A stretch of DNA of 64,000 bases from Clostridia bacterium (GCA_017507855.1 JAFWAE010000026.1:1-64000), one strand, 5' to 3'; shown: positions 1-64,000, counted from the first letter of the stretch. The notes: generated by a model not told the origin, from the letters alone. Translations and numbers: made by a program.

Positions 1-97
1 CGGTGTTGGGCACCGTACCCTCGTTGCGCTCGGGCGTGCAGGCGACCATGGAAAAAAGCAGCACGGCGGTCAGCAACAGGGCTAAAAGAGTTTTCAT
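1..97 (-). CDS. Lipoprotein, 5' end only (probable sugar-binding protein)
   Basis: Only the first 32 codons are inside the window; the gene runs off the left edge. The translation is a classic lipoprotein signal: MKT, a Leu/Ala-rich hydrophobic stretch, then a lipobox ending Met-Val-Ala-Cys at residue 19-20, followed by a Thr/Pro/Asn-rich stretch like the linker start of other lipoproteins in this window. A good ribosome binding site (AAGGAGAT) lies 8 bases before the ATG. It follows the GH4 gene by about 30 bases on the same strand, so the two are probably cotranscribed. By analogy with the SBP genes at 34.7-37.7 kb it may be a solute-binding protein, but the mature domain is not visible. 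Confidence 0.75.
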   Translation of the reverse strand, partial: MKTLLALLLTAVLLFSMVACTPERNEGTVPNT

Positions 98-127
98 GAA
101 TAGGGGATCTCCTTGTAAAAAGAAAGA

Positions 128-1444
128 TTACCGATATTCCGGCAGCCAATCGGCGTGCGCTTCAAACAAATCGTCGCACAGATTCCGGATATCGTCGGCC
201 GAAAGTTCGGATCCGGTATGGGGATCCATCATTGCGGCCATGTAAATATACTCTTTTTTGCGGGTGTGAATGCCCTCTTGGGCCAACAGTTGAACGTTGA
301 TATTGGTGCGGTTGATGGCGGCGCACTGCTCCGGCAGGTCGCCCACTACACAGGGAGAGATGCCGTTTCGGTCCACCAGGCAGGGCACCTCCACGCAGGC
401 GTTGCGGGGCAGGTTGGTGATCAACCCGCGGTTGAGCACGTTGCCGTGAATGCGGTAGGGCTCGTTAAGCAGCATAGATTTAATGATATAGGCGGCAAAT
501 TCGTGGCTCTTTGTGTGGGCGAGCACTTGGTTTTCCACCACCTGCTCGCGGGTCTTGGCCCAGCTTTCAATTTGAGATACACAGCGGCGGGGGTATTCGT
601 CCAAAGGAATGTTGTAGCGCTCGATTAGTTCGGGATAACGGCTTTTGATATACCAGGGCAGATATTCGGACGCATGCTCGGAGGATTCGGTGGTATAATA
701 GCCGAAGCGGTGCATGATGTCGTGGCGCACCTGATCTGTTTCAAAATGGTAGTCGGGGGTGGGGTTCAGACTGCGATGCTTGATCTCGGGATACAGGTCG
801 TTGCCTTGGGCGTCGGTGATCTTCAGCAACCAGGCTTGGTGGTTGATACCGGCGATCTCCCATTTACAGGTGTCCACGTGTTCCTCCAGCCCCACTTCTT
901 TCAGCAGGGTCGAGGCGCAAGACTGTACGCTGTGGCAAAGCCCCACTGTGCGGATGGGGGTGAAACGCTGCATATAACCGGACAGCATGGCCATGGGATT
1001 GGTGTAGTTGATAAAAAGAGCGTCGGGACATACCTGCTGCATGTCCGCGGCAAAGCTTTCCAGCACGGGGACGGTGCGCATGGCGCGGAAAATGCCGCCG
1101 ATGCCCAGCGTATCTGCAATGGTCTGGCGCAGACCGTATTTTTTGGGGATCTCAAAATCTGTGACGGTGCAGGGCTCGTAGCCGCCTACCTGAATGGCGT
1201 TAACGACAAAGTTGGCCCCGCGCAGGGCTTCCATTCGGTCGGTAAAAGCGGTGATAGTAACATCCTTGCGGCCGCTGTTTCGACTGATGTTTTCCAACAT
1301 CCGTCGAGAGTCCTCCAAACGGATGGGATCAATGTCATACAAGTGAATGTGCAGATCCTCGATTTCGGGAGTAACGATACAGTCCCCCAATACGTTTTTG
1401 GCAAACACCGTGCTGCCCGCACCCATAAAAGTTACTGTGACCAT
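128..1444 (-). CDS. Glycoside hydrolase family 4, alpha-galactosidase/alpha-glucosidase type
   Basis: A cytoplasmic NAD+- and metal-dependent glycosidase of family GH4, which cleaves glycosides by an oxidation-elimination mechanism. The N terminus has the dinucleotide-binding signature (VTFMGAGSTVF). Further in are the family motifs VVNAIQVGG, QTIADTLGIGGI, FINYTNPM, LCHSVQ (metal-ligand Cys) and GINHQAW (catalytic region). This order resembles MelA-type alpha-galactosidases more than 6-phospho-enzymes, but the substrate is not proven. I chose the ATG directly before the Rossmann strand (438 residues); an in-frame ATG 39 bases upstream (1483) has its own AAGGG-type RBS and would add 13 residues. 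The lipoprotein gene downstream suggests sugar uptake coupled to intracellular cleavage. Confidence 0.88.
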   Translation of the reverse strand: MVTVTFMGAGSTVFAKNVLGDCIVTPEIEDLHIHLYDIDPIRLEDSRRMLENISRNSGRKDVTITAFTDRMEALRGANFVVNAIQVGGYEPCTVTDFEIPKKYGLRQTIADTLGIGGIFRAMRTVPVLESFAADMQQVCPDALFINYTNPMAMLSGYMQRFTPIRTVGLCHSVQSCASTLLKEVGLEEHVDTCKWEIAGINHQAWLLKITDAQGNDLYPEIKHRSLNPTPDYHFETDQVRHDIMHRFGYYTTESSEHASEYLPWYIKSRYPELIERYNIPLDEYPRRCVSQIESWAKTREQVVENQVLAHTKSHEFAAYIIKSMLLNEPYRIHGNVLNRGLITNLPRNACVEVPCLVDRNGISPCVVGDLPEQCAAINRTNINVQLLAQEGIHTRKKEYIYMAAMMDPHTGSELSADDIRNLCDDLFEAHADWLPEYR

Positions 1445-1531
1445 AATCAAACAAACCTTTCTTTCGCATGAAAGGGCATTCATAGATTTTCCCTTTTCAG
1501 GCCGTTTATGCTGTTATTATTTGGAAGATGT

Positions 1532-2953
1532 TCAGTTTTCCTGCGTGGGGTACGGTGCGTAATTGAAGCCCGGAAGGCCTAAAAGGCGGTATTGCGGCTC
1601 CACCGTTACGGTGCCGTCGGGCTTGGCCAGGCCGTACAGCATGACGCCGTCTACCGCCTTGGAGATGATGATAAAATCCTCGTAATTGATGGAGTAGGTA
1701 TAATATTCCTTGCCGAATACCAGCTCGCCCCGGGTGTTCATCAAATAATGGGAATTATCCTTGGTGCGCACTGTAGTGTAGGGCTTTCGGAAGGAGGTCA
1801 CAAAGCTGTAAACGGGCTCTACCACGTAATTTCCCTTCGTGTCGATAAAGCCGTAGCCTTGGGAGGTGCCGACCATAGCCAGGCCGTTAAAGAAGGCGTA
1901 GGCATAGTCGAAACCGGGCTGGATGACGAGGTTGCCCGCCGTGTCGATATAGCCCCATTTTTCGCCCACCTTCACCGCCGCCAGGCCTTCGCTGAACATG
2001 ACTGCGCCATCGTAAACGGGGGCAATGACGATTTCGTCGCGCTCGTTGACATAGCCCATTTTTCCATTTAGGGCAACTGCCGCCAGGCCTTCATTAAAAT
2101 AGCAATAGCGCTGGAAGCGGGGCTCCACCACGATGTTGCCTCGGCGGTCGGCGATGCCCCATTTCCCGTTTCGGTACACGGAGATATAGCCGTCTTCGCG
2201 GATGACGTCCATATCGTCAAAGGTGGTCTTGAACAAAAGATTGCCCAAATTGTCCATCATGCCGTATTTGCCGTTTTTGCGAAATACGATGCCGCCGTTC
2301 ACGTAAGCACTCAGCTCCTCGTAGCGGGTGGAAAGCAGCTTGCGTGCGGCGGTAAACAGGCGGTATACAGATCCTTCAACAATCACGTAGGCGCCGCCCC
2401 CCGCATATTGGATGAGATCGTACTTAAAAGGAAGGACGGTGTTGTTTTCCCTGTCGATGAGGCCGTATTTGCCTTCCTTGACCGCAACGGCAGAGCCGTT
2501 GACGAAATACCCCAAGTTTTCGTACTGGGGCTGGATGACCCATTTGCCTTGGGTATCCACAAAGCCCAACTTGCCGTTTTGAAACACTCGGGCCAGACCG
2601 TTGTCAAAAAGATCGGCTTCGTCGAAGAGGTAGGGGATGCACAGCTCCCCCAGGGTGTTGATATAGCCCCATTTGCCGTCCTTCAGCACGGGGCAAAGTC
2701 CTTCGCGGAAAATTCCTGTACCTTCAAAGGTGAAATTCAATGCCACGGATCCGTCCGCGCGGATAAAACCGACTTTCCCTTCCCCGTTGGCCACGGCCAG
2801 CAGGCCACTTTCACCAAAAAGGTGGGTGTTATCGGCAGAAGGCTCTTTAAAATCTGCGGGGACTGTTCCTCCCCTGCCATTGGAGCAACCGCTGAGACAA
2901 GCGGTGGCCAGCAGGCAGGCAAGTACCGTGCAAACCAAACGACTGTGTTTCAT
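1532..2953 (-). CDS. WG-repeat lipoprotein
   Basis: A 473-residue secreted lipoprotein: a basic N terminus, a hydrophobic stretch and a lipobox ending Leu-Ser-Gly-Cys. From about residue 55 to the end it is built of roughly ten repeats of 35-45 residues with the core G-K-W/L/Y-G-Y/F-I/V-D/N-x-x-G, the WG (KWG) repeat family, thought to form a beta-propeller-like surface domain. Function in the family is unclear (protein or cell-envelope interactions). It is followed by GH4 after an 87-base gap, so cotranscription is possible. It has its own sigma-A-type promoter. Confidence 0.85.
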   Translation of the reverse strand: MKHSRLVCTVLACLLATACLSGCSNGRGGTVPADFKEPSADNTHLFGESGLLAVANGEGKVGFIRADGSVALNFTFEGTGIFREGLCPVLKDGKWGYINTLGELCIPYLFDEADLFDNGLARVFQNGKLGFVDTQGKWVIQPQYENLGYFVNGSAVAVKEGKYGLIDRENNTVLPFKYDLIQYAGGGAYVIVEGSVYRLFTAARKLLSTRYEELSAYVNGGIVFRKNGKYGMMDNLGNLLFKTTFDDMDVIREDGYISVYRNGKWGIADRRGNIVVEPRFQRYCYFNEGLAAVALNGKMGYVNERDEIVIAPVYDGAVMFSEGLAAVKVGEKWGYIDTAGNLVIQPGFDYAYAFFNGLAMVGTSQGYGFIDTKGNYVVEPVYSFVTSFRKPYTTVRTKDNSHYLMNTRGELVFGKEYYTYSINYEDFIIISKAVDGVMLYGLAKPDGTVTVEPQYRLLGLPGFNYAPYPTQEN

Positions 2954-3007
2954 GGATGTTTATCAACTCCGTTTTCTTAGTTATGATACAGAAAAAACGT
3001 CTTTTTT

Positions 3008-3036
3008 ATTATAACACAAACGCGGTTTTTTGTATA
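3008..3036 (-). promoter_or_regulatory. Sigma-A promoter of the WG-repeat gene
   Basis: On the minus strand a TATAAT -10 box (3013-3008) lies 17 bases from a TATACA -35 box (3036-3031), about 55 bases upstream of the WG-repeat start codon. The -35 matches 4 of 6 consensus bases. Confidence 0.55.
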
Positions 3037-3091
3037 GGTAATTTTTTGAAAAAACGGGGCGTAAAAACGTGCATTTTTTTTGAAAAAACCC

Positions 3092-3120
3092 TTGACAGAA
3101 AGCAAAAAGAATGCTATAAT
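3092..3120 (+). promoter_or_regulatory. Sigma-A promoter of infC-rpmI-rplT
   Basis: A fully consensus promoter: TTGACA at 3092-3097, 17-base spacer, TATAAT at 3115-3120. Transcription would start near 3127, giving a leader of about 155 bases before infC. Confidence 0.9.
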
Positions 3121-3126
3121 CTTGGC

Positions 3127-3282
3127 ACAAAGAAGAAGACGGTTCATCTGTTCTCACCGCCGGGCAATGGCGCTCGCGTCGGTCAATACACTTCAAACCA
3201 CCCTATGCAGGGGTATTTTGTGTGTGCGGGAACAGTGTTTCGCGCACTTTTTTTGTGTGAAAAACAACTGGAGGTGTTCGGC
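3127..3282 (+). ncRNA. L20/IF3-type ribosomal protein leader with attenuator
   Basis: The untranslated leader of infC-rpmI-rplT. It ends in an intrinsic terminator: GTGTGCG at 3222-3228 pairs with CGCGCAC at 3241-3247 (one G-U pair), followed by seven T at 3248-3254, just before the infC Shine-Dalgarno. In Bacillus-type bacteria L20 represses this operon by stabilising such a terminator. The position and terminator support the same control here; the L20-binding fold itself was not verified. Confidence 0.65.
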
Positions 3283-3813
3283 ATTAGCACAAAAGACAGC
3301 AAGGAATTGTTGATCAACGAGGAGATCCGGGAAAAGGAGATCCGCGTGATCGACGCGGACGGCGCGCAGCTTGGCATTATGAAGCCCAAGGATGCGTTGG
3401 TCCGTGCCGAAGCTCAAGGGCTGGATCTGGTCATGATCGCCCCCCATTCGGAACCCCCCGTGTGCCGTATTATGGACTACGGGAAGTACCGTTTTGAACG
3501 AGCTAAGAAGGAAAAAGAGGCTAAAAAGAAGCAGACCGTGGTGGATGTGAAGGAAGTTCAGCTTTCCTGCCGCATTGAAATGCACGATTTTACCACCAAG
3601 GCCAACCATGCCCGCCGTTTTATTCAAGGCGGCGACAGGGTGAAGGTCGTTGTCCGCTTCCGCGGTCGCGAAATGGCACATACCGATATCGGTCGAGAAG
3701 TGCTTGACAAATTTGCGGAAATGCTTTCCGACGTGGCTGTGGTGGACAAGCCCGCCAAGCTGGAAGGCCGCAATATGACCATGTTCCTGTCGGTAAAACC
3801 TGCTGTTAAATAA
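3283..3813 (+). CDS. infC: Translation initiation factor IF-3
   Basis: IF-3 binds the 30S subunit, checks start-codon/initiator-tRNA pairing and keeps subunits apart. The 176-residue product has both domains: N-terminal (LINEEIREKEIRVID, then IMDYGKYRFE) and C-terminal after a Lys-rich linker (VKEVQLSCRIEMHDF, then GDRVKVVVRFRGREM). No ATG or GTG is suitably placed; an ATT at 3283 follows GGAGGTG at the right distance. ATT/AUU is the known autoregulatory start of infC in many bacteria, because IF-3 rejects non-canonical starts. The longer in-frame reading upstream runs through the promoter and terminator and is not credible. First gene of infC-rpmI-rplT. Confidence 0.95.
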   Translation: MSTKDSKELLINEEIREKEIRVIDADGAQLGIMKPKDALVRAEAQGLDLVMIAPHSEPPVCRIMDYGKYRFERAKKEKEAKKKQTVVDVKEVQLSCRIEMHDFTTKANHARRFIQGGDRVKVVVRFRGREMAHTDIGREVLDKFAEMLSDVAVVDKPAKLEGRNMTMFLSVKPAVK

Positions 3814-3852
3814 GGCAATGCCGTACAAAACAATTGAAAGGAGCCATTCCCC

Positions 3853-4050
3853 ATGCCCAAACTGAAAACGCACAGCGGCGCATCCAAGCGTTTCTCCATG
3901 ACCAAAAACGGTAAGGTCAAGCGCTTTCACGCCTACAAGTCCCACATTCTGAACAAGAAGAGCACGAAGCGCAAGAGAAATCTGCGCAAGGGCGCCTATG
4001 CCGACAAGACCAATGTCGAGGCGATCAAGAAGCTCATGCCCTACGCTTAA
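3853..4050 (+). CDS. rpmI: Ribosomal protein bL35
   Basis: A 65-residue, very basic protein of the 50S subunit, with the family N terminus [14 protein letters not shown] and the later KRKRNLRKG block. Length is normal for bL35. An RBS (AAAGGAG) precedes the ATG, and it lies 39 bases after infC and 27 before rplT, the conserved order. Confidence 0.98.
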
Positions 4051-4077
4051 TGCGGCAACGAAACGGAGGAAAACAAG

Positions 4078-4431
4078 ATGGCAAGGATTAAAGGCGCTGT
4101 GACTACGCGTCAAAGAAGAAGAAAGACCCTGAAGCTGGCTAAAGGCTATTGGGGCGCAAAGAGCAAGCATTTTAAGATGGCCAAGCAGGCCGTTATGAAA
4201 TCCATGGACTACGCCTACATCGGCCGTAAGCAAAAGAAGAGAGAGTTCCGCGCTCTGTGGATCACCCGTATCTCTGCCCAAGCCCGTGTTAACGGCATGA
4301 ACTATTCCACCTTCATGAACGGTTTGAAGAAGGCCGGCGTGGAGCTCAACCGCAAGATGCTCAGCGAACTGGCTGTGCACGACAAGGAAGCGTTTGCGGC
4401 TCTGGTGGAAAAGGCCAAGGCTGCCCTGTAA
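4078..4431 (+). CDS. rplT: Ribosomal protein bL20
   Basis: A 117-residue 50S assembly protein with the family features: [16 protein letters not shown] at the N terminus, an Arg/Lys-rich helix, and a C-terminal globular domain ([16 protein letters not shown], then [13 protein letters not shown]). L20 is the expected repressor of its own operon through the leader. Normal length; RBS ACGGAGGAAAACA. Last gene of the operon, followed by a strong terminator. Confidence 0.98.
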
Positions 4432-4445
4432 ACCAATACGCAAAT

Positions 4446-4485
4446 AAAAAGACTCATTCCGAAAAGAATGAGTCTTTTTTTGTTT
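4446..4485. terminator. Bidirectional terminator between rplT and ylmH
   Basis: A perfect 14-base stem (AAAAAGACTCATTC pairing with its complement at 4466-4479) around a short loop, flanked by A-tract and T-tract, so it can stop both rplT (+) and the convergent ylmH-like gene (-), whose stop codon touches it. Confidence 0.88.
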
Positions 4486-5270
4486 TATTTCAGTTTGTGA
4501 ATGACGATAAACGTGCGGCCTTTTTTGGATTCTCCCTCTGCGGCGTAAAAGATCGCTTTTCCCTTTCCGCGCAGAGAAAGGGTGCAACCGGGCTGCAAAA
4601 GCTCGTCCGGCTTTTCGCACAGACGGCCGTTGACGTGCACCAGCTGGCGGCGGATGGCCTCTGCGGCGGAATTGCGGGAAAGGGAGAAGGCGGAGGACAG
4701 AATGCCGTCCAAGCGCAGGGAGGCCACGGTGTCTCGCACTTCGGTATACAGCGTTTCGGGAGTGGGGAGCTCTTTGGTTGAGCAGGGGGCACAGGTGACG
4801 GCGTAACGGCCCACGGTTTCCAGATCCTTTAAAATGATGCGGGCGGCGCTTTGACGGACAAAGATCCAAGCCTTACAACCGTCGGCGACCACAATATCTC
4901 CCACGTCCTTGCGTAACAGGCCTAAGCCCAACAGAGAGCCAAGGAAATCCCGATGAGTCAGGGCAGCGCGAGGGGCGTCGTGGCGGTTGACTTCCACCAA
5001 AAGCCAGGTCAGTTGGCTATCGATCTCCCAGGGGGCCGGCTCTTCCCCGTTCGGCAGCAGTAAAACGGCTTTGCGTTCCGCTTCGGGGAATCCCCCCTCC
5101 AGCGCATAAAAAGCTTTGTGCTTATGCAAGGCGGCCTCGGCCCAGCTCGCTTCTACGGGAGCCAAAAAAGGGCCGCATTGCAGGCGGCCCTTTTTCACGG
5201 CAGCTTCGGCCAGGTCCAGGATATGGGCCACCAAAAGCTTTTCTTCTTTGGTCAAAACAGCTTCGGCCAT
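4485..5270 (-). CDS. ylmH: YlmH-like S4-domain RNA-binding protein
   Basis: A 261-residue protein of the YlmH/photosystem-II-S4 family. The C-terminal S4 fold (about residues 185-235: LSSAFSLSRNSAAEAIRRQ, then VHVNGRLCEKPDELLQPG) binds structured RNA; YlmH proteins associate with ribosomes and act in stalled-ribosome quality control, and in many Firmicutes sit near cell-division genes. Here the gene is instead at the end of the glycolytic operon: its ATG overlaps the gpmI stop (TGATG), implying translational coupling. A GTG one codon upstream (5273) is an alternative start. The placement is unusual; the family assignment is firm from the S4 segment and overall layout. Confidence 0.82.
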   Translation of the reverse strand: MAEAVLTKEEKLLVAHILDLAEAAVKKGRLQCGPFLAPVEASWAEAALHKHKAFYALEGGFPEAERKAVLLLPNGEEPAPWEIDSQLTWLLVEVNRHDAPRAALTHRDFLGSLLGLGLLRKDVGDIVVADGCKAWIFVRQSAARIILKDLETVGRYAVTCAPCSTKELPTPETLYTEVRDTVASLRLDGILSSAFSLSRNSAAEAIRRQLVHVNGRLCEKPDELLQPGCTLSLRGKGKAIFYAAEGESKKGRTFIVIHKLK

Positions 5271-6784
5271 CACTGAAGCAAGGAACGGCCGGACATTTCA
5301 CAGGGTTGCTCCAGCCCCATCAGATCCATCATGGTGGGAATAATGTCAGCCAGGCAACCGCCGTCAGCCAGGGTGCGGTCTTCGCCACCGGCGGCCAGGA
5401 TCAAGGGTACGGGGTTGGTGGTGTGCTGGGTGAAGGGATTTCCTTCGGCATCGCGCACCTCGTCGGCGTTGCCGTGGTCGGCGGTCACCAGGGCTATACC
5501 GCCCAATTCGCGAACAGCTTCCACCGTGCGGCCCACACAAGCGTCTACTGCTTCCACAGCCGTGATCACGGCTTCGGGTACGGCGGTGTGACCCACCATG
5601 TCGCAGTTGGCATAGTTGAGAATGATGGCATCGTAAGTGCCTCCGCGAATGGCGGCGCACACCTTATCGCATACCTCAAAGGCGGACATTTCGGGTTGCA
5701 GATCGTAAGTGGCCACCTTGGGAGAGGGAACCAAAATGCGGTCCTCACCCGGGAAGGGCTCTTCACGGCCTCCGTTGAAGAAGAAGGTGACGTGGGCGTA
5801 TTTTTCCGTTTCGGCGATGCGCAGTTGGGTCATGCCCTTGGCGGCCAGATATTCACCGAAGATATTGTTCAGCTCCTGGGGGCCAAAGGCCACGGAAACG
5901 TTGGGCATCGCGGCATCGTACTGGGTAAAGCACACGTAATGTACGGGCATATAAGGGCGCTCAAAGCCGGCAAAGGCCTCGTCGGCAAAGCAACGGGTGA
6001 TCTCGCGGGCGCGGTCGGGACGGAAATTAAAGCAAATGATGGAATCTCCGCTGCGAATGGGGCGGAAATCGGGGGTGCGGAAGGGCACGATGAATTCGTC
6101 GGTGACATCCTGGCTGTAGGAAAGACGGGTTCCCTCGGCGGCGGGATGCACGTCAAAGCCCTCGGCACCGGTCATGCAGTCGTAAGCCTTTTGAACACGC
6201 TCCCAGCGGTTGTCGCGGTCCATGGCATAGAAACGGCCCATAACGGAGGCGATCTTTCCTGCACCGATGGTGTTCAGTTGAGCCTCCAGTTCTTCCAAAA
6301 AGCCTGCGCCGGAGGTGGGAGCCACGTCGCGGCCGTCCATAAAGGCGTGGACGAAAATATTTTTCACACCTAGATCACGGGCCATTTCCACGGCGGCGTA
6401 GAGATGGGTGTTGTGGCTGTGCACGCCACCGTCGCTGAGCAGACCGTACAAATGCAGGGCGCGACCTTCTTCGGCGGCGGAGAGCATGGCGCTACGCAGG
6501 GCTTCGTTTGCGGCAAAACTGCCGTCGCGGATCTGCTTGGTGATCAGGGTCAGCTGTTGATACACGATGCGGCCCGCACCGATGTTGGTGTGACCCACTT
6601 CGCTGTTGCCCATTTGCCCGTCGGGTAAGCCCACGTTCATGCCGGAGGCACCCAGCTGGGTCATGGGGCATTGGGCCATCAAAGCATCCAAATTGGGGGT
6701 GTTGGCGGCTTGAATGCAGTTGCCCGTGCTTTCTTCGCGCAGGCCATAGCCGTCCATAATGATCAAAACTGCGGTTTTTTTCAT
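5270..6784 (-). CDS. gpmI: 2,3-bisphosphoglycerate-independent phosphoglycerate mutase
   Basis: Interconverts 3- and 2-phosphoglycerate using two metal ions and a phosphoserine intermediate. The 504 residues match the family length. The N terminus carries the metal site and nucleophile Ser (LIIMDGYGLRE, then GNSEVGHTNIGAGR). The inserted transferase domain has the HAFMDGRDVAP and MGRFYAMDRDNRWERV motifs, and the C terminus has the second metal site (NYANCDMVGHTA and TADHGNADEV). It lies 68 bases downstream of tpiA and overlaps the next gene. Confidence 0.97.
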   Translation of the reverse strand: MKKTAVLIIMDGYGLREESTGNCIQAANTPNLDALMAQCPMTQLGASGMNVGLPDGQMGNSEVGHTNIGAGRIVYQQLTLITKQIRDGSFAANEALRSAMLSAAEEGRALHLYGLLSDGGVHSHNTHLYAAVEMARDLGVKNIFVHAFMDGRDVAPTSGAGFLEELEAQLNTIGAGKIASVMGRFYAMDRDNRWERVQKAYDCMTGAEGFDVHPAAEGTRLSYSQDVTDEFIVPFRTPDFRPIRSGDSIICFNFRPDRAREITRCFADEAFAGFERPYMPVHYVCFTQYDAAMPNVSVAFGPQELNNIFGEYLAAKGMTQLRIAETEKYAHVTFFFNGGREEPFPGEDRILVPSPKVATYDLQPEMSAFEVCDKVCAAIRGGTYDAIILNYANCDMVGHTAVPEAVITAVEAVDACVGRTVEAVRELGGIALVTADHGNADEVRDAEGNPFTQHTTNPVPLILAAGGEDRTLADGGCLADIIPTMMDLMGLEQPCEMSGRSLLQ

Positions 6785-6810
6785 GGTCTTTTCTTCTTTC
6801 CTTGCAAGGA

Positions 6811-6834
6811 AAAGCCCCTGTGAAGCAGGGGCCT
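6811..6834 (-). terminator. Hairpin between tpiA and gpmI
   Basis: On the minus strand GCCCCTG pairs with CAGGGGC (6831-6825 with 6820-6814) around a short loop, followed by TTTTCC. The T-run is short, so this is probably a partial terminator or RNA-processing/stability hairpin that lowers gpmI expression relative to tpiA. Confidence 0.5.
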
Positions 6835-6852
6835 TCCGTTTTTTGATTTAAA

Positions 6853-7617
6853 TTATTCGGCTGCGTGTACGATGGCAGAAAAATCGGGAGCCTTCAGAGA
6901 AGCGCCGCCGATCAGACCGCCGTCTACGTGAGGCTGAGCCAAAAGCTCTGCGGCGTTGCCTGCGTTCATGGAGCCGCCGTATTGAATGACCAGGCGGTCT
7001 GCCGCATCCTGCCCGTACAGGTCGGCCACGGCAGCGCGGATCACGCCGCAGGTCTCGTTAGCCTGGGCGGAGGTGGCCGTTTTACCGGTGCCAATGGCCC
7101 AAATGGGCTCGTAGGCAATGATCACGTCTTGCAGACGGTCTGCAGAAACACCGGCCAAGGCCGCGCGAACCTGGGAGCTGACCAAAGCGTCAGTTTCGCC
7201 GTTTTCGCGTTGCTGCAGGGATTCACCCACGCAAACGATGGGCTTCAGGCCGGCTTGCAAAGCAGCCAGCACCTTTTTGTTCACGGTTTCGTCCGTTTCG
7301 GCAAAATACTGACGGCGTTCGCTATGGCCGATGATGACATAGGAAACGCCCATTTCCGTGAGCATGGAAGCGGAGATCTCGCCGGTAAAGGCGCCGCTTT
7401 CGGCAAAATGCATGTTCTGGGCACCCACCTCTACGTTGATGCCGGCGCAAGCCGCCAGGGCTACGGGCAGATCCACAAAGGGCGTGCATACCACGACCTT
7501 GCAGGGGGCATCAGCCACCAAAGGCAGCATGGCATCCAGCAATTCCTTGGCTTGGGCGGGGGTCTTGTTCATTTTCCAGTTGCCGGCGATCACGGGGCAA
7601 CGAAGTTGTTTGTTCAT
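6853..7617 (-). CDS. tpiA: Triosephosphate isomerase
   Basis: Interconverts dihydroxyacetone phosphate and glyceraldehyde-3-phosphate. The 254-residue TIM barrel has all catalytic landmarks: AGNWKMNK (Asn/Lys near residues 11-13), GHSERRQ (catalytic His), AYEPIWAIGTGK (catalytic Glu and flexible loop), and the phosphate-binding IQYGGSMNAGNA and DGGLIGGASL at the end. It lies 19 bases after pgk. Confidence 0.98.
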   Translation of the reverse strand: MNKQLRCPVIAGNWKMNKTPAQAKELLDAMLPLVADAPCKVVVCTPFVDLPVALAACAGINVEVGAQNMHFAESGAFTGEISASMLTEMGVSYVIIGHSERRQYFAETDETVNKKVLAALQAGLKPIVCVGESLQQRENGETDALVSSQVRAALAGVSADRLQDVIIAYEPIWAIGTGKTATSAQANETCGVIRAAVADLYGQDAADRLVIQYGGSMNAGNAAELLAQPHVDGGLIGGASLKAPDFSAIVHAAE

Positions 7618-7636
7618 ATCGATAAAGCCTCTTCGT

Positions 7637-8824
7637 TTAGTTTTTGTCGTTCAAAGCGGCAATGCCGGGCAGCTCGATGCCTTCCAGGAATTCCAGAGAA
7701 GCGCCACCGCCGGTGGAGATGTGAGTCATCTTGTCGGCAAAGCCCAGCTTTTCCACGGCTGCGGCGCTGTCGCCGCCGCCGATGATAGATACAGCGCCGG
7801 ACTCGGCCACGGCCTTAGCCACGGCAATCGTGCCGGAAGCAAAGTTTTCCCATTCGGAAACACCCATGGGGCCGTTCCATACTACGGTGCCTGCACCGCG
7901 GATGGCGTCGGCAAACAAGGCCTCGGTCTTGGGGCCGATATCCAGGCCCATCCAACCGTCGGGGATGTTGTCGGAGTTGATGGTCTGGAAATTGCAATCG
8001 GGCGCGTAGCGGTCGCCGATGCGGTTGTCCTGGGGAATGAGGAACTTGACGCCCTTTTCTTTGGCGGTGGCCATCAGCTGTTTGGCCAGGTCCACCTTAT
8101 CTTCTTCGCAGATGGAGGTTCCGATGGGGTAACCCATGGCGCGCAGGAAGGTATAAGCCATACCGCCGCCGATGACCAGGGTGTCCACCTTTTCCAGCAG
8201 ATTGGTGATCACGCCGATCTTATCGGAAACCTTGGCGCCGCCCAAAATGGCCACGAAGGGACGCTTGGGATCGCTGAGGGCCTTGCCCATGATATCGATC
8301 TCTTTTTGGATCAGGTAGCCGCACACGGCAGGCAGATAATCGGCCACACCGGCAGTAGAGGCATGGGCGCGGTGGCTGGTGCCGAAAGCGTCGTTGACGT
8401 AGATCTCGGCCAGAGAAGCCAAAGCCTTGGCGAAATCGGGATCGTTCTTTTCTTCCTGCGCATGGTAGCGGACGTTTTCCAGCAGCAGCAGCTCGCCATC
8501 CTTCAGGGCGGCGGCCTTAGCCTGGGCATCCTCGCCCACTACGTCGGCAGCCATAGTCACGGTGCAACCCAGCAGCTCGCCCAGACGGACGGCCACGGGA
8601 GCCAGGGAATATTTGGGGTTGAACTCCCCTTTGGGACGACCCAGGTGAGAGCAAAGGATCACCTTGGCGCCCTGATTTTTCAGATAAGAAATGGTTTTCA
8701 GACTTTCGCGGATACGCTTGTCGTCGGTAATGGCACCGTCGGCCAGGGGGACGTTAAAGTCGCAACGCACCAATACGCGCTTGCCCTTTACGCAAATGTC
8801 TTCTACGGTTTTCTTGTTCAGCAT
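7637..8824 (-). CDS. pgk: Phosphoglycerate kinase
   Basis: Transfers phosphate from 1,3-bisphosphoglycerate to ADP, the first ATP-yielding step of lower glycolysis. The 395 residues are typical. Landmarks are [11 protein letters not shown] and [10 protein letters not shown] (substrate-binding Arg/His), [27 protein letters not shown] (nucleotide site), and the C-terminal [12 protein letters not shown] and [15 protein letters not shown]. First gene of pgk-tpiA-gpmI-ylmH; no gapA or eno is adjacent, unlike the full glycolytic operon of some Firmicutes. Confidence 0.98.
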
Positions 8825-8873
8825 ACTTTTAACTCCTTATAAAAAAATATAAAGGCAGATTTTTACATAGGTC

Positions 8874-8902
8874 ATTTTACCACAAACCGTTTCGGAATGC
8901 AA
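8874..8902 (-). promoter_or_regulatory. Sigma-A promoter of the glycolytic operon
   Basis: Minus-strand TTGCAT (8902-8897), 17-base spacer, TAAAAT (8879-8874), about 50 bases before pgk. Nothing like a gene-specific repressor (CggR) is encoded nearby. Confidence 0.65.
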
Positions 8903-8948
8903 GGGGAAACGGCAATAAAAATCAAGATTCTTTGCGATATGCCAAAAG

Positions 8949-8977
8949 GAAAAGGCCTGTTTGTTTCACAGGCCTTT
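8949..8977 (-). terminator. Terminator after the histidine kinase gene
   Basis: AAAGGCCTGT (8977-8968 on the minus strand) pairs perfectly with its complement at 8960-8951 around a 7-base loop, followed by a broken T-run. It separates the two-component operon from the pgk promoter. Confidence 0.75.
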
Positions 8978-8982
8978 GCTTT

Positions 8983-10746
8983 TTATAAAAGGGTGGGCAA
9001 TTGCAAGGGTAAGTATACCCGGATCTCGGTTCCCTGTCCCAATTCGGACTGTACGCGGATATCCCCGTGATGGGCGGCCACGATCTCCTGTGCAATGGCC
9101 AGGCCCAAACCTGTGCCACCGCTTTCCGATGCGCGGGATTTATCCACCCGATAAAAGCGCTCGAACAAACGGGGAATATCCTCCTGCGCGATGCCGATAC
9201 CGTTGTCTTTGACCACGATCACGGCGTGGCCGTTTTCCAGCAGGCCGCTCAAGCGGATCTGCCCGCCTTCGGGGGTGTATTTGATGGCGTTGGAAAGAAT
9301 GTTGACGGCCACCTGCTCAATGCGTTCGCGGTCGCCTACCATATCGATCTTTTCGGGAAGGAAAAGGGAAAGGGATTGCTTTTTGGCAGTGGCTTCCATT
9401 TGCATGCTTTCGAAAATGCGGGTCAGGGAGCGGTCCAGAGAGAAGGGGGCAAATTGCCAGTTCATCTTGCCGTTATCCAGGCGGGAAAGCACCAGCAGAT
9501 CCTTGACGATGCGAGTCATACGGTCGGCCTCGCCGGAGACCATTTCCAAAAAGTGATGGGAGATCTGCGGCGGGATATCCGGCGTTTCCAGCAGCGTTTC
9601 CGTGGCACCCTTGATACTGGTCAAGGGGGTACGCAATTCGTGGGAGACGTTGGCCACGAATTCGCGGCGGGCGTTTTCCAGGCGAGTCTGCTCGGTCACG
9701 TCGTGCAATACGGCGATCACACCGCCGCTGTCGGGGTCGTTTTCCTCGGGGCGGAAGGAGGCAAAATACACCATGTAAGCGCTGTCGTCCAGGGCGGTCT
9801 CACAGCGGATATGCTCCCCTTCGGCCAAATGACGAAGCTCCTCGCGGTCAATATTCAAAGCCAGGGCATCGCAAAAGCCGTTCAGATCCTTAAATTCGGT
9901 GCGGGCCATGGTCACGGCGGCCTTGTTGGAGTTAAGCAACGTGCCGTCGTTCAAAAAGGCTGCCACGCCGTCCGTCAGATAGGCAAACATCGTTTGCAGC
10001 TTGTTGCGCTCGTCGCGCACTTCTTCCAGGGTGTTTTGCAGCACCCCTGCCATGTGGTTAAAGGTTTGGGTCAGTTCGCCGATCTCGTCGGAGGAGAGGA
10101 CCTGCAGCTTTTCGGAGAAATCGCCTCCGGCGATCTGATGGGCCCCGCGGGTCAGGCGTTTGACGGGGGCCGAGATAGTGCGGGCAAAGACCAACGCCAG
10201 CAAAAAGGCGATCAGCAGGGCGATGACCAGGGAAGAAAAAATGTTGATAAAAATGACCCAGATCAGGTTGCCCGATTCTTCCCCCGTATCCTGCACGTAC
10301 AAAACCAGACTGTTTCCGTTTTCGTCCTGAAGCAGGCGGGCGTAGTCCTGAATGCCGTCGGAACTGCGCACATCTTCCCCGTTTCGCCCTGCCAAAACGG
10401 CAATGAGCTTAGGGGTCAGCTCCAGGGTTTTGCCCAGTTCCGTGTTGGAGCCGTCCAAAAACACACCGTCGGCAGAAAGGATGTAAAAATTGCGGTAGGA
10501 ATCGATCCCCAGGGGACCGCTGCGGGCCGTCAACAGATCGCAAATGCGGGAAGCCGCATCGGGCTGTGTCAAAAGCTCCTGCATTTCGGAGATCACCTTG
10601 TCGTCCAAGGCCGAGTGGATCTGGCGGTCAAAATCCTCGGCAAAGAAGTGAGACACGCCGGAGATCAGCACCGTGCCGGCGACCACCAGCACGGCCAGGA
10701 TCAACAGTACCAGGATGGTAACTAACTTGGCATATAAGCTTTTCAT
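8983..10746 (-). CDS. walK: WalK-like membrane sensor histidine kinase
   Basis: Senses an envelope signal and phosphorylates the partner response regulator. The 587-residue layout is: TM helix (about 7-29), extracytoplasmic domain (30-170), second TM helix (about 172-195), HAMP (FARTISAPVKRLTRGAHQIA), a PAS-like domain (about 255-355), HisKA with FVANVSHELRTPLTSIKG (phosphoacceptor His about residue 369), then HATPase boxes N (VNILSNAIKYTP), G1 (VKDNGIGIAQEDI) and G2 (GGTGLGLAIAQ). This architecture and the partner fit WalK/PhoR-type kinases. The yycH, yycI and yycJ genes that accompany walK in Bacillus are not here, so WalK versus PhoR is not settled. It starts 15 bases after the response regulator. 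Confidence 0.8.
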   Translation of the reverse strand: MKSLYAKLVTILVLLILAVLVVAGTVLISGVSHFFAEDFDRQIHSALDDKVISEMQELLTQPDAASRICDLLTARSGPLGIDSYRNFYILSADGVFLDGSNTELGKTLELTPKLIAVLAGRNGEDVRSSDGIQDYARLLQDENGNSLVLYVQDTGEESGNLIWVIFINIFSSLVIALLIAFLLALVFARTISAPVKRLTRGAHQIAGGDFSEKLQVLSSDEIGELTQTFNHMAGVLQNTLEEVRDERNKLQTMFAYLTDGVAAFLNDGTLLNSNKAAVTMARTEFKDLNGFCDALALNIDREELRHLAEGEHIRCETALDDSAYMVYFASFRPEENDPDSGGVIAVLHDVTEQTRLENARREFVANVSHELRTPLTSIKGATETLLETPDIPPQISHHFLEMVSGEADRMTRIVKDLLVLSRLDNGKMNWQFAPFSLDRSLTRIFESMQMEATAKKQSLSLFLPEKIDMVGDRERIEQVAVNILSNAIKYTPEGGQIRLSGLLENGHAVIVVKDNGIGIAQEDIPRLFERFYRVDKSRASESGGTGLGLAIAQEIVAAHHGDIRVQSELGQGTEIRVYLPLQLPTLL

Positions 10747-10761
10747 GTTCCGTCCACGACC

Positions 10762-11457
10762 TTATTCCAGATAGTAGCCCACGCCCCAGCGATTTTTGAT
10801 ATATTCCGGGGAGGAGGGATTTTCTTCCACCTTTTTGCGCAGGCGGGAGAGGGTCACGTCCACGGCGTGCACGTCGCCGCAAAAGCCCTCGTACCCCCAC
10901 ACGCGGTTCATCAGGTCTTCCTTGGAAAAGATCACACCCTGATTGTCGAAAAAGAAGGAGAGCAGCTCGTATTCCTTGGAGGTCAGCTCCACCTCTTTGC
11001 CGTTGCGGATGAGGCAGTATCGGTCAGAGGCCAGCGTTAAGCCCCGCAGGGTGCGCCCTTCAGGCGCAGCGGCCTTTTGAGGCGTTTCCCCGGCGCGGCG
11101 GATGTTGGCCTTTACCCGTAGCATCAGCTCGCGGGGGCTGAAAGGCTTGGTCACGTAATCGTCGGCCCCCAGCTCCAGACCCATGATGCGGTCGTTTTCC
11201 TCCTCACGGGCGGTGAGCATGATCACGGGAACGTCGCTGTTTTCCCGCAAACGGCGGCAGACCTCAAAGCCATCCATTTTGGGAAGCATTACATCCAGCA
11301 AGATCAGATCCACGCCGGGCTTTTGGGCCTGCTCCAGCCCGTCTGCCCCGTCGTACGCGCACAGTACGGTATACCCCTCACGCTCCAGATTAAAACGCAG
11401 GATCTCGGCAATGTTTTTCTCGTCTTCCACGACCAATACGGTCTTGTTTTGCGCCAT
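10762..11457 (-). CDS. walR: WalR/PhoP-type response regulator
   Basis: A 231-residue OmpR-family transcription factor. The receiver domain (1-120) has the acidic pair at residues 11-12, phosphoacceptor Asp55 (LILLDVMLP), the Thr of MLTARE and the Lys of DDYVTKPFSPREL, which resembles WalR. The C-terminal winged helix (about 135-230) ends VDVTLSRLRKKVEE, then RWGVGYYLE. It would control cell-wall or phosphate genes depending on whether it is WalR or PhoP. First gene of the two-gene operon. Confidence 0.85.
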   Translation of the reverse strand: MAQNKTVLVVEDEKNIAEILRFNLEREGYTVLCAYDGADGLEQAQKPGVDLILLDVMLPKMDGFEVCRRLRENSDVPVIMLTAREEENDRIMGLELGADDYVTKPFSPRELMLRVKANIRRAGETPQKAAAPEGRTLRGLTLASDRYCLIRNGKEVELTSKEYELLSFFFDNQGVIFSKEDLMNRVWGYEGFCGDVHAVDVTLSRLRKKVEENPSSPEYIKNRWGVGYYLE

Positions 11458-11499
11458 ATCTTATCCTTCCCTTCCGGCAGGTTCATCCTCATTTTTTTC

Positions 11500-11528
11500 A
11501 TTATATCAAAAAAAGCCGCAGTGTGCAA
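11500..11528 (-). promoter_or_regulatory. Sigma-A promoter of the two-component operon
   Basis: Minus-strand TTGCAC (11528-11523), 17-base spacer, TATAAT (11505-11500), about 43 bases before walR. It overlaps the only sigma-G-like candidate upstream of spoVAC on the other strand. Confidence 0.75.
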
Positions 11529-11594
11529 ATATTTTTTCCGTTTCGGGAGACGATAATGCAGAAAAAAGTTCATAAGGGAAGGAAAACGACGAAA

Positions 11595-12044
11595 ATGACA
11601 GAGCAAAAACGCCAACAAACCTATCTGCAAATGGTGCGGAGGCAGGAAAAGGACCCAAAGGTGTGGCTTAAATGCCTCAATGCGTTCTGGATCGGCGGGC
11701 TGATCTGTGTGCTGGGAGAGGTGCTTAAACACCTCTATAGCGGTTGGGGGCTGGGGGAAGACGGGGCCTCCCTGGCTGTAACGGTAAGCCTGATCTTTTT
11801 GTCGGTGCTGGCCACGGGGTTGGGGTTGTACCCCCGTTTGGCCGTGTGGGCAGGCGCGGGGACCCTGGTGCCCATTACGGGCTTTGCCAATGCGATGGCT
11901 TCCTGTGCCATTGAAAACAAAACGGAGGGGTTCATCTTGGGAACGGGGGCGCAGATGTTTCGCATTGCGGGCCCGGTGATCGCCTACGGCACGCTGGCGA
12001 GCGTGGTGTACGGGGCGGTGTATTGGGCGGCGGGCGCTTTGTAA
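11595..12044 (+). CDS. spoVAC: Stage V sporulation protein AC
   Basis: SpoVAC is an inner-membrane channel subunit of forespores and spores that moves dipicolinic acid and is mechanosensitive. The 149 residues have the family pattern: a short charged N terminus, LNAFWIGGLICVLGE with the first TM helix, then GLGLYPRLAVWAGAGTLVPITGFANAMAS (the highly conserved SpoVA segment), and two more TM helices. I chose the ATG at 11595, which gives the usual 150-residue length; the ATG at 11556 would add 13 residues. Divergent from walR. Its usual partners spoVAD and spoVAE lie 8.5 kb away on the same strand. Confidence 0.93.
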   Translation: MTEQKRQQTYLQMVRRQEKDPKVWLKCLNAFWIGGLICVLGEVLKHLYSGWGLGEDGASLAVTVSLIFLSVLATGLGLYPRLAVWAGAGTLVPITGFANAMASCAIENKTEGFILGTGAQMFRIAGPVIAYGTLASVVYGAVYWAAGAL

Positions 12045-12064
12045 GGGCCCTTTTGATCCAAACG

Positions 12065-12117
12065 AAAAGGTCCTGGCGGGTCGAGGTGACCTGCCAGGAC
12101 CTTTTTGATTTTTTTAA
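12065..12117. terminator. Bidirectional terminator between spoVAC and the ABC exporter
   Basis: A long inverted repeat (AAAAGGTCCTGGCGGGTC at 12065-12082 with its near-complement ending at 12106) followed by T-rich sequence, with A-rich sequence on the other side. It serves the two convergent transcripts. Confidence 0.88.
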
Positions 12118-12121
12118 GGGG

Positions 12122-13945
12122 TCAGGCGTTGCTTTGCCCGCGGCGGTACTTCTCCGCCTGCAGATTAAACATTTCCGCGTAGGCACCGTTGTTGGCCATC
12201 AGCTCGTTATGGCTGCCGTATTCCAACAGCTTGCCTCCGGCCAGCATATAAATGCGGTCGCTCATACGGGTGGTGGAAAGTCGGTGGGAAATGAAGAGGA
12301 TGGTCTTTCCGTCGCCGTGGTGCATCAGGTTGCGGTTGAATTGAGCCTCACTGTCGGGATCCAGGGCGGAGCTGGGCTCGTCCAGCACCCACAGCTTTCC
12401 GCGGCTTGCCAATACGCGGGCGATGCCCAGCTTCTGCAGTTCACCGCCGGACAGATTTTCGCCATTCTCGTAAAATTCACGGGTCAAAGGCGTATCCAGC
12501 CCCGCAGGCATAGTTGCCAAACGTTGGGTGAAATCCGCCTCCTCCAAGGCGTGCAGGATCTCGTCGCGGCGGGCGGGATCGTTTTCGGCGGCCAGTACGT
12601 TTTCCGCCACGGTGGCGGCAAAGAGGGTGAAATCCTGGAACAGGGCGCCGAAAAAGCGGCGGTACGGCTCCAGCTCGTATTCCCGAATATCCACGCCGTT
12701 GAGGAGGATCTGTCCTTCGGAGGGGTCGTAAAGGCGCAAGATCAGCTTGATAAGGGTGCTTTTGCCTGCACCGTTATAGCCGACGAAGGCGATCTTTTCC
12801 CCTGCGCGGACGGTCAGGTTCACTCCGTCGAGAACCTTTTCCTCACTTCCCGGATAGGAGAAGGACAAATCCTTGATCTCCAGGGATTCAAATTCGGAGG
12901 GCATGGAACGGGTACCCACGGTGAGGGCGGGCTTGCGCTTGAGGAAATCCAGATATTTTTGTACGTATAAGCCGTGCTCGCCCATATTGGTGAAGGCGTA
13001 CAGGAAACTGGTGATCCCCCAATACACCTGCCACACGCCGTTTTGCGCCGCGGCAAAGCCTCCTGCGGTGATCAGCCCCGTGACAGTCATGTGGTAGATC
13101 ATCAGTATGTTGGAGGCCGCCAAGATCCAAAACTGGGAGACCATGACGTCGGCTATGCGGGCAAACGCCAAGTGATGGCGCAAGCGATAGTAGGCGCTTT
13201 TCTGGCCGTCGATACTGTTTCCAAGGTCCTGTTCCAGCGCCTGCCCCACCTTGCTCAGACGAAGCTCCTTGGCGTATTCGGGCAGGTAGAAGGCGCGGGC
13301 CGCGTATTCGCGCTGGCGCCAGAAAGGCTTCTCCAAGTTGTTCACCTGATGACGGATCTTGATCTGCTTGGAACGGATCAAAAGGGAGAGGATCACGCCC
13401 ACCGCAATAATGGGAAGAAATCCCCAATGGATGCTCAGCATCACGCCCAAGGCCGTAATTAACCTGGCTGTGTTGTCGATAAAGTTGGCTACTTCGCCAA
13501 GCACGCCCAAAAATCGCGTGTCGGCCTCTTGCATGGCCCAGACGAAATCGTTGTAAAATTTGGGATCGTCGTAGGCGCCCAGATCTTGCCGCAAGGCCGC
13601 TTCAAACAGCTCTCCTTGCATCCTGCGGTGGAGCTCAAGTTGCTTTTTTTCGTAATATATGACGTAGACTCTTTGTCTAACCACTCTGAGAACCCCGGCG
13701 GTTACCAGAAGGATGACGATCAGGCGGGCCGTTTGGCCAAAGCCGGCGTTGGCCGCCAGCGCGTCAAAGATCAGTTTGACACCCAGCACGCTTACCAAGG
13801 CATTTACCAGTCCCCCAAAGGCCGAAAAAGCCAGCATAGTTCCCGCAAATCCGGGCACGTAGCGGTGCAGAGTCTGAAAGACCACCTGCAAGGTGCGGAA
13901 AACGGACAGCGCGTTCGGGTCCTTATTCTTGCGTGCCATTGTCAT
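12122..13945 (-). CDS. ABC exporter, fused membrane and ATPase domains (subunit 2)
   Basis: A 607-residue half-transporter of the type-IV/ABCB-like exporter class. About six TM helices lie in residues 30-330, then the nucleotide-binding domain: Walker A VGYNGAGKST, Q-loop in GALFQDFTLF, signature NLSGGELQKLGIARVLA, Walker B with catalytic Glu (LWVLDEPSSALDP), and H-loop FISHRLST. All ATPase residues are intact. The start overlaps the end of the upstream ABC gene by 23 bases, so the two are translated together and should form a heterodimer. Substrate unknown (drug, peptide or lipid). Confidence 0.9.
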   Translation of the reverse strand: MTMARKNKDPNALSVFRTLQVVFQTLHRYVPGFAGTMLAFSAFGGLVNALVSVLGVKLIFDALAANAGFGQTARLIVILLVTAGVLRVVRQRVYVIYYEKKQLELHRRMQGELFEAALRQDLGAYDDPKFYNDFVWAMQEADTRFLGVLGEVANFIDNTARLITALGVMLSIHWGFLPIIAVGVILSLLIRSKQIKIRHQVNNLEKPFWRQREYAARAFYLPEYAKELRLSKVGQALEQDLGNSIDGQKSAYYRLRHHLAFARIADVMVSQFWILAASNILMIYHMTVTGLITAGGFAAAQNGVWQVYWGITSFLYAFTNMGEHGLYVQKYLDFLKRKPALTVGTRSMPSEFESLEIKDLSFSYPGSEEKVLDGVNLTVRAGEKIAFVGYNGAGKSTLIKLILRLYDPSEGQILLNGVDIREYELEPYRRFFGALFQDFTLFAATVAENVLAAENDPARRDEILHALEEADFTQRLATMPAGLDTPLTREFYENGENLSGGELQKLGIARVLASRGKLWVLDEPSSALDPDSEAQFNRNLMHHGDGKTILFISHRLSTTRMSDRIYMLAGGKLLEYGSHNELMANNGAYAEMFNLQAEKYRRGQSNA

Positions 13946-15770
13946 CCCCTCCTTGCTCCAAATATTGCTCGGCTTGATTGCGGAACATCTGCGCGTACAG
14001 GCCGTCCTTCCCCATCAGCTCATCGTGGGTGCCCATCTCGGCAATGCATCCGTCCTCCAACAACACCACACGGTCAGCCAGGGTGGCGGAGGCAAGACGG
14101 TGGGAGATGAAGACCAGGGTCTTTCCCTCACAAGCCTGCAGCATGCTTTGGTACATTTTGTATTCTGCGATGGGATCCAATGCCGAACTGGGCTCGTCCA
14201 GAATGACCGTGCCGCACGGCCGCGCAAAAACGCGGGCTATGGCGACCTTTTGAGCCTCGCCCCCGCTGAGGACCACGCCTTCCTCGTTGAATTCGTGGCT
14301 CAGCACGGTGTTGATGCCGTTGGGCAACCGCTCAATGCGCTCCCACGCACCGCTCTTTTTCAGCGCGTCGATAACGGCGGCATCGTCGGCGTCGGTACAA
14401 CGGCGCATCATGACGTTTTCCTTGACGTTCAGGCTGAACATTTTGAAATCCTGAAACACGACGCCGAAGTGAGCGCGGTAGGATTCCAGCTCATACTGCG
14501 CGGCGGAAAGATCTCCCAAGCGCACCTCTCCTTCGGTAGGATCGTACAAGCGGAGAAGAAGCTTGGCCAAGGTGGATTTTCCGGCTCCGTTATGACCCAC
14601 CAAAGCAATTTTTTCGCCGGGGCGGATATCTAAAGAGATCCCTTTTAAGGTAGGCGCCTCCTGCCCGTCGTAAGTGAAGGTCACGTTACGCAGGGAGAGG
14701 GGCTGAGCCGTCGGCTCCGCTTTCGGGCCGTCGGGATTGGGGGTGACGCGCCTCGGCTCACCCACAAAGGTCCGATACTCCTCCACGTACAGGGAGCGCA
14801 GGTGGAAGCCGTTGAGCATGGTGGCAATGTTTTGCAGGTTGTTGGACAGGGAGCTGACGGCGTTGATCATCACGAAAGCGTCGCCCAAGGGCATACTTTG
14901 GACGGCCAAAACCCGCCACGCCACGTAAATAAGGGTGCCGTAGGTGCCCACGGCCTCCAGAACGTAGTAGGAGATAAATTGCAGAGTGGCCAGCTTGAAG
15001 CCGTATTTTTTCAAACAGGCGATCAGGTCCTTCGTCGCGCAGTCAAAGCGGCTGAGCATCAGCCCGGCGATCCCCGTCAAGCGCATTTCCTTGGCAAATT
15101 CCACCTGGAAGAAGGTGCGGCGGGTATAATCCTTGCGGCGGTTGATCTCGGCGACCTCCATGTCGTAGCGGTGGCGAAGGGCATTGAGCCGACGCCCCAC
15201 GAAAAACGATACGGCGGCGGGAATGACGGCCAGCACCAGCAGTTCAGGAGACATTGCCACGATAAAGCCTCCGTTCAGAAGCAGGGAAACGCCCCAAAAC
15301 AGCAGGTTGGAGATATCGTTGGACACACTTGCGCTGTTGGAGAGGATGGCCATCATGCCCTTCATGTATCGGTCGTAGAAGGCGGGGGACTCCCAGCAGG
15401 CAAGATCCATTTCCGCCGCGCGGCGGAACAGCTGTAAAAGCAATGCCTTATCCGCGTCCAGACGGGCAAAATTCCAAATGTAGGTAAAATAAAGGCCGTA
15501 CAGGGTGTAAATGAGAAAAATAACAGCGAGGATAGGAACGGTGCTGAGAACCAAGTCCTTAAAGGGAACGCCCTGCTGAACGCCGTTGAGGATGTGGCGA
15601 AGCACCCAGATCGAGCTGATAAAATCGCCAATGGCATTGATGACCGAAAACGCCCAGTTGGGCCAGATGTACATGGGGGCTACGCGGTTCAGATTTCGGA
15701 TGAGAAACCAGTTGTTTGACACGGTGCGAAAGAGAGAGGGCCCCGTTTTTTGTTTTTTCAAAAGAAACAC
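13923..15770 (-). CDS. ABC exporter, fused membrane and ATPase domains (subunit 1)
   Basis: A 615-residue half-transporter paired with the next gene. The TM region spans about residues 20-330. The ATPase domain has Walker A VGHNGAGKST, VVFQDFKMF (Q-loop), signature VVLSGGEAQKVAIARVFA, Walker B and Glu (VILDEPSSALDP) and FISHRLAS (H-loop), so both ATP sites of the heterodimer look competent. No precursor-peptide or immunity gene is visible nearby; the small Xre gene upstream is the only candidate regulator. The substrate cannot be read from sequence. Confidence 0.9.
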   Translation of the reverse strand: MFLLKKQKTGPSLFRTVSNNWFLIRNLNRVAPMYIWPNWAFSVINAIGDFISSIWVLRHILNGVQQGVPFKDLVLSTVPILAVIFLIYTLYGLYFTYIWNFARLDADKALLLQLFRRAAEMDLACWESPAFYDRYMKGMMAILSNSASVSNDISNLLFWGVSLLLNGGFIVAMSPELLVLAVIPAAVSFFVGRRLNALRHRYDMEVAEINRRKDYTRRTFFQVEFAKEMRLTGIAGLMLSRFDCATKDLIACLKKYGFKLATLQFISYYVLEAVGTYGTLIYVAWRVLAVQSMPLGDAFVMINAVSSLSNNLQNIATMLNGFHLRSLYVEEYRTFVGEPRRVTPNPDGPKAEPTAQPLSLRNVTFTYDGQEAPTLKGISLDIRPGEKIALVGHNGAGKSTLAKLLLRLYDPTEGEVRLGDLSAAQYELESYRAHFGVVFQDFKMFSLNVKENVMMRRCTDADDAAVIDALKKSGAWERIERLPNGINTVLSHEFNEEGVVLSGGEAQKVAIARVFARPCGTVILDEPSSALDPIAEYKMYQSMLQACEGKTLVFISHRLASATLADRVVLLEDGCIAEMGTHDELMGKDGLYAQMFRNQAEQYLEQGGDDNGTQE

Positions 15771-15799
15771 TCCTTCGACGGGAATATTCAGCCTATCTA

Positions 15800-15828
15800 A
15801 ATATATATGGCTTTGCGGTATTTGTCAA
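15800..15828 (-). promoter_or_regulatory. Sigma-A promoter of the ABC exporter
   Basis: Minus-strand TTGACA (15828-15823), 17-base spacer, TATATT (15805-15800), about 30 bases before the first ABC gene. Direct repeats lie directly upstream of the -35 box. Confidence 0.75.
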
Positions 15829-15839
15829 TCAATTTATAG

Positions 15840-15879
15840 TTGAATGATAGTTGAATGGGATGAATGGGAAGGTTGAATG
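15840..15879. repeat. Four TTGAATG-type direct repeats upstream of the ABC promoter
   Basis: The heptamer TTGAATG (or ATGAATG) occurs at 15840, 15851, 15860 and 15873, that is, every 9-13 bases, about one helix turn, immediately upstream of the -35 box of the ABC exporter. This spacing is typical of an activator-binding array. The binding protein is unknown. Confidence 0.55.
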
Positions 15880-15935
15880 GGAGCGGTTTGCGGTTAAACG
15901 GCTGTAAATAGCGCCGGGCGGTCACACACCGCATT

Positions 15936-15959
15936 TTATATAACCGAACGGTTATATAA
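15936..15959. promoter_or_regulatory. 24-bp palindrome, probable operator
   Basis: TTATATAACCG and its exact complement CGGTTATATAA flank a 2-base centre. It sits in the intergenic region between the ABC exporter (-) and the Xre regulator (+), 64 bases before the Xre start, so it is a likely operator for autoregulation or for a TetR-like factor. A second, smaller inverted repeat (TACCA/TGGTA) follows around 15970-15986. Confidence 0.6.
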
Positions 15960-16022
15960 CAAACAAAGTATACCACAAATATGGTAGTATGTCAATGCCA
16001 AACGAAAAAAAGGAGGTGCAAC

Positions 16023-16247
16023 ATGGATAATTACTACCCAAGATTAAAGGATCTGCGCGAGGATTGCGATCTTACACAGCAGCAGGTAGCAGATTACCTT
16101 GGTATGAAGCAGTCGCAATACAGCCGTTACGAGCGGGGCTTGCGGGATCTGCCTACGGATATGTTGATCCGTCTTGCACAGTTATATAAGACCTCCACAG
16201 ATTATATTTTAGGGCTGACCAACAATGCAAAGCCGCACTACAAATAA
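16023..16247 (+). CDS. Xre-family HTH transcriptional regulator
   Basis: A 74-residue single-domain regulator. The helix-turn-helix is clear: LKDLREDCDLTQQQVADYLG then MKQSQYSRYERGLRDLP, followed by LIRLAQLYKTSTDYILGLT, the usual Cro/C1 end. The start is the ATG after a strong AGGAGGT RBS; an upstream in-frame ATG has no RBS. Divergent from the ABC exporter, with the 24-bp palindrome between, so it probably regulates the exporter, itself, or both. Confidence 0.92.
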   Translation: MDNYYPRLKDLREDCDLTQQQVADYLGMKQSQYSRYERGLRDLPTDMLIRLAQLYKTSTDYILGLTNNAKPHYK

Positions 16248-16280
16248 AGCTGTCTATCCGTTGTGATAGGCAGCTTTTTT
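16246..16280 (+). terminator. Terminator after the Xre gene
   Basis: AAAGCTGTCTATC pairs with GATAGGCAGCTTT around a 6-base loop, followed by six T. Confidence 0.8.
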
Positions 16281-16338
16281 AACGGGACTTTTATTGGAAG
16301 CCCCGGGGGCTTAGCCGGCAGGTGCTCTGCAAGTTTTT

Positions 16339-17103
16339 TTATTCTCCGGCTTGCTTTTTTTTGCGGAACCTTTCGGGAGAGATCCCGTTTTTGGCTACAA
16401 ACTGGCGATAAAAATGAGAATAATTACGATAGCCGCTGTTATGGCAGATCTGCTCTATGGGAGTGGACGTCATGATCAGCAGCTGCTGGGCCTTGCACAG
16501 CCTTACGTGATTCAGATAAGCGATGGGCGTTTGCCCGAAATCTTTTTTAAACAAATTGATCAGGTGATTTTTGCTGTAGGAAAACTGCTTGCAAAGGGCT
16601 GTCAGATCCAACTCCTTTTCACAGTTTTTTTCAATGTAATCGGCAATGCGAAGGGACGGGGTATCGGGCAACTGCTTTTGACAAAGTTTGAGCAATATGT
16701 TGTAAAATTTGGCTGTCTTTACGATATAGGGAGCGTTTGTGTGGTACAGCGTGTGCATTTGCTCCAGGTCGCTTTTCAGGCCGGCAAGGTCAAAGGTGCC
16801 CCTTTTGGGCAATTGTCCGTGCTCGCTCCATTGGGCGGTGAAGTGGATGAACATATATTTGGGGGACGAGCTGGGCAAGTCTCCACGCTGGAAGGTGTTG
16901 TGCTTTTGAATATGGTATTCCCCCGCGTGCACCTCGTAAGGCACGTCGTCTTCGCTGAAGCGCAAAACGCCGTCGTACACCAACAGCAAAACGTCATCCT
17001 TGCAAAAGCGGGTTATGTGATGCTCCTTCTCGGCAAAAAAGCGGAGAGAAGAAAAGTGATATTGAATTTCTTGGTTCAGATCTATGCCGTACATATCAAT
17101 CAC
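16339..17103 (-). CDS. AraC-family regulator with N-terminal cupin-like domain
   Basis: A 254-residue sugar-responsive regulator. The N-terminal half (about 1-130) has a cupin-like ligand-binding pattern (LLVYDGVLRF, then YEVHAGEYHIQ). The C-terminal 100 residues hold two HTH motifs of AraC/XylS type (DLTALCKQFSYSKNHLINLF and SYRNYSHFYRQF-like GYRNYSHFYRQFVAKNG ending SPERFRKK). It is divergent from the GH127-like gene 106 bases away and most likely controls that gene in response to an arabinose-containing sugar. Confidence 0.9.
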   Translation of the reverse strand: MIDMYGIDLNQEIQYHFSSLRFFAEKEHHITRFCKDDVLLLVYDGVLRFSEDDVPYEVHAGEYHIQKHNTFQRGDLPSSSPKYMFIHFTAQWSEHGQLPKRGTFDLAGLKSDLEQMHTLYHTNAPYIVKTAKFYNILLKLCQKQLPDTPSLRIADYIEKNCEKELDLTALCKQFSYSKNHLINLFKKDFGQTPIAYLNHVRLCKAQQLLIMTSTPIEQICHNSGYRNYSHFYRQFVAKNGISPERFRKKKQAGE

Positions 17104-17111
17104 CCCAAAAC

Positions 17112-17140
17112 AATATATCTTGAAACTGTGATATTGTCAA
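17112..17140 (-). promoter_or_regulatory. Sigma-A promoter of the araC-type gene
   Basis: Minus-strand TTGACA (17140-17135), 17-base spacer, TATATT (17117-17112), just before the regulator start. The -35 lies inside a perfect 13-bp palindrome (ATATTG-T-CAATAT, 17131-17143), a possible AraC or repressor site shared with the divergent promoter. Confidence 0.65.
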
Positions 17141-17162
17141 TATATAAGGTGAAAATTGCAAT

Positions 17163-17190
17163 TTTACAAATGTTTTTTTCGTGATATAAT
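17163..17190 (+). promoter_or_regulatory. Sigma-A promoter of the GH127-like gene
   Basis: TTTACA at 17163-17168, 16-base spacer, TATAAT at 17185-17190, 20 bases before the start codon. Divergent from the regulator promoter. Confidence 0.65.
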
Positions 17191-17209
17191 GCATGTGAGG
17201 TGATCTTTT

Positions 17210-19021
17210 ATGAGGAAATGGGAGTTTTACACTGCCAAAGAGCTGAAGCCCAAAGGGTGGTTGAAACGCCAACTGGAGATCCAGGCCGCGGGTTTGAGCG
17301 GAAATTTGGATAAAATGTGGCCGGATATCAAGGAAAGCGCCTGGATCGGCGGCGGCCGCGAGGGTTGGGAAAGAGTTCCGTACTGGCTGGACGGCTTCAT
17401 TCCGTTGGCGTATGCTTTGGAAAACGAGGACATGATCTGCCGGGCCAAAACCTATATTGAAGCCATTTTGGCCGCCCAAAAGGAGGATGGCTGGATTTGC
17501 CCGTGCTCGGAGGAGGCTCGTCCCACCTACGATCCCTGGGCCATCGAGCTGATCTCAAAGGTGCTGGTCGTGTATTACCAATGCTCCAACGACGAACGCA
17601 TTCCCGACGTGCTGTACCGCGTTTTGAAAAATTACTACGAGTTGCTCAAAAACGGGACCGTTTCCCTGTTCGGTTGGGGAGAATTCCGTTGGTTTGAGGC
17701 TCTTATTGCCATTGGTTTTACGTATGAGCGCCGCAAGGAGGCGTGGCTGAAGGAGCTGGCCCAAATTCTTAAGAAGCAGGGCGCCGATTATGACAGCTAC
17801 ATAGAGCTTTGGAAAACCCCGCTTAACTGGTGGAGGCTTCAAACACATATCGTAAACCTGAACATGATGCTTAAGACCGAGGCCGTTGGATGCGATCTGT
17901 TGGATGAACCGTACAGCGACCATGCAGAATATTTGCGTGGCATTTTGGATCAGTATAACGGAACGGTATTTGAGGGCTTTACGGGTGACGAATGCCTGGC
18001 GGGAGTCAGTCCCATTCAGGGCACGGAGCTTTGCTCCATCGTGGAGCTGATGTATTCCTACGAGTGGCTGTACGCTTTCACCGGGGACCCCAAGTGGGCA
18101 GAAAGGCTGGAGGTGCTGGCCTTTAACGCATTGCCTGCCACCCTGAGCGACGACATGTGGACACATCAGTATTTGCAGATGAGCAACCAGATCTCCTGCG
18201 AAAAATTCCCCGGCAAGGCTGTTTTCAGAACGAATGGGCCCGAGTCTCATCTCTTTGGGCTGGAGCCCACTTACGGTTGCTGCACGGCCAATTTTAACCA
18301 GGGGTGGCCCAAGTTTGCCCTCTCTGCCTTTATGCGCGGGAAAAACAAGGTACTCAGCGCGTTTATGCTGCCCTGCGAGCTGAACGACGACGGGATCCGC
18401 GTTGCGGTGGAAACTGAATATCCCTTTAAAAATCGCGCCAAGTATCGGGTGGAAGCTCAAAAGGATTTTGAATTGGTCATCCGCATTCCCTCCTTTGCCC
18501 AAAACGTGAAGATCAACGGCAATGCCTTTGAAGGAAGCGAAGTGTGCCTGGAGATCAAGAAAGGGGCAAATACGGAGATCTGCGTGGAATTCGAGGCTCC
18601 GCCCTGCCATCAAAAGCGCCCCAACGGGCTCTATGCCCTGCGCGCGGGCTCCTTGATCTTCTCCCTTCCCATTGCCTACGAAACCCGGATGCACGAGTAC
18701 GAAAGAGACGGTGTTTGCCGAAAATTCCCCTATTGCGACTACGAGCTGATCCCCAAATCTGCGTGGAACTATGCCTTCTGCTCGCCCGAGCTTTTCCTTG
18801 AGCCGAGAGAGATTTCTGCCATTCCCTTCTCTTCTAAGGAACCGCCCGTGGTAGTGAAAGCCAAGATGAAGCAGATCGATTGGGGCATGGAGGACGGATA
18901 CGAGACCGTTTGCGCCAAGATCCCCCATTCGCTGACGCCCTGTTCTGCCGAGGAGGAAGTGGAGCTTTGGCCTTACGCCTGTGCCAAGCTTCGCATGACG
19001 GAGATGCCCTTGCTCCCGTAA
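17210..19021 (+). CDS. GH127-like (DUF1680) beta-L-arabinofuranosidase
   Basis: A 603-residue cytoplasmic enzyme (no signal peptide) of the GH127/DUF1680 group, whose founder removes beta-L-arabinofuranose using a zinc-bound Cys nucleophile. The alpha/alpha-barrel N-terminal part includes REGWERVPYWLDGFIPLAYA. The zinc site is visible: Glu273-x-Cys275 (GTELCSIVE) and Cys357-Cys358 (YGCCTANF), matching the Glu-x-Cys and Cys-Cys pattern of the family. The C-terminal part is beta-rich. RBS GAGGTGA. It faces the AraC-type regulator and is followed by a convergent MFS gene, forming a small arabino-oligosaccharide locus. The exact linkage cut is inferred. Confidence 0.88.
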   Translation: MRKWEFYTAKELKPKGWLKRQLEIQAAGLSGNLDKMWPDIKESAWIGGGREGWERVPYWLDGFIPLAYALENEDMICRAKTYIEAILAAQKEDGWICPCSEEARPTYDPWAIELISKVLVVYYQCSNDERIPDVLYRVLKNYYELLKNGTVSLFGWGEFRWFEALIAIGFTYERRKEAWLKELAQILKKQGADYDSYIELWKTPLNWWRLQTHIVNLNMMLKTEAVGCDLLDEPYSDHAEYLRGILDQYNGTVFEGFTGDECLAGVSPIQGTELCSIVELMYSYEWLYAFTGDPKWAERLEVLAFNALPATLSDDMWTHQYLQMSNQISCEKFPGKAVFRTNGPESHLFGLEPTYGCCTANFNQGWPKFALSAFMRGKNKVLSAFMLPCELNDDGIRVAVETEYPFKNRAKYRVEAQKDFELVIRIPSFAQNVKINGNAFEGSEVCLEIKKGANTEICVEFEAPPCHQKRPNGLYALRAGSLIFSLPIAYETRMHEYERDGVCRKFPYCDYELIPKSAWNYAFCSPELFLEPREISAIPFSSKEPPVVVKAKMKQIDWGMEDGYETVCAKIPHSLTPCSAEEEVELWPYACAKLRMTEMPLLP

Positions 19022-19034
19022 CAACCCTTTGTAC

Positions 19035-19077
19035 AAAAAAGCTCTTCCCGTTTTTCATGTGGGAAGAGCTTTTTTTC
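19035..19077. terminator. Bidirectional terminator between GH127 and MFS genes
   Basis: A 15-base stem (AAAAAAGCTCTTCCC with its complement at 19061-19075) flanked by A-tract and T-tract serves both convergent genes. Confidence 0.88.
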
Positions 19078-19081
19078 GTTT

Positions 19082-20332
19082 TTAAACAGCAGTCGCTTTT
19101 TTGTGGGCAAAATACCGTTTCATATATAGGACGGCGACCAAGCCCAACAGGGGGAACAGGGCGCCGACGAGCATACCCGCCTTCAGGCCGATCTGTTCCG
19201 GGCTCAGTCCCCAGGCCCGGCCCCATTGAGCGGCTTGAGGAAGCAGGGATACCTGGTCGGCCACGATACCCAGCAGCTGCGGCCCTACCGAGCCGCCGAA
19301 ATCGCCGCCTGCAGCCATCAGCGCATAGGCGGTGACACCTGCGGCGGGGAATTTTTCTTCCATAAAGATCAGCATGCCGGGCCACAGCATGGAGGTGCAA
19401 AGCCCGGTGAGGGTACACGCTGCCAGGCAGACGGCCGGGTGATTGACCAGCCCTGCCACCAAATAGCAACCTATGGCTCCCACCATACCCCACAAAAGCA
19501 CGGCCGTGATATTTTTACCCCGTTTGGCATACCAGGTTCGCCCAAGCCCCAGCAAAACGGCAAAGCTGGCCAAGCCCAGCACGTCGCCCAGCGCCTTGGA
19601 AATGTGCAGGGCCTTTTCCATGTAGCCGGAGATCCAGTTGGTCATGGCGTTTTCGGAGGCGCTTCCCAAAAAAATGCACAGCACGCAAAGGGCCATGCCA
19701 AAGCCTTTGCGAGGGGCTTTTTGCCCCCCGTTTTCTTGGGTCAGATCCATGTGGGGCATGGGGCACAAATGGAACAGCACGAAGGAGATCAGGGGAAGCA
19801 CTGCCCAAAACAGGGTCAAAAACATCCAGCTTTCCCGCCCAAAAAGCTGCAAAAACAGCGTGCTGACAAGCACTACGCCCACCACTCCGTAAGCGTACAG
19901 GGAATGCAGGGTGCTCATGTCCCGTTCCGGATTGTTGGAGGGAAGGGCGGCTACCGTGGGGCTGAGCAACACCTCGCAAAGGCCTGCGGAAACGGAAAAG
20001 ATCACCGTGCCGACCAATAATCCCACATACGCGTATTGGGGGAAAAACGCGGGAACGAGGGCGTAGACGACTAGGCCCAAAGAGGTCAGTAAGGGCATGA
20101 TCTGCACTGTTTTCAGGGGATTAAAGCGGGAGGAAAAAAGGGAAAATATCAAGTCGATGGCCAGTTGGGTGCAGAAATTGACCAGCACCAACGTGCCCAA
20201 AAAGGTGTACGAAATGCCGTACATTTCCCGAAAGGTCACAAACAGTACGGGTGGCAGGCTAAACACGGAGGACATGGCCAGATAGGTGTAGTAGCAAGCC
20301 CGCCGCGTGGCTTTGAAATTGGGGGAGGACAT
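19082..20332 (-). CDS. MFS transporter, probable sugar permease
   Basis: A 416-residue membrane protein with about 12 hydrophobic segments in two six-helix halves, separated by a polar loop near residues 200-215 (HMDLTQENGGQKAPRKG). It resembles FucP/sugar-type major facilitator proteins by general pattern, with no unique substrate motif visible. Its position next to the GH127-like enzyme and AraC-type regulator suggests import of the arabinoside, but it is on the opposite strand with its own promoter. Confidence 0.85.
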   Translation of the reverse strand: MSSPNFKATRRACYYTYLAMSSVFSLPPVLFVTFREMYGISYTFLGTLVLVNFCTQLAIDLIFSLFSSRFNPLKTVQIMPLLTSLGLVVYALVPAFFPQYAYVGLLVGTVIFSVSAGLCEVLLSPTVAALPSNNPERDMSTLHSLYAYGVVGVVLVSTLFLQLFGRESWMFLTLFWAVLPLISFVLFHLCPMPHMDLTQENGGQKAPRKGFGMALCVLCIFLGSASENAMTNWISGYMEKALHISKALGDVLGLASFAVLLGLGRTWYAKRGKNITAVLLWGMVGAIGCYLVAGLVNHPAVCLAACTLTGLCTSMLWPGMLIFMEEKFPAAGVTAYALMAAGGDFGGSVGPQLLGIVADQVSLLPQAAQWGRAWGLSPEQIGLKAGMLVGALFPLLGLVAVLYMKRYFAHKKATAV

Positions 20333-20363
20333 GGGATCACTCGCAATTCGAAATTTTTTCCAA

Positions 20364-20392
20364 ATTATATCATGAGAAGAAAAAAAAGTAAA
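20364..20392 (-). promoter_or_regulatory. Sigma-A promoter of the MFS gene
   Basis: Minus-strand TTTACT (20392-20387), 17-base spacer, TATAAT (20369-20364), 32 bases before the start codon. Confidence 0.65.
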
Positions 20393-20450
20393 TGATTTAC
20401 CCCGTTTCTTTTTGGAAAAAACGGTTGTTTTGCCTCCTTGAACCGACCGT

Positions 20451-20479
20451 GTATATTTTCCAAAAAGCTTTTTATACTA
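20451..20479 (+). promoter_or_regulatory. Sigma-F/G-like promoter of spoVAD
   Basis: GTATA at 20451-20455 fits the GNATR -35 box of forespore sigma factors, followed after 17 bases by TATACTA at 20473-20479, one base off CATNNTA. It is 40 bases upstream of the spoVAD start, and spoVA operons are known sigma-G targets. Confidence 0.55.
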
Positions 20480-20518
20480 TACGTAAAAACAATGTGCGCG
20501 GGGCGCAAGGAGGAAACA

Positions 20519-21520
20519 ATGCTTTTCGATTTTTTCAGCCGTGCGGCGTTGGCGGATCTTTTTACCGTGGGGGGGAAATTTGAAGCACAGGGACCGCTGG
20601 CGGGGGCGATAGACCTGCTTTGCCGGGATACCAGCCTGGGAACAGCCAGCTGGGAGGAGGCAGAGAGCGCCTTGCAGACCGCCGCCCTGGCCGGCCTGAA
20701 GGCACGCAACCTTAAGCGAACGCCCCAGCTTTTGGTGGGCGGTGACCTGGAAAACCAATGCACGGCCACCACCTTTGGAGCGGCCTCCTGCGGCTTGCCC
20801 GTTTTGGGACTGTACGGCGCCTGCTCCACCTTTGCCCTTGGGCTTTTGACGGCGGGGATGATCTGTGCGGCCTCTCAAGCCCAACGGGTGGGGGTGGTGG
20901 CCTCATCTCATTATTGCGCGGCAGAGCGACAGTTTCGCTTTCCGCTGGAATACGGCAATCAGGCTACGCCCACTTCACAGCACACGGTCACGGGAGCGGC
21001 GGCGGCATTGGTCACCTTTGCCGCGGGCGTTGGTGAGGAGATCACCCTGCGGCGTGGCTATGTGGGACACGTGGTGGATTACGGGGTAAAGGATCCGGCT
21101 AACATGGGGGCCGCCATGGCCCCCGCCGCCGCGGAGACCCTGAACGGCTTTTGGACGGCCTCCTCCACCGCGCCGGAGGATTACGACCTAATCTTAACGG
21201 GTGACTTGGGGGAAACGGGAAGTCGGCTGTTGCAACAACTGCTGGCGGAGCACAAGGAATTTAAGCGGGTGCATCGGGACGGCGGAATGTTGATCTTTGA
21301 TGCCAAAAAGCAGCGCCTGCAATCCGGGGGCTCCGGCTGTGCCTGCTCGGCGTTGGTCATGGGAGCGTACGCTTTGCCCCTGATGCGCCAAGGGCTGGTC
21401 AGGCGGATGCTGTTGGTGGGTACGGGGGCATTAATGAGCCCTGTGACCTCCATGCAAGGGAAAGCCATTCCCTGTGTGGCCCATGCAATCGAATTGGAAC
21501 GGAGGGATCTGCTTTGCTGA
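20519..21520 (+). CDS. spoVAD: Stage V sporulation protein AD
   Basis: SpoVAD binds dipicolinic acid on the outer face of the forespore inner membrane during its uptake. The 333-residue protein has the thiolase-like fold of the family, with landmarks LVGGDLENQCTATTFGA, LYGACSTFALGL and SSHYCAAERQFRFPLEYGNQ, and VTGAAAALV. The start is the ATG 5 bases after AAGGAGG (20507-20513). The stop overlaps spoVAE by 7 bases. It is separated from spoVAC by about 8.5 kb. Confidence 0.96.
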   Translation: MLFDFFSRAALADLFTVGGKFEAQGPLAGAIDLLCRDTSLGTASWEEAESALQTAALAGLKARNLKRTPQLLVGGDLENQCTATTFGAASCGLPVLGLYGACSTFALGLLTAGMICAASQAQRVGVVASSHYCAAERQFRFPLEYGNQATPTSQHTVTGAAAALVTFAAGVGEEITLRRGYVGHVVDYGVKDPANMGAAMAPAAAETLNGFWTASSTAPEDYDLILTGDLGETGSRLLQQLLAEHKEFKRVHRDGGMLIFDAKKQRLQSGGSGCACSALVMGAYALPLMRQGLVRRMLLVGTGALMSPVTSMQGKAIPCVAHAIELERRDLLC

Positions 21521-21873
21521 CGGATCTGCTGAAGACTTTTTTTGTGGGCGGGGGCTTTTGCCTGCTGGCGCAAATCCTTATTTGCAAGACCAAACTGACT
21601 CCTGCCCGTATTCTAACGGGATACGTGTGCCTGGGCGTGCTCCTTACGGCAGTGGGGGTATACCCTGCCTTAGTTGAATTTGCGGGGGCGGGGGCCACTG
21701 TGCCGCTGACGGGTTTTGGTTTCAGCTTGGCCAAGGGAGTGCGCCTGGCGGTAGATCAGCAAGGTGCGGCGGGGATCCTGACCGGGGGGCTGACCGCCAC
21801 GTCCGGCGGAATCGCGGCGGCCATCGTCTTTTCCCTGACTGCGGCCTTTTTGGGAAAGAGCAAGGACCGCTGA
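21514..21873 (+). CDS. spoVAE: Stage V sporulation protein AE (AEb-type)
   Basis: A 119-residue membrane subunit of the SpoVA dipicolinate channel. It has four hydrophobic segments and the SpoVA core, seen also in SpoVAC (GVYPALVEFAGAGATVPLTGFG). The start is TTG at 21514, supported by GGAGG ten bases before and by the 7-base overlap with spoVAD, which implies coupling. Length is normal for SpoVAEb. Confidence 0.93.
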   Translation: MLTDLLKTFFVGGGFCLLAQILICKTKLTPARILTGYVCLGVLLTAVGVYPALVEFAGAGATVPLTGFGFSLAKGVRLAVDQQGAAGILTGGLTATSGGIAAAIVFSLTAAFLGKSKDR

Positions 21874-21924
21874 AAGGGTGCGATGGCGGCTAAGCAAGCC
21901 TGCAATCCGTTTGGCGCAAACGAA

Positions 21925-21964
21925 AAAGAGGTTAAGATCCTTGGATCTTAACCTCTTTGCTTCT
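21925..21964. terminator. Bidirectional terminator between spoVAE and copA
   Basis: AAAGAGGTTAAGATC pairs with its exact complement around a 4-base loop, then T-rich sequence; it ends both convergent units. Confidence 0.85.
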
Positions 21965-21972
21965 TTAAAGAG

Positions 21973-22173
21973 TTACAGCACTTGGTAGCCTTGGGCTTCT
22001 ACGGCTTGGCGAAGAACCTCATCTGCCAGCTCCTGCTCCAGCACCACGCGCACGGTGCTCTGCTTGTGGTCGGGGAAGGCTTCTTTGACACCGGACAGCT
22101 CTTCCAGGCATTTTTTTACACGGGCTTCGCAGTGGGGGCACATCATGCCTTCCACTTTCAGGATCTTTTCCAT
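21973..22173 (-). other. Possible internal start giving free CopZ-like copper chaperone
   Basis: Within copA, an ATG at 22173 begins a 66-residue stretch equal to a whole CopZ protein, with the Cu-binding MCPHC motif near its start. AAAAGGAG (22190-22183) lies 9 bases upstream, a proper ribosome binding site inside the linker-coding sequence. This suggests that the chaperone can be made alone as well as fused, or that two adjacent genes fused recently and kept the old start signal. Confidence 0.5.
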
Positions 22174-24462
22174 GGTTTTCGGCTCCTTTTTACGGTTGTT
22201 TTTAGCTTGCAGGCCGTTTCTTTTACGGCCGAAAAGGTCAAAGAAATTCAGACGAAGGGCGTTGGAGACCACACAAAAGCTGGAAAGGCTCATGGCCGCC
22301 GCGCCGATCATGGGGCTTAAGGAAATATCTGCCAGGGGAATCCACATCCCTGCCGCTAAAGGAATGCAAACGATGTTATAGAAAAAGGCCCAAAACAGAT
22401 TTTGGTGAATGTTTCGAAGGGTTGCACGGCTGAGGCGGATCGCCGCAACGGCATCGGTCAGGCGGCTTTTCATCAGCACTACGTCGGCCGCATCCATGGC
22501 CACGTCTGTTCCCGCACCGATGGCGATGCCCGTGTCTGCACGGGTCAGGGCGGGAGCGTCGTTGATGCCGTCACCCACCATGGCCACCTTTCCCTGCTGC
22601 TGCAGGCGGCGGATCACCTGCTCTTTGCCGTCGGGCAGTACGCCTGCGATCACCTCGTCGATGCCGGCTTGGGCGCCGATAGCTTTGGCTGTGCGCTCGT
22701 TATCTCCGGTAAGCAGGATCACCCGCAAACCCAGCTCCTTCAGCTCGGCGATGGCGGTGGCGCTGTCCTCGCGAAGGGTATCTGCCACGGCGATCAGGCC
22801 GATAAAGTGGCCGTCTTCGCCAAAGATCAGAGGAGTCTTTCCCTCTTCAGCCAGGCCTTGAGCGCGGGTTTGAAGCTCCTCAGGGAGGGAAAACTGTTGC
22901 TGCATATACGTCACGCTCCCTCCCGAAAGCACGTGGCCTTGTGCTTTGGCGGACAGACCGTTACCGGGGAAAACGGTAAAGTCTTCCGTTTCGGTCAGGG
23001 GGATCTGCTCTTGCCGGGCGTATTCCATCACGGCCTTGGCCAAGGGATGTTCGCTTTTTTGCTCCAAAGAGGCCGCCCGTGTCAGCAGTTGTTGAGCCGA
23101 AAGGCCCGGGGTGGGAAGCACGTCGGTTACACGGGGAGTACCGTTGGTGACGGTGCCCGTTTTATCCAGCACAAGGATCTGCGTTTTTCCCGCCTGCTCC
23201 AAGGCGGCGGCGTTTTTAAACAGAATACCGTGTCCGGCCCCGCGGCCGCTACCCACCATAATGGCTACGGGAGTGGCCAGGCCCAGGGCACAGGGGCAGC
23301 TGATGACCAAAACGGACACCCCGCGGGTCAAGGCGAAGGCAAAGGATCCCCCTGCCAAAAGCCAGACGATCCAGGTCAGCAGAGCCAAACCCAGCACAAT
23401 GGGGACAAAAACGCCCGAAACGCGGTCAGCCACCTTGGCGATGGGGGCTTTGGAGGAGGAGGCTTCGCTGACCATTTGAATGATCTGTGACAACGCCGTA
23501 TCGCGCCCAGTCTTGGTGGCGCGGCAACGCAAAAAACCGCCGCAGTTGACGGTGGCGGCACAAACACGGTCGCCGGGCTGTTTATCCACAGGCAGACTTT
23601 CCCCCGTTAGGGCGGCTTCGTCGGCGGCACTGTGCCCCTCCAGCACCACTCCATCGGCGGGGAATTTTTCCCCGGGGCGCACGGCGAAAATCTCGCCGGT
23701 CAAAAGCTCGTCGGCAGAAATAGTCGTTTCACGCCCGTCTCGCAGGACCGTGGCCGTTTTGGGGCTTAGATCAAACAGGCTTTTTAAGGCGTTGGTGGTT
23801 TTTCCCTTGGAGCGGGCCTCCAAAAACTTTCCCAAAGTGATCAAGGTCACGATCATGGCCGCAGATTCAAAGTACAGGCCGTGAATGTGCTGGGAGGAGG
23901 AGGGAGTCAGCAGGGTGAAGAGCACGTATACGCTGTAGCCAAAGGAAGCGGAAGAGCCAAGGGCCACCAGCGTGTCCATGTTGGGAGCCCCGTGCATCAA
24001 AGCGGAAAAACCGTTGATGAAAAATTTTTGGTTGATGACCATGACCGTGGCGGCCAGTAAAAGCTGAGCCAGGGCGTTGGCGGCAGGCAACTCCAGAAAG
24101 GCGGGTACGGGCCAACCCCACATGCCGTGACCCATGGCCACGTACATCAGCGCCAGCAAAAAAATCAGGGAGATGAGAAAGCGGCGCAGCAAACGGGGGC
24201 TTTCTTCGTCTCGGAAGGGATCCTCTTTGGGGCCTTCGGCAGATGCGGCTTGGGCCGGTGCGGCTCGGGCCGGTGCGGCTCCGTAACCGGCCTTTTCCAC
24301 GGCGCGGATCACCTCTTGGGCAGAGGCAGTTCCCTCGACCGTCATGGAATGAGTCAGCAGATTGACCGAGCAGGAGGTCACACCGTCGGTTTGACGGACA
24401 GCCTTTTCCACACGGGCGCTACAGGCGGCACAGCTCATTCCCGTGATCTTATATCGTTCCAT
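21973..24462 (-). CDS. copA: Copper-exporting P-type ATPase CopA with C-terminal CopZ-like domain
   Basis: An 829-residue P1B-1 ATPase that pumps Cu(I) out. Order: N-terminal HMA domain with Cu ligands ([11 protein letters not shown], residues 8-18); eight TM helices; TGES actuator motif ([10 protein letters not shown]); Cu-site CPC at about residue 389 ([11 protein letters not shown]); phosphorylated Asp about 433 ([11 protein letters not shown]); hinge [10 protein letters not shown]. After the last TM helices a basic linker ([10 protein letters not shown]) leads into a second complete HMA domain from about residue 764 ([13 protein letters not shown]), normally the separate chaperone CopZ. 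The reading frame is continuous. It follows pcrA by 21 bases with a good RBS (AGAGGAG), so the two are probably cotranscribed. Confidence 0.93.
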
Positions 24463-24483
24463 AGCAGTCTCCTCTGCAAAGCT

Positions 24484-26898
24484 TTATTCGCATTTGGTAA
24501 TGCGGGCGTAATTGGCCATCAGGCGCTTGGTGCCAACCGTATCGAAGGCGATCTCCATCAGCACGTCGCCTCCCATTTCCGTTTTCTTTAGCAAGGTGCC
24601 TTCGCCAAAGGTGGGGTGCTTGACGCGACCGCCCACCAGAAAGCCGGATACGTCGGCTTTGGGCTTTGAGGCGGGGCCGGCTCCCATGCCCATGGGCTTG
24701 GGGGTGGGCTTGGCCGCCGTGAGATGATGGGGAGAGGAAGCAGAGCGGTTGCTGTAAGAAGTGCGGGAGGTATAACCGCCGAAGGATGTTTGAGGACGGA
24801 AAGGGCTTTCCTCTTCCGGCTTATCCAACAGTTCGTCGGGAATCTCCGTAACAAAGCGGGAGATGGGGGAAAACATGGTTTGGCCGTGGATCATCCGACG
24901 TTTGGCATAGGTCAGCTCCAGGCGTTCCTTGGCGCGGGTCATGGCCACGTAGGCCAGGCGCCGTTCTTCCTCCAGCTCCTCCCGTTCCAACAGCGCCGCA
25001 CCGGAGGGGAAGAGCCCGTCCTCCATACCCACCACGAACACACAGGGGAATTCCAATCCCTTGGCGGCGTGCACGGTCATCAGGGTGACGGTTTCGGCTT
25101 GGGCGTTGTAGTCGTCCAGATCCGACACCAAAGCGGCGTCCTCCAAAAAGCCTCCCAATGTGGCTTCCTCGTGCTCGGTGGCGTAGGCGGTCATGGAGCT
25201 GGCAAGCTCTTCAATATTTTGCAGCTTGTCCTGCCAATTATCCTCGGTTTCTTTTAAATAAGCGGCGTATCCCGTTTTTTCCACAATGGCGTCCACGATA
25301 CCGTTCAGGCCTACCTCCTCCAACGTGCGGCGAAGGTCGTCGATCAGGGCGGCGAAGGCGGCCAGTTTTGCCGCCGAGGCGCCCAGACCCGGATAGGTGG
25401 TGGCGTTGCGGCAGACCTCAAAAAGGGGAATTTGCAGGTATTCGGCCAGCTTTTGGGCCTTTTCCACCGAAGCCTCCCCAATGCCCCGCTTGGGCAAATT
25501 GATGATGCGCTTGAGGCGCACGGCATCTCCCCCGTTGTGGATCACGGACAAATAGGAGGTCAAGTCCTTGATCTCCTTGCGGTCGTAAAAGCGGTGGCCG
25601 CCGAAAATGCGGTACGGAAGACCGCTGCGGGCAAAGGTGCTTTCAAAGCTGAGAGATTGCTTGTTGGTGCGGTAAAGCACGGCAAAATCCGAAAACGGGC
25701 GTTTCTCTAAGATAGCCAGATTTTGAATTTGGGAGCAGACGTACAAGGCCTCCGCCCGATCGTCCTCGGCGGTCTGCAGATGCACGGGTACGCCGTCCTT
25801 TTTTTCTGTCCACAGCTCCTTGCCCTTGCGTCCTACGTTGTTGCGGATCACGGCGTTGGCGGCATCCAGGATCTGGGAGGTGGAGCGGTAATTTCGCTCC
25901 AGACGGATGACCTTGGCATCACAGAAAATTTGGTCGAAGCCCAAAATGTTTTCTACCGTGGCACCGCGGAAGCGGTAAATGCTTTGGTCGTCGTCTCCCA
26001 CCACGCAAAGGTTGCGGTAATGAGAGGTCAACAAATGAACCAGCAGATCTTGTGCCGTGTTGGTATCCTGGTATTCGTCGATCATGACGTAGCGGAAGCG
26101 GCGGCGGTAATAATCTGCACGGTCCGGGAACTCCTGTAAAATGCGCACCGTGTTCCAGATCAGGTCGTCAAAATCCATGGCGTTATTCTGAAGCAGACGC
26201 TGCTGATAGAGGCGATAGACGTCCGCGATCTTTTCCGTCCTGAAATTGCCGACTCCTTTTTTGGCCAACTCATCGGGGCCCAGCATCTCGTTTTTGGCGT
26301 TGGAGATCTCGGAAAGGACGGCACGGGGAGCGTATTGCTTGGGATCCAGGGAAAGGGCCTTCAAGCATTCGGTAATCAGGCGCTTCGTGTCGTCGGTATC
26401 GTAGATGGTAAAGTCGGACCCATAGCCCAATAAGGAGGCGGTGCGTCGCAAAATTTTGACACAAAAGCGGTGAAAGGTGCCGCTGACGATCTCGTGAGCC
26501 TGTTCGGGCAGCTTGGCTTCCAAACGCTGGCCGATCTCGGCGGCGGCTTTGTTGGTAAAGGTGATGGCCAACACCTCGTAGGGACGTGGCGTGGGCAAAG
26601 CAAATTGAGGTAAGAGCCGCCGCCAATCATCTCCGGCAAAACAGGCTTCCATGGTCTCCATTTCCGTTTCGGTGAAGCCGGCGGGCAGTCGATCGTCGAA
26701 ATAGGCGTTGCCGTACTGAAGCAGAAAACCGATGCGCTCGATCAGCACGGTGGTTTTACCGCTTCCGGCGCCTGCCAGTACCAGCAAGGGACCGTCCACC
26801 GTAAAAACAGCCTGCTGCTGCTGCGGATTCAAATGGGCGAATTCGCGCTCAAACACGCGCTTCTTTAATTGGATATAGCGCTGCGATAAATGGCTCAT
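24484..26898 (-). CDS. pcrA: ATP-dependent DNA helicase PcrA/UvrD
   Basis: An 804-residue superfamily 1A 3'-5' helicase used in repair and in clearing proteins from DNA. Motifs in order: LNPQQQQAV (Q), LAGAGSGKTTVLIERI (I), ITFTNKAAAEI (Ia), MIDEYQDTN (II), VVGDDDQSIYRFRGA (III), RLERNYRS (IV), VTLMTVHAAKGLEFPCVFVVG (V) and ERRLAYVAMTRAKERL (VI). About 35 extra residues sit between motifs I and Ia. The C terminus (about 700-804) has the PcrA-type RNA-polymerase/protein-interaction tail with VGGRVKHPTFGEGTLL. It lies between jag and copA on the same strand. Confidence 0.96.
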   Translation of the reverse strand: MSHLSQRYIQLKKRVFEREFAHLNPQQQQAVFTVDGPLLVLAGAGSGKTTVLIERIGFLLQYGNAYFDDRLPAGFTETEMETMEACFAGDDWRRLLPQFALPTPRPYEVLAITFTNKAAAEIGQRLEAKLPEQAHEIVSGTFHRFCVKILRRTASLLGYGSDFTIYDTDDTKRLITECLKALSLDPKQYAPRAVLSEISNAKNEMLGPDELAKKGVGNFRTEKIADVYRLYQQRLLQNNAMDFDDLIWNTVRILQEFPDRADYYRRRFRYVMIDEYQDTNTAQDLLVHLLTSHYRNLCVVGDDDQSIYRFRGATVENILGFDQIFCDAKVIRLERNYRSTSQILDAANAVIRNNVGRKGKELWTEKKDGVPVHLQTAEDDRAEALYVCSQIQNLAILEKRPFSDFAVLYRTNKQSLSFESTFARSGLPYRIFGGHRFYDRKEIKDLTSYLSVIHNGGDAVRLKRIINLPKRGIGEASVEKAQKLAEYLQIPLFEVCRNATTYPGLGASAAKLAAFAALIDDLRRTLEEVGLNGIVDAIVEKTGYAAYLKETEDNWQDKLQNIEELASSMTAYATEHEEATLGGFLEDAALVSDLDDYNAQAETVTLMTVHAAKGLEFPCVFVVGMEDGLFPSGAALLEREELEEERRLAYVAMTRAKERLELTYAKRRMIHGQTMFSPISRFVTEIPDELLDKPEEESPFRPQTSFGGYTSRTSYSNRSASSPHHLTAAKPTPKPMGMGAGPASKPKADVSGFLVGGRVKHPTFGEGTLLKKTEMGGDVLMEIAFDTVGTKRLMANYARITKCE

Positions 26899-26933
26899 AC
26901 GATTTGTTTCCCCTTAATTTATGTAAAGAGCAC

Positions 26934-26974
26934 AAAAGGGTCGCCCGTCCAAGGGGACGGCCAACCCTTTGCCG
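26934..26974 (-). terminator. Terminator after jag
   Basis: On the minus strand a long stem (GGGTTGGCCGTCC with GGACGGGCGACCC, a few mismatches) follows the jag stop and ends in TTTT. It separates the rpmH-jag operon from pcrA. Confidence 0.75.
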
Positions 26975-26981
26975 AAAGCAG

Positions 26982-27641
26982 TTATCTTCCGCGGCGGGAG
27001 TTGCTGCGTGCTGCATTGGCAGCACTGACAACAACGCGGCGGTTGGGTTCCTCACCCACGGAATGGGTGGTGACCCCCTCCACATCCTGCAACACGGAGT
27101 GCACGATGCGGCGGTCGTAGGAGGACATGGGTTCCATGGTGATGTTGCGGCGATATTTCAAAGCGCGCTCTGCGGTGCGGCGTGCGGCTGCGCCTACGCT
27201 TTCTTCTCGCTTGGCGCGATAACCGCCGGCATCCAAGTGGATCTTGTTGGGCTTTTCCTCAGACTTGCTGCAAAGCATGAGGTTGGTCAGCTGTTGCAGG
27301 GCGTCCAGCGTTTCGCCGTGGCGTCCCACCAGCGGACCCAGATCTTCCCCACGCAGGTCGTAGCAAAGGCGGCCGTCGTCCTGGGAGATCAGTACGGCTT
27401 CGGCATTTACGCCCAAGCGGCGGATCAGCTCGTCCAAATAAGCCTTGGCTTCATCCTCGGGTTCGGTTTCCACGTATACGCGCACTTTGGCGTCGATGCC
27501 GCCCAAGCCCAAGAAGCCTTTGACCGGCACGTCCAACACGTCGTATTGGACTTCGTCAGCGGAAAGACCCAACTTGGCCGCGCCGTTGGCAACGGCCTGC
27601 TCAATGGTTTTGGCGGTGGCGATGACTTCGGTGGTACTCAT
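26982..27641 (-). CDS. khpB: RNA-binding protein Jag/KhpB
   Basis: A 219-residue protein with the three Jag parts: an N-terminal Jag-N domain (1-50, with DVPVKGFLGLGG), a KH domain (about 75-150, DLGPLVGRHGETLDALQQLTN, the GxxG-type loop) and an R3H domain (LDAGGYRAKREES, then MSSYDRRIVHSVLQ). It binds RNA, in some Firmicutes as a KhpA/KhpB dimer affecting cell elongation. It is the last gene of rpmH-rnpA-yidD-yidC-jag, 26 bases after yidC. Confidence 0.95.
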   Translation of the reverse strand: MSTTEVIATAKTIEQAVANGAAKLGLSADEVQYDVLDVPVKGFLGLGGIDAKVRVYVETEPEDEAKAYLDELIRRLGVNAEAVLISQDDGRLCYDLRGEDLGPLVGRHGETLDALQQLTNLMLCSKSEEKPNKIHLDAGGYRAKREESVGAAARRTAERALKYRRNITMEPMSSYDRRIVHSVLQDVEGVTTHSVGEEPNRRVVVSAANAARSNSRRGR

Positions 27642-27667
27642 GGTGAGTTTCGTTCCTTTCAGGCAAG

Positions 27668-28681
27668 TTATTCGTCGTCCTCGTCCGGATCGGTGGAGCG
27701 AGAACGGCGGCGGGTGCCGTCGGCAGTGTTCAGCGGTGCTTTTTTCACCTTGGGAGAAGCAGGCCGACGCTGCTTGTTGACCTTGACCATGGCCAAAGCC
27801 TCTTCACGGGTGGGGTAATGCACCGGGTACATTCTGGAGAGAATGAAGGATTGCAGGATCATGGCCAGGTTGGAGAAGATCCAGTACAGACCCAAGCCGG
27901 AGGGAAGCATAAAGGCAAAGACCACGCTCATCAGCGGCATGAATTTCATAAAGGAGTTCATGCCCTTGGAGGGGTCGTCCTCTGTCAGCACGGGAGGCAT
28001 GGGGTTGAACTTTTTCATCAGAAACTGGTACAGATAAGAGGTGGCGCCGGAAAGAACGGGAATAATGATCAGCAACTGGAAAAAGTTGGTGCCGATGATC
28101 TGCGTCAGATCCATACCCAGGAAGTTGAAGTTCAGGTCCTGCAGGCGGGAGATCTCTTCAGCGGCTGCGTTGGGAAGCGCGGCAGCGGCCTCGGTTCCCA
28201 GCTTTTGCACCTCGCTGATGATCTGCAGTTCCTTGCCTTGGGCAATCTTGAGGGTGGTGCCTTCACCCAGAATGCTCATGAAGTTTTCAATGTTAAAGCC
28301 GAGCATATAGGTGATGGGGCGATAAATAGCCCGATACAGGGCAATGATCAGCGGGAATTGCAACAAGGTGGGCAGGCATCCTGCCAGCTGATTGACCTTG
28401 TTGGCCTTGTACATGGCCTGCAGCTCCGCATAGTATTTTTGTTGAGCGGTCTGATCCAGGTTGCGAAGATTGCCGGGGCCGCCGTAACGGTTCTGAATGG
28501 CGATCTCCTGGGGATAGACCTTCGCCTTGCGGGACGAAGAGCGTTGTTGGGGAATACCCAAAGGAAAAAGCACGGCCTTTGTGATCACGGTAAACAAAAG
28601 AATGGCCAGGCCGTAACTGTCGACCAGGTCATAGCAAAACATCAATAACCAACCGAAGGCCCTGTACATAGCGTCAAACAT
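27668..28681 (-). CDS. yidC: Membrane protein insertase YidC
   Basis: Inserts proteins into the cytoplasmic membrane, alone or with Sec. The 337-residue product has the YidC2/OxaA fold: TM1 near residue 20, the cytosolic helical hairpin (NRYGGPGNLRNLDQTAQQKY), then TM segments including NQLAGCLPTLLQFPLIIALYRAI and MSVVFAFMLPSGLGLYWI, and a basic tail (RRRSRSTDPDEDDE mixes basic and acidic). The start is the ATG after AAAGGAATTC; the longer reading begins at an ATG without RBS. An extended loop of about 40 residues between TM2 and TM3 is larger than in Bacillus. Confidence 0.95.
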   Translation of the reverse strand: MFDAMYRAFGWLLMFCYDLVDSYGLAILLFTVITKAVLFPLGIPQQRSSSRKAKVYPQEIAIQNRYGGPGNLRNLDQTAQQKYYAELQAMYKANKVNQLAGCLPTLLQFPLIIALYRAIYRPITYMLGFNIENFMSILGEGTTLKIAQGKELQIISEVQKLGTEAAAALPNAAAEEISRLQDLNFNFLGMDLTQIIGTNFFQLLIIIPVLSGATSYLYQFLMKKFNPMPPVLTEDDPSKGMNSFMKFMPLMSVVFAFMLPSGLGLYWIFSNLAMILQSFILSRMYPVHYPTREEALAMVKVNKQRRPASPKVKKAPLNTADGTRRRSRSTDPDEDDE

Positions 28682-28736
28682 GAAGAATTCCTTTCCTGGG
28701 GCCAAGAAGCAAAAACAGGTGGAGGCCCATAAATGA

Positions 28737-28946
28737 TCAAGGTACGGGGTCGTACCCCCCTCGGCAGAAGGGATGACAGCGCAAAAGGCGCCTCAAAGCA
28801 AGCCAAGCGCCTTTCCATGCGCCGTATTTGGTAATGGCCTGCAGCGCGTATTCCGAGCAAGTAGGCACAAAACGGCAGCAGGAAGGCTTGGCCGGGGAAA
28901 TGTGCCGCCTGTAAAAGCGGATCAACCAAAGTAAAAAACGTTTCAT
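28737..28946 (-). CDS. yidD: Membrane protein insertion efficiency factor YidD
   Basis: A 69-residue protein with the invariant family core ([20 protein letters not shown] with SEYALQAI after it), which aids YidC-dependent insertion. It overlaps rnpA by 4 bases (ATGA) and precedes yidC, the conserved order. Confidence 0.95.
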
Positions 28947-29287
28947 TGTTCTTTTTCAACAAGACCGGCCGCAGTAAGCAGGCCGGTCATTCCGTTGAGC
29001 ACCGCGTTCATTTTAACGTCCACCGTGCGCCGTCTGGCCACCAGGATCAGATCGTACCCGGGGCGAAGGCGGGGGGCAAGGAGACGGTATGCCTCTGTCA
29101 GCAGCCGTTTGGCGCGGTTGCGCTGTACGGCATTGCCGATCTTTGTGCTGGCAGTGATTCCGATGCGGTTAAAGGCGCGGCGGTTCTTGCGGTAATAGAT
29201 CGCGCAAACAGAACAGACCGCGCCGGTACCTCTGGCATAGAGGCGGCGGAAATCCCTGCTTTGGTTCAGCTTTTGGATGGGGGGCAT
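28943..29287 (-). CDS. rnpA: Ribonuclease P protein component
   Basis: The 114-residue protein subunit that helps RNase P RNA trim tRNA 5' ends. It has the family's N-terminal helix ([14 protein letters not shown]) and the RNR signature ([18 protein letters not shown]). It starts 3 bases after rpmH and overlaps yidD by 4, so translation is coupled. Confidence 0.97.
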
Positions 29288-29290
29288 AGA

Positions 29291-29425
29291 TCAGTAGGAC
29301 AGCCTTTTTCTGCCTTTGGCCCGTCTTGCGGACAAGATCTTGCGGCCGTTTTTGGTACGCATTCTCTTGCGGAAGCCATGTTCCTTCTGACGCTGCAGCT
29401 TCTTGGGCTGATAGGTTCGCAACAT
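29291..29425 (-). CDS. rpmH: Ribosomal protein bL34
   Basis: A 44-residue basic protein of the 50S subunit. The minus-strand translation begins [18 protein letters not shown] and has [19 protein letters not shown] near the end, an unambiguous bL34. First gene of the rpmH-rnpA-yidD-yidC-jag operon that lies near the replication origin in most bacteria; dnaA is not beside it here. Confidence 0.97.
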
Positions 29426-29509
29426 ACTTGAGCACCTCCGTGACTTTTGTGTATATTCCGCGCGCATCCCAGGGCGGATACGCGCCGGGCTTTATAGCGA
29501 GCAACACCT

Positions 29510-29539
29510 ATTATACACACTTTTCAACGCTTTTGTCAA
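29510..29539 (-). promoter_or_regulatory. Sigma-A promoter of rpmH operon
   Basis: Minus-strand TTGACA (29539-29534), 18-base spacer, TATAAT (29515-29510), about 85 bases before rpmH. Confidence 0.8.
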
Positions 29540-29610
29540 CTCTTATTTTTCTATTTATGGAAATGATTTTAAAAAAAATTAAAAAAACAGCGAAAAAACA
29601 TAAAAAAATA

Positions 29611-29639
29611 TTGCTTTTTTTCGCAAATAAATGTAGAAT
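29611..29639 (+). promoter_or_regulatory. Promoter of hppA
   Basis: TTGCTT at 29611-29616, 17-base spacer, TAGAAT at 29634-29639, in a very A/T-rich stretch (29535-29645), 31 bases before hppA. Confidence 0.5.
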
Positions 29640-29670
29640 ATAAGGAAATAGAAGATTGAGGAGGAAAAAC

Positions 29671-31725
29671 ATGCTGCAGTATTTTGCACCGCTGGCCGTT
29701 TTGGCGGCGGCAATTTTTGTTGTGTGTACGCTTCGCAGGTTACTGCGCTTTCCCGAAGGTGAAGGAAAGGTCTTGAAAATCGCCAAAGCCATCCGTTCGG
29801 GAGCTAATGCCTATTTGTCACGGCAGTACCGCACCGTGATCCTGATTTTTGCGGTGGTATTTGTATTGCTTGGCGGACTGGCACTGGCCAAACTGGTCAA
29901 CCCCTTTATTCCCTTTGCCTTTTTGACGGGCGGCTTGTATTCCGGTCTGGCGGGCTTTGTGGGCATGAAGGTGGCTACCCGTGCCAATTCCCGTACGGCG
30001 TTAGCTGCATCCGAAGGGCTGAACAAGGGCCTTCGCGCCGCGTTTTCTGCCGGCAGTATCATGGGCTTTACCGTGGTGGGCCTGGGCTTGCTGGACCTTT
30101 CCGTTTGGTATTTCCTGCTGAAATATGTGTTCCACCTGGTTGATACGGACATTGGCACCAACATGCTGACCTTTGGCATGGGCGCTTCCTTTATGGCTTT
30201 ATTTGCCCGTATCGGCGGCGGTATCTTCACCAAAGCGGCCGACGTGGGCGCCGACCTGGTTGGTAAGGTGGAAGCCGGCATCCCCGAGGATGACGAGCGC
30301 AACCCCGCCGTTATTGCTGACAACGTGGGTGACAACGTGGGCGACGTGGCCGGCATGGGCGCCGACCTGTACGAATCCTACGTGGGCTCTATCGTTTCTG
30401 CTTGTGCCCTGGGGGCCGTGGCCGGCATTAAGAACGGCCTGGTGTTGCCTTTGGCCATGGCGGGTGTCGGTGTGCTTTGCTCTATTGTGGGTACGTTTTT
30501 CGTCAAGACCGGCGAAAGAGCAGACCAACGTTCCCTTCTTAACTCCCTGCGCCGCGGCACGATCGTTGCCTCTGTGCTGGCAGCGTTGGCATTCCTGCCT
30601 CTGATCTGGCTGGGAACGGGCAACCCCATGCTGTATCTGTCCGTCCTTTGCGGTCTGGGAGCCGGTGTGGCCGTGGGGTACACCACCGAATATTTCACTT
30701 CCGATTCTTATAAACCCACCCGTGCTGTGGCGGAAAGCTCCAACACGGGTACGGCTACTACCATTATCGAAGGCCTGGCTTTGGGCTTCCGTTCCACGGT
30801 GCTTCCCGTGCTGATCATCGGCGCGGCCATCATTGGCAGCTTCCTGTTTGCCAAGGGGGCGGACGGCACGGCACAGCAGGGCTTGCTGGGCATTGCCCTG
30901 GCGGCGGTAGGTATGCTTTCCACCCTGGGTATTACCCTTTCCACGGATGCTTACGGCCCCATTGCGGATAATGCCGGCGGCATTGCGCAGATGGCAGGGT
31001 TGGACGAAAGCGTGCGCGAGCGCACGGATGCGTTGGATTCCCTGGGCAACACCACGGCAGCCATGGGCAAGGGCTTTGCTATTGGCTCTGCGGCTCTGAC
31101 TTCTCTGGCTTTGTTGGTTTCCTTTGTAGAAAAGACCGGCTTGACCGGTGATTCCTTGAATTTGACAGATCCCAAGGTATTGACGGGCTTGTTGGTGGGT
31201 GCTATGTTACCCATGCTCTTCTCGGCTATGACCATGAGTGCGGTAGGCCGTGCGGCTTCCAAGATCGTAGTGGAAGTCCGCCGTCAGTTCCGCGAGATCG
31301 CGGGGATCATGACGGGCGAAGGAAATCCCGACTACGCCAGTTGCGTGGATATTTGCACGAAGGCAGCTCTTCACGAAATGGTGGCTCCTGCCGTGGCAGC
31401 ATTGATCGCCCCCGTACTGGTGGGCTTCTTCCTGGGGGCAGGCGGTCTGCTGGGTATGCTGGCAGGCGCTACGGCTACCGGCTTTTTGCTGGCGGTGATG
31501 ATGTCCAACAGCGGTGGCGCTTGGGACAATGCGAAAAAATACGTGGAAAGCGGCTACGGCGGCGGAAAAGGCAGCCAATGCCATAAGGCCACGGTGGTGG
31601 GCGACACGGTGGGCGATCCCTTCAAGGATACCTCCGGTCCTTCCATCAACATTTTGATCAAGCTGCTTTCTGTGGTTTCCATCACGCTGTCCGACCTGAT
31701 CTTGGCCATTTCTTTATTTAAATAA
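29671..31725 (+). CDS. hppA: K+-dependent membrane-bound pyrophosphatase
   Basis: Hydrolyses pyrophosphate and uses the energy to pump H+ and/or Na+. The 684-residue protein has about 16 TM helices. The active site is plain: [20 protein letters not shown], then [20 protein letters not shown], and near the end the second Asp-rich motif with KKYVESG and [16 protein letters not shown]. The motif [10 protein letters not shown] has Ala (residue 463), not Lys, which marks the K+-requiring subfamily; whether it pumps Na+ or H+ is not clear by eye. The start is the ATG after GAGGAGG, not the TTG five codons earlier. First of three same-strand genes. Confidence 0.96.
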
Positions 31726-31740
31726 GTAAGGGGTGTACGT

Positions 31741-32226
31741 ATGACCCGCCGGGATAAGACCAATTATTATTTGGATATTGCGCAGACCGTAGGTACCCGC
31801 GGCACTTGCTTGCGGCGTAAATACGGCGCCATCATCGTCAAGGACGATGTGATCGTCTCTACGGGTTATGCTGGGGCGCCCCGCGGCAGAAAAAATTGCT
31901 GTGATTTGGGGTATTGCACCCGCCAAAAAATGAATATTCCCCGTGGCGAGCGTTACGAGCTTTGCCGCAGCGTGCACGCCGAGGCCAACGCCATTATTGC
32001 GGCGGCGCGGCCCGATATGTTGGGTTCCACCCTCTATTTGGTAGGGGTGGAAGCGGACGGAAGCTATACCAAGGACGCCCGCCCTTGCTCCATGTGTGCG
32101 CGTATGATCATCAATGCCGGGATCGAAACGGTGGTGGTGCGCAACACGGCAGATAGCTACACCGTTTTGCGCGTAGCGGATTTTGTGGAGCAGGACGACA
32201 GCCTGAACGGCACTTTCGGCTATTAA
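31741..32226 (+). CDS. dCMP deaminase family protein
   Basis: A 161-residue zinc-dependent deaminase converting dCMP to dUMP for thymidylate synthesis (ComEB-type). The zinc site is complete: HAEANAI (His and catalytic Glu) and PCSMCARMIINAG (two Cys). An extra Cys-rich stretch (KNCCDLGYCTRQ) matches the second zinc site of dCMP deaminases. It starts 15 bases after hppA with a modest RBS (AGGGGTG) and precedes nadC by 17 bases. Confidence 0.92.
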   Translation: MTRRDKTNYYLDIAQTVGTRGTCLRRKYGAIIVKDDVIVSTGYAGAPRGRKNCCDLGYCTRQKMNIPRGERYELCRSVHAEANAIIAAARPDMLGSTLYLVGVEADGSYTKDARPCSMCARMIINAGIETVVVRNTADSYTVLRVADFVEQDDSLNGTFGY

Positions 32227-32243
32227 GAAAGGGATCTGAAATC

Positions 32244-33074
32244 ATGAAATTGGATATGTCTTTGGTGGACCCCATTATTGTAAACACCTTGCGCGAGGAT
32301 ATGCCTAACGGGGATATTACCACCTCGGCTACCATTCCTGCGGGCACCCAAATCAGTGGGCGCTTTTTGGCTAAGCAAAGCGGCCGCGTGTGCGGCCTGG
32401 AAGTGGCGGCCAGAGTATTTGCTCTGGTGGATGAGAGTTTGGTGTTCACCCCATTGGTTGCAGAGGGGCAGGACGTGGAAAAGGGGACGCTTATTGCCCG
32501 TGTGGAAGGAAATGCGGACTCCATTTTAAAGGGAGAGCGCACCGCCTTGAATTTGTTGCAGCGCATGAGCGGGATTGCCACCGCGACGGCGCAGGCAGTG
32601 GCCATGGTGCAGGGCACTCGGGCTCGTATTGCCGACACCCGAAAAACCACCCCCGGTTTGCGGGTGATCGAAAAATACGCCGTTACCGTGGGCGGAGGCC
32701 TGAACCACCGCTTTAACCTCAGCGACGGGATCTTGATCAAGGACAACCACATTGCGGCGGCAGGGGGCATCACCCCCGCTGTGGAGGCGGCCCGCCGCGC
32801 TACCCATCTGCTGAAGATCGAGGTGGAAACGGAAACGCCTGAGCAAGTGGACGAAGCCCTGCAGGCAGGAGCCGACGTGATCATGCTGGACAATATGAGC
32901 CTGGAAATGATGGCGGATATGGTGCAGCGCATTCAAGGACGCGCTGTGACGGAGGCCTCCGGCAACATGGGCGAAAAGGACTTGGCTGCCGTGGCGGCCA
33001 CGGGCGTGGACGTGATCTCCATCGGGGCGTTGACACACACCGTGCAGTGCATGGATATCAGCCTAAAATTCTAA
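32244..33074 (+). CDS. nadC: Nicotinate-nucleotide pyrophosphorylase (carboxylating)
   Basis: Converts quinolinate and PRPP to nicotinate mononucleotide in NAD synthesis. The 276 residues carry the family landmarks: LREDMPNGDITT at the N terminus, ERTALNLLQRMSGIAT, RIADTRKTTPGLRVIEKYAV (substrate-binding Arg/Lys), GGLNHRFNLSDGILIKDNHI, and IMLDNM. nadA and nadB, its usual operon partners, are not adjacent. Confidence 0.96.
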   Translation: MKLDMSLVDPIIVNTLREDMPNGDITTSATIPAGTQISGRFLAKQSGRVCGLEVAARVFALVDESLVFTPLVAEGQDVEKGTLIARVEGNADSILKGERTALNLLQRMSGIATATAQAVAMVQGTRARIADTRKTTPGLRVIEKYAVTVGGGLNHRFNLSDGILIKDNHIAAAGGITPAVEAARRATHLLKIEVETETPEQVDEALQAGADVIMLDNMSLEMMADMVQRIQGRAVTEASGNMGEKDLAAVAATGVDVISIGALTHTVQCMDISLKF

Positions 33075-33083
33075 GATAAAACC

Positions 33084-33120
33084 AAAAGGCTTGGGAATGA
33101 TCCCAAGCCTTTTTTATTTT
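33084..33120. terminator. Terminator after nadC
   Basis: AAAAGGCTTGGGA pairs with its complement around a 4-base loop, followed by a long T-run. The convergent gene ends within the T-run, so it may serve both strands. Confidence 0.88.
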
Positions 33121-34538
33121 GTGTGGGAAAAAAGCCAATCCATGATGGAGAGGGCCTCTTTAGCGGGAATAAAGTTGTTCTCGTTATAGGAAAAATTTTG
33201 ACAAACAGGATCTTGATAGGGGTGCAAAGCGGCAACCAATTCTCGAATGGAGCAGGACGCGGGCGTGTCGGTGATCCCGCGAACGATATACAGGGGTGTT
33301 TGAGCCAGATCTTTGAGCAGGTCTTCCTGCACGCGTAGGCCCGTATAGTCCAAAAAGCCTATAAAAGCGGCAGCAAAAAAGTCCTGTTTTCTGCAGAGAA
33401 GATCGATAGCACCGCCTCCTCCTTCAAAGCAGCCGGCTATATAGCGACGTGCGGGATCTACGGAAAAAGCAGTTGACACGTGCTCTGCCAATTCCACTAC
33501 TGCATGAAAAAGAAGGGGAGCGCGGTCCTTTTCCACGCAAAAGCTTTTGGAACTGTAGTCATAATTGGCCCAAAACAGATTTTGCGGACATTGGGGGATC
33601 AGCAGAATAAAGGGCTCTTTTTTTTGATGATCCAGCAGCATTTGAAGCTGATCCAGGTCTCCTGCCAGTTGGGTCAGATTGTCGCTTCCCCGAGGGCCGG
33701 CACCGGTTAAATAGAGCACGAACGGATACTTGACCGAGGGGGAATAACGGGCGGGAAGCAACAAGCGATAAGGCAAGTGGGTGTTTTGTGAGGAAATGAA
33801 GTTCAAGGGAGCAAAGGCCGTGTACAAATCACGCCAAGAATACTGGGTCAAAGGAGTCAGGTCGTAGCAGTCAATGCCCCGGTATTGCCCTGTTTTAAGT
33901 GGGGAGACCACCTGATTTTCCAGCTCCACATCCGTCCCTTTCAACCTGATCAGGCTGAGATTTCCCTGAAAAACCGTGTAAATGTCGTTGGGAGATTTAC
34001 TGTTGGGGGTGGTGTCCAAACAGTTGAGGATCAAATGGTCGTTGACGTAGAGCAGCAGGCGCACGTTGTTGCCTTCGTCCCAAACCCCGATCTTGTAATT
34101 GTTATAGGCGTAAGCCCCTTTGATTTGCGCCTCAAAGGATACGGGTGGCGATAAAGGCACCCGTTTTCCGTTTGCGGCGGCGCGATAAAAGCAGGCTGTC
34201 AGTCCATTGAGATCTGAGATGGAAAGAGAATATCCTACTTCCCCGCCTCCGCTGGTGGGAGCGTTGGTTCTCAAACAAAGGTTCAGGGGGCATTTCAGGA
34301 AAAGGGCCATGTCGAAGCTGAGCAAGGAATATCGCAAGATCTCGCTTTCGTTGCCGGTCAAGGCGGCAATGGCATAATGCGGGGGCGTGCCGTTGCCGAG
34401 CTGCAGGCTTCCGTCCTCCATGGGAAACATGTATTGTCTCCAGATGGGATGCCAGCGAGTGGATTTCAAACGGCGGTTATTTAATTCGTACAGTGGGAAA
34501 CAGTAGGGGTCTGCAAACTGCAGATCTTCGCTTTGCAT
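33114..34538 (-). CDS. Esterase-like protein with degenerate active site
   Basis: A 474-residue protein without a signal peptide. The C-terminal half (about 245-474) reads as an alpha/beta-hydrolase of the feruloyl-esterase/PHB-depolymerase kind (YRLLLPARYS, FVLYLTGAGPRGSDN, FILLIPQCP, then YIAGCFEGGGGAIDLL). The nucleophile elbow, normally G-x-S-x-G, has Phe at about residue 371 instead of Ser, and the region that should carry the catalytic His (NENNFIPAKEAL, residues 452-463) has Asn. The N-terminal half (about 60-235) is beta-rich and may be a jelly-roll/LamG-type domain, but I do not recognise it. Probably a non-catalytic binding or regulatory protein. It stands alone between nadC and the SBP genes. 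Confidence 0.7.
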   Translation of the reverse strand: MQSEDLQFADPYCFPLYELNNRRLKSTRWHPIWRQYMFPMEDGSLQLGNGTPPHYAIAALTGNESEILRYSLLSFDMALFLKCPLNLCLRTNAPTSGGGEVGYSLSISDLNGLTACFYRAAANGKRVPLSPPVSFEAQIKGAYAYNNYKIGVWDEGNNVRLLLYVNDHLILNCLDTTPNSKSPNDIYTVFQGNLSLIRLKGTDVELENQVVSPLKTGQYRGIDCYDLTPLTQYSWRDLYTAFAPLNFISSQNTHLPYRLLLPARYSPSVKYPFVLYLTGAGPRGSDNLTQLAGDLDQLQMLLDHQKKEPFILLIPQCPQNLFWANYDYSSKSFCVEKDRAPLLFHAVVELAEHVSTAFSVDPARRYIAGCFEGGGGAIDLLCRKQDFFAAAFIGFLDYTGLRVQEDLLKDLAQTPLYIVRGITDTPASCSIRELVAALHPYQDPVCQNFSYNENNFIPAKEALSIMDWLFSHTK

Positions 34539-34657
34539 GAAATCACCGGCTTTTCTCTGCGAGGTATGAATCCTTTGATTTTCTTATATCATACTCAAAA
34601 AAACAAAAAAAGTCCAGTTGTATTGAAAAACTTTTTTATTTTTTGTTTGCGTTACAA

Positions 34658-34690
34658 AAAAACGGCCGCTTGCAGGCGGCCGTTTTGATC
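34658..34690 (-). terminator. Terminator after SBP gene 1
   Basis: On the minus strand AAAACGGCCGC pairs with GCGGCCGTTTT around a 6-base loop, followed by seven T. Confidence 0.85.
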
Positions 34691-34702
34691 ACAAGGGGGG
34701 GA

Positions 34703-36130
34703 TTATTCAAAATAGGCAGACAGCTCTTCCATGGTGATGCGGGTGACCTCAATACCGGCTTCATAGAAGGAAGAAAAGCTGCTTCCGGGAGTGGCCATGG
34801 TGTTGATGAAGGCAGACAGCGTGCCGGCATAAAGGCCGTTGTTGGGCACACCCAGCATCGTAGTCAGGTGATGAAAGCGTAGCTGGGAGGAAAGCATCTT
34901 AAAGTTTTCAAAGGATTCCTCGTCGCGCAGCAGATTCATTTCATAATCTTCCCAGAAAATGGGCATCAGTTCTTCGTGGCCACGCTTGCCAAGGGTTTGC
35001 AGAAAGGCACCGGCCATTTCCTTGTTTGCGTGGATGGGGACGTACAGGGTAAATACATTGTGGTCGGCGTAGGAGTAGTATTCAGTCTGGTTTTCGTCGG
35101 CCTTGGACATGGGGATGAGGCCGAAGTCGCTGCTCATATCGGGCCAGTACCATTTGGTAGCCATAGCGGAATGGGCGCAGAAAAGGAATTTGTCGCTGGC
35201 AAAGCCGGATTGCACCGTCCAGATCCAATCCTCGCCGCCGCTGTAATTGTAGCGGTAGCCGCCGTCGCGCAGTATGGCGGTCAGTTTGTCGATCAAAGCT
35301 ACGTTATCGGCATCGTTCACGGAAATGCGCACGCTGCCATCCTCTTGGTTTTCAAAGAAGGAGCCTCCGGCGGCTACGAAAAAGCCTTGGTCAATGGTGC
35401 CGTCGGGGCCGCAGAAGCCGTACGTGTCTTCCATGGTCCATACGTTGTCGCCGTTGTCACGGGTGGCGGCCTTGATGCATTTTTCAAACTCCGCCAAGGT
35501 CCATTTGCCGTCCTTGACCAATTGATACAGATCCGGCAGACCCAGGTCCTCGGCCATGTTTTTGTTAAAGAATAGATAATAGGCGGCCTCCACAGCCGGG
35601 TAAATGTCACCGGCAACGCCATAGGTCTTGCCGTTCAAGGTGGTCACTTCCATGGCGCCGTCAAGCCACCATTCAGCCGTCAGATCCACGTAAGGCAGAT
35701 CGCTGACGGGGGTCAGCAGGTTTGCCATCCAAAAATCGCCCATGGTCCACACGTAATCGTGTACTGCGTCGGCATATTTCTCGCCGCTCATCAGCACGGG
35801 CTGGGCCTGGGAGAATACGTCGGTGCTTACGGGAAAGGTGGAAATGTGAACGTCCAGTTCAGCCTCAATGTCAGCCAGGATGTTGTATAGCTTGACCAGC
35901 GTATTGGAACCTTCCAGGCTGGCTGCGGTAAACCAACCGGCCACGTCACCCAGCAGCAGATCGGCGCCGCCGAAAGTAGGCAGCGTGACCTCGGGGGCGG
36001 TGGTAGCCGGAACGGTAGCGGGCGCGGTGGTGGCGGGGGTGGTGTTAGGTGCGGTGGCGGGAGCGGAGTTACAGCCAACCGTTGCCAACAACATGACCAG
36101 TGCGAATAAGACGGATACGATGCGTTTCAT
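34703..36130 (-). CDS. Solute-binding lipoprotein 1 (family 1, sugar ABC type)
   Basis: A 475-residue extracytoplasmic binding protein. A signal peptide with lipobox (LLATVGC, Cys about residue 20) is followed by a linker rich in Ala, Pro and Thr to about residue 48. The mature part has features of oligosaccharide-binding proteins: LNGKTYGVAGDIYPA, YYLFFNKNMAEDLGLP, GKWTLAEFEKCIKAATRD. The start is the ATG after AAGGAGAG; the longer reading has no RBS. It is about 70 percent alike (by eye) to the adjacent SBP 2, with which it forms a tandem pair. No permease or ATPase gene is nearby. Confidence 0.9.
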   Translation of the reverse strand: MKRIVSVLFALVMLLATVGCNSAPATAPNTTPATTAPATVPATTAPEVTLPTFGGADLLLGDVAGWFTAASLEGSNTLVKLYNILADIEAELDVHISTFPVSTDVFSQAQPVLMSGEKYADAVHDYVWTMGDFWMANLLTPVSDLPYVDLTAEWWLDGAMEVTTLNGKTYGVAGDIYPAVEAAYYLFFNKNMAEDLGLPDLYQLVKDGKWTLAEFEKCIKAATRDNGDNVWTMEDTYGFCGPDGTIDQGFFVAAGGSFFENQEDGSVRISVNDADNVALIDKLTAILRDGGYRYNYSGGEDWIWTVQSGFASDKFLFCAHSAMATKWYWPDMSSDFGLIPMSKADENQTEYYSYADHNVFTLYVPIHANKEMAGAFLQTLGKRGHEELMPIFWEDYEMNLLRDEESFENFKMLSSQLRFHHLTTMLGVPNNGLYAGTLSAFINTMATPGSSFSSFYEAGIEVTRITMEELSAYFE

Positions 36131-36246
36131 GGGGGAATCTCTCCTTTGTTTGGAATTTGAGCCCTCTTCATTTTCAAGCATATCACATGTTTGGAAATTT
36201 GCATAGAAGCCGAAGCGGAACAGACTAAATTTTACCAAAGCAAAGC

Positions 36247-36284
36247 TAAAAAAGACAAACGCCCGCGCGAAGCGAGCGTTTGTC
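36247..36284 (-). terminator. Terminator between the tandem SBP genes
   Basis: On the minus strand GACAAACGCTCGC pairs with GCGGGCGTTTGTC around a short loop, followed by six T. It should stop most transcripts of SBP 2 before SBP 1. Confidence 0.85.
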
Positions 36285-36310
36285 CGAAAATAGGGAGAGT
36301 ATGAAAAAAA

Positions 36311-37738
36311 TTAGTTGGAGTAACCTAAAACTTCTTCCATGGTGATGCGGGTGGTTTCAATACCGGCCTCGTAGTTTGCGGCGAAGCTGGAACCGGCAGT
36401 ACCCATCGTACCGGTAAAGGCAATCAGCGTACCGGAGTACAGACCGCCCTTGGCCACGCCCAGCATGCTGGTAACCTGGTGGAAGCGGACCTGAGTGGAG
36501 AGCATCTGGAAGTTTTCAAAGGATTCCGTATCACGCAGATAGGTCATTTCGTAGTCTTCCCAGAAAACGGGAGCCAATTCTTCACGGGAGTGCACGGCCA
36601 AAGACTGCATGAAGGCACCGGCCATTTCTTTGTTGGCATTGATGGGCACGTACAGCATCAATGCATTATGGTCTGCATAGGTGTAATATTCGGTTTGATC
36701 CTCATTGGCCTTGGGCATGGGGATGAGGCCGAAATCGCTGGTCATTTCTTGCCAGTACCATTTCACACCCAGAGCGGGGTAAGCGGCAAACAGGAAGTTA
36801 CCGCTGGGGAAGCCGGATTGAATGCCCCAGCCCCAGTCACCGCCGCTGGAGTAGTCGTAGCGATAACCGCCGTCACGCAGCAGGGTGACCAAGCGATCGA
36901 TCAACGCCAAATTGTCGGCATCGCCCACGGAGATGCGGTTCTTACCGTTTTCGTCGATCTCAAAGAAGGTACCGCCGGCGGCTACAAAGAAGCCTTGCTC
37001 AATAGTGCCGTCGGGGCCGCAGAAGCCGTACGTATCTTCCATATTCCAGACGTTATCACCGTTGTCCTTAGTGGCGGCCTTCAGGCATTTTTCAAACTCG
37101 TCCAAGGTCCACTTGCCATCCTTGACCAGCTGATGCAGGTCCGGCAGGCCCAGGTCTTCGGCCATGTTTTTGTTATAGAACAGGTAGTAAGCACCTTCGA
37201 TGGCAGGATAAAATTCGCCCATCAGACCGTAGGTTTTGCCGTTCAGGGTGGTTACTTCCTTGGCACCGTCCAACCAGTAGTCATCTTCCAAATTGATGTA
37301 AGGAATATCGTTCATGGGGATGAGCAGGTCTGCCACCCAGAAATCACCCATGGTCCACACATAGTCATGGATCACGTCGGCAAAGGGATCGCCGGACATC
37401 AGCACAGGCTGAGCATTAGAGTATACGTCGGTAGCTACGGGGAAGGTTTGGATGTCAATGTCCAGCTCCTCGGAAATGGCGGCCATTACATTATAAACGG
37501 CGGCCAAGGTGTTGGAGCCTTCCAAGGTAGCACCGGTAAACCAGCTGGCTGCATCGGCCAGCATGAGGGTTTCGCCGCCGAAGGTGGGCAGCTTCACTTC
37601 AGCGGGCTTGGTGGTAGCGGGCGTGGTGGCAGGCGTAGTGGCGGGAGTAGTGGCGGGAGTAGTGGCAGGCTTGTCTCCGCAAGCGGCCATACCGACCAGC
37701 ATCAAGATCGCCAACACACAGGCTAAGATGCGTTTCAT
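36311..37738 (-). CDS. Solute-binding lipoprotein 2 (family 1, sugar ABC type)
   Basis: A 475-residue paralogue of SBP 1. The lipobox Met-Ala-Ala-Cys ends at residue 20 and is followed by five exact Pro-Ala-Thr-Thr repeats (residues 24-43), then the mature domain with LNGKTYGLMGEFYPAIE, YYLFYNKNMAEDLGLP and GKWTLDEFEKCLKAATKD. Asp/Trp-rich segments (YVWTMGDFWVAD) suggest a sugar ligand. It has a perfect promoter and its own terminator, so it is probably the more strongly expressed copy. Confidence 0.9.
   Translation of the reverse strand: MKRILACVLAILMLVGMAACGDKPATTPATTPATTPATTPATTKPAEVKLPTFGGETLMLADAASWFTGATLEGSNTLAAVYNVMAAISEELDIDIQTFPVATDVYSNAQPVLMSGDPFADVIHDYVWTMGDFWVADLLIPMNDIPYINLEDDYWLDGAKEVTTLNGKTYGLMGEFYPAIEGAYYLFYNKNMAEDLGLPDLHQLVKDGKWTLDEFEKCLKAATKDNGDNVWNMEDTYGFCGPDGTIEQGFFVAAGGTFFEIDENGKNRISVGDADNLALIDRLVTLLRDGGYRYDYSSGGDWGWGIQSGFPSGNFLFAAYPALGVKWYWQEMTSDFGLIPMPKANEDQTEYYTYADHNALMLYVPINANKEMAGAFMQSLAVHSREELAPVFWEDYEMTYLRDTESFENFQMLSTQVRFHQVTSMLGVAKGGLYSGTLIAFTGTMGTAGSSFAANYEAGIETTRITMEEVLGYSN
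37610..37669 (-). repeat. 12-bp in-frame tandem repeat coding (PATT)5
   Basis: Five copies of a 12-base unit encode Pro-Ala-Thr-Thr in the linker of SBP 2. The units are nearly identical in DNA, so copy number could change by slippage and alter linker length without breaking the frame. Confidence 0.8.
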
Positions 37739-37805
37739 AGAAAATCTCTCCTTTTTGATTTATAGAAGACGCAAACCACGAAAGAATGCGAATTCCATTT
37801 TCGAA

Positions 37806-37834
37806 ATTATACCATATTTTCAGCTAAGTGTCAA
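37806..37834 (-). promoter_or_regulatory. Sigma-A promoter of SBP gene 2
   Basis: Minus-strand TTGACA (37834-37829), 17-base spacer, TATAAT (37811-37806): a full consensus promoter about 70 bases before the start codon. Confidence 0.85.
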
Positions 37835-37846
37835 GACCTTTTAGAG

Positions 37847-38386
37847 TCAATTCCAAAAAAATTTGTCGGACAGCTCGTTGGCTTTTGGTCCGGCCACGGC
37901 CAGGAAAACCCCCGGGGCCACTTTTCCGAAGCGGTAAGGCAGGTCCTGTTCTGCCGGAAAAGGGTCAAACATCAAGGCAATGCCTCGGCCGGAGCATTTC
38001 CCCATGGCCTCCCAACAGACCCATTGCTCTGCGGCAGACAGCCCCGGAGTTTTGGGGGCGGTCAGCTTTTCGATTATTTTCGGGCGGATGCGGTCGGCCA
38101 GTTCGATATCTACGCCGACGGGGGCGTCGCTGACAGCTACGGCCACCCATCCCTGCGTGTGGGCCACGCTGAAATGCAGAGGCAAATGGGTAAAAACGGG
38201 TTTCCCATTGGGGAGCTTATGCCAAAGGGCGGGCGCTTGAGCACAGCCGAGGACCGAGGAAACGGTGCGTTGCAAAAGAGTTTCCGCACTTTGCTGAACC
38301 AAGGAGGGGTGAGAGAGCTGAAGAAAAGAAGGGGAAAACAGAGAAGCGTCCACTTCCCCGGCGGCAACGGCGCGAACCAGCAGCAT
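37847..38386 (-). CDS. 4'-phosphopantetheinyl transferase (Sfp-type)
   Basis: Transfers phosphopantetheine from CoA to a carrier protein Ser. The 179-residue protein is on the short side for Sfp enzymes. Landmarks: GKPVF, HFSVAHTQGWVAVAV, VGVDIELADRIRP (metal-binding Asp/Glu), and WVCWEAMGKCSGRG in place of WxxxEAxxK. No carrier-protein, PKS or NRPS gene is near, so it may serve fatty-acid ACP or a remote pathway. RBS AAGGAGG. It lies between serA and SBP 2 on the same strand. Confidence 0.85.
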   Translation of the reverse strand: MLLVRAVAAGEVDASLFSPSFLQLSHPSLVQQSAETLLQRTVSSVLGCAQAPALWHKLPNGKPVFTHLPLHFSVAHTQGWVAVAVSDAPVGVDIELADRIRPKIIEKLTAPKTPGLSAAEQWVCWEAMGKCSGRGIALMFDPFPAEQDLPYRFGKVAPGVFLAVAGPKANELSDKFFWN

Positions 38387-38414
38387 ACGAAACCTCCTTG
38401 AAACAGAATGAAAG

Positions 38415-38453
38415 AAACAAATTCCCCGCCTCGGAAGGACCCAAAGCGGGGAA
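38415..38453 (-). terminator. Terminator-like hairpin after serA
   Basis: On the minus strand TTCCCCGC (38453-38446) pairs with GCGGGGAA (38429-38422) across a 16-base loop, followed by T-rich sequence. Confidence 0.6.
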
Positions 38454-38465
38454 CGGGAAAACGGG

Positions 38466-39632
38466 TTAGCGAAGCACGGTGACGCGAAGAATATCCTTTA
38501 CCTCGCGCAGGGCGGCAACTACGCTGTCGGGAACCTCGCCCAGAATATCCAGCACGGTATAGGCATAGTCCTTTTTGGACTTGTTGACCATATGCTCGAT
38601 GTTGATCTCGGCGTTGGCTACCAGGGAAGAGATCTGGCTGAGCATGCTGGGTACGTTGCGGTGAATGATGCACAGGCGCACGTCGCATTCCATGGGCATA
38701 TCCACGTTGGGGAAGTTCACGCTGTTGCGGATGGCGCCGCGCTCCAGATAGTCGCGCATTTGATCCACAGCCATGCGGGCGCAGTTGTCCTCGCTTTCAG
38801 GGGTGGAGGCACCCAAGTGAGGAATGTTGACGGTGTTAGGCATGGCCAGGGTGGCTTCACAGGGGAAGTCGGTGACGTAGCGGGCCACTTTGCCGCTTTC
38901 CAGTGCCGCACGCAGGTCGTCGTTATTGACCAGCTCGCCGCGGGCAAAGTTCAGAATGCGCACGCCGTTTTTCATGCTGCCGATGCTTTCGGAATTGATC
39001 ATGCCCTTGGTTTCGGCATTGGCAGGCACGTGCAGGGTGATATAATCGCATTTTTCGTAGATGGTCTTCAGGTCGGTGGCGTGCTGGATGGAACGGGAAA
39101 GGTTCCAGGCTGCATCCACGGATAGGTAGGGGTCATAGCCGTACACGGTCATGCCCAGGCTTTTGGCGGTGTTGGCCACCATCACGCCGATGGCACCCAA
39201 GCCGATCACGCCCAGGGTCTTCCCCTCGATCTCGGGGCCGGCGAAAGCGGATTTGCCCTTTTCCACCATTTTGCCGATCTCGGCGCCGTTACCGGCCAGG
39301 CCCTTGGCCCATTCTATGGCACCGGCAATGTTGCGGGAGGCCAGCATCAGACCGCCAATGACCAGTTCTTTTACGGCGTTGGCGTTGGCACCGGGGGTGT
39401 TGAACACCACGATGCCCTGCTCGGAATAAGCGTCTACGGGAATGTTGTTCACACCCGCGCCCGCACGGGCTACGGCGCGCAGATTGGCGTTGACTTCCAT
39501 TTCATGCATGGAAGCGGAGCGTACCAAAATAGCGTCGGGATTTTCAACGTCGTCACCTACCGCATAGCGCTTCATGTCAAAGCGGGAGGTTCCTACGGGG
39601 GAAATTTTATTCAGCAGTTTGATCTTATACAT
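38466..39632 (-). CDS. serA: D-3-phosphoglycerate dehydrogenase
   Basis: First step of serine synthesis, oxidising 3-phosphoglycerate with NAD+. The 388-residue form has the substrate domain, the Rossmann motif GVIGLGAIGVMVANTA, catalytic Arg (LNFARGELVN), and the catalytic His in IPHLGASTPES. A C-terminal ACT domain (from about residue 315, VRLCIIHRNVPSMLSQI) probably gives serine feedback. The start overlaps the serC stop by one base (TAATG), so the pair is coupled. serB is not present here. Confidence 0.96.
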   Translation of the reverse strand: MYKIKLLNKISPVGTSRFDMKRYAVGDDVENPDAILVRSASMHEMEVNANLRAVARAGAGVNNIPVDAYSEQGIVVFNTPGANANAVKELVIGGLMLASRNIAGAIEWAKGLAGNGAEIGKMVEKGKSAFAGPEIEGKTLGVIGLGAIGVMVANTAKSLGMTVYGYDPYLSVDAAWNLSRSIQHATDLKTIYEKCDYITLHVPANAETKGMINSESIGSMKNGVRILNFARGELVNNDDLRAALESGKVARYVTDFPCEATLAMPNTVNIPHLGASTPESEDNCARMAVDQMRDYLERGAIRNSVNFPNVDMPMECDVRLCIIHRNVPSMLSQISSLVANAEINIEHMVNKSKKDYAYTVLDILGEVPDSVVAALREVKDILRVTVLR

Positions 39633-40711
39633 TATGCATGTGCCTCCTCAAACGCTTTCATGAATTCCACCAGCTTTTCCACGCCCTCGGTGGGCATGGC
39701 GTTGTAGATGGAAGCGCGCATACCGCCCACGGAGCGGTGCCCCTTCAGGTTCACAAAGCCTGCGGCTGCGGTTTCCTTGCAGAACAGGGCGTCCAGCTCT
39801 TCATTGCCGGTGACGAAGGTGGCGTTCATGAGGGAACGGCAATCGGGGCGAACGGGGGTCTTGAACAGCTTGCTTTGCTCCAAAAAGCTGTACAGCAGCT
39901 GAGCTTTGTTGGTATTGATCTTTTTCATAGCCTCCAGGCCGCCCTGCTCCTTGATCCAATCCAGCACCAGGCCCAGCACGTAAATGCAGTAGCAGGGGGG
40001 CGTATTGTACATGGAGTCGTTGTCAGCCATGGTCTTCCAGTTGAACATGGTGGGGGTGTTGGGAGCAGCGTTACCCAGCAGGTCCTCACGCACGATGACC
40101 ACCGTCAAGCCGGCAGGGGCCATGTTTTTCTGAGCACCGGCGTAAATGACGCCGAAGCGGGATACGTCAAAGGGCTCGGACAAAATGCAGGAAGACATAT
40201 CCGCTACCAGGGGAACATCTCCGGTGTCGGGAATGTAGTTCCATTTGGTACCGAAAATGGTGTTGTTGAAGCAGATGTGCACGTAGTCGGCATCGGGGTT
40301 CAGCTTCAGCTCTTCCTGAGCGGGAATATAAGAGAAGGTCTTATCCTTGGAAGAGGCGGCCAGATTTACTTCGCCGAATTTTTTGGCTTCTTCGGCAGCT
40401 TTGCCGGAAAACTGGCCGGTCACGACGTAGTCGGCCTTGCCGGTCTTCATCAGGTTTAGCGGAACCATGGCAAACTGGGAAGAGGCGCCGCCCTGCATAA
40501 ACAGGACCTTGTAATTGTCGGGAATACCCATGACTTCGCGCAGCTTCTGCTGCACAGAGGTGATGATGCCGTCGTATACCTTGGAGCGGTGGCTCATTTC
40601 CATCACGGACATGCCAGAACCCTCATAGTTCAGCATTTCGTTGGCGGCTTTTTCGAGCACCGGCACCGGCAGCATAGACGGACCAGCGGAAAAGTTGTAT
40701 ACGCGTTGCAT
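39632..40711 (-). CDS. serC: Phosphoserine aminotransferase
   Basis: Second step of serine synthesis, PLP-dependent transamination of 3-phosphohydroxypyruvate. The 359-residue protein begins with the family signature VYNFSAGPSMLP, has LFMQGGASSQFAMVPLNL, and the PLP-Lys region YAGAQKNMAPAGLTVVIVR. It precedes serA with a one-base overlap. RBS AGGAGGTTTC. A small hairpin (GTTCCC/GGGGAAC) lies in its leader; no T-box or riboswitch fold is seen. Confidence 0.97.
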   Translation of the reverse strand: MQRVYNFSAGPSMLPVPVLEKAANEMLNYEGSGMSVMEMSHRSKVYDGIITSVQQKLREVMGIPDNYKVLFMQGGASSQFAMVPLNLMKTGKADYVVTGQFSGKAAEEAKKFGEVNLAASSKDKTFSYIPAQEELKLNPDADYVHICFNNTIFGTKWNYIPDTGDVPLVADMSSCILSEPFDVSRFGVIYAGAQKNMAPAGLTVVIVREDLLGNAAPNTPTMFNWKTMADNDSMYNTPPCYCIYVLGLVLDWIKEQGGLEAMKKINTNKAQLLYSFLEQSKLFKTPVRPDCRSLMNATFVTGNEELDALFCKETAAAGFVNLKGHRSVGGMRASIYNAMPTEGVEKLVEFMKAFEEAHA

Positions 40712-40769
40712 ACATGAAACCTCCTGATCGGAAAAATAAGATAGTTCCCCTTATAAAGGGAACGAAAAC

Positions 40770-40798
40770 ATTATATTCTCTTTTTTGGGAAAAGTCAA
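40770..40798 (-). promoter_or_regulatory. Sigma-A promoter of serC-serA
   Basis: Minus-strand TTGACT (40798-40793), 17-base spacer, TATAAT (40775-40770), about 60 bases before serC. Confidence 0.8.
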
Positions 40799-40853
40799 GG
40801 GTGCGGAGAGCGTTCGTTCACAGAAGATTTACATTTTTTTGATCTTGGGGGGA

Positions 40854-40883
40854 TTGTGCAAAGGTTTTTCTTTGTGGTACAAT
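40854..40883 (+). promoter_or_regulatory. Promoter of the carbohydrate-binding lipoprotein gene
   Basis: TTGTGC near 40854-40859 and TACAAT at 40878-40883, with a spacer of about 18 bases, 37 bases before the start codon. Confidence 0.5.
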
Positions 40884-40920
40884 ATATGTGGGCATTTTAT
40901 TTCCGAAAGGATTGACGGAT

Positions 40921-42735
40921 ATGAAATTCACAGGCAAGGGAATGGCATTATGTTGGCTGTTGGCCATGGCGCTTTTATGCAGTGCCTGCCAAAGCGCCCC
41001 CGGTGGCGCGGAGATCACCCTTCCCGGCAACGACCCTTCCAGGGAACCTAATCACATGCAAACGCAGGACGATCCGGTCAAGGACGAGCCCGTTTGGCAA
41101 CCCTCCGGTCAGATCCGGGTGCCCGACGCCCCGCAAAGCGGAACCGAAACGCTGTTTGGGGATGGGTATGTCATCTTTCGCGGCACGCAAGCCGAGGTGG
41201 AAGGAACGGGCTGCACTTTTGAAAACGGCATTTTAAAGATCACTCAGCCGGGAGATTACGTGCTGACGGGTACGTTGGACGACGGGCAGGTGCAGGTAGA
41301 GGTAGACAAAGAGGAAAAGGTGCGTCTCTTTTTGGACGGCGTCAGCCTTCATTGCAGTACCTCTGCCGCGATCAACGGCATTTCTTCGGATAAGATTACG
41401 GTAGATCTGGCCAAAGGCTCGGTAAATCTGATCAGCGACGGAAAGGAATACCAATTGCCTTCGGGAGAGGATGAGCCCAACGCGGCTCTGTTCAGCAAGG
41501 ACGATATGGAGATCAAAGGCAAGGGGACTTTGTACGTAACGGGGAATTATTACCGCGGCATTGCCTCCAAGGACGATCTGGAGATCAGCGGCGGCATGGT
41601 GTACGTAACGGCAGTGGATGACGGCCTGCGCGGGAAAGATTCTGTGACTGTCAAGGCCGGCACGGTGGTCGTAGAGGCGGGAGCCGACGGGATCCGTACT
41701 GACAATACCGAGGACGAAGGCAAAGGATTCATTACGTTCAGCGGCGGCGAAATAACGGTGACGGCGCAGTTAGACGCGGTGCAGGCAGTGACGGATCTGA
41801 CCGTCAGCGGCGGCACGGTCCGGTTGCAAAGCGGCGGAGGCAGCGCCAACGCCAGCACCGGCAGTTCACAAAACGGGGGCTGGGGAAATTGGGGTGGCGG
41901 AGGTCGAGGACCTAACCGAAATCCCAAGGATCAGGTGCAGCAGATGCTGAAGGAGGGAAACAGTGCCAAAGGATTGAAGGCGGCGGGATGGCTGACCGTC
42001 AGCGGCGGCACGGTTTGCATCGACTCCTCGGATGATGCGATGCATGCCAACGGAAACCTGACAATCAGCGGTGGCGAGATCCGGATCTCTTCCGGGGACG
42101 ACGGGATTCACGCCGACGACACGGTGACGATTTCCAACGGCACGGTGGATATTGTAAAAAGCTATGAAGGAATAGAAGCTGCCCACTTGCAACTGCAAGG
42201 CGGCGAGGTGACGCTTTTAGCCAGCGATGACGGCATTAACGGAGCCGGCGGTAACGACGGATCTGCACTGGGCGGTCGGCCGGGTCAAGGGAGCTTCAGC
42301 TCCTCCAGCGGGTCTCTGACTATCAGCGGCGGAACTTACGTCATCAACGCCGCGGGAGACGGCATTGATGTGAACGGAAGCATTCGCCAAACGGGAGGCA
42401 CGATGACGGTCTTTGGCCCCACGGATAACGGAAACGGGGCGCTGGATTACGACGGAAGCTTTATCGTGGACGGCGGCGAGTTGATCAGCTTTGGCAGTAC
42501 GGGGATGGCGCAAGGGATCTCCTCCTCGTCCAAACAAGCGTCCTTGTTCGTGGGTCTTTCCGCCTCTGCGGAAAGCGTATTGAAGATCGTACGGGATGAC
42601 GGGACCGTGGTGCTGGAGGAAACGGCGCCCAAGCGTTTTGGCTGTGTGCTGATCAGCACCCCCGGGATCCTCAGCGGTCAAAACTACGTCTTTTATTTGA
42701 ACGGGGCCGAGATCGGCTCAGTAACGGCCAAGTAG
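40921..42735 (+). CDS. Cthe_2159-type carbohydrate-binding lipoprotein
   Basis: A 604-residue lipoprotein (lipobox Leu-Cys-Ser-Ala-Cys near residue 23). From about residue 95 it is a chain of short beta strands with repeated ISGG/VSGGT and DDGI/DDGLRGKD motifs, the parallel beta-helix pattern of the Clostridium thermocellum Cthe_2159 family, whose founder binds cellulose and acidic pectin. Typical pieces: GDYVLTGTLDDGQ, RLFLDGVSL, LFSKDDMEIKGKGTLYV, GIASKDDLEISGG, SGGTVCIDSSDDAMHANG. A Gly/Asn/Gln/Arg-rich insert (about residues 308-345) interrupts the helix. Probably a surface protein that holds plant cell wall; an enzyme activity is not evident. RBS AAAGGA. Confidence 0.88.
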   Translation: MKFTGKGMALCWLLAMALLCSACQSAPGGAEITLPGNDPSREPNHMQTQDDPVKDEPVWQPSGQIRVPDAPQSGTETLFGDGYVIFRGTQAEVEGTGCTFENGILKITQPGDYVLTGTLDDGQVQVEVDKEEKVRLFLDGVSLHCSTSAAINGISSDKITVDLAKGSVNLISDGKEYQLPSGEDEPNAALFSKDDMEIKGKGTLYVTGNYYRGIASKDDLEISGGMVYVTAVDDGLRGKDSVTVKAGTVVVEAGADGIRTDNTEDEGKGFITFSGGEITVTAQLDAVQAVTDLTVSGGTVRLQSGGGSANASTGSSQNGGWGNWGGGGRGPNRNPKDQVQQMLKEGNSAKGLKAAGWLTVSGGTVCIDSSDDAMHANGNLTISGGEIRISSGDDGIHADDTVTISNGTVDIVKSYEGIEAAHLQLQGGEVTLLASDDGINGAGGNDGSALGGRPGQGSFSSSSGSLTISGGTYVINAAGDGIDVNGSIRQTGGTMTVFGPTDNGNGALDYDGSFIVDGGELISFGSTGMAQGISSSSKQASLFVGLSASAESVLKIVRDDGTVVLEETAPKRFGCVLISTPGILSGQNYVFYLNGAEIGSVTAK

Positions 42736-42743
42736 GCAAAAAT

Positions 42744-42779
42744 AAAAAACGCAGTCTGCAAATGCAGACTGCGTTTTTT
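42744..42779. terminator. Bidirectional terminator between the Cthe_2159-type gene and rplL
   Basis: AAAAAACGCAGTCTGC pairs exactly with its complement around a 4-base loop, flanked by A and T runs, between two convergent genes. Confidence 0.9.
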
Positions 42780-42794
42780 GTTTGTGTAAAAAGC

Positions 42795-43175
42795 TTACTT
42801 GAGCTCGACCTTGGCGCCGGCTTCTTCCAGCTTCTTCTGCAGGGCTTCGGCTTCGTCCTTGCCCAGGCCTTCCTTGATGGCCTTGGGAGCGGCTTCTACC
42901 AGGTCCTTGGCTTCTTTCAGGCCCAGACCGGTCAGTTCGCGAACAGCCTTGATGACAGCCAGCTTGTTGTCACCGAAGGAAGCCAGAACGACGTCGAACT
43001 CGGTCTTCTCTTCAGCAGCAGCGGGAGCGGCAGCACCGGCGGCGGGAGCAGCAGCCACAGCAGCGGCAGCGGCGGAAACGCCGAATTCTTCTTCCAGAGC
43101 CTTAACCAGGTCGGCCAGCTCCAGAACGGTCAAAGATTTGATTTCTTCAATAAACTTTTCGATTTTTTCAGACAT
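42795..43175 (-). CDS. rplL: Ribosomal protein bL7/L12
   Basis: A 126-residue stalk protein that recruits translation GTPases. It has the N-terminal dimerisation helix, an Ala-rich hinge (about residues 35-58) and the conserved C-terminal domain ([20 protein letters not shown], then [14 protein letters not shown]). Last gene of rplK-rplA-rplJ-rplL; rpoB, which often follows, is not here. Confidence 0.98.
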
Positions 43176-43207
43176 GTTGATAACCTCCGTTTTTCATGCA
43201 GCAGGCC

Positions 43208-43714
43208 TTAACCGGCGAGCTGTTCGTTTTTCTCGCGAATCGCGTCGAGTGCGATCACCAAACTGGTGATGGGGGAATTGAAGCTGCCCAGCATCTTCGA
43301 GATGAGCACTTCCTTGGGCGGGATCTTGGACAGAGCCACGACCGTGTCGGCATCTACGACCTTACCGTCGTAAAAACCGGCTTTGATGCGGACGCTTTGG
43401 TTCTTCTCCATGAAAGTGGCCACGACCTTGGCAGGAGCCAGGGTGTCGTTGGCAGAGATAGCCAAAGAAGTGGTGCCTTCCAAAACCTTATCCAGCTCAG
43501 CCAGATCGGCGTTTTGGGCGGCGAAGCGAAGCAAGCTGTTCTTGATAACGGCATATTCGATGCCGGCCTTACGGAACTCGTTACGCAGAGCGGTATCGTC
43601 TGCCACGTTGATGCCCTGGTAATCCAGGATCACACCGGCGGCGGCACCCTTCAGCTTTTCGGTCAGTTCTACAACGGCCTGCTGCTTTTGTGCAAGGATC
43701 TTTGCGCTTGGCAT
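43208..43714 (-). CDS. rplJ: Ribosomal protein uL10
   Basis: The 168-residue stalk base protein. Family parts: LAQKQQAVVELTEKLK, GVILDYQGINVADDTALRNEFR, VIKNSLLRFA, and the C-terminal L12-binding helix. The start ATG follows GGAGGTGA; the longer reading overlaps the leader and is rejected. Expression is set by the L10 leader upstream. Confidence 0.97.
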   Translation of the reverse strand: MPSAKILAQKQQAVVELTEKLKGAAAGVILDYQGINVADDTALRNEFRKAGIEYAVIKNSLLRFAAQNADLAELDKVLEGTTSLAISANDTLAPAKVVATFMEKNQSVRIKAGFYDGKVVDADTVVALSKIPPKEVLISKMLGSFNSPITSLVIALDAIREKNEQLAG

Positions 43715-43741
43715 GTGAGAGTTCACCTCCAACAAGAAAAT

Positions 43742-43858
43742 AAAAAATGCTCTTTCCGCATGGGAAAGAGCATGAAAGCACATACATGTGTTTTTTGTCT
43801 TTCCTCGGCAGGGTAAAAGGTTTAAGCTTGAAAACAAGCCCCTACTGTCTGCGGAACT
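43742..43858 (-). ncRNA. Ribosomal protein L10 leader with attenuator
   Basis: The rplJ leader on the minus strand. It contains the family's conserved AGACAGTAGGGGC and CCCTGCCGAGG segments and ends with a terminator (ATGCTCTTTCC/GGAAAGAGCAT, 43774-43748, followed by six T). L10(L12)4 binds such leaders to repress rplJL. Confidence 0.85.
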
Positions 43859-43863
43859 GCTAT

Positions 43864-43892
43864 ATTATAGCACAAGGTTTTTCGCTTGTCAA
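43864..43892 (-). promoter_or_regulatory. Sigma-A promoter of rplJ-rplL
   Basis: Minus-strand TTGACA (43892-43887), 17-base spacer, TATAAT (43869-43864), a full consensus directly before the L10 leader, in the rplA-rplJ gap. Confidence 0.9.
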
Positions 43893-43909
43893 GCGGTTGG
43901 GCAAAATTT

Positions 43910-44602
43910 TTAGCCCAACTTGGCCACGTTCAAGCGAACGGCGGGACCCATGGTGGAAGCCAGGTAGCAACTCTTGATGTACTGACCCTTGGCAGCCGCG
44001 GGCTTCGCCTTGATGATGGCGCTCATCAGAACGTTGAAGTTTTCGCTGATCTTCTCACTGCCGAAGGAGGCTTTGCCGATGGGGCAGTGGATGATATTGC
44101 TCTTATCCAGGCGGTATTCGATCTTACCGGCTTTGGCTTCGGCAACAGCACGAGCCACGTCGGGGGTCACGGTACCGGCCTTGGGGTTGGGCATCAAGCC
44201 CTTGGGGCCCAGGATCTTACCCAAGCGACCCACAACACCCATCATGTCGGGCGTGGCGATAACGATATCGTAATCGAACCAACCGTCGTTCTGGATGCGG
44301 GGGATCAGCTCTTCGCCGCCGACAAAGTCGGAACCGGCAGCCAATGCCTCGTCGGCCTTGGCGTCCTTGGCGAATACCAGGGTGCGCACTTTGCGGCCGG
44401 TGCCGTTGGGCAGCACCACGGCGCCGCGAACTTGCTGATCGGCGTGACGGGAGTCAACGCCCAGCTTCACGTGAAGCTCTACAGTTTCGTCAAACTTGGC
44501 TTTGGCCATCTGGCAAACCAGGTCGAAACCTTCGGCCGGATCGTACAGCTTGCCTTTTTCCAGCAGTTTAACGCTGTCTTGATACTTTTTTCCTCTTTTC
44601 AC
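43910..44602 (-). CDS. rplA: Ribosomal protein uL1
   Basis: The 230-residue L1-arm protein and likely repressor of the L11 operon. Motifs: [49 protein letters not shown] and [11 protein letters not shown]. Start codon is GTG or the ATG in KR-rich MKRGKKY at 44602; the latter follows AAGGAGG. It follows rplK across an L1-type leader motif. Confidence 0.97.
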
Positions 44603-44617
44603 AAGAAATCCTCCTTT

Positions 44618-44646
44618 GTGGTGAACGGGCCTTCAAGCCCTCCCAC
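44618..44646 (-). promoter_or_regulatory. L1-type mRNA motif before rplA
   Basis: On the minus strand the sequence GTGGGA, a short GGGC/GCCC hairpin, then CACCAC forms an outer GTGG/CCAC stem with an internal hairpin. It matches the motif before rplK and is a probable L1 binding site. Confidence 0.55.
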
Positions 44647-44687
44647 GTAATGGCGGCTGTTATGCAGCCGCGGTGACCGTGCTGGTC

Positions 44688-45113
44688 TTAGTCGACAACT
44701 TCAACGCCCATGCTTCGTGCGGTACCTGCCACCATGGACATGGCGGCTTCAACAGAAGCAGCGTTCAGGTCGACCATTTTGGTCTGTGCGATCTGCTGGA
44801 CCTGAGCTTTGGTGATCTTGGCGACCTTGGTCTTGTTGGGGACACCGGAGCCGCTTTCGATACCGCAGGCTTTCTTGATCAGCACTGCCGCAGGCGGAGT
44901 CTTGGTAATAAACGTAAACGTCCTGTCTGCGTAAATGGTCATCACCACGGGAATGATCAGACCGGCATCTTTAGCCGTCCGTTCGTTGAACTCCTTGGTG
45001 AAGTTAATGGGGCTGACGCCATAGGGACCCAGAGCCGGACCGACGGGGGGCGCCGGAGTGGCTTTTCCGGCAGGAAGCTGAAGCTTCACATAGCCGACGA
45101 TTTTCTTTGCCAT
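44688..45113 (-). CDS. rplK: Ribosomal protein uL11
   Basis: The 141-residue GTPase-centre protein. N terminus [20 protein letters not shown], then [17 protein letters not shown] (the methylated, stringent-response region) and the C-terminal RNA-binding domain with [10 protein letters not shown]. Start ATG follows GGAGGTG; the longer reading is rejected because it crosses the leader motif. Confidence 0.98.
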
Positions 45114-45137
45114 TGAGTTACACCTCCAAAAACAAAT

Positions 45138-45176
45138 GTGGTTCACAAGCGGAAAATGCGATGATTTTCCTCCCAC
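45138..45176 (-). promoter_or_regulatory. L1-type mRNA motif before rplK
   Basis: On the minus strand GTGGGA is followed by a perfect hairpin GGAAAAT/ATTTTCC and later CCAC, giving the same outer GTGG/CCAC stem as before rplA. The upstream part of the gap (45180-45225) is very G/C-rich and I see no other feature in it. Confidence 0.55.
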
Positions 45177-45254
45177 CTGGCGCGCGACCCGCCGCGGGTA
45201 CCGCCCCGCAGCCGCCGCCGCGCTGATGTGTGTATAACAGGCTCTGCGAGCCGG

Positions 45255-45791
45255 TTATTCGAGGGGAGCGACTTGGTCGAGCTCCAGCTCCAGGGGCGTT
45301 TCACGCCCAAACATGGACACGACCACCGTGACACGGTTCTTTTCCGGGGCCAGGGCATCCACAGAGCCCACGTACCCTTCGAAGGGACCGGACGTCACTT
45401 TTACGGTATCTCCTACGTTGTAGGGGAGCGACACGGTCATAACTTCCACGCCCAAGGCCTCCACCTCTTCGTTGGTCAAAGGAGTGGCCTTGGCTTCGGG
45501 ACCCACGAACCCCGTAACGCCCGTGATGTTGCGTACGACAAACCAGCTGTCGTCGCTCATGACCATTTTCACCAGCACGTAGCCGGGAAACATTTTGCGC
45601 TCATAGACGCGCGTTTCGTTGTTGTTGACCTCGGTGACGGTTTCCATAGGAATGCGGATATCCTGGATGATATCGTGCATCTTACGGTTTTCCACCATCT
45701 TTTCGAGGTTGGCGGCCACTTTGTTTTCGTAGCCGGAATAGGTATGCACCACATACCAGCGCGCAACGGTGTTTTTTCCTTGGATCGACAT
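45255..45791 (-). CDS. nusG: Transcription termination/antitermination protein NusG
   Basis: The 178-residue elongation factor that binds RNA polymerase. NGN domain (about 10-115: WYVVHTYSGYENKVAANLEK, MFPGYVLVKMVM, VRNITGVTGFVG) and C-terminal KOW domain (GDTVKVTSGPFEGYVGSVD). Between secE and rplK, the standard place. Confidence 0.98.
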   Translation of the reverse strand: MSIQGKNTVARWYVVHTYSGYENKVAANLEKMVENRKMHDIIQDIRIPMETVTEVNNNETRVYERKMFPGYVLVKMVMSDDSWFVVRNITGVTGFVGPEAKATPLTNEEVEALGVEVMTVSLPYNVGDTVKVTSGPFEGYVGSVDALAPEKNRVTVVVSMFGRETPLELELDQVAPLE

Positions 45792-45840
45792 GCAGCAGCA
45801 TCCTTTCGCTTTGATAAAAAGAGCTTAACGCGATGACCGA

Positions 45841-46062
45841 TTACAAGGATTTGAAGATCGTACCGAGCAACGTGTCAATGCCAAAGACGAAGAGCAAAAC
45901 GACGGCACAGCACGCCAGGACGATCCCCGTGTTCTTCACGACCTGCTGAAAAGAAGGCCAGGTGACCTTTTTCATTTCAGCGCGGCAGTCCTTAAAGAAC
46001 TTGCCGAGGCGGCGGAAGATATTGGGCTTCTTTTGAGCCTGAGCAGCGTTCTCGGTTGCCAT
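45841..46062 (-). CDS. secE: Preprotein translocase subunit SecE
   Basis: A 73-residue single-span SecE of Firmicute type. The amphipathic region (FRRLGKFFKDCRAEMKKVTW then PSFQQVVKNT) is followed by one TM helix. It lies between rpmG and nusG. Confidence 0.96.
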   Translation of the reverse strand: MATENAAQAQKKPNIFRRLGKFFKDCRAEMKKVTWPSFQQVVKNTGIVLACCAVVLLFVFGIDTLLGTIFKSL

Positions 46063-46078
46063 AATCGTTCCTCCGTCC

Positions 46079-46228
46079 TTACTTAGACTCTTTGTGGACC
46101 GTGTGCTTGCGGCAGAAGCGGCAGTACTTGGTCATTTCCAGTCTGTCGGGGTCATTCTTCTTGTTTTTCATCGTGTCGTAGTTGCGCTGTTTGCACTCAG
46201 TGCAGGAAAGGGTGATTTTGGTTCTCAT
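46079..46228 (-). CDS. rpmG: Ribosomal protein bL33
   Basis: A 49-residue zinc-binding 50S protein. It has two Cys pairs (CTEC and CRFC), the zinc-holding C+ form, within [19 protein letters not shown]. The ATG follows a GGAGGTG RBS; upstream reading is not supported. First gene of rpmG-secE-nusG. Confidence 0.97.
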
Positions 46229-46325
46229 TTCGGCACCTCCCGATAAATTTCGGACAACGTCCTTCCTCTTGCTTTGAAGGGAAAAATGGGCACAAAAAAA
46301 TAGACCTGCAAAGCGAGGTAGAATC

Positions 46326-46354
46326 ATTATAGCAGATACATTCGCAAATTGCAA
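46326..46354 (-). promoter_or_regulatory. Sigma-A promoter of rpmG-secE-nusG
   Basis: Minus-strand TTGCAA (46354-46349), 17-base spacer, TATAAT (46331-46326), about 98 bases before rpmG. Confidence 0.75.
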
Positions 46355-46385
46355 GCCTTTTTTTAAATTTTTTTATTTTTTTCAA

Positions 46386-46412
46386 TCAAAAGAAAAAACG
46401 GGGCAAAAGCCC
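46386..46412 (-). terminator. Terminator after sleB
   Basis: On the minus strand ACGGGGG pairs with CCCCGT around a short loop, followed by six T. Confidence 0.75.
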
Positions 46413-46415
46413 CCG

Positions 46416-47075
46416 TCAGGAGCAAAAAACATGTTTGCCGATGGTACAAAGAATGGGGCGCGAGCGGATCCAGCGATTTGTGGCGGTGACGGGGTTGTAG
46501 TAGTAGATGGCCCCGCCGCTGGGATCGCTTCCGTTGAGGGCATCCCTGGCGGCACGGTAGGCCGATTCCGCAATGGGCTGGTTGAACTGGCCGTCGTCCA
46601 AGGCCGAAAACGCGCCGGGCTGGTAGATGACCCCTGCGATCGTATTGGGAAAGGAGCTGTGTCGCACCCGATTCAGCACCACCGCTCCCACGGCAACCTG
46701 GCCGCTGTAAGGCTCGCCGCGGGCTTCGGCGGAGATGATGCGGGCCAGCAGGTATACGTTGGAGCTGTGACTACCCGAGGAAGAGGAGGACGAGGAGGAA
46801 ATGCCCATGGCGGCCAAAGTTTGAGGACCGGCTACGCCGTCTACGGCCAGGCCGTTTTTGCGCTGAAAGCTTTTGACAGCCGCCTCCGTGCGCGAGCCGA
46901 AAACACCGTCGATCTCGCCGTTGTAGTAGCCCCATTGTTTCAGCTTTTTCTGGATCTGCGTGACCTCGTTGCCCGTAGAGCCCCTTCTGGACAGGGCATC
47001 TGCCGTCACTGCGGCGCAAAGGCAAAGGCTCAGCGCCAGGAAGAGCGCAGTCCATCTTCGTTTGTGCTTAAACAT
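46416..47075 (-). CDS. sleB: Spore cortex-lytic enzyme SleB-like
   Basis: A 219-residue secreted cell-wall hydrolase. Signal peptide (residues 1-27), a peptidoglycan-binding domain 1 (about 30-90: GSTGNEVTQIQKKLKQWGYY, then GVFGSRTEAAVKSFQ and NGLAVDGVAGPQTLAAMG), a Ser-rich linker, and a SleB/CwlJ hydrolase domain (LLARIISAEARGEPYSGQVA with catalytic Glu, VGAVVLNRVRHSSFPNTI, FSALDDGQFNQP). This is the standard SleB layout for germination. It has a sigma-G-like promoter, and no ypeB partner gene is adjacent. Confidence 0.93.
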   Translation of the reverse strand: MFKHKRRWTALFLALSLCLCAAVTADALSRRGSTGNEVTQIQKKLKQWGYYNGEIDGVFGSRTEAAVKSFQRKNGLAVDGVAGPQTLAAMGISSSSSSSSGSHSSNVYLLARIISAEARGEPYSGQVAVGAVVLNRVRHSSFPNTIAGVIYQPGAFSALDDGQFNQPIAESAYRAARDALNGSDPSGGAIYYYNPVTATNRWIRSRPILCTIGKHVFCS

Positions 47076-47108
47076 CCGTACGTTCCTTTCTTGCTTGTGA
47101 TGTACGGG

Positions 47109-47138
47109 TAGTTTGAGCCGTGCGGCAGCTTCTTATTC
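47109..47138 (-). promoter_or_regulatory. Sigma-G-like promoter of sleB
   Basis: Minus-strand GAATA (47138-47134) fits the GNATR -35 box; after 18 bases CAAACTA (47115-47109) is one base off CATNNTA. It lies about 33 bases before sleB, a known sigma-G target in Bacillus. Confidence 0.55.
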
Positions 47139-47189
47139 ATTGTTTTTTATTTGAACGAAGACAAAAACGGACAGAAAATGCAAAAGAAC

Positions 47190-47218
47190 TTTACAAGGAT
47201 TAGAGCAGTGTTTATAAT
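47190..47218 (+). promoter_or_regulatory. Sigma-A promoter of the pectate-lyase-type operon
   Basis: TTTACA at 47190-47195, 17-base spacer, TATAAT at 47213-47218, 76 bases before the first gene. It probably drives the four same-strand genes from 47.3 to 52.8 kb. Confidence 0.75.
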
Positions 47219-47293
47219 GGGAGCAGAGTAAAAGGCAGACGACGGGCGGATGCGCGCGGCTCTGCATCAAGCAAAATGGCAAGGAGAGAGTGT

Positions 47294-48841
47294 ATGAAAA
47301 CGAAACGCACAAAAGGCCTGCTTGCGGTGGCGCTGGGAAGCGCGTTGATTTTTCTGGGGCTTTTAAGCGGATGTACGGCCTCGGCGCAAAGGCATGCAGA
47401 GGTGCTGGGAGCCCCGGCCCCCTGCGGGCAGGACGATACGGCGGCTCTGCAGCAAGCTTTGGATCGGGTCAGTAACGGAGGCGTACTTGTGCTTGGCGCG
47501 GGCGAATACCACGTGGACGGTGCACTGTGTGTGCCCGAAAAGGCGACCCTTCGTGCCGTGCAAGGCGCTTTGCTTTGCGTAGGAAAGGAAGGCAGTTTGA
47601 CTGTCAATGGTCGGGTGCAGGCCGGGATCTACCCCATTTTTGCCGTGGAAGGGCAACTGCAGGGAAGCTCTCCTTCCACCGCATATCCCCAATGGTTCGG
47701 TGCAAAAGGGGATGGAACGACGGACGATTCCCGCGCCTTGGAGCAGGCGGTTCGCTGCTTTGCCACCGTCAAGCTGCCCGAAACCGGTGACGGCGGCTAC
47801 GTGCTGGGCGACGTGCGCCTGGAAAAGGCGGTAACGGTGGAAGGGGTCGGCAACTCCCGTATTACCGTTTTGCCCGCCAAGGGCTGTGAGGCCGTGTTTT
47901 GCGTGGCGGGAAGCGGGATCAGCGTGAAAAATTTTGTTATAAACGGAGCCTCCATGAAAAAGGACTCTACCGCGTTTCTCATGGATTCTCAGCGTGGAGA
48001 TATGAGCGATATCAGCATAGAGAACATTCACGCTACGGCTTTATGGGGCTTTTTGAAGGACAATGGCGGAGAGCATAGTGTTACCCGCTTTGACTGCCAT
48101 AGTATTCAGACCACCGACTATCGCGGAGGTCAGTTTTATATGACCCGCTTCACGGAAGGTATCACTATGAGCGAAATTGTGGTCAGCGCTTTTGCCAATG
48201 TGTACTTTCCGGGTATCTGGGTTGAAAATGCCAACGGATGGAATCTGCAAGATATGGACGTGGCCGGAGGTCGTTTGAGCGGAGAGGGCGGTCACGGCAT
48301 GGTGTTCGTCAACAGCAAAAATGTGGTGCTTGAGCGAGCGATGATGGAATTCATCAGCGGAAAGGGTTTGTGGCTGAAGAACTGCAGCGGATTTTCTGTG
48401 GGAAGCTGGGTTAGTAGTCCCTATCAGCAGGAAGCAATCCTATTGGAGCAGGTTACTGACAGCCGTTTTGATCTTCTCAACATAGTGGGAGAATACGAGC
48501 TCAATCCTATAGAAGGAGCGACGGCCGATTGCCTTGTTCTGCGGGATTGCAGTAACTGTGAATTTGTCAATGTTAATATCAACCGTTGCTATTTTCAATC
48601 CTTGGTTCTGGAAAATTGCACCGATATGCGATTTAAAACCTTGCTCATTGAAAACAATTTTGGCAACGGAATCCTGGAAAAGGGCACCAGCGACCGCAAT
48701 ATTTTCGAGGGCGTGACGATTTCCAACATCGAAAGCGATGCAGAGGTGGTGCTTGTGGGAGAAAACAGCGAGATCCGAGGCCTTAGCACCGATGAGCTTG
48801 GTTTCTGCCAACGCTATACGAAACAGGGGGCAGAACAATGA
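47294..48841 (+). CDS. Pectate-lyase-3-type beta-helix lipoprotein A
   Basis: A 515-residue lipoprotein (lipobox Leu-Ser-Gly-Cys near residue 27). The motif WFGAKGDGTTDDSRALEQA (from about residue 135) is the entry of the pectate_lyase_3/rhamnogalacturonase-like beta-helix family. Before it, GQDDTAALQQALDRVSNGG looks like a worn first copy of the same motif. Much of the rest is parallel beta-helix sequence (ISVKNFVING, SDISIENIHAT, CEFVNVNINRCYF). It may cut or bind pectin-like glycans; catalytic residues cannot be named by eye. Its stop overlaps the next gene by 4 bases (ATGA). RBS AAGGAGAG. Confidence 0.8.
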   Translation: MKTKRTKGLLAVALGSALIFLGLLSGCTASAQRHAEVLGAPAPCGQDDTAALQQALDRVSNGGVLVLGAGEYHVDGALCVPEKATLRAVQGALLCVGKEGSLTVNGRVQAGIYPIFAVEGQLQGSSPSTAYPQWFGAKGDGTTDDSRALEQAVRCFATVKLPETGDGGYVLGDVRLEKAVTVEGVGNSRITVLPAKGCEAVFCVAGSGISVKNFVINGASMKKDSTAFLMDSQRGDMSDISIENIHATALWGFLKDNGGEHSVTRFDCHSIQTTDYRGGQFYMTRFTEGITMSEIVVSAFANVYFPGIWVENANGWNLQDMDVAGGRLSGEGGHGMVFVNSKNVVLERAMMEFISGKGLWLKNCSGFSVGSWVSSPYQQEAILLEQVTDSRFDLLNIVGEYELNPIEGATADCLVLRDCSNCEFVNVNINRCYFQSLVLENCTDMRFKTLLIENNFGNGILEKGTSDRNIFEGVTISNIESDAEVVLVGENSEIRGLSTDELGFCQRYTKQGAEQ

Positions 48842-50394
48842 AAAGTATCCTTAGCATTTTACTGGCCTTATGCTTTTTGACGGCCGCCGCAGGATGCATG
48901 AAAACTCCCGTGGAGACGCATCCATCTACGGAGGAGAGCGTCTTCGAAGAGGTTAGCATTCCCTTTTCCCTTTTGGCGCAGACCCTGGTAGATCCCCGTG
49001 ATTTCGGGGCCAAGGGGGATGGCGTAACGGACGATAGCCAGGCTATTACTCAGGCGGTAAAGGCTGCCCAAGAGGCCGGGTGCGGATTGGCTCTTTTTGC
49101 GGGTGAATACCGCCTGGAGAAAAATGTGCAGATCCCCCGTGAGATCAGCGTGATGTTTGAGCAGGGTGCTGTGCTTGCTCCCGTAGCAGAAAGTCGATTG
49201 CAGTTTGACGGAGGCATTGAGGCGGGCGATTGGCAGATCTTCGGCGGAGAGGGCACTTTGACCGGCGATCCCTTGGCCGAAATGGGCAACCCCTTGTGGT
49301 TTGGCGCCAAAGGCGACGGAGTTACAGATGATTCCAAGGCTATTTCTCAAGCCTTGAACATGTTCAGAGAAGTGCGACTGCCTGTAACCGAAAAGGGGTA
49401 TGCGGTGACATCGGTATCTTTGACCAGACAGTGCCGCTTTGGTGGACGGGGAGGAAAAGTAGTTTTGGTTGCCACGGAAACTGCTCAAGATGTGCTGACC
49501 ATTTCCTCTTCCTGTGTGATGGTGGATAATTTGTCCTTCGTTATGACACAGGCGCCCGAAGCCACCTGTATCTATCTGGACGATTCCCGTGCGGGATTTG
49601 ACCGTATGGATATTGACGGGATCGATACGCTGGATGCATTTTGTGTGGTACGGGATGCCAAGCACGCTAAAAATATGATATGCACAGCCCATTTTAATAA
49701 TTTTACCTGCATGGATAACCGCGGTACATCCTTTGATTTGACGGATGCATGGGGATTTGTGTTTGCGAAGGATATTCTCATTGACAATTCCGCATCCAAG
49801 ACAAAGCATGGAGCAAACGGCTTTACCGCCATTAAGGTGACGGACAATGCGGGAATTATCATGAACAACATTACCGTGCTGGGAGATCCTTCTTCAAATG
49901 CGCGTTCCCACGGGGTAGAGATCAACAATTCCATGGCAGTATGGATCGAAGGGTTGAAGGTTCATAACGTGGGTGGATGTGGCTTGAAAAATAACGGTGT
50001 TTTTTCTTACGGATATTTGAAAAATCACAAATACGTTGGTTGCGGCGGTATAGCGGTTAGCATCGCCAATTCCTGGTATCTGCAATTTTCCGGCATTGAG
50101 CTGGACGGCCTAAAGGCGGACGGAACTCATTCCGACAAAGCGGGTATGCAAATGAGCTCGCCCTTGATGCCCATGCTGTATGGCATTTCGGCAAAGAATT
50201 TTGATACCGTACCCCTTTCTCTGCGCACGGTGAACGCGGGGGTCGTTTCCTGTGTTTGGGCCGAAGGCTGTTCCAAAAACACCTTGACCCTGGTAGCTCC
50301 CACTTGTACGGCAGTTTGCACGGTTGCGGGAGGGGCAGAGATCAGCGGAAACAGCCGGGGAAGCGGAGTGGTTGGACATGAGCAGTCAACATGA
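48838..50394 (+). CDS. Pectate-lyase-3-type beta-helix lipoprotein B
   Basis: A 518-residue lipoprotein (lipobox Ala-Ala-Ala-Gly-Cys, Cys about residue 20). It carries two good copies of the family motif: DFGAKGDGVTDDSQAITQA near residue 57 and WFGAKGDGVTDDSKAISQA near residue 157, the second at the entry to the beta-helix. Paralogue of the previous gene, with which it is translationally coupled. Function is probably in pectin or other uronic-acid glycan use, or in surface binding; substrate unknown. Confidence 0.82.
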   Translation: MKSILSILLALCFLTAAAGCMKTPVETHPSTEESVFEEVSIPFSLLAQTLVDPRDFGAKGDGVTDDSQAITQAVKAAQEAGCGLALFAGEYRLEKNVQIPREISVMFEQGAVLAPVAESRLQFDGGIEAGDWQIFGGEGTLTGDPLAEMGNPLWFGAKGDGVTDDSKAISQALNMFREVRLPVTEKGYAVTSVSLTRQCRFGGRGGKVVLVATETAQDVLTISSSCVMVDNLSFVMTQAPEATCIYLDDSRAGFDRMDIDGIDTLDAFCVVRDAKHAKNMICTAHFNNFTCMDNRGTSFDLTDAWGFVFAKDILIDNSASKTKHGANGFTAIKVTDNAGIIMNNITVLGDPSSNARSHGVEINNSMAVWIEGLKVHNVGGCGLKNNGVFSYGYLKNHKYVGCGGIAVSIANSWYLQFSGIELDGLKADGTHSDKAGMQMSSPLMPMLYGISAKNFDTVPLSLRTVNAGVVSCVWAEGCSKNTLTLVAPTCTAVCTVAGGAEISGNSRGSGVVGHEQST

Positions 50395-51265
50395 CCGTGA
50401 TCCGTACATGTCCATCATTCAACAGGTACGGGAATATATTTGTTCCAATTTGCATGAGCCGTTGAGCGTGGATGCTTTGGCCGATAATGTTTATTATTCC
50501 TCCCGCCATCTCAACCGCATTTTTGAGCTGTATATGGGCACGACCTTAAAATCCTACTGTCATTGGGTGCGCCTGTCCCATGCCGTGTACGAGCTTCGTT
50601 TGACGCAAAAGACCGTCAAAGAGATCGCCTGCTCTCACGGATATTCCTGCGAGCGTAGCTTTTCCCGGGCGTTCAAGGAGGTTTTTTCCTGCACGCCCAG
50701 CCAATACCGCCGGGGAACGGCGGAGCTTGGTTGTTCCCAGCGAATGCCCCTGGCAGACATGGTCAGCAACGTATCCGTGGGAAAACGGTGCGAGGCGGGG
50801 AAATTGCTGCCCAAGGAGCTTTGGCTGTACCCTCAGCCCGGATATGCGTTTTTTTGCCAAAGCCCACAGGTACGGGTGCAGGTGGGCGAGGAGGGAAGCT
50901 TCGTTTTGGACTATGCTCCCAACACGGAGGGCCCCGTAAACGTGGCCTTTCGGCTGACCCGTTCCCAATTGCAAAGCACACCGTGGTTGGGATTGCGCTT
51001 GGATCCTTCGGCCACGGTGGTGTCGGTCTTTGCCTACGCTTGCTATCAAACGGCAAAGCCCATGCTGTATTATATCCTTCCCCCCACCGCCTTGTCCGGG
51101 CGTGGGGAGATAGAGCTGCATTGCCGGCTGGAACAGTTCTTTTCCAACCATTGGGAAAAGGTAAGGGAGGAGATTATTGTGGGTGTAAATATTTTTCCCT
51201 CTCCTCAAAATCCCGATCCGTTAACGGTACGACGCCTTTGGCTTTTTCAGGAAGAATCGATTTGA
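50378..51265 (+). CDS. AraC-family regulator, HTH first, with C-terminal beta-rich domain
   Basis: A 295-residue protein with the AraC two-HTH domain at the N terminus (about residues 10-110: PLSVDALADNVYYSSRHLNR, then TVKEIACSHGYSCERSFSRAF and FSCTPSQYRRG). Most AraC proteins have this domain at the C terminus. The remaining about 175 residues (from ADMVSNVSVGKR) are strand-rich with aromatic residues (WLYPQPGYAFFC, FVLDYAPNTEGPVNVAF) and may bind a ligand; I do not recognise the fold. The start overlaps the end of lipoprotein B by 17 bases, so it is made with that operon. Probably an operon-specific regulator. Confidence 0.82.
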   Translation: MSSQHDRDPYMSIIQQVREYICSNLHEPLSVDALADNVYYSSRHLNRIFELYMGTTLKSYCHWVRLSHAVYELRLTQKTVKEIACSHGYSCERSFSRAFKEVFSCTPSQYRRGTAELGCSQRMPLADMVSNVSVGKRCEAGKLLPKELWLYPQPGYAFFCQSPQVRVQVGEEGSFVLDYAPNTEGPVNVAFRLTRSQLQSTPWLGLRLDPSATVVSVFAYACYQTAKPMLYYILPPTALSGRGEIELHCRLEQFFSNHWEKVREEIIVGVNIFPSPQNPDPLTVRRLWLFQEESI

Positions 51266-51316
51266 GAGAAATTTCAAATCGGATCTACATATTAAATTAG
51301 GAAAGGAAAGAAAACC

Positions 51317-52777
51317 ATGAAGAAAAGCACTATCCTTGCCTTCTTGCTGGCTCTTGCAACGATTTTGGGAGCTTGCGGAGGCCCCGTAGCAACCACACCT
51401 GCAACCGTTCCGGGAACCGCGCCTGCCACATCTCCCGCCACTGCTGACACCGGCAGATACGAGGGGCTTGGCAAGCAAGATTTTGACGGTCGCGAATTTA
51501 TCATTGCCGGTGCCAATGAGGCTTGCTTCCAATATGCGGAAAACGGCTCCGTGATCCAGCAGGCTTATTACGAGGCCTACATGAACGTGGAAGAAGAACT
51601 CAACTGTGTGATCACCATTGCCACCGACGCCGGCGACATTTATCAGGCCGCCCAGCCCTCGCTGATGGCCGGTGATTACTATGCAGACGTTTTTGCTCCC
51701 GCCTTTTTCTGGTCCGGCTATTTTATCGAGAACAGCTATGCCGAAGATCTAAACCAGTTTGTACAGTTGCAGTTGGATCAACCTTGGTGGGAGGACGCTG
51801 CCACGGAAATGTCTACCTTTAACGGGAAGACCTACGCTATTAAGGGAGCTTTGAATCCCTCTATTGACCGTCATTGGGTAGTGTTTTTCAACAAGGCCAT
51901 GATCGAAAACCTTGGCTTAACCAGTCCCTACGAGCACGTGCGCAACAACACCTGGACCTGGGACACCTTTGAGACCTATATGCGCAAGGCCACCTTTGAC
52001 GTGGATGGGGACAACTACATGAGCGCCGACGACAGCTACGGCTGGGGCGGCCCCTTTTCGGATTCGGCCTTTGTGATGTGGATGAGCGCGGGCCAGCCCG
52101 TATTTGAAGTGGCCGAGGACGGCACCTCTGCCCGTTTGGCAATGGGCGATGCCAAAAGCGGCGATATTGCCCGCCGCATTCGTTCTATGATGTTCGATTC
52201 CGGCTACGTGTACGACCTGAAGGACGGAGAAAGCTGGGTCGTATCCTTCGAGGAGCAGTTCCCCAACGACCGCTGCCTGTTCACTTTTGAACATTTGGAA
52301 TACGCCAATTACACCTACTGGGTGGAAATGACTTCCGATTTCGGCATCGTGCCCGTGCCCAAATACGATGCAAACCAGGAAAAATACAGCACGTATCTGG
52401 ATCACTATCCCAGCGTTTTGCTGATTCCCCGCGGCCTGGAAAATCCCGAAGATTCTGCTGTCTTGCTGGAAGCTTTGGCGCAGGAATGCTACCGGACCAC
52501 GTATCCCAACATTGTGGACAACTATAAGGACAACCTGTTCCGCGACGAAGAATCCGCAGAAATGCTGGATCTGATCCTGGACGATACGGGCCGCTATTTT
52601 GAGCTGAGCACCCTGTTCGGATGGTCCTCCGGCGGTGTGTACGGGGCCGGCGTAGTGTTGCTGGCCAACGTGTGTATCTTTAACGGCGCAGACTTTTCTG
52701 CCGAATACGAGCAGAACGCGGAAGCGACTCAGCTGGCGGCAGATGAACTGTTGGCCAAGCTGAATAATTTGAGCTGA
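51317..52777 (+). CDS. Solute-binding lipoprotein 3 (family 1, sugar ABC type)
   Basis: A 486-residue lipoprotein: lipobox ending Leu-Gly-Ala-Cys (about residue 20), a linker rich in Ala/Thr/Pro, then the binding domain (DFDGREFIIAGANEA, STFNGKTYAIKGALNPS, HWVVFFNKAMIENLGL, WTWDTFETYMRKATFDVDGD). It is related in layout to SBP 1 and 2 but more distant. It is the last gene of the pectate-lyase-type operon and probably binds the oligosaccharide they release. No permease or ATPase follows. RBS GGAAAGGAAAG. Confidence 0.88.
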   Translation: MKKSTILAFLLALATILGACGGPVATTPATVPGTAPATSPATADTGRYEGLGKQDFDGREFIIAGANEACFQYAENGSVIQQAYYEAYMNVEEELNCVITIATDAGDIYQAAQPSLMAGDYYADVFAPAFFWSGYFIENSYAEDLNQFVQLQLDQPWWEDAATEMSTFNGKTYAIKGALNPSIDRHWVVFFNKAMIENLGLTSPYEHVRNNTWTWDTFETYMRKATFDVDGDNYMSADDSYGWGGPFSDSAFVMWMSAGQPVFEVAEDGTSARLAMGDAKSGDIARRIRSMMFDSGYVYDLKDGESWVVSFEEQFPNDRCLFTFEHLEYANYTYWVEMTSDFGIVPVPKYDANQEKYSTYLDHYPSVLLIPRGLENPEDSAVLLEALAQECYRTTYPNIVDNYKDNLFRDEESAEMLDLILDDTGRYFELSTLFGWSSGGVYGAGVVLLANVCIFNGADFSAEYEQNAEATQLAADELLAKLNNLS

Positions 52778-52821
52778 TCGGCTTTCTTTAGAAAAGCGCC
52801 GCCCCTGTGAGGGAGCGTGAC

Positions 52822-52866
52822 AAACGGCAGACATGGCTGTACAAGCGGCGGTGTCTGCCGTTTTTA
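52822..52866 (+). terminator. Terminator after SBP gene 3
   Basis: AAACGGCAGACA pairs with TGTCTGCCGTTT across an 18-base loop, followed by TTTT. Confidence 0.75.
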
Positions 52867-52883
52867 CGTGCTTTTCTCCAAAG

Positions 52884-52914
52884 AAAAATGCCTGCCGCGG
52901 CAGCGGCAGGCATA
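52884..52914 (-). terminator. Terminator after the HPr-like gene
   Basis: On the minus strand ATGCCTGCCGC pairs with GCGGCAGGCAT around a 4-base loop, then five T. Confidence 0.85.
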
Positions 52915-52931
52915 GACTTGGCAGCAAAAGC

Positions 52932-53165
52932 TTAGACGATATAGTCCTTGATCTCGGCAAAGAACTGATCGCACTCGGCATCGTCACCGTAGGCGGTTAC
53001 CTGAATGGGGTTGAGCAGGTCCAGGCTGAAAATGCCCATGATGGACTTGGCGTCCACCACGTAGCGGTTGCTGGACAGGTCGATCTCCATGGTGTACTTG
53101 GCCACGATGTTGACGAAATTGCGCACATCCGCAATGGAAGAAAGCTTCATGTTGACGTTTTTCAT
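52932..53165 (-). CDS. HPr-like protein lacking the active-site His (Crh-like)
   Basis: A 77-residue protein with the HPr fold signature in the second half: KYTMEIDLSSN then AKSIMGIFSLDLL, which corresponds to the Ser46 region of HPr (here Ser41). Gap-free alignment puts Ser10 where the phosphorylated His15 of HPr should be, and the H-A-R-P motif is missing. It cannot take phosphate from enzyme I, but could be phosphorylated on Ser41 by HPr kinase, like Bacillus Crh, which signals carbon status to CcpA. RBS AGGAGG and a perfect promoter. No ptsI is near. Confidence 0.8.
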   Translation of the reverse strand: MKNVNMKLSSIADVRNFVNIVAKYTMEIDLSSNRYVVDAKSIMGIFSLDLLNPIQVTAYGDDAECDQFFAEIKDYIV

Positions 53166-53200
53166 GGTTTTTGCCTCCTGAAATAGATTTTTATAAAAAT

Positions 53201-53229
53201 ATTATATCCGTGTTTGGGCGCTTTGTCAA
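53201..53229 (-). promoter_or_regulatory. Sigma-A promoter of the HPr-like gene
   Basis: Minus-strand TTGACA (53229-53224), 17-base spacer, TATAAT (53206-53201), full consensus. A palindrome (CCGCAAAA-ATT-TTTTGCGG, 53233-53251) lies immediately upstream of the -35 box. Confidence 0.85.
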
Positions 53230-53258
53230 CCGCCGCAAAAATTTTTTGCGGTGTTTTT

Positions 53259-54140
53259 TTACGGGGAGACCAGCAAACGCCCCAATTCGGAATCGGCGTT
53301 TAAGATCACGGTCTTTTCCGTGCCGGTCAGGGAGGCCTTCAGCGCATCCAGGGCCATGATGAATTCGTAGAAATCCTGCTGGTCCTCCGTGGCGTAGGCT
53401 TCCGCCAGCATTTGCATGTAGGCGCTTTCACCCTCGGCCTCCAGCTTGGCGGCTTGGGCTTGGGCGTTGGAGATGAGGATGTTGACCTGCTTATCTACCT
53501 CGTTGCGCAGAATGGAGGCTTCCTTGTTGCCGTCGGCGGTGTATTTTTCCGCGATCTGGTTACGGTCGGAGATCATGCGGTTGTATACGGCCTGCTCGTT
53601 ATCGGCGGGCAGATCCAGGCGCTTGACCTTTACGTCCAACACGTCGATGCCGTAGGTCTTGGCCAAAGCGGATACTTCGGTGGTGATGCTGGCGTAAATG
53701 TCGTTGCGCTCGGAAGCATCGTCCTGGTTGATGATGTCGTTTTGCTCCAGCGTGCCCATCAGATTTTTCAGGGCCGTATAGGTCAGCGCATCCAGGCGGT
53801 TTTCCGCTTCGTTCAGGCTGCCCAGGGTCTGGTAGAACACCTGCGGATCTCGGATCTGCCAGATCAGATAGCTGTCCACGGTCATGTTCTTTTTGTCGGC
53901 TGTGAGCACTTCACTCTCGGGAATGTCGTAAAGCAGAGTGGTGCGGGGGAAGGTCATGACGCTGTCCACAAAGGGAAGCTTGAAATGCAGGCCGGGCTGG
54001 TCCTGCACCGATTCGATCTTGGAAAAGCGGAGCACGGCGGCGTATTCATTTTCGGCCACGGTATAGAAGCAGCCGCTGAGGATGATCACGGCGGCCAGGG
54101 CCACTACGCCGATGATGATCCAGGTCAGATTCTTTTTCAC
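53259..54140 (-). CDS. hflC: SPFH-domain membrane protein HflC
   Basis: A 293-residue protein with one N-terminal TM helix (about 5-25) and a prohibitin/SPFH domain (YTVAENEYAAVLRFSKIES, PGLHFKLPFVDSVMTFPRTT), then a helical region (YGIDVLDVKVKRLDLPADNE, AQAQAAKLEAEGESAYMQ). HflC and HflK together form a ring that controls FtsH protease and membrane microdomains. It follows hflK by 2 bases. Confidence 0.93.
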   Translation of the reverse strand: MKKNLTWIIIGVVALAAVIILSGCFYTVAENEYAAVLRFSKIESVQDQPGLHFKLPFVDSVMTFPRTTLLYDIPESEVLTADKKNMTVDSYLIWQIRDPQVFYQTLGSLNEAENRLDALTYTALKNLMGTLEQNDIINQDDASERNDIYASITTEVSALAKTYGIDVLDVKVKRLDLPADNEQAVYNRMISDRNQIAEKYTADGNKEASILRNEVDKQVNILISNAQAQAAKLEAEGESAYMQMLAEAYATEDQQDFYEFIMALDALKASLTGTEKTVILNADSELGRLLVSP

Positions 54141-54142
54141 GG

Positions 54143-55126
54143 TTATTGACCCTCCTTCTGTGCGGAAAAGCTTTCCAGGGGCAGCAGTTTGCTGACCCCG
54201 TTTTCCGTGGTGTCGATATACAGCTTTACGTTGGGCAGCACCGCCGTCATGGCCTCGTAGTACATCCGCGTGCGGGTCATGCCGGGATTGCGGGCGTATT
54301 GCTCGTACATGGCGGTGAACAGGGCCACCTGGCGGGTCGCTTCGTTGATGCGGTTCTGCTTCAGGTATTCGGCGTTTTGGATCAGCTTATCCGCCTCGGC
54401 CTGGGCACGGGGAAGCTGGGCGTTTTGATAGGCTTTGGCTTCGTTGATGGCGGTCTCGGCGTATTGCTTGGCCGTTTCTACGGCTTTAAACGCCTCGATG
54501 ACGCTTTCCGTGGGGGGCTCACTGTCCTGGATCTTCACGTCCGTCAGCATCAGGCCGATATCGTAATCGGTCAGCACCTCGGCCACAAGCTCCTTGACTT
54601 TTTGTTGGATCTCGGCCTTGCCGTCGGTCAGCACGCTGTCTACCGTGCTGGAGCCCACTACGTTGCGGATCTGGCTTTGCACCAGATTTTTAAAGATCAG
54701 CTCCGGCTGGCGGGAGGCGTACAGGTATTTCACGGGGTCAGATACCTTGTATTCAATAAAGAAATCCACACTGACGATATTGTAGTCGCCGGTGATCATT
54801 TTGCTTTCCTTTTCCACCACGGAATAGGAGGAGCCGTCTGCGGAGTCGGTGCGGTAGCCCAGCTCAATCTTTTGGTATACGTTGACGTCCACCTTTTGCA
54901 CCTGTTGGATGCCGAAGGGGAGCTTAAAATGCATGCCTGCACCGGCAGTCCCCGTGACCTTGCCGAAGGTGGTGATCACAGCTTGTTGCTTTTCGTTGAC
55001 CGTGTACCAGCAGGTGCTTGCCAGGATCACGGCCAACAGGATCACGGCCGTGGCCAGCACGATCTTTTTGATCTTGTCGGCATTCGGGTCGATGCGGATG
55101 GGACGGGAATGTGGGTTAAAACCCAT
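54143..55126 (-). CDS. hflK: SPFH-domain membrane protein HflK
   Basis: A 327-residue partner of HflC. Short cytosolic N terminus, one TM helix (about 25-45), SPFH domain (WYTVNEKQQAVITTFGKVTG, GMHFKLPFGIQQVQKVDVNV), then coiled-coil-prone region (ETAINEAKAYQNAQLPRAQA). The Gly-rich N-terminal extension of E. coli HflK is absent, as in other Firmicutes. First gene of the hflK-hflC pair. No ftsH is adjacent. Confidence 0.93.
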   Translation of the reverse strand: MGFNPHSRPIRIDPNADKIKKIVLATAVILLAVILASTCWYTVNEKQQAVITTFGKVTGTAGAGMHFKLPFGIQQVQKVDVNVYQKIELGYRTDSADGSSYSVVEKESKMITGDYNIVSVDFFIEYKVSDPVKYLYASRQPELIFKNLVQSQIRNVVGSSTVDSVLTDGKAEIQQKVKELVAEVLTDYDIGLMLTDVKIQDSEPPTESVIEAFKAVETAKQYAETAINEAKAYQNAQLPRAQAEADKLIQNAEYLKQNRINEATRQVALFTAMYEQYARNPGMTRTRMYYEAMTAVLPNVKLYIDTTENGVSKLLPLESFSAQKEGQ

Positions 55127-55154
55127 GGTGACCTCTTCTTTCTTCAGTAAATTT

Positions 55155-55448
55155 TTATGCCAGGCGTACGTCCACGGCCACGCTGGCCAGGCGCACGCGA
55201 TGCATGTAGGGTTTTACGGTGCCTGCGTGATAGGGGTCCTGCTGGTAGGCCTCCAAAGCGGCCTCATCCTCCAACAGCACCTCCAAGATCACGTCGTAGG
55301 AGCGTTCGGAATGCAAAAAGTCAATTCCTACGGAAAGGCCGCGCAGCTGGGGGACCTTTCCTTCCATGGAAAGAAGCATGTTTTTGGCTTCCTCGCAGGC
55401 GGCGGGGCTGTTGTCCCGCAGTTTAAAACAGACGATGTGCTTGATCAT
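55155..55448 (-). CDS. Dabb-family (stress-responsive A/B barrel) protein
   Basis: A 97-residue dimeric alpha/beta-barrel protein. Typical pieces: MIKHIVCFKLRD at the N terminus, VGIDFLHSERSYDVILEV, and LEAYQQDPYHAGTVKPYMH near the end. The biochemical role is unknown in most members. Its start overlaps the deacetylase stop by 4 bases. Confidence 0.88.
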   Translation of the reverse strand: MIKHIVCFKLRDNSPAACEEAKNMLLSMEGKVPQLRGLSVGIDFLHSERSYDVILEVLLEDEAALEAYQQDPYHAGTVKPYMHRVRLASVAVDVRLA

Positions 55449-56239
55449 GAAAGAGCCTCCTCAAGATAATGAATAAAACGGGATTGAGACGTGCCCGGAA
55501 ACACGATAAAACGGCCGATCTGCATGGGATCTCCCTGAAGGGAGGCGTACCCCTGCTTGGTGGTAAAGGCTGCACGTACGCCGTGTTGCGGCAACACGGT
55601 AAGGGTGTTTTCATTGAAAGCGCCGTAGGGATAGGCGTATAGGGTGTTGGCGGTACAAAAGGCCAAATTGGCTTGGGTGTCTTCAGCCAGCGAGACAGCC
55701 GTTTGGGAAAGCATCAAGGGTTGGCCGTCGGCATCCGTGGCATGCAGGGCGTAGGAATGGCTGTGGAACTCAAATACGTCCGTGTAGTCGCGCATGCTTT
55801 CGGGATCCATCATCTGCAGCTCGTCCCCATCCCAGGGGGCGGGCTGTTGCGCCAGTAAGGTCCCGCTGACGAAAATGACGGCGGTGTAGCCGTATTGGCG
55901 CAGCACCGGGGCGGCGTAGCGAAGGTTGCTGGCGTAGCCGTCATCAAAGGTGATGAGCACACTTTTTTTGGGCAGAGCCTTTCCCTCATACAAAAAATCG
56001 ATCAGTTCTCGGGAGGAAACAGTCTGCCATCCGTTGTCGTGCAGCCATTTCATTTGCCATTCGAATTCGTCGGTGGAGATCACGGAACCGTTTTCCCGAT
56101 ACAGCCTGTTTTCCTCTTCTGTCAGCAGGTGATGGTACAGTAAAACGGGCACCTTTTGTTGAAGAGAAGGAGGTTGATCAACACAACCTGCTCCCAAACA
56201 AAGAAGTGCGGTAAGAACCAAAGCCAAAGCGGTTTTCAA
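55445..56239 (-). CDS. Polysaccharide deacetylase lipoprotein
   Basis: A 264-residue lipoprotein (lipobox Leu-Gly-Ala-Gly-Cys) with the NodB/CE4 fold: the catalytic Asp and metal Asp in TFDDGY, the metal His pair in FHSHSY, and AYPYGAFNENT. The CE4 family removes N- or O-acetyl groups from peptidoglycan or plant polysaccharides; the group with YHHL near the N terminus is usually linked to wall or biofilm glycans. Next to the TIM-barrel-like lipoproteins it may deacetylate the same glycan. Confidence 0.9.
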   Translation of the reverse strand: MKTALALVLTALLCLGAGCVDQPPSLQQKVPVLLYHHLLTEEENRLYRENGSVISTDEFEWQMKWLHDNGWQTVSSRELIDFLYEGKALPKKSVLITFDDGYASNLRYAAPVLRQYGYTAVIFVSGTLLAQQPAPWDGDELQMMDPESMRDYTDVFEFHSHSYALHATDADGQPLMLSQTAVSLAEDTQANLAFCTANTLYAYPYGAFNENTLTVLPQHGVRAAFTTKQGYASLQGDPMQIGRFIVFPGTSQSRFIHYLEEALS

Positions 56240-56276
56240 GGTTTTTCTCCTTTTGCATCATATACGTGAGATTGTG

Positions 56277-58181
56277 TCAGTCAGCCACGATCTCCAAATT
56301 GTCCAAGAACAGTTCGGCGCCGTCTTCGCCGAAGAGTACGATCCTCCAAGCGCCCACCTGACTCCAATCCGTGATGGGGGAGATATAGTCGATGCCTTCG
56401 TCAAAGGATACGGCTAATTCATTCCAACCCTCCTGTAAGCCTCCGGGAAAGTCTGCCATCCACGAATGAGAGACGGCCATCACGTCTAAGCTATCGGCAA
56501 ACATAATGTAGCCGGCGCGGTCGGAGGCGGCGGAAGAATATACCTGCAAACGAATGGTGGCACCGGACTCCTTAGCGGCCTTCAGATCCAGCTTTTTGCC
56601 GTTTTCATAGCCGGCGTAGGCAATGGCGTATTGGCCCTGCACCTGCAGATAGCCGGACTTGCCCTCCTTGGCGTAGGAGGAGTCGGCGGAGGTGCCGGCC
56701 TCGCCGTTATCAAAGCCCGTAATGCGCATCAGGACGTTCTCAGGCAGGGTTACAGGTTGGGGTTGGGAGGTTTGGGGCCCCTTGGGAAGCATCATTTCGA
56801 TACGTTGGCGGACCTTGCTCATAAAGGCGCGGGGGGATTCAGGCAGGTCATAGACGAGCTCCTTGGTGGTGCGCACCGTCAGCGTTTCGAAGGCGGCCAT
56901 GGCTTCCTTAGCGTCCTTCAGCGTAGTCTCAAACAGGGGCAGGCGCTCCTGTTCGGGGAGCTTTTGATGCCAGTTGGCGTCGTTTTCCAGGAATTTGAAG
57001 ATCTCCGTCAGCTTGTCCACTCCGTCCTCGGTGACCAGGTACGAGGCGTATTCCCGCAGCACGGCCTCGGGAGTGAGGGTGGCGTCGTGAGCAAAGCGGG
57101 CAAAGGCGTACAGGTTGATGGCGTTGTTGAGGGTGGAGTTACCGGCAATGACGCCCGTCATTTCGATGGCGCGCATGGCATCGATGTATTTTTTGATATA
57201 GCGGGTGTTGAAATTGGGAAGCTCCGTGCGAGAAGAGCCGGCGGAGTCGCCGTCGTCCAGCTCATCCAGCAGGAAGTGGCTGAAGCCCCAAATACGGGAG
57301 GCGCCGTTCTGCTTGGCCAAGGCCACATCCTGGGCGTTGGGGAAGTAGGATTCGGGCTTTTTCCCTGTTTCGTAGTACAGGCGCAGGGCCAGGGCGCGGT
57401 AATAGTCGTGGCCGGGGATCTCGATGCCGATCTCGGGACCGATGAAATCTTTCATGGCCAGCATCTGGCGGCCCAAGGTGCCCTCGGAGATCCAAAAGTT
57501 CACGCTGAAGGGGTTTGCAACCTTTTGAACGTATTGCGAAACGGCCCAGATATTGGCGTTGAATTTCGCGTTGGGGGCGTGTTTTTTCACCAGATCGTAC
57601 ACATCCAGCACCATATCTGTGTAATATTCCAGGCCGCCCTGAGTAGGCAGGCCACTTACTCCGCCGGGGTCGCCGGCAAAAAGGGAGAAGCCGTCGGCCA
57701 TATTCCAGACCTCCAGATTTTCCTCGATAAAAGTCAAGCGTTGGGCCATTTTTTCCGTATTGGCGGGATTGAACACGGTGCCCGAACCGTTGGAGGTATA
57801 GTCGGAGGGGCCCATGTGCTGTTCCAGGTTGGTCAAAAAGATGACGTATACTTTCAAGCCGTGAAGCTGGGCCATCTCGATCTCCTTTTTCATTTCCTGG
57901 CGGTAATTGTCCAGGGGAGCGCCGGGCTTGAAGAACCAGCCGATATCCAGCAGCTCAATGGTGTCAATGCCGCTGGCCTTCCAGAATTTGATCTGGGAAG
58001 GGGTAATATTCCGATAAGCGTAATAGCCCACTGTGTCAAAGCCGTCGCCGGAGGTGGCGGGAACCGTCGCGGGGGTCGTGGCAGGTTCGGTAGCGGGGGT
58101 CGTGGTGGCGGGCTCTACACAAGAGGCGAAGCTGATGAGCAGAGCGCAGGCTGCAAGCAGGGCGATCAGTTTGCTTTTCAT
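56277..58181 (-). CDS. TIM-barrel-like lipoprotein with C-terminal CBM-like domain
   Basis: A 634-residue lipoprotein (signal peptide, lipobox Ser-Phe-Ala-Ser-Cys, Ala/Thr/Pro linker to about residue 45). The main domain (about 48-470) begins DTVGYYAYRNITPSQIKFWK and has features of sugar-cutting barrels: IDTIELLDIGWFF, LKVYVIFLTNLEQH, ADGFSLFAGDPGG, FNANIWAVSQYVQ, GPEIGIEIPGHDYYRALALR. Acidic residues in the last piece and in FLLDELDDGDSAG may be catalytic. The C-terminal about 160 residues (from ITGFDNGEAG) are strand-rich and resemble a carbohydrate-binding jelly roll. I do not recognise the family. Tandem paralogue of the next gene upstream. Confidence 0.75.
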   Translation of the reverse strand: MKSKLIALLAACALLISFASCVEPATTTPATEPATTPATVPATSGDGFDTVGYYAYRNITPSQIKFWKASGIDTIELLDIGWFFKPGAPLDNYRQEMKKEIEMAQLHGLKVYVIFLTNLEQHMGPSDYTSNGSGTVFNPANTEKMAQRLTFIEENLEVWNMADGFSLFAGDPGGVSGLPTQGGLEYYTDMVLDVYDLVKKHAPNAKFNANIWAVSQYVQKVANPFSVNFWISEGTLGRQMLAMKDFIGPEIGIEIPGHDYYRALALRLYYETGKKPESYFPNAQDVALAKQNGASRIWGFSHFLLDELDDGDSAGSSRTELPNFNTRYIKKYIDAMRAIEMTGVIAGNSTLNNAINLYAFARFAHDATLTPEAVLREYASYLVTEDGVDKLTEIFKFLENDANWHQKLPEQERLPLFETTLKDAKEAMAAFETLTVRTTKELVYDLPESPRAFMSKVRQRIEMMLPKGPQTSQPQPVTLPENVLMRITGFDNGEAGTSADSSYAKEGKSGYLQVQGQYAIAYAGYENGKKLDLKAAKESGATIRLQVYSSAASDRAGYIMFADSLDVMAVSHSWMADFPGGLQEGWNELAVSFDEGIDYISPITDWSQVGAWRIVLFGEDGAELFLDNLEIVAD

Positions 58182-58215
58182 AGGGGGAAAACACTCCTTT
58201 TTCAGACAGATTTGC

Positions 58216-59574
58216 TCATTTGAGCATCATTTCAATGCGTTGGCGGACCTTGGTCATAAAGGCGCGGGGGGATTCGGGCAGATCGTAGATCAGCTCCTTG
58301 GTGGTGCGCACCGTCAGGCTGTCGAAGGCATCCAAGGCGGCTTGGGCATCCTTCAGGGAGGTTTCAAACAGGGGGATGCGCTCCTCCTCGGGGAGCTTTT
58401 GATGCCAGTTGGCGTCGTTTTCCAAGAATTTGAAGATCTCCGTCAGCTTGTCCACCCCGTCCTCCGTGACCAAATAGGAGGCGTATTCTCGCAGGACGTC
58501 CTCGGGGGAGAGGGTAGCATCGTGGGCAAAGCGGGCAAAGGCATACAGGTTGACGGCGTTGTTGGTTGTGGAGTTCCCGGCGATCGCTCCTGTCATTTCG
58601 ATGGAGCGCATCGTATCGATATATTTTTTGATATAGCGGGTGTTGAAATTGGGAAGCTCCGTGCGGGAGGAGCCGGCGGAGTCGCCGTCATCCAGCTCAT
58701 CCAGCAGAAAATGGCTGAATGCCCAAACGCGGGTAGTTCCGTTTTGTTTGGCCAACGCCACGTCCTGAGCGTTGGGGAAGTAGGATTCGGGCTTTTTCCC
58801 CGTTTTATAATACAGGCGCAGGGCCAGGGCACGGTAATAGTCGTGGCCGGGGATCTCGATGCCGATCTCGGGGCCGATGAAGTTTTCCATAGCCAAGATC
58901 TGGCGGCCCAGCGTGCCTTCGGAAAGCCAGAAATTGACGTTAAAAGGGTCGGCCGTCTTTTGAATAAATTGGGAAACGGCCCAGATGTTGGCGTTGAATT
59001 CGGCTTGGGGAGCGTGTTTTTTTACCATGGCGTGGACCTTGAGCACCATGTCGGTGTAATAGTCCAAAGAGCCTTGGTTGCGCAGGCCGCCCACACCGCC
59101 GGGGTCACCGGCAAAAAGGGAGAAGCCGTCGGCATGGCTCCAGGCCTGCAAATTGGCTTCGATATGACCCAAACGCTCAGCCATTTTGGCCTCGTCGGCG
59201 GGATCGAACACGGTGCCGGAGCCGTTGGAGGTGATATCCTCGGGGCCCATGTGCTGTTCCAGGTTGGTCAAAAAGATGACGTACACCTTAATGCCGTAGC
59301 CCTTGGCCAGGGAGATTTGCTGGCGCATACGTTCGCGGTAATTGTCCAGAGGAGCTCCGGGCTTGAAATACCAGCCGATATCCAGCAGCTCGATGGTGTC
59401 GATGCCGCTGGCACGCCAGAATTTCAGAGATCTGTGGTCGATGTTTTGAAACGCATAGTAACCCACAGTGTCAAAGGTGTGGGTGGGCTTGGCGGGCTTT
59501 TTTTCACAGGAGGTCAGGGCGGGCGTGATGACAGAGGCCAACGCCAAGGCTAAGGCCAGATGGCTGAGTTTCAT
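58216..59574 (-). CDS. TIM-barrel-like lipoprotein, short paralogue
   Basis: A 452-residue lipoprotein (lipobox Ala-Leu-Thr-Ser-Cys), highly alike to the first 470 residues of the next gene, but without the Ala/Thr/Pro linker and without the C-terminal domain; it ends at QRIEMML-K. Shared blocks include IDTIELLDIGW, FGPEIGIEIPGH-type GPEIGIEIPGHDYYRALALR, and SSRTELPNFNTRYIKKYID. The ATG at 59574 follows a GGAGAT RBS; the longer reading has none. First gene of the pair, with a strong promoter. The difference suggests one anchored or bound form and one form targeted to a glycan. Confidence 0.75.
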   Translation of the reverse strand: MKLSHLALALALASVITPALTSCEKKPAKPTHTFDTVGYYAFQNIDHRSLKFWRASGIDTIELLDIGWYFKPGAPLDNYRERMRQQISLAKGYGIKVYVIFLTNLEQHMGPEDITSNGSGTVFDPADEAKMAERLGHIEANLQAWSHADGFSLFAGDPGGVGGLRNQGSLDYYTDMVLKVHAMVKKHAPQAEFNANIWAVSQFIQKTADPFNVNFWLSEGTLGRQILAMENFIGPEIGIEIPGHDYYRALALRLYYKTGKKPESYFPNAQDVALAKQNGTTRVWAFSHFLLDELDDGDSAGSSRTELPNFNTRYIKKYIDTMRSIEMTGAIAGNSTTNNAVNLYAFARFAHDATLSPEDVLREYASYLVTEDGVDKLTEIFKFLENDANWHQKLPEEERIPLFETSLKDAQAALDAFDSLTVRTTKELIYDLPESPRAFMTKVRQRIEMMLK

Positions 59575-59650
59575 CGTATATATCTCCTTTGCTTTTGTGA
59601 TGGGTCGGTTTGTAAAAATCATATCACAAATGCAGGTGTTTGGCTATGGA

Positions 59651-59679
59651 CGATTTTCATATACCAGCACGATTTTCAT
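59651..59679. repeat. Direct repeat CGATTTTCAT at the TIM-barrel gene promoter
   Basis: Two exact copies of CGATTTTCAT (59651-59660 and 59670-59679), 19 bases apart centre to centre, lie just downstream of the -10 box of the minus-strand promoter, at about +5 to +35 of the transcript. A repressor bound here would block transcription. Confidence 0.55.
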
Positions 59680-59690
59680 TTTTCTCTTAA

Positions 59691-59719
59691 ATTATAGCCT
59701 GCCAAAATAAAAAAGTCAA
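59691..59719 (-). promoter_or_regulatory. Sigma-A promoter of the TIM-barrel-like pair
   Basis: Minus-strand TTGACT (59719-59714), 17-base spacer, TATAAT (59696-59691), about 115 bases before the start codon. Confidence 0.8.
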
Positions 59720-59765
59720 GAACGTGGGAACTCCGTTTTGTATTTTTGCATAGGCCAAAACATCA

Positions 59766-59794
59766 TTGACAGCGGCAGTGCCTTGTTATATAAT
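59766..59794 (+). promoter_or_regulatory. Sigma-A promoter of the 59.8-kb gene
   Basis: TTGACA at 59766-59771, 17-base spacer, TATAAT at 59789-59794, full consensus, 39 bases before the start codon. Divergent from the TIM-barrel-like promoter, 47 bases away. Confidence 0.85.
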
Positions 59795-59833
59795 ATTTCA
59801 TTAAGGAAGAAAAAACAAAAGGGGAAGATGAAG

Positions 59834-60868
59834 ATGCATCGGCGCATGTACGGATACGGCGGGGATATGGAAAAGGCAATTCCTCTTTTTCGAGGCGGTC
59901 GTATTGAGGCCGTTACTGCCCCCTATGACCCCCTGGCCGCACGCATAGCAACGGAAAACGGCATGGCATTTTATGCCTGTACCGCGGCTATGGAAGGAAA
60001 CGGACCGAAGGACTGTTGCATCGACGCATGGGGAGCTGCCGTGGATTCGCCCTGCCCCAACGCGCCGGGGTTGCTTGCCAAAAACGTGCAGCGCATCGTT
60101 TCCTTGGCCACTGCGGATCACGTAAAGGGTGTAACGCTGGATTATTGCCGATACCCGTCCCCCGCTGCCGCTTCCGCCTGTGCGGGGATGACGGTGTGCT
60201 TTTGCTCGGCCTGCTGTGCCAAAATGGAGCAGGAGGGGATGGATGTGGAGGCCATGCGGCGAGCTGTGGGCAAATGGCCTGCCTGGGAAGAGACGGATCT
60301 GCCCTTGTTGCGCCGCTTTCTCAGATTTCGTGCCAAAAGCGTGACGGCGTACGTGAAAGCGCTGTACGACGGGGTGAAGGCTGCAGACCGGGAGAAGGAA
60401 TTGGGAGCCTATGTATTTGCCCCAAGCTTGGCGCCGTTGGTGGGACAGAGCTACGCGTCGTTGGCTGGATGTACGGATTTTTTGTCACCCATGCTGTACC
60501 GCTATTACCGCCATCCCGTGGGGATCGCCTGCTTGGATCACGAGTTGGGGGCTCTGCAAAAAATGAGGGAGGAGCTGACGGAGCTTCAGCAAAGTAAGGC
60601 AGCACGCACGCTTTGCGCCCTGACGGGGATCGACGGGATCCCTTCGGAGAAGGAATTGAAAGAAAAGGGCCTGCCCATGAAGATGCTGTGGAAAGAGTTG
60701 ATGGAGGCTCGCCGCCAAACGGAGGGGCGGGTGCTTATCCCGATTATTCTGCTGGAGGATCCTCGTTTTTTGGAGGTTTCCGACGCGGTGCGCATTTTTG
60801 ATACGGACGGGGTGGATTTCTTCCTGTTTGCCCGAGAATATTTTGAAAAGCTGGACGTGTTTCAGTAA
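59834..60868 (+). CDS. Glycosidase-like protein with Cys-rich motif
   Basis: A 344-residue cytoplasmic protein (no signal). Barrel-like strands: VKGVTLDYCRYPSP (like the L-D-Y-x-R-Y-P strand of hypothetical glycosyl-hydrolase-like families), then TVCFCSACCAKM, a Cys-rich motif seen after that strand in such proteins, then LGAYVFAPSLAPLVGQ and TDFLSPMLYRYY, and GRVLIPIILLEDP. It may be a carbohydrate-active enzyme; activity is unknown. I chose the ATG at 59834 for spacing after AAAGGGG; 59828 is an alternative two codons upstream. Divergent from the TIM-barrel-like pair, so may share its control. Confidence 0.6.
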   Translation: MHRRMYGYGGDMEKAIPLFRGGRIEAVTAPYDPLAARIATENGMAFYACTAAMEGNGPKDCCIDAWGAAVDSPCPNAPGLLAKNVQRIVSLATADHVKGVTLDYCRYPSPAAASACAGMTVCFCSACCAKMEQEGMDVEAMRRAVGKWPAWEETDLPLLRRFLRFRAKSVTAYVKALYDGVKAADREKELGAYVFAPSLAPLVGQSYASLAGCTDFLSPMLYRYYRHPVGIACLDHELGALQKMREELTELQQSKAARTLCALTGIDGIPSEKELKEKGLPMKMLWKELMEARRQTEGRVLIPIILLEDPRFLEVSDAVRIFDTDGVDFFLFAREYFEKLDVFQ

Positions 60869-60870
60869 AC

Positions 60871-60903
60871 AAAAAACAGCCGGAAATTTTCCGGCTGTTT
60901 TTG
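60871..60903. terminator. Bidirectional terminator
   Basis: AAAAAACAGCCGGAAA pairs with TTTCCGGCTGTTTTT around a tiny loop, between the convergent 59.8-kb and EF-G-like genes. Confidence 0.88.
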
Positions 60904-60912
60904 TTTGGCGGT

Positions 60913-62967
60913 TTATTCGTCGTCGACCATGTTCTTGCGGGCTTCTTCCACGATCTTTTGGGATACATTGGCAGGCACTTCCTCGTAGCGGACGAAGGCG
61001 AAGGTGAAGGAGCCGCGCCCTTGAGTAATGGAACGCAGGGCGATGGCGTAGTCGTTCATTTCGGCAGCAGGGACTTCGGCGATAATCTCGTCAATGCCGC
61101 GCTCCACGCCGTTGTTCATGCCCAGCATGCGGCCACGGCGCTTGTTGATGTCGCCGATGATGTCGCCCATGTTGTCGCTGGGGACCAACACGTGCAATTC
61201 GCCAACAGGCTCCAGCAGAACAGGGTTGGCCTGGGCCATACCGGCTTTGAAGGCCAGGCGGGCGGCCGTTTTAAAGGCCATTTCGGAGGAGTCGACCGGG
61301 TGGTAAGAGCCGTCTACCAGGTTGGCTTTCAGGTTTACTACGGGATACCCTGCCAGTACACCGCGCTCTACACTGTCGCGCAGGCCCTTTTCCACGGCGG
61401 GGAAGAAGTTACGGGGCACGGCGCCGCCGAAGACGCTTTCGGTAAAGACCAGATCCAGCTCGTCGCCGGGCTCGAATTCGATCCATACGTCACCGTATTG
61501 GCCGTGACCGCCGGATTGCTTTTTGTGCTTGCCCTGCACCTTGACCTTCTTGCGGATGGTCTCGCGGTAGGCCACGCGGGGCTCGGCCAGCTCCACGCCC
61601 ACGCCGAACTTGGTCTTCAGCTTGGAAACGATCACGTCCAGATGGGTCTCGCCCAGGCCGGAGATGAGCAGTTGCTTGGTCTCGGCGTTGTTTTCGAAGG
61701 AGATGGTCTTATCTTCTTCCAGCAGGCGTTGTACGCCGGAGGAGATCTTTTCTTCATCACCGCGTGCCTTGGGCATCATGGCAGAGGTCAGGCAGGGGGC
61801 GGGGAAGGCGATGGGGGCATAATCGGTTTTGGCCCCGGAGGCCGCCAGTACGTCGCCGGTGTTTACACTTTCCAGCTTGGTCACCACACCGATGTCACCG
61901 GCCTGCAGCTCGGTCACCTCGGTCTGCTTTTTGCCGCGCATGATGAAAATATGGCCCATCTTTTCGCTGGTGCCGGCGCGGCTGTTTTTCAGCACGTCAT
62001 CCTGATGCACGCAACCGGACAGCACCTTGAAGAAGGACATCTTGCCTACGAAGGGGTCGGCAATGGTCTTGAACACCAGCAAAGCGGTGGGGGCGTTGGG
62101 ATCGGCTTTACCGTCAACACCCTCGACCATGTCGGGAGAGGGGAAGGCGTGGGTGATCTCGCGCAGCATTAGGTCCATGCCGGCCAAGGTGGCAGAGGAG
62201 CCGCACAGCACGGGGGCAATAGAGCCGCTGAGCAGGCCCTGATTCAGCGCGGAGGTAACTTCATCCATGGTAAATTCTTCACCGGCGAAGAATTTTTCCA
62301 TCAGTTCGTCGGAGGTTTCGGCCACGGATTCAAAGAGCATGTTGCGCAGCTCTTCCATGCCGGGATAATCTTCAATGTTGGCGGCTTCGGCCGTGGTCTT
62401 GCCGTCCTTTTCGCAGATCAGCTTTTTGCAGGTGGACAGGTCGAAATAGGCTACCACCTTGTGGTTTTCCACGATGGGGGCGATCAGCGGGCAAACGGCC
62501 AGGCCAAAGGTTTCGCGCAGTTGGGCGAAGGTTTTGGCAAAGTCGCTGTTATCTTCATCCAGTTTGGAAATAAAGAAGGCTTTGGGAATCTTGGCATCCA
62601 CCGCATAGCGGTAGGCTTTTTCGGTACCCACTTCCACACCGTTTTTGGCGGGCACCACGATCAGCGCTGTGTCGGCGGCACGGGCGGCCTCGATCACTTC
62701 GCCGGCGAAGTCAAAATAGCCGGGAGTGTCCAGCAGGTTGATCTTGCAATCTTTCCATTCGAGGTAAGCGGCGGCGGTCTGAACGGAAACTTTGCGGCGG
62801 ATCTCTTCGCTGTCAAAGTCGCAAACGGTGTTCCCGTCGGCGATCTTTCCGAGACGATCCGTTGCTTTGGCGGCAAATAACATCGCCTCTGCGAGAGAGG
62901 TCTTGCCTGCGCCGCCGTGGCCCATCAGGCACACGTTTCTGATTTTGCTGGTGGCAAAAGTACTCAT
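60913..62967 (-). CDS. EF-G-like translation GTPase (paralogue)
   Basis: A 684-residue GTPase with all five EF-G domains. P-loop GHGGAGKTS (residues 16-24), G3 DTPGYFDF at 80-87 with Tyr84 where canonical EF-G has the catalytic His (DTPGH), and G4 SKLD in place of NKMD. Later domains include GSIAPVLCGSSATLAG, SGGHGQYGDVWIEFEPG and RRGRMLGM. These substitutions mark a paralogue family apart from the housekeeping FusA, with unclear role in translation or ribosome rescue. It is not in an rpsL-rpsG-fusA-tuf cluster. It stands alone behind a 150-base leader. Confidence 0.9.
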   Translation of the reverse strand: MSTFATSKIRNVCLMGHGGAGKTSLAEAMLFAAKATDRLGKIADGNTVCDFDSEEIRRKVSVQTAAAYLEWKDCKINLLDTPGYFDFAGEVIEAARAADTALIVVPAKNGVEVGTEKAYRYAVDAKIPKAFFISKLDEDNSDFAKTFAQLRETFGLAVCPLIAPIVENHKVVAYFDLSTCKKLICEKDGKTTAEAANIEDYPGMEELRNMLFESVAETSDELMEKFFAGEEFTMDEVTSALNQGLLSGSIAPVLCGSSATLAGMDLMLREITHAFPSPDMVEGVDGKADPNAPTALLVFKTIADPFVGKMSFFKVLSGCVHQDDVLKNSRAGTSEKMGHIFIMRGKKQTEVTELQAGDIGVVTKLESVNTGDVLAASGAKTDYAPIAFPAPCLTSAMMPKARGDEEKISSGVQRLLEEDKTISFENNAETKQLLISGLGETHLDVIVSKLKTKFGVGVELAEPRVAYRETIRKKVKVQGKHKKQSGGHGQYGDVWIEFEPGDELDLVFTESVFGGAVPRNFFPAVEKGLRDSVERGVLAGYPVVNLKANLVDGSYHPVDSSEMAFKTAARLAFKAGMAQANPVLLEPVGELHVLVPSDNMGDIIGDINKRRGRMLGMNNGVERGIDEIIAEVPAAEMNDYAIALRSITQGRGSFTFAFVRYEEVPANVSQKIVEEARKNMVDDE

Positions 62968-63123
62968 AGACGGTTTCTCCTTTGTTTTTCAGCTGTGTGA
63001 GCCTCTGCGCCAGATACTGCCGATGCCTGCCGTTGGGGACGGCAAACACCTTACAAAACTTACGGAAAATTTTGCGCAGCCGATTGCTTCGGCCAACGAA
63101 AGCGGAAAAACGCTTTCGTGTTT
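62968..63123 (-). promoter_or_regulatory. Structured leader of the EF-G-like gene
   Basis: The approximately 155-base leader on the minus strand has three perfect hairpins: ACGAAAGCG/CGCTTTCGT (63119-63096), GCCGA/TCGGC (63093-63079) and TGCCGT/ACGGCA (63044-63028). None is followed by a T-run, so they are not terminators. I do not recognise a known riboswitch. The start codon follows AAAGGAG. Confidence 0.5.
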
Positions 63124-63130
63124 CTTAATT

Positions 63131-63159
63131 ATTATAGTGGATATATTGTCAAAATGCAA
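63131..63159 (-). promoter_or_regulatory. Sigma-A promoter of the EF-G-like gene
   Basis: Minus-strand TTGCAT (63159-63154), 17-base spacer, TATAAT (63136-63131). A TTGACA also lies inside the spacer but is too close to the -10 to serve. The stretch from 63160 to 63240 is A/T-rich and holds nothing else that I can name. Confidence 0.65.
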
Positions 63160-63240
63160 GAAGTTTTTTTTAAAAAACCGGTTTTTTTCACACTTTTATA
63201 CAGACAAAGCAAAAAAACGAGGAAAAAATCGGCCGAGGAC

Positions 63241-63269
63241 TTGAAAAATGCGCGTAAGTGCTTTATAAT
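63241..63269 (+). promoter_or_regulatory. Sigma-A promoter of the 3'-edge gene
   Basis: TTGAAA at 63241-63246, 17-base spacer, TATAAT at 63264-63269, 43 bases before the ATG. Confidence 0.7.
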
Positions 63270-63311
63270 AGGAAAAGAATTTTGTCGAAAATAGGGGGGA
63301 GAGGGACTTCG

Positions 63312-64000
63312 ATGCTGGCGTTTATCGATTCGGTTTTGGCCGTGGTGGACAGCCCGTGGGCAACGGCGTTTTTGGCCATCGTCGGCTTGGCCACACCCTT
63401 TATGGCCGTCGGCAAATGGGTCCTTTCGCGCACCGAGTTCGAAAAAAAGCGCAGGCAGAACCGCCTCATTAAGATCTGTGCCGGGACGAACAAGGGGCAG
63501 TTGCCCCGCGACAGGCTGTCAGCCTGTACGCTCAGGCTGTACGGAGATGCGGTGAAAAAAGGGCTGGCCTCTGTGGACGCGGCCTATTTTAAAAAGACGG
63601 TATTTACGCAGGAGGCTGCGGAATATGCCCCCACCAAGGCTGAGGAGATGCTGCTGCATTTCCCCATTGCTACCAATCCCCGGTGGTTACTCAGCCGCAA
63701 TCCCGATTTTAACATGAACTTGACTCTGCTTCGCGACCAGGCTGATTTTGAGGAGGACCTGCAAAAGGCCCAGCCCTTTTTGAAGCGCTTCGGCGTGGAA
63801 AAGATCACCGATTTTCTCATTGCCAACAGCAAGGAGGTCTACGGTCAGGAGGAGCCGAAGATCTGGAACGCCCAGACCTTTGACATTACCCGGGTCATTC
63901 CCCGGGAAAACGGACAGGTGGATCTGCAGTTCGTGCGCAGCGATTATTTCCATTATATCAACTATTTTTACGTTTGCCACAAGGAACTGGAGAACGGCAT
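63312..64000 (+). CDS. Unrecognised membrane-anchored protein, 5' part
   Basis: An open frame from the ATG at 63312 continues past the window end (229 full codons seen). A hydrophobic N-terminal helix (about residues 16-35, WATAFLAIVGLATPFMAVG) is followed by a basic stretch (EFEKKRRQNRLIK) and a mostly soluble, aromatic-rich region (YFKKTVFTQEAAEYA, NPRWLLSRNPDFNMNLTLL, FVRSDYFHYINYFYVCHKEL). I recognise no domain. It has a promoter and a modest RBS (GAGGG, 7 bases before the ATG), which supports a real gene. Confidence 0.75.
   Translation, partial: MLAFIDSVLAVVDSPWATAFLAIVGLATPFMAVGKWVLSRTEFEKKRRQNRLIKICAGTNKGQLPRDRLSACTLRLYGDAVKKGLASVDAAYFKKTVFTQEAAEYAPTKAEEMLLHFPIATNPRWLLSRNPDFNMNLTLLRDQADFEEDLQKAQPFLKRFGVEKITDFLIANSKEVYGQEEPKIWNAQTFDITRVIPRENGQVDLQFVRSDYFHYINYFYVCHKELENG

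Follow-up and report, generated by a model that had tools for sequence, protein, structure and literature searches.

Two adjacent lipid-anchored barrel proteins of a Clostridia bacterium read as members of an undescribed glycoside hydrolase-like family

RESULTS

The gene pair and its surroundings

The window, i.e., the whole 64,000-nt stretch of DNA analyzed here, comes from a Clostridia genome of 1.55 Mb (86% complete) and carries two adjacent genes, P0001 and P0002, on its (−) strand. Both have good ribosome-binding sites, and P0002 starts with an ATG at 59574 preceded by AAAGGAG. The pair, its parts and the genes around it are as follows:

47276–50394 (+): two adjacent β-helix lipoproteins with a rhamnogalacturonase/epimerase-like domain
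50324–51265 (+): AraC-family regulator
51317–52777 (+): SBP_bac_1 solute-binding lipoprotein (extracellular); the same type also lies beside other family copies
55445–56239 (−): NodB-type polysaccharide deacetylase lipoprotein with the motifs TFDDGY and HSHSY (Pfam, E = 3.6e-15)
56277–58181 (−): P0001, a 634-aa lipoprotein with a P0002-like core, a PAT-rich N-terminal tether and a predicted C-terminal β-sandwich
56280–56750 (−): C-terminal CBM-like β-sandwich domain of P0001 (about residues 478–634; predicted)
58053–58112 (−): PAT-rich tether of P0001, from the lipid-anchor Cys to the barrel
58216–59574 (−): P0002, a 452-aa lipoprotein with a predicted (β/α)8 barrel and a C-terminal helical domain (ORF call and AlphaFold2)
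59834–60868 (+): divergent gene with a sub-threshold match to DUF4015, a putative glycosyl hydrolase (E = 0.16)

The original prediction spoke of two adjacent, strongly similar secreted proteins, and this is what we find: two same-strand ORFs whose products share 348 of 446 residues (78% identity over the core, E = 0). By eye, a signal peptide and a lipobox-like Cys can be read at the N terminus of each. The core shared by the two shows a dN of 0.13 against a dS of 0.69, so both proteins are under purifying selection. Its second half is more identical than its first and is thus the more constrained. The PAT-rich linker reported for one of the proteins is present in P0001, the longer of the two, but it connects the lipid anchor to the barrel instead of preceding the added domain. 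The same type of linker occurs in solute-binding lipoproteins of this genome (P0005 matches the P0001 tether at 58041–58178), so that it is a tether and not a family-specific feature.

A polysaccharide deacetylase had been placed beside the pair, and the Pfam match bears this out; it follows P0001 in the same orientation, 37 bp further downstream, and the two genes are probably co-transcribed. The gene at 59834–60868 is divergent as described, whereas its glycosidase likeness, resting on DUF4015, is weak. It shares no profile similarity with P0001/P0002, and a kinship between them was rejected.

Family status and predicted fold

We found no family above cut-off for P0001 or P0002 in Pfam, NCBIfam, PHROGs or PADLOC, in line with the earlier view that the pair belongs to no recognized family. 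The sole Pfam-A match at E ≤ 1 was to GH67C and remained sub-threshold (E = 0.018 and 0.0097; 15.1–15.9 bits versus a cut-off of 27), with no match at that level to GH67M, to PF07555 (NAGidase) or to the GH115 model. Searching PDB sequences with P0001, P0002 and a 26-row profile gave no significant match, although GH67 alpha-glucuronidase chains were among the sub-threshold matches of the profile (E = 0.45). Among the open full-text papers searched, those on new families gave no match, and none dealt with a DPGG glycosidase or with the metagenome-assembled genome (MAG) RGIG4130. Judged by sequence, the family is undescribed as far as Pfam, NCBIfam, PHROGs, PADLOC and the PDB reach, with CAZy lying outside the comparison.

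An AlphaFold2 model of P0002, built on the 26-row alignment (mean pLDDT 89.5, pTM 0.88), upholds the proposed TIM barrel: a complete (β/α)8 barrel is predicted, in which eight strands (residues 36–41, 60–64, 96–101, 150–154, 192–196, 237–241, 283–287 and 329–332) alternate with helices, followed by a helical domain at residues 337–451. When the model was compared with the PDB by Foldseek, GH84 O-GlcNAcases came first (E = 2.3e-7), followed by beta-amylases, GH20 and GH5. Since query-normalized TM-scores to solved glycosidases were 0.50 or less, we take the match to say only that the TIM barrel is of the glycosidase kind; no solved structure is closely related to the modeled fold.

The added C-terminal domain of P0001 is a real domain, as had been suggested, and also occurs in two relatives elsewhere at ~25% identity. 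Its low-confidence model (pLDDT 67, 3-sequence alignment) is a β-sandwich, for which the top fold matches were CBM11 and CBM30 (E = 1.5e-3 and 8e-3, TM 0.45–0.50, 9–12% identity). At this weak level of likeness, we call the domain CBM-like with low confidence and do not claim membership in CBM11 or CBM30.

Residues at the barrel mouth

The best-conserved motif of the family is AGDPGG, whose D-P-G-G part lies at these positions:

57660–57671 (−): D-P-G-G motif of P0001 (D171)
59095–59106 (−): D-P-G-G motif of P0002 (D157), located where barrel strand 4 has its C-terminal end

D157 is invariant in all 25 members with sequence at this position, and the residue before it is Gly or Ala. The other invariant residues at the C-terminal strand ends are N196 and W198 (strand 5) and Y247 (strand 6), with W216 also invariant in the family alignment, while H244 (22/25) and R248 (23/25) are nearly so. 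Glu219 (23/25), Glu240 (22/25) and Asp245 (19/25, with Asn in five) are each replaced in some subfamilies, which leaves D157 as the sole invariant carboxylate at the mouth and the best candidate for a catalytic one. The conserved acidic patches of the original prediction did not hold up in the same way, as LDELDDGD varies among relatives and AGDPGG is better conserved. As for paired carboxylates in the predicted pocket, one (Asp157) is invariant and a second (E219, E240 or D245) is conserved within subfamilies only. A single invariant carboxylate is compatible with an enzyme but leaves the pair undemonstrated.

Comparison with GH84 and GH67

The rank of the GH84 O-GlcNAcases (PF07555) among solved structures, together with the deacetylase, raises the possibility of a hexosaminidase-type amino-sugar glycosidase that would act with a PgaB/IcaB-like deacetylase on a polymer of the poly-N-acetylglucosamine type. 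Like P0002, GH84 enzymes have a barrel followed by a helical domain and acidic residues ending strand 4, and the deacetylase scores best against PgaB/IcaB models, below their cut-offs. However, TM-scores to GH84 were mostly 0.40–0.47 (0.50 at most) at 7–12% identity, and GH84 enzymes carry a neighboring Asp-Asp pair after strand 4, where the family has A-G-D-P-G-G with Gly or Ala ahead of the Asp. A profile link to GH84 was rejected, as the hhalign E-value (0.13) was at noise level, and we found no GH84 match in the window genome. The deacetylase is not a recurrent neighbor of the family and was rejected as a functional partner of the family as a whole. We therefore consider an amino-sugar glycosidase very improbable.

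A weak, local likeness to GH67 alpha-glucuronidases (PF07477/PF07488) lies in a motif just after the barrel, N-x-Y-x-F-x-R ... P-E ... E-(Y/W):

57045–57116 (−): residues 356–379 of P0001, the matching post-barrel motif
58480–58551 (−): residues 342–365 of P0002 (NLYAFARFAHDATLSPEDVLREYA), the post-barrel motif with weak local likeness to the GH67 C-terminal region

In hhalign, the family matched GH67 with an E-value of 8.8e-5, the alignment being restricted to this motif, and with 1e-3 in a core-only rerun, in which GH84, UxaC, UxuA and SBP profiles gave 0.01–0.13; the reversed profile gave ≥0.07. Both families combine a barrel with a helical domain, but P0001 and P0002 lack the N-terminal alpha/beta domain of GH67, and the GH67 catalytic motifs K-A-D-S-E and Q-I-(T/A)-Q-E-Y-T-G are absent from the family alignment. 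We take the profile similarity as a hint that the family is remotely related to enzymes built of a barrel plus a helical bundle; a relationship of this sort has been published for GH67 and GH115, which have the architecture in common but unlike active sites (PMC3879575).

This likeness bears on a narrower form of the glycoside hydrolase reading, in which the proteins would be uronic-acid-specific glycosidases, minimal relatives of GH67/GH115 that remove uronic acid from xylan- or pectin-type glycans. The architecture in question is a barrel and a helical bundle without the N-terminal domain. Consistent with such a specificity, GH67C is the only curated-family signal, GH67 also surfaces in the PDB and hhalign comparisons, the GH67/GH115 pair offers a precedent, and UxuA-like genes occur in the gene clusters of both Bacteroidota relatives (see below), with a GntP permease in one. 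Against it, the similarity is confined to the post-barrel motif with the GH67 catalytic residues unaligned, GH67 structures are absent from the 50 best fold matches, and, as regards the classical uronate pathway, UxaC was not found in the 86% complete window genome, where UxuA is matched only weakly. On balance, we regard this specificity as unlikely.

Copies, relatives and gene neighborhoods

The window genome contains ten family members at seven places. When 84,980 species genomes were scanned by pattern, with limited reach, relatives turned up in only five others: three ruminant-gut Clostridia MAGs, i.e., RGIG4130 (roe deer colon), RGIG8085 (buffalo rumen) and RGIG6098 (sheep omasum), and two members of the Bacteroidota, namely Parapedobacter defluvii and Sphingobacteriales bacterium 50-39. 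Whole-genome searches of the relatives yielded further copies, mostly in RGIG6098. The family was not found in 58 other relatives of the window genome, in 390 genomes from its class, 397 from its phylum, 300 from the family of P. defluvii and 392 from the order of RGIG6098 (draws that partly overlap), or in the viral contigs, phages and plasmids searched.

In the tree, window-genome copies C48 and C42c pair with copies of RGIG6098, and C11/C50 pair with RGIG4130. Because copies pair across MAGs in this way, the subfamilies either predate these lineages or have been exchanged between them. The idea that all ten copies stem from a recent expansion within one lineage was rejected, as several branch with relatives from other MAGs; recent-looking duplicates are limited to the window pair plus C50 and to the C34/C42 duplicates. 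Copies without a signal peptide (C34b, C42b and the second copy of RGIG8085) stand beside anchored ones.

Gene neighborhoods differ from copy to copy. In the window genome, a solute-binding protein lies directly beside the family (<300 bp) at C50, C34 and C42, as it does in RGIG8085; none of 20,000 random placements gave adjacency at three of seven places, in a test that is crude and was framed after the data had been seen. Near the C50 copy are an esterase gene and genes of GH2 and GH3; its relative in RGIG4130 lies by a GH2 gene, a BD-FAE esterase and a β-helix gene. A solute-binding protein is likewise near the family in RGIG4130. In RGIG6098, the order is ABC permeases, LacI, the family gene and a ~990-aa GH5-like gene, with the permeases and LacI named from sequence (LacI via homology to a Pfam-confirmed RGIG4130 gene). 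One Parapedobacter cluster comprises SusC, SusD, the family gene, an SGNH esterase, an RHGA-like gene and FAH, and a second comprises MlrC, a lactonase, the family gene, MFS, two genes of a cousin family, a UxuA-like gene and the GH5-like gene; here SusC/SusD, MFS and the SGNH esterase were named by sequence features rather than by family search. These ingredients recur in Sphingobacteriales 50-39, where the family domain is fused to a Pfam-confirmed GDSL (SGNH) esterase. The neighborhoods of relatives, with sugar ABC binding proteins in Clostridia, SusC/SusD in Bacteroidota, and esterases and glycosidases, fit glycan utilization and in this respect support the glycan-degrading set first suggested for the locus.

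The cousin family, 'MYIHQHWSYNHPYAARTWT', is linked to the P0001/P0002 family by hhalign (probability 97%, E = 2.4e-10) over strands 1–5, including ADG...DPGG. Its members are about 500 aa long, carry D-S-D-P-G-G, thus keeping the DPGG motif, and were found here only in Bacteroidota; like the P0001/P0002 family, the cousin family is uncharacterized, with no Pfam, NCBIfam or PDB match. Its genes lie in the same Bacteroidota clusters as the family, and in one 942-aa protein a cousin domain is fused to a family domain. The GH5-like gene, in turn, adjoins a family copy in RGIG6098 and occurs in the clusters of both Bacteroidota. Its products in the two phyla are 26% identical (E = 6e-71), N-E and E-E-F-G being invariant among them, and these motifs, together with a match to PF00150 (E = 2.4e-7), suggest that the partner is a retaining clan-A enzyme.

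The same surroundings could also suit proteins that bind rather than cut, namely non-catalytic, barrel-derived surface glycan-binding lipoproteins that catch fragments for the adjoining ABC or SusCD importer. Degenerate binding barrels would explain many paralogs with one invariant acid at the mouth, and the lipid anchors, the adjacent solute-binding proteins and the β-sandwich domain in three members fit this role as well. However, the signal-less copies beside anchored ones suit enzymes working inside and outside the cell rather than surface binders, the conserved residues D157, N196, W198, Y246, Y247 and R248 sit at the C-terminal ends of strands 4–6, the active-site position of barrel enzymes, and one protein joins the family domain to an SGNH esterase. 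A purely binding function thus appears decidedly unlikely.

DISCUSSION

We propose, with a probability of roughly 0.68, that P0001 and P0002 belong to an undescribed family of carbohydrate-active TIM-barrel enzymes that are lipid-anchored outside the cell, are most likely glycoside hydrolases and work with importers on a decorated glycan. Several points count against this proposal: no second carboxylate is invariant, the TM-scores to solved glycosidases are low, no sequence-level link to a characterized enzyme was found, the neighborhoods vary from copy to copy, and the deacetylase of the window does not recur beside other copies. The family reads as glycoside hydrolase-like and hence as a known kind of enzyme, its novelty being relative to the libraries used. 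Because its relatives among distant bacteria are encoded with genes for the use of complex carbohydrates, the family probably cuts a plant or microbial sugar polymer. The esterase and β-helix neighbors hint at decorated plant glycans as substrates, and the UxuA-like and GntP genes in Bacteroidota possibly point to uronates, to which we do not commit because UxaC was not found in the window genome.

According to the proposed mechanism, the family enzymes would break down a decorated glycan together with sugar ABC importers in Clostridia or SusC/SusD importers in Bacteroidota. The glycan would be bound at the barrel mouth, where Asp157 of AGDPGG, after strand 4, would act as proton donor, and the reaction would be completed either by a second group that varies by subfamily (Glu219, or at strand 6 either Glu240 or Asp245) or by substrate assistance. 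The β-sandwich domain of P0001 may help to hold the polymer, and the products of neighboring esterase or deacetylase genes may strip decorations. Where anchored and signal-less copies lie side by side, as at C34 and C42 and in one relative, cutting outside the cell could be followed by import and trimming inside.

A bolder reading, which we offer tentatively and at somewhat less than even odds, is that the family and its cousin found a "DPGG" group, new among glycoside hydrolases and marked by one invariant catalytic Asp, which both Clostridia and Bacteroidota keep together with the ~990-aa GH5-like partner, itself undescribed, as a route for a glycan not yet known to be degraded. The linkage to the GH5-like partner and to SusC/SusD across phyla points to one glycan, and the discovery of the substrate is testable in the cultivable Parapedobacter. 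For genome annotation, the gain would be two or three families that are unnamed in Pfam and NCBIfam; what makes the family moderately interesting is that it has ten paralogs in one genome, a cousin family and a partner conserved between phyla. The nearest family relatives of the window bacterium are gut and rumen MAGs, and since so small a genome keeps at least ten enzyme-like copies, both anchored and signal-less, the substrate probably matters to how this bacterium makes its living.

A second family beside the predicted TIM-barrel lipoproteins

We found a cousin family, marked by MYIHQHWSYNHPYAARTWT ... DSDPGGYP, that is homologous to the TIM-barrel lipoproteins and is encoded in the same Bacteroidota clusters, with one fusion joining domains of both families. 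Pfam, NCBIfam and PDB searches returned no match for the cousins, a second undescribed protein family.

Stretches of relatives' genomes (L numbers):
L051:12100-15266, L063:5777-7339, L024:3136-4653, cousin family
L050:6598-9546, L051:16275-19265, L063:7389-10376, GH5-like protein (~990 aa)
L051:6905-8404, L064:13311-14807, L063:10395-11699, L065:1307-2614, MlrC-like (M81) and glutamate-1-semialdehyde-aminomutase-like aminotransferase genes

Window:
53259-55126, HflC/HflK-like pair (prohibitin-type membrane proteins; identified by eye)
34703-37738, two tandem solute-binding lipoproteins

Neighboring genes

In the GH5-like protein, N-E and E-E-F-G are invariant, and the Pfam match is weak or absent. 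This protein adjoins the lipoprotein family and is conserved in Clostridia and Bacteroidota. The divergent gene (59834-60868), with sub-threshold DUF4015 similarity and a Cys-rich stretch (CFCSACC), probably encodes another barrel hydrolase-like protein.

The deacetylase and a small gene of 97 aa are followed immediately downstream by the HflC/HflK-like pair. The tandem solute-binding lipoproteins are of the same type as that at 51317-52777; this genome has ~16 of them. MlrC-like and aminotransferase genes, both unusual for polysaccharide loci, each occur in glycan clusters of both Bacteroidota.
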